Origin: Saprospiraceae bacterium
Lineage (GTDB): Bacteria; Bacteroidota; Bacteroidia; Chitinophagales; Saprospiraceae
Direction of reading: 5' to 3'
DNA length: 36,777 nucleotides
Assembly (NCBI GenBank): GCA_007125435.1
Contig: SLDF01000131.1
Location: 1 to 36,777, forward strand
The position numbers and the translations under genes were made by a program. Below the pieces are notes generated by a model. The model worked only from the letters and a program-made list of their open reading frames with translations, was not told the DNA's origin and did not search any database. Position 1 is the stretch's first letter; every line of letters starts with the position of its first letter. Of this stretch, positions 1-36,777 are shown piece after piece.

Positions 1-130
1 CCCTGCCACATGTATGTATTTCTCACATGTTCTTATCATGAAAAAAAGGCTATGAACCGATTAACCAATTGTTGATCTTTTGACTTTTTATGTGTTAGTC
101 CCCAGAAAAAATAAGTGATCCGAGAATGTC
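1..130. repeat. Direct repeat copy 1 (diverged), bracketing the M23 gene
   Basis: cacatgtatgtatttctcacatgttcttatca..gaaaaaa.ggctat.aaccgatta...ttttatgtgttagtccccagaa...aagtgatcc shared with 2286-2418. Confidence 0.85.
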
Positions 131-548
131 TGATTATTGTTTTTATCATCTAAGGCAATCCCAAATGACAAAAGTTGACCATAGGCTTATGGACCTCAAT
201 TTCAGTACTAAAATTAGAGAAAAAGCACTTTCAAAGTTAGTCTCACACAGAGTGGTAAGATTTGATCTGAGTCAACTGTCAAAGAAAGTTATATCATAAT
301 AAAATAAATATTTAATACGTTGTTAGCCATTGGTTAAACATGCTTGGGTGTCACATATGCTTACAGTCAAAGCAAATATAGATAATATATAATCATGCCA
401 TACCAAAACAATTGTTTAATAAGGCTGTAAATATTAGCATATAATTAACAATTATTGTATTTTTGGCACGAGTCTCAGAAAACACATAGATAATAGGTCT
501 TGATTATAGTCAAGATATTTTGTCACAGGTATAAAAGAAAACTACACA

Positions 549-1874
549 ATGTCAATAAAAAAGCTAACATTGAACAATATCAAGCTCAATCGTACTTTCT
601 TAGTACTTTTTATATTAGGATCTATTTTTTTAAGTGCGGGTTTTTATCTAGTTATTCCACAGTACAATGCTGTCTTAAACAAGAATGAATTGTCTGATCT
701 GGGAAGTTTTGAAGTCCGCATACCGAATATTCAATACGGATTGAATATCGACGACTTTCTACTGGAAGATAGTGAAGTCCAGCCCAATGAATTCTTTTCG
801 AAAATCCTCTATAAATGTTACGACTCCGGTGTTGAAGTTCAAAGATTATTAGACAATACTGATAATGTATTTGACGTCAGAAAGCTCAGAGCAGGAAAGC
901 CTTATAAGATCCTTAAGTCGAAAAACTGTGAAGGTCCAAATTTCCTTATCTATGAAGAAAGCTCTTACAGCTATATTAAGTATGATTTGAATAGTTTTTG
1001 CGCAGAGAGAGTACATAAGCCTGTTGAAAGGAGATTGGAGTTAGTCGAGGGCTTCATTGGTGAAGGGTCGAGCTTGTACAAATCCATGATAGACGCCGGT
1101 GTGTCAGCTTATCAAAGTTTAACGAACAAGATGGAGCGGGCACTAGCGTGGAGTGTAGATTTTCACCACTTGCAGGCCGGCGACGAGTACAAGGTATATT
1201 ATGAAAAGGTATATGTCGATGGTCAGGAGCTTGATGCAGGTGAGGTCAAAGCCGCCTATTTCAAGCATAGAAACAAGGATTTTTACGCATTTAGGTATAA
1301 GACAGACGAATTAGATGGATATTACGATGAAAAAGGACATTCAGCTAAGAGAGCTTTTTTGAGAGCTCCGGTAGCCTTTAGTCGCATATCTTCTCGTTAC
1401 AACAAAAGAAGGTATCATCCAGTCCTTAAGCGCGTAAAGGCTCACCTTGGGACGGATTATGCTGCACCTACAGGTACGCCAATTATGAGTGTAGCTGATG
1501 GTGTAGTAGAAAGAGTGGGCTATACAAAGGGTAATGGCAACTACGTCAAAATAAGACACAATAAGACTTACCAGACTCAATACCTACATATGCAAAAGTT
1601 TGCCAGTGGTATCAAAGCCGGTACAGCTGTCAAGCAAGGTGAGGTCATAGGTTATGTCGGTTCTACAGGCCTTGCTACCGGACCTCACGTTTGTTTCAGG
1701 TTTTGGAAAAATGGTGTTCAAGTAGATCATTTGAGAGAAAACCTGCCCAATACCGAGCCTATGCCAGAGTCCGAAATACCTAAATATCTGGAATATATTG
1801 CTCCGCTCATGGAGATTTTGCATCCTGAGGATCAAGAAGAAGAGGAGGAGTCAATACTGGAGCTATCTGCTTGA
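549..1874 (+). CDS. M23 family metallopeptidase (LytM-like), N-terminal signal anchor
   Basis: ORF 441 aa; motif HLGTDYAAPTGTPIMSVADGVV...GNYVKIRHNKTYQTQYLHM...GYVGSTGLATGPHVCFRFW typical of peptidase M23; N-terminal hydrophobic segment. Confidence 0.92.
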   Translation: MSIKKLTLNNIKLNRTFLVLFILGSIFLSAGFYLVIPQYNAVLNKNELSDLGSFEVRIPNIQYGLNIDDFLLEDSEVQPNEFFSKILYKCYDSGVEVQRLLDNTDNVFDVRKLRAGKPYKILKSKNCEGPNFLIYEESSYSYIKYDLNSFCAERVHKPVERRLELVEGFIGEGSSLYKSMIDAGVSAYQSLTNKMERALAWSVDFHHLQAGDEYKVYYEKVYVDGQELDAGEVKAAYFKHRNKDFYAFRYKTDELDGYYDEKGHSAKRAFLRAPVAFSRISSRYNKRRYHPVLKRVKAHLGTDYAAPTGTPIMSVADGVVERVGYTKGNGNYVKIRHNKTYQTQYLHMQKFASGIKAGTAVKQGEVIGYVGSTGLATGPHVCFRFWKNGVQVDHLRENLPNTEPMPESEIPKYLEYIAPLMEILHPEDQEEEEESILELSA

Positions 1875-2285
1875 TTTTTTTGTTCACACTATCTCGTATC
1901 TTATATTTTTATTAATTTCTATTGGTGTTCTAACAGAATAAACTCGTGTGGTTTTCTTTGTCGGTATTTTTTAAGTGATATCTGTTTCATTGGTAAGTAA
2001 CACGAGAAAGAAAAGACAGAAGTTATTGTTGATATGCTGTATGAGCAAATTGGGCTTTAGCTTGTTAAACCACATACCTATCGAAAAGGGGGCACTTATT
2101 ATTTCTGGGGAGTAGGTTTAAAATTACTCAATTTAGAAAATAGATTTACAAATGGTATAAATCTATATGAGCTGAGTTTGCTTAGGACTTTTGGCTGTTC
2201 TTCTCTTTGTCATACTTTTTTTGCTTGTCCAAAAAAGAAAAGGCTAATAGATTGTATAAAAAACCAAGGTCAGATCAACTAAATG

Positions 2286-2418
2286 TACCCAGTCACATGT
2301 ATGTATTTCTCACATGTTCTTATCAAGAAAAAAGGCTATAAACCGATTATCCTATTATTGACCTTTGAATTTTTATGTGTTAGTCCCCAGAAGAAAGAAG
2401 TGATCCTCGAAAAGTCAA
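2286..2418. repeat. Direct repeat copy 2 (diverged)
   Basis: Same block order as 1-130 with scattered substitutions and a 1-bp indel. Confidence 0.85.
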
Positions 2419-2816
2419 TGGAAAATGGTAATTGGAGCAAGCCAGAAAAAGAAAGGAGAATAAGAAGGAAGTACGCAAGTCTTTGCGATATCTATTAAGC
2501 TGCGGCAACAAAAATATTTGGTAAATAAACAAAGTGGTCAATAAGATAGGTGGTAAAAAGTTCTCCTTTGGTTTAAACACTAAATAATCTCCATGGAAAT
2601 TTTTTAATAAAAAATGAATTAAAAGTTACATATATTTAATATATATATATAACTTTACTCCACGCCATAGTTAAAATGAGTTTTGATATCAAGCGCGGTT
2701 AGTAAATATGCAAATGAAGAATCGTCAGTTGTTTTCCGCACTAACACTTGGTAGTAAAGTCCAATTGAAAACATAGGTTATATTAACTGCATTTTTTTAA
2801 CCCAAAATAATTTAGT

Positions 2817-3431
2817 ATGAAAATTTTAAAGCTATCGCTTGTGTTAGCATTGCTGATTACTTCAGCGAACATTGCTTACACTCAAATTGGAGTCAGAGCA
2901 GGTGTTAACATTGCAACCCAAAGTTTAGATGATGATGATACAGATTTGTCTTCTATAATTGGTTTAAACCTTGGAGTTACTTATGAACATGCTTTGTCAT
3001 ACAGGCTTAGCATTCAACCTGAATTGCACTTTATTCAAAAAGGAACCAAACTTGATATTGATAATATTTTTGGTTCAGGTGAATTCACCACAACTTTAAA
3101 TTATATTGAACTTGCGGTAATGGGTAAGTACACCATAACTGACATAGGAGACGACGGTGGTTTATATCTTAGCGTAACCCCTCATTTAGGACTTGGACTA
3201 AGTGGAAGGTACAAAGTAGAATTTGAAGGTGAGTCAGAAACTGAAGACGTTGACTTTGACGATGATGGATTGAATAGAATGGACTTCGGTGTTGGATTTG
3301 GATTAGGAGCGAGCTTCGGTAATATATATATAGATGTCAGATATAATCTTGGTTTAGCCAATGTATCTGATGATGCTGATTTTACCATTTACAATCGAGG
3401 GATACTTGTCGGTGTAGGATATAAATTCTAA
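2817..3431 (+). CDS. PorT-like outer membrane beta-barrel protein
   Basis: ORF 204 aa; signal peptide; QIGVRAGVNIATQ start and alternating beta-strand pattern ending in GILVGVGYKF. Confidence 0.85.
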   Translation: MKILKLSLVLALLITSANIAYTQIGVRAGVNIATQSLDDDDTDLSSIIGLNLGVTYEHALSYRLSIQPELHFIQKGTKLDIDNIFGSGEFTTTLNYIELAVMGKYTITDIGDDGGLYLSVTPHLGLGLSGRYKVEFEGESETEDVDFDDDGLNRMDFGVGFGLGASFGNIYIDVRYNLGLANVSDDADFTIYNRGILVGVGYKF

Positions 3432-3453
3432 GAAGCTTGCTTTTAAAGAATTA

Positions 3454-3487
3454 AAAGAGGGGCTGGTACTAATCAGCCTCTTTTTTT
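3454..3487 (+). terminator. Rho-independent-type terminator after the beta-barrel gene
   Basis: AGAGGGGCTG-gtactaat-CAGCCTCT followed by TTTTTT, 23 bp after the stop codon. Confidence 0.75.
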
Positions 3488-3880
3488 GAGTTGTAACCCT
3501 AAAACCTTGACAAACGAATACAAACGTTTATTCTACGGCTAAGGTGCTAAGTCCATCCCATATTTGCATTGTCAATAAGGATTGACGTTCACAGAATCTG
3601 ATGTTTTATTTTAAACTTTAAAGCTATGACAAATTTGGGCTCACTTCTTTTTTTTGGAACTTTGGTGCTAATACTTAAGTAAAAGTATTTTTAAATGGAA
3701 GCACCCTTTGTAAGCTCAACCATATGGATAATTAGCGCTATAAGGAATGATGTGGTATCAGTCAAATAAGAACCAACTGGGTAAGATAAAAGATAAAAGG
3801 TCGAAGGTCTAAAGGTCAATTGGTGATATAGCGGTGGGCGGTGCTTTGGTTGACCTGATTCTTAATCAAAGCTGGGTCCA

Positions 3881-3930
3881 AGCCTCAGCGAGGCGACATA
3901 TTAGTAGCCCGGGGCGTCAGCCCTGGGTTT
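3881..3930. repeat. REP-like double-hairpin element
   Basis: GCCTCagcGAGGC hairpin, then gacatattagtag, then CCCGGGGCgtcaGCCCTGGG hairpin. Confidence 0.65.
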
Positions 3931-4049
3931 GTAAATTTATCACCAAATGTTTTGGCGCTATTTTTGTGCTGAAAAAAGCAAAAATCGTGACAAAACTAAT
4001 CGACCGAACCTACCAATAAAACTTGAAAGAAAACATTCACCTTTAAGCC

Positions 4050-4160
4050 TAAACAGCGAAGTGGACAAAGTCCACGCAGCGTAAACAGCAAACGGAGGCA
4101 ATAGCCTATCGTTTGCATAAACAGACGAATTGAGGATAATGTCGAACGCAGAAGTACACA
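4050..4160. repeat. Triplicated TAAACAG + hairpin array
   Basis: TAAACAG at 4050, 4082 and 4118; hairpins GTGGACaaaGTCCAC (4061-4075) and GCAAACGgAGGCaataGCCTatCGTTTGC (4088-4116). Confidence 0.6.
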
Positions 4161-4177
4161 TAATACATCTAACTATC

Positions 4178-4216
4178 AGCTTGTAGCTTGAAGCTTGAAG
4201 CTTGAAACTTGCAGCT
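4178..4216. repeat. 7-bp tandem repeat (agcttga)n
   Basis: agcttgt agcttga agcttga agcttga aacttgc agct. Confidence 0.85.
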
Positions 4217-4228
4217 AAATACTACATT

Positions 4229-4393
4229 CTGCGTGAGGGATAGAAGCGATATGAACAGGAATAGCATAGTTGGTGGAGCGCTGGAGGGAGGGGCGACCGA
4301 ATGGAAGCCACTCAAAACAGCAGCGATACCCTATGGTAGACCTGTGAATACAAGCGGATAGCCCGACCCCGCACGGTAGTAAGGGGGCACGCC
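4229..4393 (+). repeat. Family A dispersed structured element, copy 1
   Basis: CTGCGTGAGGGATAGAAGCGATATGAAC ... GTGGAGC ... GTGAATACAAGCGGATAGCCCGACC ... CACGCC, matched in reverse complement at 15529-15704. Confidence 0.85.
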
Positions 4394-4417
4394 ATAATCA
4401 TCCAAAGTCCTTGAAAT

Positions 4418-5146
4418 CTATCTGTAACGACTACCGAACATGTAATTCCTTCTGCCGCATGCTGCTCTTGCCGCACCACCTATGCCGAAGCTGAACTCCA
4501 TCTGCACCTGAGCGTAAAAAGGATGAGAAGAGGAGTAACTGTCGTAAGTGATGTAAGGAGCTGGGGGAGGATTAGAAGCATCTTGTGCCTGAGGACCCAT
4601 CATGTCTGTGAATGCGTATCCAATACGGATACCCATGACCAGGGTAAAAAATTCATTACCGGCGATGAATCCACCGAATCCTGCGGCAGCACCAAAATAA
4701 TTATCTCCAAAAAAATTACTTGTCTCTAGTGGCAGACCATCGTATGTCTGATCAACGGACTGCAATAAAGACATCTGGGGACCGATCTCCAGATAAGAGC
4801 CCTGAGAGTTGAACCTGTACATGAGTGACAAGTCTAGTGACTGCCATTCTGTGCGATTAGGTATCCTGTCCGTGCCGACACGATGTTGAAATTCTTGACG
4901 TCCATGTTGCAAGAGTCCCTCTATGATAAAACCATTGTACTCACCAATATTGACGCCAATCTTACCACCATATGCATAGCCGCTGTTGAACTGATTGTTG
5001 TGCTCTGTATCGCTCCAGACATTATTGTTGTAAAATCCGCTGAGGCCATAGCCTACTTTGGGTGCGATATCAAGCCAAACCTGAGCAGAAGCTGAACTGC
5101 CAGCGAAAAGGAGAACAACGAGAGATAAAACGTAGTTGAATTTCAT
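4418..5146 (-). CDS. Outer membrane beta-barrel-like protein
   Basis: ORF 242 aa; signal peptide MKFNYVLSLVVLLFAGSSASAQ; KVGYGLSGFYNN..., Gly/aromatic beta-strand pattern. Confidence 0.7.
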   Translation of the reverse strand: MKFNYVLSLVVLLFAGSSASAQVWLDIAPKVGYGLSGFYNNNVWSDTEHNNQFNSGYAYGGKIGVNIGEYNGFIIEGLLQHGRQEFQHRVGTDRIPNRTEWQSLDLSLMYRFNSQGSYLEIGPQMSLLQSVDQTYDGLPLETSNFFGDNYFGAAAGFGGFIAGNEFFTLVMGIRIGYAFTDMMGPQAQDASNPPPAPYITYDSYSSSHPFYAQVQMEFSFGIGGAARAACGRRNYMFGSRYR

Positions 5147-5401
5147 ATGTAATATTTTGTAAGGCGAAAATATTAATTATTGTCCAATAATGTACTAAAA
5201 AAATGCAGGATAATGTATTTTGACAGCAATATGCAAAGACATTACTGTGTCAAGTATAAGCGGACTTTGCTACATCTTATGACATAGATGCGGATAGTAT
5301 AGATAAATGACGTCTAATTTTATTAGAAATACTTCCATATCGGTGTACTTATGCAATTGTGGGCTTGTATTTTAAAAAAAAGGTAAAAATTATAATTATA
5401 C

Positions 5402-6760
5402 ATGAGAGATCTACCTAATGATTTCATCTCATCACTTAGCGACATATTAGATGCTGGAGAGCAAGACGAATTTTTGCACGCGATGAGAGAGGAAGAGCCT
5501 CCTGTATCCGTTCGTCTAAACCAAGCAAAGCCAAATCAGGGATTTGGAGATGATATGCATTCGGTGCCCTGGGCAGAGTTTGGATTTTATCTATTGGACA
5601 GGCCATCTTTTACAAGAGATCCTTATTTTCACGGGGGTCATTACTATGTACAAGAGGCATCTTCAATGCTAGTCGGCGAGGTCGTACGTCAATTGGTAGG
5701 TGGCAGGGATAACTTGTTGGCATTAGACCTCTGTGCGGCGCCTGGTGGCAAGTCAACGCATTTACTCGATGTGCTCGGTGGCGGATCGATGTGTATATTG
5801 AATGAGATGGTGAGGAGTAGATTCAATATTTTAGATGATAATCTTGGAAAGTGGGGGAGACGTAATATGATACGCACTTCAACATCTGCAGAGAAACTAG
5901 CCTCTACGGGTATTGAATTTGACTTGATATTGGTTGATGCTCCTTGTTCTGGTGAAGGTATGATGCGAAAAGACCCTCAAGCTGTTGAACACTGGAGTCT
6001 TGCAAATGTCAATGTATGTGCCATGCGACAGCGGCAAATTTTGACGTCAGCTCATAGAATGCTCAAGGCCGGCGGGCTGCTGGTGTACTCCACATGTACA
6101 TTCAATAAGGCAGAAAATGAGCTCATTGGGGATTGGCTGGTCAGGGAATATGGATACAATACCGTGGCATTGCACTGTCCGGAGGGCTGGGGGCTGACAC
6201 AGCGGTCAGGTCAGTTCTCAGAGGTCTATGCCGCTTATCCTCACAAGGTAAAAGGTGAAGGACTTTGTATTCAGGTTTTAATGAAAAATGGTGAGCAACT
6301 AAAACAGTCTACAGCGATTAAGAAGAAGCCCAGCTTATATAGCAAGACTAATGGGATCCTGAGTAAATCATCTATCAAGCCGGAAGAATGGCTATTGGAC
6401 AAAGATAGTCAAAAAGTGTATGGCTTCAATCTTGACTATTGGCAAGAATATGTCTCCATCAGGTCGGTCGTAGCAGGAGCTATACCCGGCATAAGAATGG
6501 CAGATCTCAAAGGTAAACAGGAGGTTCCACACCATGAGTTAGCTTTGTGTGTAGGGTTTAATGATCATTTTCCTGTCGTGGAGTTAGATATGGAGGCTGC
6601 TTTATCCTATCTAAGGGGAGAAAGTATACCACATGACAATGCTGTCAAGCAGGGCTGGGCGGTAGTAAAGTACAAGGATTGCAGACTGGGCTGGGTCAAA
6701 TCGCTTCCTAACCGACTTAATAATTATTATCCAAAAACAAGTCGAATAAAGCATTTATAG
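5402..6760 (+). CDS. RsmF/NOL1-NOP2-Sun family rRNA cytosine-C5 methyltransferase
   Basis: ORF 452 aa; DLCAAPGGKSTHLL, VDAPCSGEGMMRKDP, YSTCTFNKAENE motifs. Confidence 0.93.
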   Translation: MRDLPNDFISSLSDILDAGEQDEFLHAMREEEPPVSVRLNQAKPNQGFGDDMHSVPWAEFGFYLLDRPSFTRDPYFHGGHYYVQEASSMLVGEVVRQLVGGRDNLLALDLCAAPGGKSTHLLDVLGGGSMCILNEMVRSRFNILDDNLGKWGRRNMIRTSTSAEKLASTGIEFDLILVDAPCSGEGMMRKDPQAVEHWSLANVNVCAMRQRQILTSAHRMLKAGGLLVYSTCTFNKAENELIGDWLVREYGYNTVALHCPEGWGLTQRSGQFSEVYAAYPHKVKGEGLCIQVLMKNGEQLKQSTAIKKKPSLYSKTNGILSKSSIKPEEWLLDKDSQKVYGFNLDYWQEYVSIRSVVAGAIPGIRMADLKGKQEVPHHELALCVGFNDHFPVVELDMEAALSYLRGESIPHDNAVKQGWAVVKYKDCRLGWVKSLPNRLNNYYPKTSRIKHL

Positions 6761-6920
6761 AACAGCAGAGTCAGTCAATACAGATCACGTAGTGGTATCG
6801 ATTGCCTTGACTGTAGAGCTGTTTACGTGAGCAGTAAGATATAGTCGGTGAAGCACTATTTTTACAGACTGTAATGGTAAAAGCTTCCAATTCTTTCTTC
6901 CATATATTTTGTTTATTGAC

Positions 6921-6936
6921 AAACAAATGTTTGTTT
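6921..6936. promoter_or_regulatory. Short inverted repeat upstream of the AGCS symporter gene
   Basis: AAACAAA-tg-TTTGTTT, 48 bp upstream of the ATG at 6984. Confidence 0.35.
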
Positions 6937-6983
6937 TATGCTTCAAATCAAAGAAGAAAAAATATAAATAAAATCACTACTAA

Positions 6984-8642
6984 ATGTTTAGAAGGATTTC
7001 TCTTGTATTAGCCGGTCTGATGGCTGCGGTGACTGTCTATGGACAAAGTGACGGAAAGGGTCTTGACGAAAGGATAAATGACTGGTTTACACCTATTTCA
7101 GAAAAGATTACAAGCATAGTATTTTATTCTATACAGGTACAGCCTGGTATATACCTCCCAATAGTGGTCATTATTTTAGTAGGTGGTGCTCTTTACTTCA
7201 CGCTTTTCTTTCGCTTTGTCAATATCCGCAGGATTGGCGTTTCTCTAAATATAGTTCGGGGTAGATATGCTCATATTGAGGAGTTCAAGACACCAGACCC
7301 TAAAGAAGTCAATGTAAGAGTAGAGGGCGGAGATATTACCAAGACCATAAGAGATGAAAGTGTAGAGGGTGAGGTGAGTCATTTTCAGGCTTTGACTGCG
7401 GCATTGTCAGCAACAGTAGGCTTAGGTAATATTGCGGGTGTTGCCATTGCAATAGCTGTTGGCGGTCCAGGAGCTACATTTTGGATGATTATAGCCGGGC
7501 TTCTTGGTATGTCATCAAAGTTTGTAGAGTGTACACTTGGTGTACGATATAGAGAAGTAGATGCAGATGGCACAGTGCATGGAGGCCCTATGTATTATCT
7601 GAGTAAAGGTCTTGGGGAAATTGGGATGAAAAGGCTAGGGAAGGCCTTGGCAATCTTTTTTGCTATCATGTGTGTTGGAGGGTCCCTGGGTGGTGGTAAT
7701 ATGTTTCAAGCTAATCAAGCTGCAGATCAGTTTATTACTCAGTTTAACATTGAGGGGGATTCGATCGGTGTTATATTTGGTCTGATCATGGCGTTTTTAG
7801 TTGGGATTGTGATCATTGGTGGTATCAAGAGAATTGGTTCGGTAGCAGAGAAAGTTGTACCTTTCATGGCTGTTGTATATGTGGGAGCAGCCATCATAAT
7901 TTTGATAGCAAACTATAAGGTTGTGCCCGGTGCGTTTGGGATGATATTTTCCGGTGCATTCTCTCCACAGGCTGCTTTTGGTGGATTTATTGGCGTATTG
8001 ATAACCGGATTTCAAAGAGCTGCTTTTTCGAATGAGGCAGGAGTGGGGTCTTCAGCAATTGCGCATTCGGCAGTGAAGACCTCATTTGCGGCCAGTGAAG
8101 GGTTAGTGGCATTACTAGAACCTTTTATTGATACGGTATTTATTTGCACCATCACAGCATTGGTAATCATTGTTTACAATATGGGTGGGGTGTTCGAGTA
8201 TGGAGATGTTATTAATAATGAAGTGATGATTACAGCTACAGGAGAGAGGCTAGGAGGAGTGACACTGACATCGGCATCTTTCTCGGCAGTCATACCCTGG
8301 TTTCCTTATGTATTGACCATAGCGGTAGTGCTTTTTGCTTTCTCTACTATGTTGTCATGGTCGTACTATGGCCTTCAATCATGGAAGTTTTTGTTTGGGA
8401 AAAGTAAGGCATCAGACATTAGCTTTAAGGTCATGTTCTTGATCTTCATTGTTATTGGCGCCAGTTCTAGTCTAGGTGCGGTTATTGACTTTTCTGATGC
8501 TATGATTTTTGCCATGGTATTCCCTAATATTATAGGACTGCTATTGCTTACGCCAGTGGTAAGAGGGGAGATCAAGCTTTATCTCAAGGCAATCAAGCGG
8601 CTCAAGACTGCGGAAGATAATGGAGAAATAGACAAGCCTTAA
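6984..8642 (+). CDS. Sodium:alanine/glycine symporter (AGCS family)
   Basis: ORF 552 aa; [50 protein letters not shown] motifs. Confidence 0.93.
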
Positions 8643-8651
8643 ATATCAATT

Positions 8652-9146
8652 ATGGATACATTTGCTGTCCTGGCTTTTGGCAGTAATATTGGAGATGGTA
8701 AAGCTATCATATCTGCTGCATATGATAGGTTGTGCGATCAAAGTTGTCAATTATTGTCGTTTTCGTCTTTTTATAAAACCAAGCCGTGGGGTGTTACCGA
8801 TCAGCATGACTTTATAAACTCTGTAGGCTTATTCAAGACAAGCTTGTTGGCTGACCGATTATTAATACAGTGTCAAAAGGTTGAAGCAGAATTGGGCAGG
8901 CAAAAAAGGTATAAATGGGGACCGAGAGAGATTGATATAGACATCATTTACTTTGGCGATCAAATAATAGATCAAAAGGATTTAAAAGTGCCTCATCCTT
9001 TTCTATATGAAAGACTGTTTGTTCTGCAGCCCATGCAGGAAATTATCCCTTATTGGATAGACCCTTTGAAGAGGAAGTCTGTAGGACAGTTATTAGTTGA
9101 CTATAATAATGCGGAAGAGGTAAGAGGACAACTTGATTTTAATTAA
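8652..9146 (+). CDS. folK: 2-amino-4-hydroxy-6-hydroxymethyldihydropteridine pyrophosphokinase
   Basis: ORF 164 aa; AFGSNIGD, FINSVG, WGPREIDIDIIYFGD, VPHPFLYERLFVLQPM. Confidence 0.93.
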   Translation: MDTFAVLAFGSNIGDGKAIISAAYDRLCDQSCQLLSFSSFYKTKPWGVTDQHDFINSVGLFKTSLLADRLLIQCQKVEAELGRQKRYKWGPREIDIDIIYFGDQIIDQKDLKVPHPFLYERLFVLQPMQEIIPYWIDPLKRKSVGQLLVDYNNAEEVRGQLDFN

Positions 9147-9177
9147 AAAATATCCTTACACATTTGGATACACCATC

Positions 9178-9819
9178 ATGAAGTACATCTGTATCGAAGG
9201 AAATATTGGAGCTGGCAAAACGACCTTAGTGAAACTACTGGCCCAAAGACTTCATGCCACCTCTCTATTTGAAAAGTTTGAGGACAATCCTTTTCTTCCT
9301 ATTTTTTATAAGGATCCGGCAAGGTATGCTTTTCCGGTCGAGTTGCATTTTCTAATGGAGAGGCATCGACAACTTAAGAGGTATTTGATCGATTCTGATT
9401 TATTCAGCTCAGTGATTCTGGCAGATTACTGCCCTCAGAAGTCAATAATTTTTGCCAGAGAGACGTTAGAAGAGCGAGAATTTAGACTGTTTAAAGGGTT
9501 GTTTTCTGAGTTGTTGCAATACATTCCTAAGCCTGACACTATTTTCTTTATCAATCGTGACAGAGAATGGCTGCGACAAAGTATTCAGTCTAGAGGCCGC
9601 TCATATGAAATGGACATGGATGATGCCTATCTGTCTAAAGTGCAGCAATCATATTTGTCTACATTTAAAACATTGCAAGAGCAATCAGTAATATGGATAA
9701 ATGCGGGGGGCATTAATTTTCTAGAAGACCAGAAGAGTCTTGAGAGATTGAGCAGTATGTTGCTATCCAGCTATAATAAAGGTATTCAGTTTGTTGATTT
9801 TCAAAAGGAGGCTATTTGA
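9178..9819 (+). CDS. Deoxynucleoside kinase family protein
   Basis: MKYICIEGNIGAGKTTLVKLLA P-loop; start at internal ATG 9178 preferred over 9133, which overlaps folK. Confidence 0.88.
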   Translation: MKYICIEGNIGAGKTTLVKLLAQRLHATSLFEKFEDNPFLPIFYKDPARYAFPVELHFLMERHRQLKRYLIDSDLFSSVILADYCPQKSIIFARETLEEREFRLFKGLFSELLQYIPKPDTIFFINRDREWLRQSIQSRGRSYEMDMDDAYLSKVQQSYLSTFKTLQEQSVIWINAGGINFLEDQKSLERLSSMLLSSYNKGIQFVDFQKEAI

Positions 9820-9837
9820 GATTTGAGGTAAAAGTGA

Positions 9838-9863
9838 AAGGCCGACCCGTTGGCCGGCCCTGC
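9838..9863. terminator. Possible bidirectional terminator between convergent genes
   Basis: GGCCG...CGGCC inverted repeat between stop codons of convergent CDSs; short stem. Confidence 0.35.
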
Positions 9864-9869
9864 ACAAAC

Positions 9870-12251
9870 TCATTGCTTCACAAATTTGTGCTGCATTACA
9901 CGGTTTTTGTGTGTGAGTACCAGGACATATGTTCCCGGGATTAATTGATTTAAGTCCAAGGCTTGTGTTGTTTCACCTTTTTTAAAATGAACGTCATCAA
10001 AAAGCAATGATTCACCTAAAATATTCAAAACACTAACTGTACCAGAACCTTCATGATTACTTTGCACAGTATAAATTAAATCTCTATCTACAGGATTTGG
10101 GTAAGCTTTTGTCAAATTTACCTCCTCTATGACATGGTCTGGGTCCACACTATGATCATACATGGCGCTGCCTCTAGGCACTATATTGATAGTGTAGTCC
10201 TCGACCTCACCTTCATTAAATGTCTCGCATGCTGTAGCATGGCCTCCATACTTCAAAGCTATACGGAGCCTTGTTTGACCAATTGAAACATCTTCTGGAA
10301 TATGGATGACTCTTGCCATCGGATTGCTGGAGTTAGATATTCTTCCAAACACTAGCTCACCTTCATCATTGAAACTACCATTACCATCATAGTCTATCCA
10401 CATGCGCCAAAATAGTGCTACAGGTCCTACTACGACATCCGATTGAAACTTGATTACATAAGATTTGCCAGGTTCGATTTCTGTTGACATATGTGTTGCA
10501 TCAAAATATCCGCCATCAGAGCCTGAAATACGATTGATGTCGCCTAGCTCAAATAGCGATATCCATTGTAGCGCTGAATTGAGCCCTCTAGCGTCACAGT
10601 AATCATCATGACCCGGTGTAGTGAAGTTTAATCTTGCTGAAGGCTGGCTGTGATCAGTAGAGTCGCACCATGCCACGACCTCTACTGCATAATCAGTAGA
10701 TAAATCCAGATATTCTAGCTCGATAGCAGTTGTATCAACTTTTACAGAAGTCCACTTGTCAGTTGTATCCTTGATGTCTTTATATTTGATCTCGTACTCC
10801 TGGACGGCTTGAAATGGAATCCATGATATTTTGACATACTCTGTAGTTAAGTCATCAATTTTTAGACCTCCCGGTCTTTGGCATACTTGATCATCATCGA
10901 CAATACAGGATGATAAGCAAGGCGCATTAAAAACGCGATGTCTGATTCTATCACCGGGTAAAGGACCAAAACCGTTTGCAAAATTGATGCCGTGTGATGT
11001 TAAATGGCAATAGGACATGACAGTACCACCATTGTCAGGCGCTTGTCCTCTATTGCAGGCGCCTTCTGGTCTAAAGCAATCGTCTATCGGTCCGCCGGGC
11101 CAACCACACCAATGTGTATGTCTTGAACCTAAATTGTGCCCTATCTCGTGCGCAATGACTTCAACAGACCACGAATATATTGGTATGTTGTCAAAGTCTG
11201 CATGAATATTGCTATAAGCATACCTGAAGCTTTTGTGGCAAAGTACATCAAGCCAGGCTACGCCTCCCAGATTTTTACCACCAAGTGCTGCAAGGTGTGC
11301 GATGGTTCCATTATATGTATTTCTGAGGTTTCTAAACTGATTCAGAGCTATCACAGCACTTGAGCTGCTATACGGGTCTCTGGATGTCCATACATGCACT
11401 TCAGAAAGAAAAATGTTTATAGATTCATTGTGATATAAAGCTGCTACATTATTAAATATAGATGCAATATACTGAACGGATTTGACGACAGTTCCTTTGG
11501 CTCGATAAAGGGCATGGTCAACTTCCATATAAACATCGATACATTTACTGGTTGTGCCACCATTCCCCTTATCAAGTCCATCATCATCCGCATTTTTCAA
11601 AAGATGTGTCTGTTCGATAAGGTCTGTACTGCATTGGTCGGAACGGGTTAATAACAAATCTTCTGAAGCATAAAAAATATGAATATCCTCTCCTTCTACA
11701 GGTGCTAGAATGTGATTGCCGGTCTCATCAGAGTACATACCAATAATATGATCTTCAAACACCGAAAAAGCCGCAATTGTCCCCGGCTTATATTTACATA
11801 TACCCCTGTAAAACTTCCCTAATTCTTCGATTTTTATCTTTTCTTGTCCTGCTGTCGTGCTCACCAGAAAGTCGTCTGAAAAGTTTTGGCATTCTACCAA
11901 TTCAAACTCTACCTCTCCTCCATCTTTGAAAGGTAGGGATAGGTTGATAATACCCTCTTCAGGTGTTTTCAAAATCGTTTTTAATGCTGACTTATTTAAG
12001 TCAAGATAAGTAGCATCAGTCAATACATTCTTGTGATTATTTCGGGATTTTGAGGTTGAAACACTGAAGGGCTTAAACTCAGTGCCAGAAAATCCACTTT
12101 GCTTACGACTCTCTATTAGTTCTGTAAGCTTTCGATCAGGTGGAACGTCAGGAAACTCTGACGATTCTTGTTGCTGTGACCAGGATAACGGCGCATATAT
12201 CCATAAAGACAACACTGTTACCACTAGCACTTTAAGGTTAGTGTAATGCAT
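9870..12251 (-). CDS. Secreted reprolysin/M12B-like zinc metalloprotease with fibronectin III, GEVED-type domain and T9SS type A sorting domain
   Basis: HEIGHNLGSRHTHWCGW zinc motif; CQRPGGLKIDDLTTEYVKISWIPF FnIII-like; GEVEDYTINI; C-terminal KAYPNPV...YVLVLTHKNRVMQHKFVKQ. Start set at ATG 12251 (MHYTNLKVLVVT...), ORF extends to 12368. Confidence 0.9.
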   Translation of the reverse strand: MHYTNLKVLVVTVLSLWIYAPLSWSQQQESSEFPDVPPDRKLTELIESRKQSGFSGTEFKPFSVSTSKSRNNHKNVLTDATYLDLNKSALKTILKTPEEGIINLSLPFKDGGEVEFELVECQNFSDDFLVSTTAGQEKIKIEELGKFYRGICKYKPGTIAAFSVFEDHIIGMYSDETGNHILAPVEGEDIHIFYASEDLLLTRSDQCSTDLIEQTHLLKNADDDGLDKGNGGTTSKCIDVYMEVDHALYRAKGTVVKSVQYIASIFNNVAALYHNESINIFLSEVHVWTSRDPYSSSSAVIALNQFRNLRNTYNGTIAHLAALGGKNLGGVAWLDVLCHKSFRYAYSNIHADFDNIPIYSWSVEVIAHEIGHNLGSRHTHWCGWPGGPIDDCFRPEGACNRGQAPDNGGTVMSYCHLTSHGINFANGFGPLPGDRIRHRVFNAPCLSSCIVDDDQVCQRPGGLKIDDLTTEYVKISWIPFQAVQEYEIKYKDIKDTTDKWTSVKVDTTAIELEYLDLSTDYAVEVVAWCDSTDHSQPSARLNFTTPGHDDYCDARGLNSALQWISLFELGDINRISGSDGGYFDATHMSTEIEPGKSYVIKFQSDVVVGPVALFWRMWIDYDGNGSFNDEGELVFGRISNSSNPMARVIHIPEDVSIGQTRLRIALKYGGHATACETFNEGEVEDYTINIVPRGSAMYDHSVDPDHVIEEVNLTKAYPNPVDRDLIYTVQSNHEGSGTVSVLNILGESLLFDDVHFKKGETTQALDLNQLIPGTYVLVLTHKNRVMQHKFVKQ

Positions 12252-12764
12252 AATAATAAATTGTTTTTCCGAGTAAATCCGGTATAAATGTAGAAGCATA
12301 CTATAGAAAAAACAAGTGTTTTTATACATATTTATTATTGTTATGTCTAATATACAGAACACCAGCATTGTCCATGTAAAAATATTTTTTTGTTTGATTG
12401 TGCGAAATGCCCTATTTTCTGAGTGAATATGCTATTATATTGAGCGAATGACACCAAATGGCTATTAAAGTTTTTTGGGTTTTGCAGTCATGGCTCGTGA
12501 AGTATAATATTGTCCGCAACATGGCTTCAGACAATACGTCAAGATAATTCCGGTCTTTCAGTAACAAAAGTCTGGTCGAGTCCATTAGAGAGCTCGCCAA
12601 TGCATAATTTGGGTGTAAAGGTTGCAAAATGCAGCATCGCTCTTGTTTTATCGAATACTGACATAGCAATTATGATACATGGAAGGTTGGATTGTTAGAC
12701 CGGGTGACAGGTAGAAAGGAGCTGTTTCACCAATGTATGATTCTCCTTACGACGTAAAACTACA

Positions 12765-12795
12765 AAGAAGTAAGATTAATATAACCTTACTTCTT
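12765..12795. other. Perfect 10-bp-stem hairpin in intergenic region
   Basis: AAGAAGTAAG-attaatataac-CTTACTTCTT. Confidence 0.6.
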
Positions 12796-12989
12796 CATAA
12801 ATTTTAAGATGCTGCCTTGATTAGACACATGCAGCCTTTGAAAATACTGATTGTTTTTCCGAAAATCCTACAGTAAAAATATTTCTTTTATCTTGCATGG
12901 ACAAATTATATTGTACATAATTTTTATAATTATGTATAAAGCATTTAAATACAACATAATAGGTTGGTAATTATTTTTAATCAAAAAGT

Positions 12990-14456
12990 ATGAAACGCCC
13001 TTTATTTCGAGTGAATGCTGCATTCTGGCTAGTGAGTGCACTGTTTTATCTAGTAAGCCATTTAGTTTTGCGCTTCTACTTTCACGATCTATGGAAGGAT
13101 GAATGGCAGTCATGGTTTGTAGTACGAGATATGTCCACCATAGATATGCTAAAATTTTTATATTATGAAGGGCATCCTTCCTTGTGGTACCTTTACCTCA
13201 AGCCTTTCACATTGCTTTCTGAGTGGATCAGAGACGATATTTTGATCAAGGTAGCTCATGCTTTGCCATTCATCGGCTTTGTGTTTTTAATGTCTTCATT
13301 TCGCAAAGTTCCTACCTGGCTTCTAGCTTTATTCCTATTGGGGTACTTCCCGTTTTATGAGTATGGGCTCATTAGTAGAGGGTACATTTTTGTTTGCCTG
13401 ACTTTATTTGGTATTGTGAGGCTGCACGATACATCTTTCAAGTATCGTCACTGGTGGTTAGCAAGTTTGTATTTCTTAGCTTGCCAGACAGAAGTGTATG
13501 GTCTGATTGGCGCCGGTCTGCTTTATTTCTATTATTACATTATGCCCACAGGGCCCAGTGTGAAGGTTGTGATCAAGAAGTTGTCCGACCAAGAGGTCTT
13601 TACACCTTTCTTAGCCTTGTGTTTGGGTGTTCTGGTATTTTACATCACAGTCAATTGGGCGCCAGATGCTGATGAGGTGAGAGGGCGATTGGTAAACATC
13701 ATGTCAGCCTATGATGGTAAGACTGGATTTGCACAGGCTTTTCACGGTATATTTGGGCGTACATTTTTTCCGTTTAGCGGCATCTCAAGTGTTAATAACA
13801 TCTTGCCCATTTCTGTCTGGAGTAGCTTGGCATTGATATCTGCAGGTATAGTCTTATGGCCTTTTAAGCGGTTGCTCATACTTTTTACTATCTATGCATC
13901 TTTGGTGCTGTTCTTTGCTTCCACTACTTACTCAGGTGGATTGAGACAGTGGGGGATGGCTTACGTGTTTTTCATGGTTTGCGTGTTTATGATGGACTTT
14001 TCACTTATAAAAAAGAATCAAAGTGTATTGCTGGCACTTTTGTTGATTCTCATTAGCCATAGTATTTACAATGTGATAGCGGTAAGAGACTCCATCAGAT
14101 TCCCATTCACTAATGCCAGGCTGACTGGTCTTTACATTCAAAGTAAATTGCCACCTTCAGCGCCTATTGTAGGGATTAGCCCATTTAATACAGCTGCTGC
14201 TTCCGGTTACGCAGATCGCATGTTTTACGAATTGCCTGAAGGCGTTCCATTTACCTACTTCAGATGGTTAGAAAAGGTTTATTATCCCCCCGAAGAAGAA
14301 CTTAGGTTGTTTGCTGCTTACAAGAAGGCTTCTGTATTATATGTCATCACCCATGAGCCCATTAGTCCAGATAGGTATCCGTCACTTCGGCTTGTGAAAG
14401 CATTCGATTCATTCAGTCTCAAAAACGAAAACTTTTACATTTACCAATTGATATGA
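12990..14456 (+). CDS. Multi-pass membrane protein, probable GT-C fold glycosyltransferase
   Basis: ORF 488 aa; many hydrophobic segments; LWKDEWQSWFVVRD...YYEGHPSLWYL near N-terminus resembles GT-C acidic-loop motif. Confidence 0.65.
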   Translation: MKRPLFRVNAAFWLVSALFYLVSHLVLRFYFHDLWKDEWQSWFVVRDMSTIDMLKFLYYEGHPSLWYLYLKPFTLLSEWIRDDILIKVAHALPFIGFVFLMSSFRKVPTWLLALFLLGYFPFYEYGLISRGYIFVCLTLFGIVRLHDTSFKYRHWWLASLYFLACQTEVYGLIGAGLLYFYYYIMPTGPSVKVVIKKLSDQEVFTPFLALCLGVLVFYITVNWAPDADEVRGRLVNIMSAYDGKTGFAQAFHGIFGRTFFPFSGISSVNNILPISVWSSLALISAGIVLWPFKRLLILFTIYASLVLFFASTTYSGGLRQWGMAYVFFMVCVFMMDFSLIKKNQSVLLALLLILISHSIYNVIAVRDSIRFPFTNARLTGLYIQSKLPPSAPIVGISPFNTAAASGYADRMFYELPEGVPFTYFRWLEKVYYPPEEELRLFAAYKKASVLYVITHEPISPDRYPSLRLVKAFDSFSLKNENFYIYQLI

Positions 14457-14482
14457 TGTCTAAGTGCCAATAGATACGAGCA

Positions 14483-15400
14483 TTATCTCTGCAACAGACG
14501 TTGTATCAGCTCCTGATCAAAATATCTCGGCTTGACTATGTAATCGACTTGGTCTCTATCACTTTCTATAGAGATATGATCTAGAGCTCCATTACTATAG
14601 ATGTAGGTTTCATGAATAGTTATATTATCCGGTAATGCTTTTATCTTTCTACTGCTTAATCGTTGCATGTCATCATATTCCACGATGATTTCGTGTCTGA
14701 AGACCCTGCCCATTATTTTGTCTTTTACATCATATTGTTTGATCACGCCGTCATTGTCCATTTGTAGAATTACCTGCCTTTTTTGGTTTCTATTTATCTT
14801 GTTTGATCTTTTTAGTCTATTATCGGTAAGTGTTTCGACTTTCCATCCTTCTGTTTTTTCGCTTAGTTCTTTGTGATCAAGGCCTAGAGACTTATTCACA
14901 GTGAATATGCGATTGCAATTCAATGGTGCCATATCATCTAGATCAAAGAGACTTTTGAAGCAGATTATCTCGTTGCGATTGTCGCTTTTATATACTTCAT
15001 ATCTGAATAATGCATCATAATACCTTTCTAAATCATCCAGATATAAAAGACCTGTTACCCTCATTAGGGTATTTGATCTTGAATGAGGGTTAGTTATGTT
15101 GCCATGCAGAGATATGGCGTCCAGCCCATCTTCAGCAGCTTGTTTTTTTAGATCATCTATCACTTCGCTCAGATCCGTATTCGGCTCGATGACAAATTGG
15201 TACAGTTTTACCTTTTTATAAGGTCGATCCGGCCACGGTTCATCATGTAGGTACACATCTATACTTCCGGTATGTGGTACCATCGGGAAGTCTGTAAACT
15301 TATGTTTTGTTTCAATGATCCGGACATATGGCGCTGGTGCACACATGGTTATACTCAGCATTAATGCTAAAAGGCCGACTAAAGGGAATAATTTTCTCAT
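14483..15400 (-). CDS. Hypothetical lipoprotein
   Basis: ORF 305 aa; MRKLFPLVGLLALMLSITMCAPAP lipobox-like N-terminus. Confidence 0.6.
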   Translation of the reverse strand: MRKLFPLVGLLALMLSITMCAPAPYVRIIETKHKFTDFPMVPHTGSIDVYLHDEPWPDRPYKKVKLYQFVIEPNTDLSEVIDDLKKQAAEDGLDAISLHGNITNPHSRSNTLMRVTGLLYLDDLERYYDALFRYEVYKSDNRNEIICFKSLFDLDDMAPLNCNRIFTVNKSLGLDHKELSEKTEGWKVETLTDNRLKRSNKINRNQKRQVILQMDNDGVIKQYDVKDKIMGRVFRHEIIVEYDDMQRLSSRKIKALPDNITIHETYIYSNGALDHISIESDRDQVDYIVKPRYFDQELIQRLLQR

Positions 15401-15528
15401 AGTTTATTAAGATTATTGGGTTTGCTACCGTCATCTTGACGATCTGCCCCAAAAATAACAATTGAAATGGTTTTATCTCATATCTTAACTTGACTTTTAT
15501 ATTGTGCATATTGTTATTGGAGTTTCTG

Positions 15529-15704
15529 GGCGTGACCTCACCACCCAGCTAAGGCTGGATGGTGAGGTCGGGCTATCCGCTTGTATTCACTACATATCTA
15601 TGGAGTGTCGCTACAGATGATGTTCGGCTTCTTCCAGTCGCCGACACATCTGTGCTCCACTAACCATAGATATATAGTTCATATCGCTTCTATCCCTCAC
15701 GCAG
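15529..15704 (-). repeat. Family A dispersed structured element, copy 2
   Basis: Reverse complement carries CTGCGTGAGGGATAGAAGCGATATGAAC, GTGGAGC, exact 25-mer GTGAATACAAGCGGATAGCCCGACC and CACGCC as in 4229-4393; terminal hairpin at 15534-15569. Confidence 0.85.
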
Positions 15705-15767
15705 TCAAGTTTGATTATTATGATTGAACACAAAGTAAAGTAGTGCCAATGAAGTTTAGTCGTCGCC

Positions 15768-15950
15768 GAGCCAGAGGTGGCTCGGTTCCTTCGTGTAGGA
15801 TTGCGATTTTGATCAAGAATTGAAGAAGCTGAGCCGAGGGCGGCTCAGTTCTCTCGTTATTGGATTGACGTTTTTGATGATGATTAGGTCGACGCTTAGC
15901 CAGAGACGGCTCAGTTCCTTCGTTATCAGATTGACATTTAGTCAATCTGA
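15768..15950. repeat. Three ~63-66 bp tandem units each starting with a GAGCC..GGCTC hairpin
   Basis: GAGCCagagGTGGCTCGGTTCCTTCG (15768), GAGCCgaggGCGGCTCAGTTCTCTCG (15831), tAGCCagagACGGCTCAGTTCCTTCG (15897), each followed by GATTG(A/C)(C/G)(G/A)(T/A)TTT-type sequence. Confidence 0.85.
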
Positions 15951-15958
15951 TTGCTACG

Positions 15959-16018
15959 CACCACTCAGTCATGCACCGTTCAGTCATGCATCATTCGGTC
16001 ATGTACCATTCAGTCAAG
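15959..16018. repeat. 15-bp tandem repeat x4
   Basis: caccactcagtcatg / caccgttcagtcatg / catcattcggtcatg / taccattcagtcaag. Confidence 0.9.
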
Positions 16019-16074
16019 TCCCTCCCTCCAGCACTTCACTGCCTATGCCATACCTGCTCATATCGCTATCCCTG
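16019..16074 (-). repeat. Family A element, partial copy 3 (5' block only)
   Basis: Reverse complement CAGGGATAGCGATATGAGCAGGTATGGCATAG...GTGCTGGAGGGAGGGA aligns with copy 1 GAGGGATAGAAGCGATATGAACAGGAATAGCATAG...GCGCTGGAGGGAGGGG. Confidence 0.8.
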
Positions 16075-16286
16075 TTTATGTATTGGAAATTCGTAGTGGA
16101 TTTTCCATGCATAAAATGGGTTCTAATCCATCACGCAAAGATTATTTTATCAGCTGTCAGCTGGCTTAATATTGATTTTTGAAGTAGAAATTTTATTTCT
16201 AAGAGGGTGCATTTTACTTTGTCTTTTATTCTGGTGATGTCCAGTGCGACAAGGTGGACTTTGCCCTTTTACGGCAGAATATAGGG

Positions 16287-19202
16287 TTAAAAACTTTGCA
16301 TAAACTCCACCAGGTTAACCCCAGAGCTTAAGTCTAGTTTTTTTCTCAGCCTGTATCGACTGCCTTCTATGGCTCTTGCAGAGACGTTCATGAGTGAGGC
16401 GATTTCCTTTGTGGTAAGGTTCATTCTTAAATAAGCACTCAGTTTGATATCATAATTTGTAAGTTTAGGGTATTGATCTCTCAACTTTTGAGTAAAATTA
16501 CCATGAACCTCATCAAAGTATTGTGAAAACCTATCCCAGTCATTGTCTATTATAGCGTCTTGCTTTAACATCTGTATGATGTTATTCAAATCTTTTTGTT
16601 GTATATCGGAGAATTGATTGTTCTGTATGACCTTTTCTAGGGAATGTTGCACTCCTGATAATAATTCTTGTTTCTGCACTAAGTGCATAGTGCTTGATGC
16701 CAACTCTTTATTTTTGTGGTCGATCTCAGCCTTTAATTTTTCATTTTTGAGCCTCGTAAGTTCTTCTTCTGTTTTTTCGACTTGTAGGTTTTTCTCTTCT
16801 ACCTTCTTTTGGTGAATGACATGTAGAGCTTTTTTTTCTGACTCAAATTTCTTTTTCTGGTAGAGGAAGAACAAAAATACCAAAAGTGCCAATATGGCTA
16901 TGATAAAAGCACGCATATGGGATGTTCGGTACCAGGGTGTTGGCATGATAAATGACAGTATGGCTTTATCCTCCTGAATGATACCGGCAATTCTTGATTC
17001 TACTTCTAGTTTATAGCTGCCGTGATTGAGGTTACTTATTTGTACTTCTGAATTAGTGGACCAGTCAGAGTATTGATCGCTAAGGCCGATGATTCTGTAA
17101 CGATATTCTTTTAATGCATCTCCAAATGAAGTACTACTGAAACTAAACCTCAAAGACTTATGAATTGTAGAAAAATGTAGTGGAGAAGCTTCGGCGTTAT
17201 GCAGAGTATAGTGACCTTTGTAGACAATGCTATCTTTGTCACCGGGTATAATGACAGCATTAATGAGTGTTAAATAGTCAAATGGTTCATTACCTTGAGT
17301 CATATCAATTGTTACAAAACCTTGTTCACAACCGAATAGAAATTGATCTCCTTCCAGGTGCATGATGAATGGGAATCCGCCAATCAGCTTTTCTGGAGGT
17401 TGAGGGAGGATTTTCTTGCTAATGTCTTTTTTTAAGCCCAAATCTCTAACCATTAATACACCAATGTCATCTCCTACGTGGTACCATATGTTATCCTGGT
17501 TGTCCTGGTATAAGTGTTTCACTCTGGTGTTCGCCCCAATTGTACTTTGCAGCAATGTGTCAGAGCTAAAGCTATCGCTCTCATAGTCATACTTGTATAT
17601 ACCTGACTCGTCGCTAATATAAGGTGTATTGTTGATTAGGTAGATATAAGCATTGAAGGATTCATTGTAACCTAAGTCTTCATCTACCTTTAGCGCTTTG
17701 CTAGTATTGGCGTCAATATCAATTTCTATTTTAAATATTCCTCTATAGGGATGTGATAGCCATATTTGCTGCAAGCTATCTTTAATGATAATCCTCGATG
17801 ACTCTGCAAAACCTCTAAGGAGTTGACTGCTGCCTGAGTGTTGGTTGTAGTACCCTATACCATCGTAGCTCCCCAATAGATAGCTCTCTTGCTGATAAGA
17901 AAAAAAAGTCCAAACCCCGGACTCTTCAAAAATAGAATAGGAGTTTAGTCCATCTATGATATATCCACCAGAATGATGTCCCATAAATAACTTGTCATCT
18001 AAGGTGTCCAGGTTCCATACCTGACCTTTCGTATTGGACACATAGGAGAATTCATCAATAAGACTCGACCTTTCGTACCTGTAAAGCCCGTTAGTTGTAC
18101 CGAAGTAAAGTTCATTTTTATGTTTAGCAGCAGTATAGCCTGCACCTCTCAAGGTGCCATCAGGGTATATGAGCCTGTAGGGTGAATGGTATTGTATTAA
18201 ATCCAGACCATTCTCTGTCGATACCCAGAGGTTGCCTTCCTTATCCTGGTGCAATGCAATTATATTATTGTTTTGAAGACCATGGGTAGTATTTATATTT
18301 ATGGCATGGTCTGTTTCAGTATCCAGAATATATATGCCATTTTGAGCTGTACCGAGTACGATTTTTTCATTGTGAAGTTTGATCATTTTATTGATCCAAT
18401 TTTGTGATACTGATCTAAGTTTTAAAGAGTTATAGGAGCTGTATCTACCATTTTTCAGTATAAATATACCATCTCGCTCTGTCGAAACTAAGTAAGAACT
18501 GTCAGATGTAGCTATTAAGCCTGAAACAGGACTTTGGATATTTAAGGCCTCTGCTATTTTTACCACCTGACTTTTATGCACTTTGTAGAGCCCTTCCTTA
18601 TCGACATAGATTAATATTGCTTGGTCTACATTTGTGATGTGCTCAATCTTTTGATCAAATTCGTAGACCTTTACGGTGTCATTTATCCAGATAAAAGCCC
18701 TTCTGCTTGAATTAAAGCATATGGTATCACTGACGGCAACGATATGCCAAATGTCTTCAAAAAGTTTATGGCGCTCGGGTATTAAATCAGTAATGGTGTG
18801 GTAGCTTGCTCCTCCATTCTGGTCAAATGTAAAATAACCTATATCCCCTTGTCCACCGACAACAATCTTACCATCATCTAGGTATTTGACAGATCTTACG
18901 ATGGTACGGTTGCCTATTTCGTGCCTTGACCAGTAATTGCCATTGTACAGCAGAAGACCCATGTTGTTTGCAAATAGCATGGTCTGATTGGGCAATTGAT
19001 CAATGTTCCAATTTTGAGGGGCGGCATTATAAGTATTTTTAGGAAAGTTTTTAATGGGCGGTACGCCTGAAGGTACGATCTGACCTAAAATAATACCATG
19101 TATGAATATAAATAGAATGATCAGACCCTGTTGCGTGGGTTTGTAGTATATCGTAGGTGTTTTTAGATACCTGTTGTAGTATTGTTGTAGTATCATGTGC
19201 AT
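16287..19202 (-). CDS. Membrane-tethered regulator: two-component-type beta-propeller, Y_Y_Y domain, TM, coiled coil, LuxR-like HTH; no kinase domain evident
   Basis: ORF 971 aa; NIIALHQDKEGNLWVSTENGLDL propeller repeats; EYRYRIIGLSDQYSDWS Y_Y_Y; AFIIAILALLVFLFFLYQKKK TM; LTNYDIKLSAYLRMNLTTKEIASLMNVSARAIEGSRYRLRKKL HTH. Confidence 0.88.
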   Translation of the reverse strand: MHMILQQYYNRYLKTPTIYYKPTQQGLIILFIFIHGIILGQIVPSGVPPIKNFPKNTYNAAPQNWNIDQLPNQTMLFANNMGLLLYNGNYWSRHEIGNRTIVRSVKYLDDGKIVVGGQGDIGYFTFDQNGGASYHTITDLIPERHKLFEDIWHIVAVSDTICFNSSRRAFIWINDTVKVYEFDQKIEHITNVDQAILIYVDKEGLYKVHKSQVVKIAEALNIQSPVSGLIATSDSSYLVSTERDGIFILKNGRYSSYNSLKLRSVSQNWINKMIKLHNEKIVLGTAQNGIYILDTETDHAININTTHGLQNNNIIALHQDKEGNLWVSTENGLDLIQYHSPYRLIYPDGTLRGAGYTAAKHKNELYFGTTNGLYRYERSSLIDEFSYVSNTKGQVWNLDTLDDKLFMGHHSGGYIIDGLNSYSIFEESGVWTFFSYQQESYLLGSYDGIGYYNQHSGSSQLLRGFAESSRIIIKDSLQQIWLSHPYRGIFKIEIDIDANTSKALKVDEDLGYNESFNAYIYLINNTPYISDESGIYKYDYESDSFSSDTLLQSTIGANTRVKHLYQDNQDNIWYHVGDDIGVLMVRDLGLKKDISKKILPQPPEKLIGGFPFIMHLEGDQFLFGCEQGFVTIDMTQGNEPFDYLTLINAVIIPGDKDSIVYKGHYTLHNAEASPLHFSTIHKSLRFSFSSTSFGDALKEYRYRIIGLSDQYSDWSTNSEVQISNLNHGSYKLEVESRIAGIIQEDKAILSFIMPTPWYRTSHMRAFIIAILALLVFLFFLYQKKKFESEKKALHVIHQKKVEEKNLQVEKTEEELTRLKNEKLKAEIDHKNKELASSTMHLVQKQELLSGVQHSLEKVIQNNQFSDIQQKDLNNIIQMLKQDAIIDNDWDRFSQYFDEVHGNFTQKLRDQYPKLTNYDIKLSAYLRMNLTTKEIASLMNVSARAIEGSRYRLRKKLDLSSGVNLVEFMQSF

Positions 19203-19389
19203 AATGTGGGGGTAAAATTAACAGTTTCTTATCATATGTCGTAGTTATGTAGTATTAATTTATTATGCTATTTTATGGCTGTAGGCTTAGATTTGTCTGT
19301 GGATTACTTAGTGTGTAAAATTTTGTATGCTATTTAAGTGCTATTGGGTAATCTCTTATGTATTTATAAACTAATTAAATTACGAACCA

Positions 19390-21432
19390 ATGAAATTAAC
19401 TTTACAAGTCTTGTGTATATTTGGTGCACTGCTGTTGTACAATTTAGCCGCGAGTCAAACGACTATTTTAGACTTCGAGTCTGAGGAAACCTCCACCACT
19501 TTTCAATATTTTGGCAGTACTTTAGATGGTACATTCAGCGAGACTATTGACAACCCAGATCCATCGGGTATTAATGAAAGTTCAACAGTATTAGAATTCA
19601 TCAAGCCGGCAGGTGCTCAGACATGGGCAGGTGCATTTTCTAATCCTGACCCTTCTGTAAATGTCGACTTTTCGGCTAATAGTAAATTATGTGTCAAAGC
19701 ATGGCTGCCTAGACCAGGAAATGTAACCATTAAACTAGAAAATTCCCTGACCGGTGGTGCTGATTGGATTACATCAGCAGAAACAAGCGAAAGTGAATCT
19801 TGGGTTGAGTTGTGTTTTGAAGCTTCAGATATATCTATTGAGGCACCGTTTGTATCAGCCGTAGGCCAGGTCTACACTAGAATGGTTGTCTTTGCTTATT
19901 TTGGAGAAGCCGGAGGAGACGAAGATTTAGTTCTTTATTTAGACGATTTTGAGACGCATCCTATCGAGTTAACCTCGACAGTTGTACTTGATTTTGAAAC
20001 CGATGAGACGTCTACTGACTTTCAGTATTTTGGAAGTACCTTAGACGGGACAACAACCGAGGTAATAGCTAACCCTGATCCATCAGGTATTAATACCAGC
20101 GATAATGTGCTTTCTTATGTAAAGCCTGCAGGATCTGAAGTATGGGCAGGTGCTTTTTCAAATCCCAATCCACAGACACCAGTAGATGCATCTCAGGGTG
20201 GAGAGTTGTGTGTCAAGGTATGGTCTCCACAGCCCGGTAATCTAGCTATCAAGCTCGAGCAATCTGATACAGGCGATGACTGGATAATTACTCAGGACAT
20301 TCCTGTTGGTGGCGAATGGGTCGAAATTTGTTATAATTTCTCAGAGGCCTCTATAGAAGCGCCATTTACTTCTGCGTTAGGCCATGTCTATGAGCGCATT
20401 GTCATCTTCTTCGATTTTGGAACAGCAGGTGGAGATGAGGATACCAATTACTTTTTAGATGATATGTTGGTTGTTTCAGGTCAGACTTCGGTTGCTAATG
20501 TTACATTTCAGGTTGATCTAAGTGAACAAGGCGACATTTCAAGCCCGGTTTACCTTATTGGCTCATTTAATAATTGGTCTCAAGATACACCAATGAATGA
20601 AGTGGGTAATGGAGTATATCAAGTTGATGTGATGTTAGATAATGGGATATATGAATACTTATATATGATCGGTGATGATATTACAGAGTCCATGTCACCA
20701 TTGGATGAGTGTGTTGTCGTCATCAATGATGGGGAGTTTGTAAATCGTAGAATTGTTGTTTCCGGAAATGCAGAGTTAGAGCCAGTTTGTTTTAACAGTT
20801 GCTACACATGTGGGAATGCTGTGCAGATTACCTTTAACCTTGGACTAGGAGAATTGGAAGGAGATGAAGGAGGTGTGTATATTGCCGGTGGGCAGGCCTT
20901 TGATCCTCCTGGTGGTAGATTTAGATTGATTGATGATAATGGAGATGGTGTTTATTCTATATCATTTACCAGAGGAGTAGGCTTCACGAGCTTTTATACT
21001 TTTACCAATGGCAATTGTCCTGATTACAGCTGCAAAGAAGATATTAGTGGTCAGGATTGTGCTAATCCCAATAATTTCAACGATCGATTATTAGAGCCTG
21101 TAATGTCAGATATTGTCATCAATACCTGTTTTGGGCTTTGTGTCGATAATGTTGAGTGTACACCTACATCAGTTACTGAATATCTACTAGAAGACTTTGT
21201 TTTGATGCCCACTATTGCAGACAGTAAGGTTATGTTGCAAAGGGGTAGTCTGTATGACGGTGAATTGCAGATTAACATTTACAACATACAAGGCCAACTT
21301 GTATCTAATAGAATAATGCCTGAATTTGAGTCCATCACATCATTTGACATATCTGGATTCGTAAGTGGCTTATACTTGATGAGGCTGAATACAAGCGCAG
21401 GTAGTAGAACCCTGAAGTTTATCAAACAATAA
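19390..21432 (+). CDS. Secreted non-catalytic multi-domain glycan-binding candidate with T9SS type A sorting domain
   Basis: ORF 680 aa; two homologous N-terminal ~170-aa repeats (LDFE.(E/D)ETST.FQYFGSTLDGT...WAGAFSNP.P), E-set/CBM48-like VYLIGSFNNWSQ, second beta domain VYIAGGQAFDPPGGRF, C-terminal GLYLMRLNTSAGSRTLKFIKQ. Confidence 0.8.
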   Translation: MKLTLQVLCIFGALLLYNLAASQTTILDFESEETSTTFQYFGSTLDGTFSETIDNPDPSGINESSTVLEFIKPAGAQTWAGAFSNPDPSVNVDFSANSKLCVKAWLPRPGNVTIKLENSLTGGADWITSAETSESESWVELCFEASDISIEAPFVSAVGQVYTRMVVFAYFGEAGGDEDLVLYLDDFETHPIELTSTVVLDFETDETSTDFQYFGSTLDGTTTEVIANPDPSGINTSDNVLSYVKPAGSEVWAGAFSNPNPQTPVDASQGGELCVKVWSPQPGNLAIKLEQSDTGDDWIITQDIPVGGEWVEICYNFSEASIEAPFTSALGHVYERIVIFFDFGTAGGDEDTNYFLDDMLVVSGQTSVANVTFQVDLSEQGDISSPVYLIGSFNNWSQDTPMNEVGNGVYQVDVMLDNGIYEYLYMIGDDITESMSPLDECVVVINDGEFVNRRIVVSGNAELEPVCFNSCYTCGNAVQITFNLGLGELEGDEGGVYIAGGQAFDPPGGRFRLIDDNGDGVYSISFTRGVGFTSFYTFTNGNCPDYSCKEDISGQDCANPNNFNDRLLEPVMSDIVINTCFGLCVDNVECTPTSVTEYLLEDFVLMPTIADSKVMLQRGSLYDGELQINIYNIQGQLVSNRIMPEFESITSFDISGFVSGLYLMRLNTSAGSRTLKFIKQ

Positions 21433-21456
21433 TTATAAGCCTGCAAAAACATAGAA

Positions 21457-24400
21457 ATGAATGTAAAGAATTTTAGCTGTAAAGGGCTGGTTTTTCTGTT
21501 GTTATTAATGGTTTACAGTGCAGAGGCACAGATTAAGGTCAGTGGAAGTATAGTAGGCAGTGAGGATTTGCAGCCTGTCATTGGTGCTTCAGTTACTGTA
21601 AAAAACTCCAGTCTTGGGACGGTCACGGATGTGCTTGGCATGTTCGAGTTGGAGGTGCCATCTGATACATCTATATTGGTTTTTTCTTATTTGGGTTTAG
21701 CCGCTCAAGAACTGCCTGTTGAATCACGTCGAGAATTTACTATAGTTCTAGAACCCTCTGCTTCCATGCTTGATGAAGTTGTAGTATTGGGTTATGGAAG
21801 TCAGCGAAGAAGTAAAATTAGCGGAGCAGTTTCAACTATAGGTAGTGATGAGATTCAGTCTATGCCTATACTAAGAGCGGAGGAAGCCTTGCAGGGAAGA
21901 GCAGCCGGAGTATTGGTAACTCAGAATTCAGGTTCTCCCGGAAGTCCACTGATGGTAAGGATTAGAGGATTTGGCTCGATTAACAGCAGTGATCCATTAT
22001 ATGTTGTGGACGGGATACCGGTGGAAAACATAGACTTTTTGAATCCCAACGATATTGAATCCATTAATATCCTTAAGGATGCTGCCTCTGCTGCTATATA
22101 CGGAGCGAGAGGTGCTAATGGCGTGGTATTGATTACTACCTTTTCTGGAGTAGAAGGCCGAGAAGGCACCGTTAATGTACATTCATTTTATGGCGTGCAG
22201 AATGCTTACAGATCATTGAATATGTTGAGCGCCAGAGAGTATGCTATTCTATCAAATGAAGCTCATATCAACTCAGGGAGGGTACCACTCCCTGAGTTTT
22301 CAAATCCCGATGCTTTGGGTCAGGGAACAGACTGGCTTGGTGAGCTCTTTCAGCCTGCGGGTATGCAGAGTCATCAAGTAAGCATGCAAGGTGGTAACGA
22401 AAAGTCAACATATGCATTTTCAGGAAACTACTTTTCACAAGATGGAATAGTAGGAGGTCCAAAGGCAGGTTTTCAAAGGATTACGGCAAGGCTAAATACT
22501 ACTAACAAGGTAAAATCATGGTTAACTGTTGGTAATGCGCTCAGCTATACCAACCTAAACAGAAGGTTTTTACCGGAGAATAATGAATTCACATCTCCGG
22601 TTGTCAGAGCGATCAATATGGACCCTGTCACACCTGTACGAAAACCGGATGGCACATTTGCCTATTCCAATTATTCAGATACGGACATTGTAAATCCATT
22701 AAATCAAATTGAGCAGACTCATGATCAATGGCGATCCGATAGGATTGTTGGATCAATCTTCGCAGAGTTGAGACCTATAGACGGCTTGAGTATACGGAGT
22801 ACCTTCAGTATTGACTATACTTTTGCTAATAGAAATATATTTTTCCCATTATACGATCTCAGTGTAGACCCTATTATCAGCGACGCACCTGTAGGTGAGA
22901 AGAACTTGGTAAACTCAGTTGTATTGAATAATAACACCTGGAAAAACTGGCAATGGGAGAATGTTGCTACTTATCAAAAAACTTTTAATGAAAGGCATAA
23001 TACCATTTTTACTTTGGGAACTACAGCTTTGTATAATAGAGCAGAGTTTTCAGGCGGAGCGAATACCAACCTGCCTTCCAATAACCCGGATGACGCATTT
23101 ATAAGTAATACAATCGATCCTCTTGAGTCACAAACGGCCTTTAGTGGAGCGGAAGAGTTTGCCTTATATTCTGTATTTGGCAGGGTCAACTATGACCTGG
23201 ATGGTAAGTATTTGGCGACGGCTACTTTGCGTATGGATGGAAGCTCTAGATTTGGAGCAAATAACAGGTATGGTTACTTCCCGTCTTTCTCAGGAGGTTG
23301 GATCGTCTCAGAAGAATATTTCTGGAACACTAATACAGTTAGCTTTTTGAAACTAAGAGCTAGTTGGGGTCAAAACGGTAATGATAGAATCGGAAATTAC
23401 AGTTTTTCTACTGTGGTTTTACCGGGACAAAATTATGTTTTTGGACCTGATAACACCATTACAAATGGTAGCGTCGCTTTGAGGTCAGCAAATCCTGATT
23501 TGCGTTGGGAGACCATTACCCAGACGGATATAGGTGTGGATCTTGAATTTATGAATGGGAAAGTAAGTGTGACTGCTGACTACTTCATTAAGAATACATC
23601 TGATATGTTATATGCCATACCGGTATTGTTGACAGCAGGTACGCTTCCCCCGGTACAAAATGTAGCTAATGTATCAAACAAAGGATGGGAGTTCTCGGCT
23701 AGCTATCGCAATTATGAGAATCCGGTAAAATTCAGCATAGGAGGTAATGTTAGTTTCATCAGTAATGAAGTTACTAGTCTGGGTGAAGGAGGATTGCCTG
23801 TTCAGGATGGTAGAGTGCAGAGTGCTAATGCCTTTGTAACCAGAACAGAAGTGGGTCGCCCAATTGGGTCATTTTTTGGTTTTGTCACTGACGGTATATT
23901 TCAAAATCAGGCTGAGATTAATGCTCATGCCTTTCAGGGAGAAAACACAAGACCTGGAGACATAAGATTTCTCGATCTCAATGGCGATGGTGTCATAGAT
24001 GAATTAGACCAAACCTTTATTGGATCTCCTATACCTAGTGTCATATTTGGTTTTAATACCGAAGTGAGATATAAGAACTTTGATTTACAGATGTTTTGGC
24101 AAGGTACTTATGGTAATGATATTTACAATGCCTTTGTGAGGTATGACTTTAATTATGTCAATAGACCGGTGACGGCACTGAACAGATGGACAGGAGAAGG
24201 TACATCTAACACTGAACCACTGGCTAGCTTATTTGACTTGAATCAAAATGCAAGAGTTTCAGACAGATTTATAGAAGATGGGTCTTTCATAAGACTTAGA
24301 AATCTACAAATTGGTTATTCACTTCCAAAGAATGTAGCAAGTCGGATGGGTTTAGGTAATTGCAGAATTTACGTGTCAGGCCAAAACTTATTGACACTTA

Positions 24401-24522
24401 CCAGATATTCAGGTCTAGATCCTGAGATTGGTCAAGTGGGGTCTACTCTAGAAATGGGTATTGATAGAGGTTTTTATCCTGTGGCCAGAGTTTTTCTTGG
24501 TGGTATAAATGTTGATTTTTAA
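21457..24522 (+). CDS. SusC/RagA family TonB-dependent outer membrane transporter
   Basis: ORF 1021 aa; carboxypeptidase-D-like N-domain, LDEVVVLGYGSQRRSKISGAVS, PLYVVDGIPVENIDFLNPNDIESINILKDAASAAIYGARGANGVVLITT. Confidence 0.96.
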   Translation: MNVKNFSCKGLVFLLLLMVYSAEAQIKVSGSIVGSEDLQPVIGASVTVKNSSLGTVTDVLGMFELEVPSDTSILVFSYLGLAAQELPVESRREFTIVLEPSASMLDEVVVLGYGSQRRSKISGAVSTIGSDEIQSMPILRAEEALQGRAAGVLVTQNSGSPGSPLMVRIRGFGSINSSDPLYVVDGIPVENIDFLNPNDIESINILKDAASAAIYGARGANGVVLITTFSGVEGREGTVNVHSFYGVQNAYRSLNMLSAREYAILSNEAHINSGRVPLPEFSNPDALGQGTDWLGELFQPAGMQSHQVSMQGGNEKSTYAFSGNYFSQDGIVGGPKAGFQRITARLNTTNKVKSWLTVGNALSYTNLNRRFLPENNEFTSPVVRAINMDPVTPVRKPDGTFAYSNYSDTDIVNPLNQIEQTHDQWRSDRIVGSIFAELRPIDGLSIRSTFSIDYTFANRNIFFPLYDLSVDPIISDAPVGEKNLVNSVVLNNNTWKNWQWENVATYQKTFNERHNTIFTLGTTALYNRAEFSGGANTNLPSNNPDDAFISNTIDPLESQTAFSGAEEFALYSVFGRVNYDLDGKYLATATLRMDGSSRFGANNRYGYFPSFSGGWIVSEEYFWNTNTVSFLKLRASWGQNGNDRIGNYSFSTVVLPGQNYVFGPDNTITNGSVALRSANPDLRWETITQTDIGVDLEFMNGKVSVTADYFIKNTSDMLYAIPVLLTAGTLPPVQNVANVSNKGWEFSASYRNYENPVKFSIGGNVSFISNEVTSLGEGGLPVQDGRVQSANAFVTRTEVGRPIGSFFGFVTDGIFQNQAEINAHAFQGENTRPGDIRFLDLNGDGVIDELDQTFIGSPIPSVIFGFNTEVRYKNFDLQMFWQGTYGNDIYNAFVRYDFNYVNRPVTALNRWTGEGTSNTEPLASLFDLNQNARVSDRFIEDGSFIRLRNLQIGYSLPKNVASRMGLGNCRIYVSGQNLLTLTRYSGLDPEIGQVGSTLEMGIDRGFYPVARVFLGGINVDF

Positions 24523-24534
24523 ATCTATGGAATT

Positions 24535-26019
24535 ATGAAATATAGATATAGTATATATGTGTTTTTGATTTTATTCTTTGCATGCTCCAAAGATTTTCTT
24601 GACCGTCAACCACTAGTTGGTGTTACGGAGGAAAATTTTTATCAAACAGAGGGGGATGCTATTGCTGCAGTTAATGCCGCATATGCCGCACTGCAATTTG
24701 AACTGTCGCCAGCGGGGCACTTTAGGTGGTTTTGGGGGGATATTGTCTCTGACGATGCCAATAAAGGTGGCTCTGGTGACAATGATGTTTTTGATTTGCT
24801 ATTATTAGAGACCTTTCAGGGGCGAACCAATAGTGATCTCTTAGAGTCAGAATGGGCTGCAAATTATGACGGCATATACAGGGCTAATGTAGTATTAGAA
24901 AAGGTACCTGATATTGATATGGATCCTATATTGAGAAGTAGAATTCTCGGGGAGGCTAGATTCATCAGAGCATGGTTTCATTTTTTACAAGTCACTGTGT
25001 TTGGTAATGTGCCTATTGTGGATAAAGTATTGGCACCATCAGAATTCAATCAGCCACAGGCTGAACCTGAAGAGACCTGGGCATTTATTGAACGGGATCT
25101 CATCCAGGCAATAGAGGTATTGCCGCTGAAGAGTGAATATCCACTTTCAGAGTTGGGGCGTATTACTAAAGGCGCAGCGCAAGCTCTGCTGGCAAAAGCT
25201 TATTTGTTTCAAAATAAATTCAGTGAAGCTGAACAGACGGCTGCGGAAGTCATCAATTCCGGTGAGTATATGTTGGTACCTGATTATGCTTCAATTTTTA
25301 CTCAAGAGGGTGAAAATAATGCAGAGTCTATATTTGAAATACAGTATATGAATGCTTCAGGAGGTAACTGGGGCCGCAATAATGCAAATGAGGGAACATT
25401 TACAAATGTTTTTCAACGTGCTAGAGGGCAATTTGGTGGTTTTGGGTTTAATATACCGACTCAGGATCTTATCGATGAATTTTTTAAAGAAGGGTTTGAA
25501 GATCCAAGATTGAGTTCTACTGTATTTAGAGAGGGTGAACCAATGGGAGATAGAGGCATATTCACCAAAGAAGCAACAGGTGGATTCCCCCATGACTATT
25601 ATCCAAAAAAATACTTTAATAATTTGAGCGAAGAAGCACCATTCGGTGATCCTGCGCCAAATGGTGGTTCTAACGATAGAGTTATAAGGTATTCCGATTT
25701 GCTTTTGATGCATGCTGAAGCCGCCTATCACACCGGCAATATATCGGCAGCTCAAGGTTCATTAAATCAAGTGAGGGCAAGGGTAAGCCTGTCTCCAATT
25801 ATTTCTTCAGGTCCGGAGTTATTAGAGGCCATTTATAGAGAGCGGAGGATTGAGCTGGGTCTTGAGGGGCATCGTTTCTTCGATTTAGTAAGAACAGGGA
25901 GAGCTCAAGATGTCTTAGGTCCTTTGGGTTATCAGGAAGGTGTACACAATATATTCCCCATTCCTTTGACTCAAATACAATTATCAAATGGAGTGCTTAG
26001 ACAGAACCCCGGTTATTAA
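24535..26019 (+). CDS. SusD/RagB family nutrient-binding outer membrane lipoprotein
   Basis: ORF 494 aa; FFACSKDFLDRQPLVGVTEENFYQTEGDAIAAVNAAY; RYSDLLLMHAEAAY; RRIELGLEGHRFFDLVRTG. Confidence 0.95.
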   Translation: MKYRYSIYVFLILFFACSKDFLDRQPLVGVTEENFYQTEGDAIAAVNAAYAALQFELSPAGHFRWFWGDIVSDDANKGGSGDNDVFDLLLLETFQGRTNSDLLESEWAANYDGIYRANVVLEKVPDIDMDPILRSRILGEARFIRAWFHFLQVTVFGNVPIVDKVLAPSEFNQPQAEPEETWAFIERDLIQAIEVLPLKSEYPLSELGRITKGAAQALLAKAYLFQNKFSEAEQTAAEVINSGEYMLVPDYASIFTQEGENNAESIFEIQYMNASGGNWGRNNANEGTFTNVFQRARGQFGGFGFNIPTQDLIDEFFKEGFEDPRLSSTVFREGEPMGDRGIFTKEATGGFPHDYYPKKYFNNLSEEAPFGDPAPNGGSNDRVIRYSDLLLMHAEAAYHTGNISAAQGSLNQVRARVSLSPIISSGPELLEAIYRERRIELGLEGHRFFDLVRTGRAQDVLGPLGYQEGVHNIFPIPLTQIQLSNGVLRQNPGY

Positions 26020-26037
26020 TCAATTAAATTAACAATC

Positions 26038-26868
26038 ATGAATCGAATCATAATAGGTTTAGTCATTTCAGTCTTATTTCTAGCATGTGAGCCGGAGAGG
26101 ATGGATGATATAGACATTGGGCCATTGCCAGAAGCACCAGAAATGTCATTATCCGTTGATCCTGATAATCCTAATAGAATCATTGCACAAGATATTTCTA
26201 CAGGTTTTTTCAACAGGCTATGGGTAGCAGAGGGTGCTAATCCCTCTAGATCCTCCAATCCTGTTGATACTTTTTTTTACATAAGTGCTGGTACTTATAA
26301 TATTACGCTTTTTGGTGCAAAATCCGGTGGTAGTGGAACATCGTCTACTACTCAGGAAATCACCATAGAGACAGATGCGACAATTGAGTGTAGCCCCGGG
26401 GTAGCCTTGCTAACAGGTGATTGCGGTACTGAAGGCAAATGCTGGCGATTTTCATCAGTAACCGGGGCTATTTCTGTCGGTCCTACATATGGATCAGGAG
26501 ACTGGTTTAGATCTCCCGCCAATGGTCTGGTACCTGAGCAAGTGAATGCACGCTGGTGTTTCTTTTTTGAAGGATCAGAATTTGATCATAGAAATAACGG
26601 TATGTCCATCAGTCCATGGGATGGATTCGTGCCGGTGCCTCATGAGCCTACTCCTGGACCATGGGAGTATTCTGAGGGAACGGGCATGGACGGTAGAGAT
26701 CAAATCATATTGACTCCCGGGCAGTTCATGGGTACATGGGATAGTAGTAATGTTCTCGACATCGAGTTATTGACTGAGGATGAGTTGGTTGTCCGCGCCC
26801 GACTTGTAGATCAAAGTGGTACGCCTCAGAATGAAGGATGGTTTGAGTTTTATTTTGTAGCTGATTAA
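26038..26868 (+). CDS. Surface lipoprotein with PKD-like domain, probable surface glycan-binding protein
   Basis: ORF 276 aa; lipobox LFLACEPE; PKD-like FFYISAGTYNITLFGAKSGG; position directly after SusD in the same strand block. Confidence 0.65.
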   Translation: MNRIIIGLVISVLFLACEPERMDDIDIGPLPEAPEMSLSVDPDNPNRIIAQDISTGFFNRLWVAEGANPSRSSNPVDTFFYISAGTYNITLFGAKSGGSGTSSTTQEITIETDATIECSPGVALLTGDCGTEGKCWRFSSVTGAISVGPTYGSGDWFRSPANGLVPEQVNARWCFFFEGSEFDHRNNGMSISPWDGFVPVPHEPTPGPWEYSEGTGMDGRDQIILTPGQFMGTWDSSNVLDIELLTEDELVVRARLVDQSGTPQNEGWFEFYFVAD

Positions 26869-26879
26869 TACCTGTAAAA

Positions 26880-27716
26880 ATGCTAGTGAGTAATAATTGG
26901 CTATTGACTTTATGGTCGGTAGCATGGGTGTTGTTTGGATTTACGAGCTGCCAATCGCTATCTGATGAATCTGACGACTTAAATGAGTGGACATTGGTAT
27001 GGTCTGATGAATTTGATCAGGAAGGCTTGCCGGATGATGAAAAATGGGCCTATGTGGAAGGGGATGGTTGCCCGGATCTCTGTGGATGGGGCAATAATGA
27101 ATTACAATACTATATGGCGCATTCGCTGGATCACACAAGAGTGAAGGATGGTGTACTAACTATAGAAGCTCATCAAGATGCAGAGCAAAATTATTCATCT
27201 GCAAAATTGGTAAGTAAACCTTCAGGTGTATGGAAATACTGTAAAGTAGAGGTCAAAGCCAAGCTGCCTTATGGGAGAGGCGTGTGGCCTGCAATATGGA
27301 TGTTGCCTGTAGAAGATAGCTATGGAGGATGGCCGAGGTCAGGAGAAATAGATATCATGGAGTATGTTGGCTATGAGCCGGATACGATCTATAGTGCATT
27401 GCACACTGAGCATTATAATCATATTAAAGGGACTGAAAAGGTGGGGCAGATATATCAAAAATCACCTTATGAGGACTTTAATACCTACTCTATGATATGG
27501 CAGGAGGATGACATATCTTTTTTTATCAATGATCGGCCTTATCACAAATTCGTAAAACCATCGGATGACAGAAATGAATGGCCATTTGATCATCCATTTT
27601 ATTTGGTACTTAATTTAGCAGTTGGAGGCAATTGGGGCGGTATGAAAGGGGTAGATCCTGATATATGGCCACAGCGATTTGAAATAGAATATGTCCGTGT
27701 GTATCAACAAATGTGA
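26880..27716 (+). CDS. GH16 family beta-glucanase (laminarinase-like) lipoprotein
   Basis: ORF 278 aa; LVWSDEFDQEGLPDDEKWAY, WPAIWMLP, GEIDIMEYVG catalytic signature, LNLAVGGNWGG. Confidence 0.95.
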   Translation: MLVSNNWLLTLWSVAWVLFGFTSCQSLSDESDDLNEWTLVWSDEFDQEGLPDDEKWAYVEGDGCPDLCGWGNNELQYYMAHSLDHTRVKDGVLTIEAHQDAEQNYSSAKLVSKPSGVWKYCKVEVKAKLPYGRGVWPAIWMLPVEDSYGGWPRSGEIDIMEYVGYEPDTIYSALHTEHYNHIKGTEKVGQIYQKSPYEDFNTYSMIWQEDDISFFINDRPYHKFVKPSDDRNEWPFDHPFYLVLNLAVGGNWGGMKGVDPDIWPQRFEIEYVRVYQQM

Positions 27717-27788
27717 TTATATTTGACAACAAAGAATTCGGTGGTTTTGAAGATGATCGACAACATGGTATTCGGATCGGACTTGAAA

Positions 27789-27890
27789 TGCATAAGCGAT
27801 GTGAAAGGGTGGCGACGTCAGGAGCCAGACTCTGCGCAACGGTAGTGGAGTAGAGGCCGACCGTTCAGGGAGCCCTGTAACGTAGCGACC
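27789..27890 (+). repeat. Family B dispersed element, copy 1
   Basis: AGCGATGTGAAAGGGTGGC...GCCAGACTCTGCG...AGAGGCCGACC.TTCAGGGAGCCCTGTAACGTAGCGACC; matched in reverse complement at 33488-33601. Confidence 0.85.
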
Positions 27891-27972
27891 GCTCATCTCC
27901 CATAATATTGATCAATCTCAATGGTGTTAAGGGCTTACCGTGCATTGGCTTTTATGAACGATTATAAGGGAG

Positions 27973-29256
27973 ATGAGGGGATATGCCCAAATCAATATAG
28001 AAAGAATGATAAATGTTAATAGGATGAAAATCAGGTTTTTGTATGAGCGATTGAAGTGGGTAATATTTGTTTGTATTCCCTTATTGGTGTCGTTGACATC
28101 GTGCAGTGAGGATGATATGGATGAAACTATGAATGATTTTCCAGTATTGGTCGCTGAGGATATGACTGTGCTGGAAGGGGATGATAATAATACCATAGAG
28201 CTCGTTGTCACCCTAGATAGAGAACCGGCGTCAAATGTAATCATAAGGTATAGTACGAGAAATGGGACAGCGGAGTCCGGCAGAGATTTTGTAGGCATCT
28301 CTGACGCGAGCCTTGTCATACAGGCTGGGCAAACTGAGGGCAAAATTCCGATCACTATTATTGGCAATACGTTTCCTCAGCCTAATCGGCACTTTGATAT
28401 TGTATTTACAAGTGTGATTAATGCTACAGTCGAAAATAACGCTGTAAGAATTACAATCATCGACGATGATGAAGAAATCATAGGCTCGCTCAATATACCT
28501 GACGAAGGCTATGTAAGTCCAATTAGTTATCCCGGATATCAAATGGTTTGGTCAGATGACTTTAATGGTGACAGGCTCAATGAGGAATTCTGGACGCATG
28601 AGATAGGTACGGGGAGTAATGGATGGGGTAATAATGAGCTACAATATTATCAGCCTGATAATACGTACATTCATGAAAATGAGTATCTGATCATAGAAGC
28701 AAAACAGCAAAGTGTATCCGGAAGTCAGTATACATCTTCACGAATTATCACAAGTGATAAGGCTTCATTCAAATATGGACGCATTGACATTAGGGCTGCA
28801 CTGCCCAAAACTCAAGGCATATGGCCGGCACTCTGGATGCTGGGAGAAAGTTTTTGGTCAGAGGGATGGCCTTCATGCGGTGAAATTGACATCATGGAAA
28901 TGCTGGGGCATCAACCCAATAGGGTCTATGGTACAGCACACTGGGGTCCTGACTTTAGCCAGAGACAACTAAAAGAGAGAAGTATATTTGCCGAACAAGG
29001 GACAGATTTCCACAGTCGTTTTCATGTTTTTTCGATTGTATGGGAAGAAGACAGGATTGAGTGGTTTGTGGATGAGCGAAGCTACAATGTATTAACGCCA
29101 GCGGATATGAATGGATTTGATTATCCGTTTAATGATGAATTCTTCTTTATATTCAATGTGGCTGTTGGCGGTAATTGGCCTGGTAGTCCTGACGTGTCGA
29201 CAGTGTTTCCGCAGTTTATGGTTGTTGATTACATCAGAGTTTTCCAAAAAGAGTAA
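27973..29256 (+). CDS. GH16 family beta-glucanase with N-terminal Calx-beta domain
   Basis: ORF 427 aa; TVLEGDDNNTIELVVTLDREPASNVIIRYSTRNGTAESGRDF Calx-beta; MVWSDDFNGDRLNEEFWTHE...GEIDIMEMLG...FNVAVGGNWPG GH16. Start may be 28024 (MKIRFLYERL...). Confidence 0.93.
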   Translation: MRGYAQINIERMINVNRMKIRFLYERLKWVIFVCIPLLVSLTSCSEDDMDETMNDFPVLVAEDMTVLEGDDNNTIELVVTLDREPASNVIIRYSTRNGTAESGRDFVGISDASLVIQAGQTEGKIPITIIGNTFPQPNRHFDIVFTSVINATVENNAVRITIIDDDEEIIGSLNIPDEGYVSPISYPGYQMVWSDDFNGDRLNEEFWTHEIGTGSNGWGNNELQYYQPDNTYIHENEYLIIEAKQQSVSGSQYTSSRIITSDKASFKYGRIDIRAALPKTQGIWPALWMLGESFWSEGWPSCGEIDIMEMLGHQPNRVYGTAHWGPDFSQRQLKERSIFAEQGTDFHSRFHVFSIVWEEDRIEWFVDERSYNVLTPADMNGFDYPFNDEFFFIFNVAVGGNWPGSPDVSTVFPQFMVVDYIRVFQKE

Positions 29257-29468
29257 GTAAGCGTTTATCGATAAATGGATTTGATCAGATAACAGGCAGA
29301 GAATAGGTTTGGTGTCTCTCTCATCGAAGAGTGCTGGGCAGCGTCATGTGAAGAGATTCCTTTTACGGAATTTTGATCTTCCATTATCCGGATAGGGTAT
29401 TAATTAATTCCTTGTCTTATTCTGTGGAACTTCATTGTGAAAAAAATCCTGTAGTTTTGCAGGAGTAT

Positions 29469-30551
29469 ATGAATAGTACAGAAAAAGCTTCTTTGGTAAG
29501 GCCGTTTTCGAAAAGGCCTTTGATAATATCCGGTCCATGTAGTGCTGAGACTGAGGATCAGGTGATGCATACGGCCATGGCTCTGGCAAGGGATAAAAGG
29601 GTAGATGTTCTGAGGTTTGGCAGTTGGAAGCCCAGAACAAAGCCCGGCAATTTTGAAGGCAATGGCGAAGAGAGCTTGCCATGGATATCGAGAGCTATGG
29701 AGGCCACAGATTTGCCGGCAGCTATAGAGGTAGCCAGTGCTCATCATATAGAGAAGGCTATGGCACATGGGATAAGGATGTTTTGGATCGGTGCCCGATC
29801 TACAGTGAATCCATTCACGGTACAGGAAATAGCCGATGCTCTCCTAGGAGTAAAAGACGTATCCGTCATGATTAAAAATCCCCTTAGCCCTGATGTGGAG
29901 TTATGGACAGGGGCCTATGAAAGGATCAAGTCGGCAGGAGTAGAAAGCATAGCGCTGGTGCACAGGGGTTTTTCATCTTTTTCACCATCCAAGTATCGCA
30001 ACCCACCCATGTGGGCCATTCCCATTGAAATGAGACAGAGATTTCCTGAAGTGCCCTTGATTTGTGATCCCTCTCATATATGTGGGAATAGGCAACATTT
30101 ATTGCATATTTCTCAGAGAGCGATTGATTTGGATTTTAGTGGTCTGATGATAGAGGCTCATATAGATCCTGCTTCTGCATGGAGTGATGCCGCACAGCAA
30201 GTGACGCCTTCGACATTGAATGAAATGCTTGATCATCTGATCTGGAGGCACTCAGGTAAGCAGTCCATTCGCAACCATCCACAGCTTCAAGATCTGCGAG
30301 CAGATATTGATCACATCGATGATCAGATCGTTCACTTGATCAGTGAGAGGATGAACATCTCGACCAAAATAGGGTATTATAAAAAAGAACACGGTATCAC
30401 CGTGCTGCAAAATAAAAGATGGGCTGATATCCGCCAGCGTCTGAATCAAAAGGCAAAAGAATCAGACCTAAGCGTAGCCTTTATAGAAGCTTATCTGGAG
30501 GCCATTCACCTCGAAAGTATAAGAAAGCAAAACGAAGTCATCAATAAGTAA
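29469..30551 (+). CDS. Bifunctional DAHP synthase / chorismate mutase
   Basis: RPLIISGPCSAETEDQV...RFGSWKPRTKPGNFEGNG DAHP synthase; C-terminal LQDLRADIDHIDDQIVHLISERMNISTKIGYYKK chorismate mutase. Start set at ATG 29469. Confidence 0.92.
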   Translation: MNSTEKASLVRPFSKRPLIISGPCSAETEDQVMHTAMALARDKRVDVLRFGSWKPRTKPGNFEGNGEESLPWISRAMEATDLPAAIEVASAHHIEKAMAHGIRMFWIGARSTVNPFTVQEIADALLGVKDVSVMIKNPLSPDVELWTGAYERIKSAGVESIALVHRGFSSFSPSKYRNPPMWAIPIEMRQRFPEVPLICDPSHICGNRQHLLHISQRAIDLDFSGLMIEAHIDPASAWSDAAQQVTPSTLNEMLDHLIWRHSGKQSIRNHPQLQDLRADIDHIDDQIVHLISERMNISTKIGYYKKEHGITVLQNKRWADIRQRLNQKAKESDLSVAFIEAYLEAIHLESIRKQNEVINK

Positions 30552-30568
30552 CCCAGAGAATGAAAGCC

Positions 30569-31936
30569 TCAGACCTGAACCCATCTAAAGTCCTTATGGC
30601 TGCGAAAGTAGCCTTTGATGATACCGCTAACCTCAGCATTGAAGGGATAGGGCTTGATATGATCATACAACTCGTCTGCTGAAGCAGAGTTGTCTGCGTT
30701 ATCTATGTAGCCCATACCATAAAACTTGAGGTCCTTTATGCCGATGACAAAAGATTCACCTGGGTATCGACCGGGACCGACCCAGAATCCATTTGAGTCA
30801 AACCCTCTTCTTAACAGACTATGAATAGTGTGTATACGCTCTTTCTGGTCATTCTGGTCCTTGGGAGGATCACATAGTTGCAATTTGTATTGCAGGCAAA
30901 GGTCTTTGTCATGCTGCTCCAGAGCACAGGGACAAAGTCCTACTTCATGACAGACCATCCGTAGACTGGCAGCAGCATCTTTCTTTCGCAGGTAGTATCG
31001 GTATATGATCTGTCCATTTACCTTGCCCAATGAAACAACCACTGGCAGGTCATCATGAACCTCTTTATCAGCTGCAATGACGTATTTAAAGGCCTTCTTT
31101 TTTTGAGCTTTGTTAAATGTGGGTTGATATTTCTTGATGTCATAAGACTCTATTAGAAGGGCCGCTAGTTCATTACCGGTAATGATATAATCAATGTCAT
31201 GTACAGCAGATTGTAACCTGGCTGCTCTTTCTGATTGATCGGCGAAGTGATCATAGATTCTTTTGTTGAGCTGTTTGCTCTTGCCGATGTAGATGATCTT
31301 GTCATCTTTATCCTTAAAGTAATAGACACCCGGTCTGGAGGGGATGTTATTGAGTTTGTCCAGGGAGACTGAGGCCGGAAGTTGTTGTTCTTTCAGGCTC
31401 TTTCTGCCGTTTATTGGATTTACTCTGGTGTAATAATCACTTTTGAGTATGAGATCAAAAAGGTGAGCCGTAGCTGTCGCATCGGCTAAAGCTCTATGAT
31501 GATTTTCTAATGGGATGCTGAAATGTCTGGTCAGATTACCCAGTGAATGAGAAGGTAGCTCTGGAAAGGCTCTTCTACTCATTTGGACTGTGCATAATTT
31601 TTTCTTTGAAAAGGTATAGCCCAGCTGTCTGAATTCCTCGGCAATAAAGCCATAGTCAAAGCGAACGTTGTGTGCGACAAATATGCAATCCTCTGTCAAC
31701 TCAACCAGATCTCTGGCAATTTCATAAAACTTTGGCGCATCCTGTACCATCATATTGTCTATACCCGTTATACGAGTAATGTAATCGGGAATGCTGCGCT
31801 CGGGGTTGATAAGTGTTTGCCAGGAATCGATAATCTCGTTGCCATTGTGAAAGACAATCCCAATTTCTGTAATTTTATCCTGCTTTGGGCTTCCTCCGGT
31901 AGTCTCAATATCAATTATGGCAAATGATTTCTTCAT
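30569..31936 (-). CDS. DnaQ-like 3'-5' exonuclease fused to UvrC/Cho-type GIY-YIG domain
   Basis: FAIIDIETTGGSPKQDKITEIGIV...FVAHNVRFDYGF; then IPSRPGVYYFKDKDDKIIYIGKSKQLNKRIYDHF GIY-YIG. Confidence 0.92.
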   Translation of the reverse strand: MKKSFAIIDIETTGGSPKQDKITEIGIVFHNGNEIIDSWQTLINPERSIPDYITRITGIDNMMVQDAPKFYEIARDLVELTEDCIFVAHNVRFDYGFIAEEFRQLGYTFSKKKLCTVQMSRRAFPELPSHSLGNLTRHFSIPLENHHRALADATATAHLFDLILKSDYYTRVNPINGRKSLKEQQLPASVSLDKLNNIPSRPGVYYFKDKDDKIIYIGKSKQLNKRIYDHFADQSERAARLQSAVHDIDYIITGNELAALLIESYDIKKYQPTFNKAQKKKAFKYVIAADKEVHDDLPVVVSLGKVNGQIIYRYYLRKKDAAASLRMVCHEVGLCPCALEQHDKDLCLQYKLQLCDPPKDQNDQKERIHTIHSLLRRGFDSNGFWVGPGRYPGESFVIGIKDLKFYGMGYIDNADNSASADELYDHIKPYPFNAEVSGIIKGYFRSHKDFRWVQV

Positions 31937-31957
31937 AGATCAATAATAGCAAAACAA

Positions 31958-33157
31958 ATGTATAAAAATTGTTTTTATATTTCCATCATTTTCATGTACT
32001 TAACATTAGCAGCAAGCTGTATGCCCTGTCATGCTCAAGGAGGGGATATCCTTACCGGTGCAGATCAGGTGGACAATATTTTTGGGGATTTATCAGGAAA
32101 AAAACTGGCCCTGATGGTGAATCAAACATCGGTGCGCACTGATGGCGAGCACCTTGTAGACTACTTGATGTCAAAAGGACAGCTGGTGACTAAGATTTTT
32201 GCTCCTGAGCACGGATTTAGAGGCGATGCAGATGCCGGTGCTTATATTGAAGACGGACGAGATAAGAAGTCGGGTTTGCCGGTGATCTCACTTTACGGAC
32301 AGAAGAAGAAACCCACTTCGCATGACCTTAGGGATGTAGATATAGTCATTTTTGATATTCAAGATGTAGGGGTAAGGTATTATACCTATCTGTCAAGTCT
32401 ACACTACCTCATGGAAGAATGTGCCGAGCAAGATATAGCAGTTTTGGTTTTGGATCGTCCGAATCCTAATGGACATTACATTGACGGCCCCATCTTAGAT
32501 ACGGCATATCGCTCTTTTGTAGGTATGCATCCGGTACCTATAGTCCACGGTATGACAGTCGCAGAGTACGCCTTAATGATAAAAGGTGAAAAGTGGATAA
32601 ATGAAGCCCGGGCATTAAGACTGTCTGTTCTTCCGTGCTTGAATTACAAAAAGTCGATGCATTATGAGCTACCTGTCAAGCCATCTCCAAACCTACCTAA
32701 TTCAAGATCAATTCTTTTATATCCTCAATTGTGTCTATTCGAAGGTACGCCGATTAGTGTAGGACGCGGCACTGATACACAATTTCAAGTGGTGGGTCAT
32801 CCTGATTTGAAAGGTCTGTATGCATTTTACTTCATACCGGAGTCAAAGCCGGGTGCACTATCACCTTTGCACATGGGTAAGAAGTGTTATGGTATGGATC
32901 TTACGAACATACCAACAGAACAATTGCTAAATTCTAAGCAGGTCGATCTCGATATAGTCATCAGTTTTTATCAGAGATTTCCTGAGCCTTCAGTATTTTT
33001 TCTCAAGAATGGTTTTTTTGATAAATTAGCCGGAGGTCAGTTGTTAAGAAAGCAAATCACACAAGGCTTAGATGCTCAAAGCATAAGAGCCTCATGGCAA
33101 GAAAGTCTTAAACAATATGATGCTATGAGAAGCGACTACTTGATTTATCCTAAATGA
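31958..33157 (+). CDS. DUF1343 / NamZ-type exo-beta-N-acetylmuramidase family protein
   Basis: ORF 399 aa; GKKLALMVNQTSVRTDGEHLVDYL, FAPEHGFRGDADAG, DIVIFDIQDVGVRYYTYLSSLHYLMEEC, VLDRPNPNGHYIDGPIL, FEGTPISVGRGTDTQFQVVGHP. Confidence 0.93.
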   Translation: MYKNCFYISIIFMYLTLAASCMPCHAQGGDILTGADQVDNIFGDLSGKKLALMVNQTSVRTDGEHLVDYLMSKGQLVTKIFAPEHGFRGDADAGAYIEDGRDKKSGLPVISLYGQKKKPTSHDLRDVDIVIFDIQDVGVRYYTYLSSLHYLMEECAEQDIAVLVLDRPNPNGHYIDGPILDTAYRSFVGMHPVPIVHGMTVAEYALMIKGEKWINEARALRLSVLPCLNYKKSMHYELPVKPSPNLPNSRSILLYPQLCLFEGTPISVGRGTDTQFQVVGHPDLKGLYAFYFIPESKPGALSPLHMGKKCYGMDLTNIPTEQLLNSKQVDLDIVISFYQRFPEPSVFFLKNGFFDKLAGGQLLRKQITQGLDAQSIRASWQESLKQYDAMRSDYLIYPK

Positions 33158-33176
33158 GGTGAATAAAGCTCCAACG

Positions 33177-33356
33177 CTATAACTTCCTATATCTTAAAAA
33201 GGCTATTATTGCTACCAGGAGAAACAGTCCTATTGGCAACCATTTTTCCCACATTTCTGCTTCTTTAGCATAGAAGTAGTAAAATATGGCAATGCCAAGG
33301 GAAAGTATGGCGCCGAGTCCGGCTACGAATTTGTAGTTCTTGGATTTTTTCATCAT
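33177..33356 (-). CDS. Small membrane protein, 59 aa (not in supplied ORF track)
   Basis: Reverse strand translates MMKKSKNYKFVAGLGAILSLGIAIFYYFYAKEAEMWEKWLPIGLFLLVAIIAFLRYRKL*; two hydrophobic segments with basic flanks. Confidence 0.7.
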   Translation of the reverse strand: MMKKSKNYKFVAGLGAILSLGIAIFYYFYAKEAEMWEKWLPIGLFLLVAIIAFLRYRKL

Positions 33357-33487
33357 TGTCTCTTTTTGGAGATCAATATATCACAAATATTTGTTCTTAA
33401 CAAATTGTTTTCGGATAAAATTTGTTGAATGGTTTGGGTGTTTTTCTTTTTGCTGCTTTTGGCATCACCCTCGTCCTATTGTCCTCG

Positions 33488-33601
33488 GGTCGCTACGTTA
33501 CAGGGCTCCCTGAAAGGTCGGCCTCTGCTTCGTTGGCACTACGCAGAGTCTGGCTCACCCTAAAGCTTTAGGGTGAGCCACCCTTTCACATCGCTGATGC
33601 A
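33488..33601 (-). repeat. Family B dispersed element, copy 2
   Basis: Reverse complement of conserved blocks in 27789-27890, with the internal stem replaced by a 30-bp palindrome. Confidence 0.85.
33551..33580. repeat. 30-bp perfect palindrome inside family B copy 2
   Basis: TGGCTCACCCTAAAGCTTTAGGGTGAGCCA equals its reverse complement. Confidence 0.97.
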
Positions 33602-33644
33602 TGACCAGAAAAAACGACAATTTGAGATGCACCCTATGACTTGA

Positions 33645-33950
33645 AATATTTTTGAATAATTAAAGCATTAATTTGCGTAATCCGGTTCAGGAGGGTATAT
33701 GTCAACTTCATAAGTGGATAAATATGGGAATAACCATTAACTAATGCTCCAGAAATAATAATAAATATAGATACATTAAGATAGAAGTGGAGGATCTTAT
33801 ATACTTTTCCACTTTTTCAATTCCAGCATTTACAAATTCAAAGTTCTCGATAAGAGCTTCAAATAACTTTTGTCTTTGATCACTAACTTAATGTTAGCAA
33901 AATGGAGAAGTTCTCTTTTAAAGCGCTCAACATTGATAATAAAACTAAAG
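33645..33950 (-). pseudogene. Possible decayed/frameshifted coding remnant
   Basis: Minus strand gives protein-like segments in different frames: MLSALKENFSILLTLS; SDQRQKLFEALIENFEFVNAGIEKVEKYIR; GKVYKILHFYLNVSIFIIISGALVNGYSHIYPLMKLTYTLLNRITQINALIIQKYFKS*. Confidence 0.4.
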
Positions 33951-33962
33951 AGTCATTTTAAA

Positions 33963-35444
33963 TCACTGCTTCAACCATTTCTGTTGTGAAAGCACACGTC
34001 CCGATGCGTCGCTTAATACTACAATATATAGCCCAGTTGGAATTCTTGAGGTGTTACCTGTGTAAAATCCATTTTGGACAATATCTTGCATTACAACTTG
34101 ACCACTTGCATTTATCAGTTTAAATCTTCCCTTCCAATTATCGTGACTGTTTACATTAAACTTTAATTCACTTGAAGGATTGCCATATAGAGTAAATCGA
34201 AAAGTAGTATCTTCTTCTGGCGTTGTGCTAGTCGATAAAAGTCCATTTTCATCAAGTTTTAGTAAGTATGGGTATCGGATGGAGGTTTCAGGATCAATTA
34301 TGAAACCGTACAATAGGCAACCACCATCAGGGGTAGCTTTTACGCCATAAATGATATTATGAAACTCGGGATTTATTTGATCGTATTTCCAGAGCACTTC
34401 TCCTGTCTTTTGATTATATTTTGCAATAAAAAACGAGTTCTCAACATTTGAAGTCAAAGGAGAGCCAATGATTCTATTAATGCCTGCGAAGAACAGGTTT
34501 CCACCTAAAGTATCAAGTGCTCCGTCCATAGCCGGGTAATTGAACGCACCACTTTCGGTCAAATCTTCGGGAATTATGCCCATAGTATCAGACCATATCT
34601 GCTCATAATTTGAATCGAATATGCGTATAGTTACTAGATAATGTAAATGTGTTGCTCCATTTTCTTCGTAGAATAATCCATTGACACCAGTTAATGCAAT
34701 ATCACCGCCATCTAAATTTAACAAATGGCCATGTATTCTATTTCCTTTAAACTTTTCATGTAGTATATCTACTAGTTCAAATGACTCCTTGACTTGGATT
34801 ACCCCATTAGAAGAAAATAAAAGCAGGTCTTTTTCATTAGACGCTCTAGCAAGTCCGGTCGGATAAAAAGTAGTATGACTTAAATCGAATCGATCTAAAA
34901 GTAACCCCTCATCGGTATAAGTACCGTATAAAATATTGGAAGAATATAGTCGCTCATTACAAACAAAACGATATTTATTGTCTTCATCTAAAACTGCTTT
35001 ACCATAATGACGTCCATTGGAAATAAAACATAGACTGTCCACGATTTGAAAGTTATTATCGATCTCTAAAATACATCTTTTATACGGTGAATCATCAGCT
35101 GGAAAAGACAAATCATTAGGTAAAGTAAACTCTACATCAAATAACAGACCGTCTTTCCATGGACGCATATGAAACAAATGATATAAGTCTATATCAAAGT
35201 CTACTATTATTTCAGAAAGTTGACCAGATTCATCAATTTCATAATAATATGTGTCATAAAATCTTGAAAAATTGTCAGTAGTCATTTCAGTAATAGGAAA
35301 AAAGAACTCTCCATTATCTTTTGAAAGTACGTTTCTAATCAACCCACCTGGGTGATCTTCCATAATGATCTCATAAGAGGATTGACTTGATAGAAGACCA
35401 TTTAAAGATAAAGTCATTATTAATATCAAGAATGATTTCTTCAT
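33963..35444 (-). CDS. Secreted protein with T9SS type A sorting domain, possible beta-propeller
   Basis: ORF 493 aa; signal peptide MKKSFLILIMTLSLNGLLSSQ; C-terminal FTLYGNPSSELKFNV...TGLYIVVLSDASGRVLSQQKWLKQ. Confidence 0.8.
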   Translation of the reverse strand: MKKSFLILIMTLSLNGLLSSQSSYEIIMEDHPGGLIRNVLSKDNGEFFFPITEMTTDNFSRFYDTYYYEIDESGQLSEIIVDFDIDLYHLFHMRPWKDGLLFDVEFTLPNDLSFPADDSPYKRCILEIDNNFQIVDSLCFISNGRHYGKAVLDEDNKYRFVCNERLYSSNILYGTYTDEGLLLDRFDLSHTTFYPTGLARASNEKDLLLFSSNGVIQVKESFELVDILHEKFKGNRIHGHLLNLDGGDIALTGVNGLFYEENGATHLHYLVTIRIFDSNYEQIWSDTMGIIPEDLTESGAFNYPAMDGALDTLGGNLFFAGINRIIGSPLTSNVENSFFIAKYNQKTGEVLWKYDQINPEFHNIIYGVKATPDGGCLLYGFIIDPETSIRYPYLLKLDENGLLSTSTTPEEDTTFRFTLYGNPSSELKFNVNSHDNWKGRFKLINASGQVVMQDIVQNGFYTGNTSRIPTGLYIVVLSDASGRVLSQQKWLKQ

Positions 35445-35476
35445 TGTTTTTACATTAAGTTAATAATTGGGCAAAA

Positions 35477-36607
35477 TTAAAAATCCGCCAGATTAAGGGG
35501 AGTAGGAGCCTCTGTTTTCAATTCAATCAAGGTGCCATAGGTTACTGCACACGAATGCAACTTTGTACTACCAATTAGGTCATCATAAACAAAAAGCGAA
35601 ACAACACTTTTTAAAGATGGTGGATTGCTTGTATATGGTTGGTTATCCTTAATCATTTCTTTCATAGAAGAAAAATGAAAACCTAGATCAGTTGGATCCA
35701 TACAATCTGATGTGTTCCACCACATAGAATGTTCATCATTAATATACTCATCGATTTCAATATGGTTAACTCCATCCCAACAGCCATTGCCAGGGCTAAA
35801 ACAAATCGAATAAGGCTCAATAAAGTAATAGGCTAAATTAAGAAGTGAAGGTACTAGTGCTTCTTTTAGATCTTTTGTTAGAATTTTCGCAGCATCATTT
35901 GGCTCTCCCCCTGAATACGGTCCACATTTACCAAAGCCACAACAATAATACCAATAGTCATCTACATCATAATTACCAGAGCTATAAGCAACTCCTATAT
36001 TCTCAGCAACTACATACAAACAAGCTACTAGAATATCATTTCTAGTTGTATCTACAACATAGTCAGAATATAAACCAAACAAAATAGATTTACGAGTACT
36101 TGAGGGTCTATTGCCATATTCAATGGCAGCAAAGTGTGCAATGCTATCAAAAGCATCTGCTAAAACTGCTGAAGAAATACTGTCGTTACTGACTGGAATA
36201 AAGATTGTATCATAAGCATAAAAATATTGCTCATAAAAGCTAGAATCAAGTCTGCAAAATCCTAAGTTTAACGATTCTTCTAAGAATGGTACTGCTTCAT
36301 TTGTTTGCAAATTAAAAGAAGAAGTTCTGCTGGTCACATTCCCATCTTTTTGAGTTACAATTCCGAGAAATTCAATTATTTGGTCTTGTCTTTCCTGAAT
36401 ACTTTCGTACATATTTTCAGGTAAAACAGTATCCGACATATCAGTATCTTTGTTGCAGGATGAAGCAAGAATCACTAAAAAGAATATAAAAAAGCTATTT
36501 AAAAAATAATGTTTTAAACTCTTGAATTTAGTGTATTTCAATGTACTTACATTATTCTTAGCTGTGATGCTGTGATGCTGTGATGCTGTGATGCAGAATT
36601 TGTTCAT
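35477..36607 (-). CDS. Hypothetical lipoprotein (start codon uncertain)
   Basis: ORF 376 aa; FFLVILASSCNKDTD lipobox; N-terminal 18 aa encoded by tgtgatgc microsatellite. Confidence 0.7.
   Translation of the reverse strand: MNKFCITASQHHSITAKNNVSTLKYTKFKSLKHYFLNSFFIFFLVILASSCNKDTDMSDTVLPENMYESIQERQDQIIEFLGIVTQKDGNVTSRTSSFNLQTNEAVPFLEESLNLGFCRLDSSFYEQYFYAYDTIFIPVSNDSISSAVLADAFDSIAHFAAIEYGNRPSSTRKSILFGLYSDYVVDTTRNDILVACLYVVAENIGVAYSSGNYDVDDYWYYCCGFGKCGPYSGGEPNDAAKILTKDLKEALVPSLLNLAYYFIEPYSICFSPGNGCWDGVNHIEIDEYINDEHSMWWNTSDCMDPTDLGFHFSSMKEMIKDNQPYTSNPPSLKSVVSLFVYDDLIGSTKLHSCAVTYGTLIELKTEAPTPLNLADF
36565..36596. repeat. 8-9 bp tandem repeat (tgtgatgc/c)n at the 5' end of the lipoprotein ORF
   Basis: gctgtgatgctgtgatgctgtgatgctgtgatgc. 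Confidence 0.9.
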
Positions 36608-36703
36608 AATAGATAATTTAGTAATAAATAAATGAAAATAAGGATGGTAAAATATAGAAGTGATTTAAAAACAAATAGTTAATTTGTTTAATATGTAAAA
36701 AAG

Positions 36704-36753
36704 TGTAGTTTGGTGAACCTGAGAAAAATAGCCAAAGATCCACCAAAACTACA
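36704..36753. repeat. Inverted repeat near window end
   Basis: TGTAGTTTGGTG ... CACCAAAACTACA, arms identical except one extra base, ~25-nt spacer. Confidence 0.7.
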
Positions 36754-36777
36754 ACTAAATGACTAAGGGTAAAATTA

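Follow-up and report, generated by a model that had tools for sequence, protein, structure and literature searches.

A repeat locus in the genome of a Saprospiraceae bacterium (contig SLDF01000131.1) raises the question of whether a structured element has grown from within or pieces of several elements have been brought together. It lies on the minus strand of the window, i.e., the whole 36,777-nucleotide (nt) stretch of DNA analyzed. The initial annotation described it as a family A element whose internal region had expanded or as a chimera of two copies. We found that the chimera part of that reading holds, whereas the expansion part does not. In our view, the locus is probably a mosaic of interspersed repeats, in which an independent hairpin element, designated module C, is nested and spreads as a DNA hairpin.

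Composition of the locus

The layout described for the minus strand was recovered, with four 15-mers and three hairpin-bearing units following a head block. The head block, at 16073-16019 (-), matches family A copy 1 with a local score of 59, whereas none of 2000 shuffles scored above 29. The four 15-mers occupy 16016-15957 (-), and the stems of the hairpin units lie at 15914-15895, 15848-15829, and 15785-15766 (-), spaced 66 and 63 nt apart. Since the family A covariance model (R1) yielded only two full copies in the window, 4229-4395 (+) and 15704-15527 (-), the 3′ half of the first A element is truly missing before the next copy, as had been annotated. The locus folds better than 100 of 100 shuffles (z = -4.0), and it is not a chance arrangement, because its modules come back at about 40 other places in the same genome. 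Its features, together with the reference copy of family A, are as follows.

16074 to 16096 (-): 3′ end of repeat family D (CTACGAATTTCCAATACATAAAC), replacing the A basal stem TGCGTGAG at the A head
16017 to 16073 (-): 5′ half of family A (head block), up to the apical-loop junction GGGACT/TGAC
16002 to 16016 (-): 15-mer 1, TGACTGAATGGTACA, assigned as the outermost C 5′ stub; aligns to the single C of contig C374 at its 5′ end
15987 to 16001 (-): 15-mer 2, TGACCGAATGATGCA, assigned as a C 5′ stub
15972 to 15986 (-): 15-mer 3, TGACTGAACGGTGCA, assigned as a C 5′ stub
15894 to 15971 (-): complete innermost C core, 78 nt (covariance model R2, 100.3 bits, E 6e-23), with 15-mer 4 (15971-15957), the S hairpin (15951-15925), and the H hairpin (15914-15895)
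15828 to 15880 (-): second hairpin unit, assigned as a C 3′ stub plus linker (R2, 26.0 bits, E 1e-4), with the 3′ half of S (15869-15848) and an H hairpin (15848-15829)
15765 to 15815 (-): third hairpin unit, assigned as the end of an inner tail and then the outermost C 3′ part (R2, 26.1 bits); it has an H hairpin (15785-15766), and GGAACCGAGCC...GGCTCGGCGACGACTAAAC aligns with the sole C of C374
15705 to 15764 (-): C tail or spacer, leading straight into the next A element
15527 to 15704 (-): complete family A element (R1, 152.5 bits; z = -10.6), a predicted three-way-junction RNA with a Flavo-1-like core
4229 to 4395 (+): family A copy 1, the reference (R1, 167.7 bits), with an un-inserted apical loop, GACCGAATGGA

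Upstream, the head block is joined to the end of family D at about 16096-16074 (-), a junction that also occurs in contigs C374, C33, and C310; the consensus end of D, CATTACGAATTTCCAATGCATAATCCGGGTTAG, is found in C201 and C365. The loop junction of the head, GGGACT/TGAC, is the same as in nine complete A elements. Two open reading frames, 15718-15987 (-) and 15820-16182 (+), fall mostly within repeat sequence. The product of the gene upstream of the element is a two-component-type sensor containing Reg_prop and Y_Y_Y domains, and the downstream gene gave no Pfam hit. Both genes have the same orientation as the element, which may therefore be cotranscribed with them, possibly affecting messenger stability; a host function need not be assumed to account for the data. 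Promoter-like sites were not above chance. An orthologous empty site for the window was not found, and the neighboring protein in the nearest relative is 47% identical.

Independence and conservation of module C

Module C is separate from family A and possesses a 78-nt core with three hairpins, a constant internal spacing (15-mer-11-S-16-H), and a fixed 5′ end, TGAC, that is retained in nearly every context. The basal part consists of a two-pair helix between G.A mismatches: columns 8-50 and 9-49 alternate among AT:AT, GT:AC, and AC:GT with tandem G.A on either side, an arrangement that looks like a kink-turn-type motif. Within the own genome, 9 of the 25 core pairs are compensated, a level reached by 0 of 500 shuffles. 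Across genera, 71 distinct sequences are 96.8% paired, with compensation in 23 of the 25 pairs. The score was 0.82 in this alignment (A4), which was fitted to the model and thereby favored and whose rows are not independent, versus the far lower 0.05 to 0.12 for slid partners.

Like a miniature inverted-repeat element (MITE), C is short, noncoding, multicopy, and interspersed, and the R2 search gave 106 matches in the own genome, about 60 of which are full cores. It lacks the terminal inverted repeats of a MITE, the ends TGAC...GGC not being mutual inverted repeats. Where un-inserted and filled sites were compared, the tip was replaced and a clear target-site duplication was not seen. Six C-bearing loci from four genomes gave no match to Rfam 15 at E ≤ 0.5, and none was credible in the window; nor did we find a description of C in the literature, of which our coverage was partial.

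Among relatives, the R2 search detected C 27 times in genome G010, 8 times in G003, 3 times in G001, and once, at a borderline level, in G004. Overall, C is present in 19 of the 148 sampled genomes of the host family (15 of 112 genera), and a phylum-wide sample of 346 genomes, searched with stricter filters, gave matches in just two, both of the host family. Expansion from within family A presupposes that the 15-mers and 65-mers do not occur apart from it, and they do: G003 carries 8 C and, at the sensitivity used, 0 A. Phage and plasmid collections gave no match, and no mobilizing enzyme linked to C was found.

Transposases of the Y1 (HUH) family occur in 14 of the 19 C-bearing genomes and not in the other five, among them the own genome (G000), which is the richest in C copies. 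Y1/RAYT as the driver of C is therefore unsupported.

Family A and the level of conservation

The core of family A, AAGCGGATAGCCCGAC, occurs 134 times at ≤1 mismatch in the own genome (3.9 Mb, 429 contigs), versus 0 times for the reversed control. An alignment of 50 copies yields a three-way junction whose basal stem is GCGTG/CACGC and whose other two helices are a long arm and a P3 hairpin; compensatory changes were seen in 17 of the 35 predicted pairs. Shorter relatives exist in the same genus (G001), in the same family (G006 and G010), and in other families of the order (G017, G035, and G036).

Flavo-1 (RF01705) is the sole plausible Rfam match of family A and its short relatives. The window copy of family A scored 17 bits, below the gathering cutoff of 42, and a Flavo-1 search of the whole own genome at E ≤ 0.01 gave one match of 26 bits, again below the cutoff. 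Family A carries the conserved internal-loop motif of the Flavo-1 core in a two-strand arm of the alignment. Flavo-1 was also the top match for the short relatives in G036, G035, G006, and G017, at 27 to 33 bits, and a more distant order-mate, G012, has 87 Flavo-1 matches. Several relatives match Flavo-1 first and yet score below the cutoff; family A is therefore Flavo-1-like, in a diverged and enlarged form, and by its score not a member. Both share the core GAU.GAAGCGGA...AGCGGAUAGC paired arm and occur as many repeats per genome; family A differs in its added basal stem, P3 hairpin, and long covarying arm and in carrying C in a loop. This clarifies the anatomy of the Flavo-1 relatives, Flavo-1 itself being a motif of no function known to us. 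In F. psychrophilum, Flavo-1 is reported to be placed both sense and antisense (PMC9723704). In a small sample (n = 17), family A showed no orientation bias with respect to genes.

Selection at the RNA level tolerates G-U pairs and does not tolerate A-C on the same strand. In family A, 48 G-U versus 6 A-C were counted, and in C, 24 versus 19, a result to be taken as a lead and not as proof, since the sequences are related. It suggests that, on the strand read here, family A is maintained as RNA and that C hairpins are maintained at the DNA level or through templated correction of palindromes. Such wobble asymmetry offers a simple way of telling RNA-like repeats from DNA-like hairpin ones.

Many A elements are immediately preceded on their 5′ side by short tandem repeats (AGCTTGA, ACAACTGACAACCG, and AACCCGCAACCCGTA types), as at 4178-4216 in the window.

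Insertion sites, nesting, and origin of the locus

In nine complete A elements, C occupies one position in the apical loop, where it replaces the 10- to 11-nt loop (GGC/T-TGAC...TAAA/AGCC). Eight of the nine have arms 91 to 99% identical to those of un-inserted A elements of the same arm type; in the ninth, C331, the value is 68%, with 92% in the 5′ arm and a 3′ arm that is apparently out of register. The arms of different C-inserted types are 47 to 68% identical to each other. Since the inserted types differ while each resembles its own un-inserted type, C must have entered A loops several times. It also lies immediately upstream of A at seven loci, with a constant distance of 69 to 71 nt from H to A, after the A basal GCGTGAGGG, in repeat families D and E, and, in G010, in the P3 loop of A-like elements.

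In three genera (G001, G003, and G004; loci L164, L168, L169, L181, and L165), C is inserted at nearly one place within RHS-type genes, recognized by translated motifs without a family search, and the frame is ended between the YxPFG and xGARxYD motifs. It is also found beside genes for tRNA-Met, -Met, -Phe, and -Cys (L255, L272, L265, and L261 in G155, G098, G050, and G150, respectively). In the first three genomes, it adjoins tRNA 3′ ends with duplicated tRNA-end fragments, which in G098 are arranged in tandem as a short array that includes terminator-like hairpins; in G150, it is about 110 nt from the tRNA. A tandem array of C with 135-nt spacing and alternating H-hairpin types was observed at L224 (G010:C298:4351-5124).

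Family D has copies at L198, L200, L199, and about 30 more places in the own genome. Its tip is AT-rich where the copy is empty and is replaced by C in C201, C332, C117, and C104, which provides a further un-inserted/filled pair. C201, with a single C, is 94% identical outside the insert to C332, where the same outer C has its S and H separated by an inner C of about 140 nt. C201 and C117 are 89% identical, and the outer stub of C117 retains the D-specific 15-mer TGACCGACTGG as well as the D-specific 3′ H and tail. C374 and the window have in common the D end, the A head, both ends of the outer C, the tail, and the next A, and the window carries, within this shared frame, about 190 nt more C sequence than the single-C contig. 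This comparison of un-nested with nested paralogues shows that the 15-mers are leftover 5′ ends of outer C copies and most 65-mers are their 3′ parts. Pairing of outer stubs in nested order was obtained for 7 of 13 pairs, against 5.2 under the null (p = 0.09), and since this order test alone is not significant, the case for nesting rests on the un-nested/nested pairs. Stub base-pair matching was consistent with nesting in C421, C324, C331, and C325 and not significant overall; in the window, it holds for the innermost pair only and fails beyond.

In minus-strand order, the proposed mosaic consists of the D end, an A 5′ half, a C array, a C tail, and a complete A. C has also inserted into itself, either between S and H or between the 5′ 15-mer and these two hairpins, and every such event leaves two remnants of the outer copy: its 5′ end, a 15-mer, on the left and its 3′ part, a 65-mer-like unit, on the right. 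Because an A 5′ half is joined to a C-then-A arrangement, the window locus is read as a chimera: a locus like C33, with C in the loop of A, most probably recombined within C with a C285- or C74-like locus, in which C precedes A. The product, A 5′ half-C-tail-A, would account for the missing A 3′ half. C374 has the same order of A head, C, tail, and next A, and elsewhere, A elements combine C in the loop with a complete 3′ half. The single-C chimera would be kept in C374, and the window copy, a nested version of it, would have gained further C later, a direction that we infer. The A elements would fold and be selected as RNA, and C, with its hairpins kept at the DNA level, would spread as a nonautonomous element using machinery in trans, perhaps via single-stranded DNA or template switching at hairpins.

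Tandem expansion, in which slippage or unequal crossing over would generate the repeats from the A loop GACCGAATGG, is very unlikely. Although the loop GACCGAATGGA resembles the 15-mer TGACYGAATGGTGCA and some runs are near-identical (C69), C has its own three-hairpin structure conserved in 15 genera, some without A, also occurs in D repeats, in RHS genes, and beside tRNA genes, and bears host-specific variants in its outer 15-mers, as stubs should. Replication slippage could instead multiply the 15-mers of a C unit inserted once per locus, a possible but doubtful account. Part of the 15-mer growth may indeed be slippage, the run in C69 being an example of identical or nearly identical copies, and in several arrays the 15-mers outnumber the 3′ units; against it stand the true nesting in the C201-C332 and C201-C117 pairs and the matching stub types in C421, C324, C331, and C325. 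The assembly of 429 contigs is broken at these repeats, with many ends inside them, and some junctions could be errors. That short-read assembly joined nonadjacent repeats here is nevertheless highly improbable, for C374 has the same junctions with different sequence and the C-in-A-loop junctions were found nine times.

We also regard it as unlikely that C is a functional structured RNA, e.g., a protein-binding or regulatory one with a kink-turn-like base, duplicated along with transcripts or 3′ untranslated regions. Its very strongly conserved structure, the G.A-flanked basal helix, and the many intergenic copies would fit such a role. However, G-U and A-C are about equally rare in C, unlike in A, reading frames of RHS genes are interrupted, tandem arrays are formed, and the gene context is not constant; the lack of orientation bias of A in the small sample (n = 17) counts on the same side. 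Returning to the nested mosaic, a more tentative extension is that C represents a novel class of mobile elements, DNA hairpins aimed at existing hairpin tips, i.e., those of other repeats, of C itself, and possibly tRNA 3′ ends. Its arrays would then be nested dolls, in which the 5′ end is fixed, the tip is replaced, and outer copies persist as matched 5′ and 3′ stubs. In C, covariation is near-complete across 15 genera, wobble pairs are almost absent, and hairpin tips have been replaced repeatedly. If mobile, C would be a tractable case in which the target is a secondary structure instead of a sequence and nested stubs log the order of events.

That no named element has such a layout, as initially annotated, is too strong, since two known systems share the general layout, not the sequence. 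We know of no sequence relation between C and BOX of Streptococcus pneumoniae, and the two were compared by layout only (head, variable tandem internal modules, tail). BOX is built as boxA, n copies of boxB, and boxC; it is interspersed, rich in stem-loops, and thought to be parasitic, and BOX, RUP, and SPRITE insert into each other (PMC3049150). Terminal inverted repeats and target-site duplications, which are present in BOX, were not seen for C, whose structure is conserved in its own right and whose nesting splits it into stubs. BrickBuilt (MITEPgRS) of Porphyromonas gingivalis, likewise in Bacteroidota, is intergenic and runs from leader through minisatellite to tail (PMC4596501), but it has IS5-like terminal inverted repeats and is confined to one species or genus, whereas C lacks such ends and spans 15 genera. 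Small palindromic repeats are also typical of the REP/RAYT systems (GTAG and CGTC families), which are clustered and at times lie inside genes (PMC3733652); C differs in that it has three hairpins, carries TGAC at one end, and nests head to tail, and Y1 transposases are absent from the most C-rich genome.

The window contains other repeats as well. Structured repeat family B, at 27764-27900 (+) and 33625-33488 (-), follows the pattern AGCGATGTGAAAGGGTGGC...GCCAGACTCTGCG...GCAGAGGCCGACC.TTCAGGGAGCCCTGTAACGTAGCGACC, with an insert in one hairpin that differs between copies; G010 sequences related to it have C in the same kind of loop. A subthreshold Rfam match to Acido-Lenti-1 lies at 3900-3927 (-) (29.6 bits, cutoff 37, E 8e-5). 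Direct repeats of 46 to 48 nt at 1-126 and 2288-2411, 2.29 kb apart, flank the first gene, a 441-amino-acid open reading frame resembling an M23-type peptidase.
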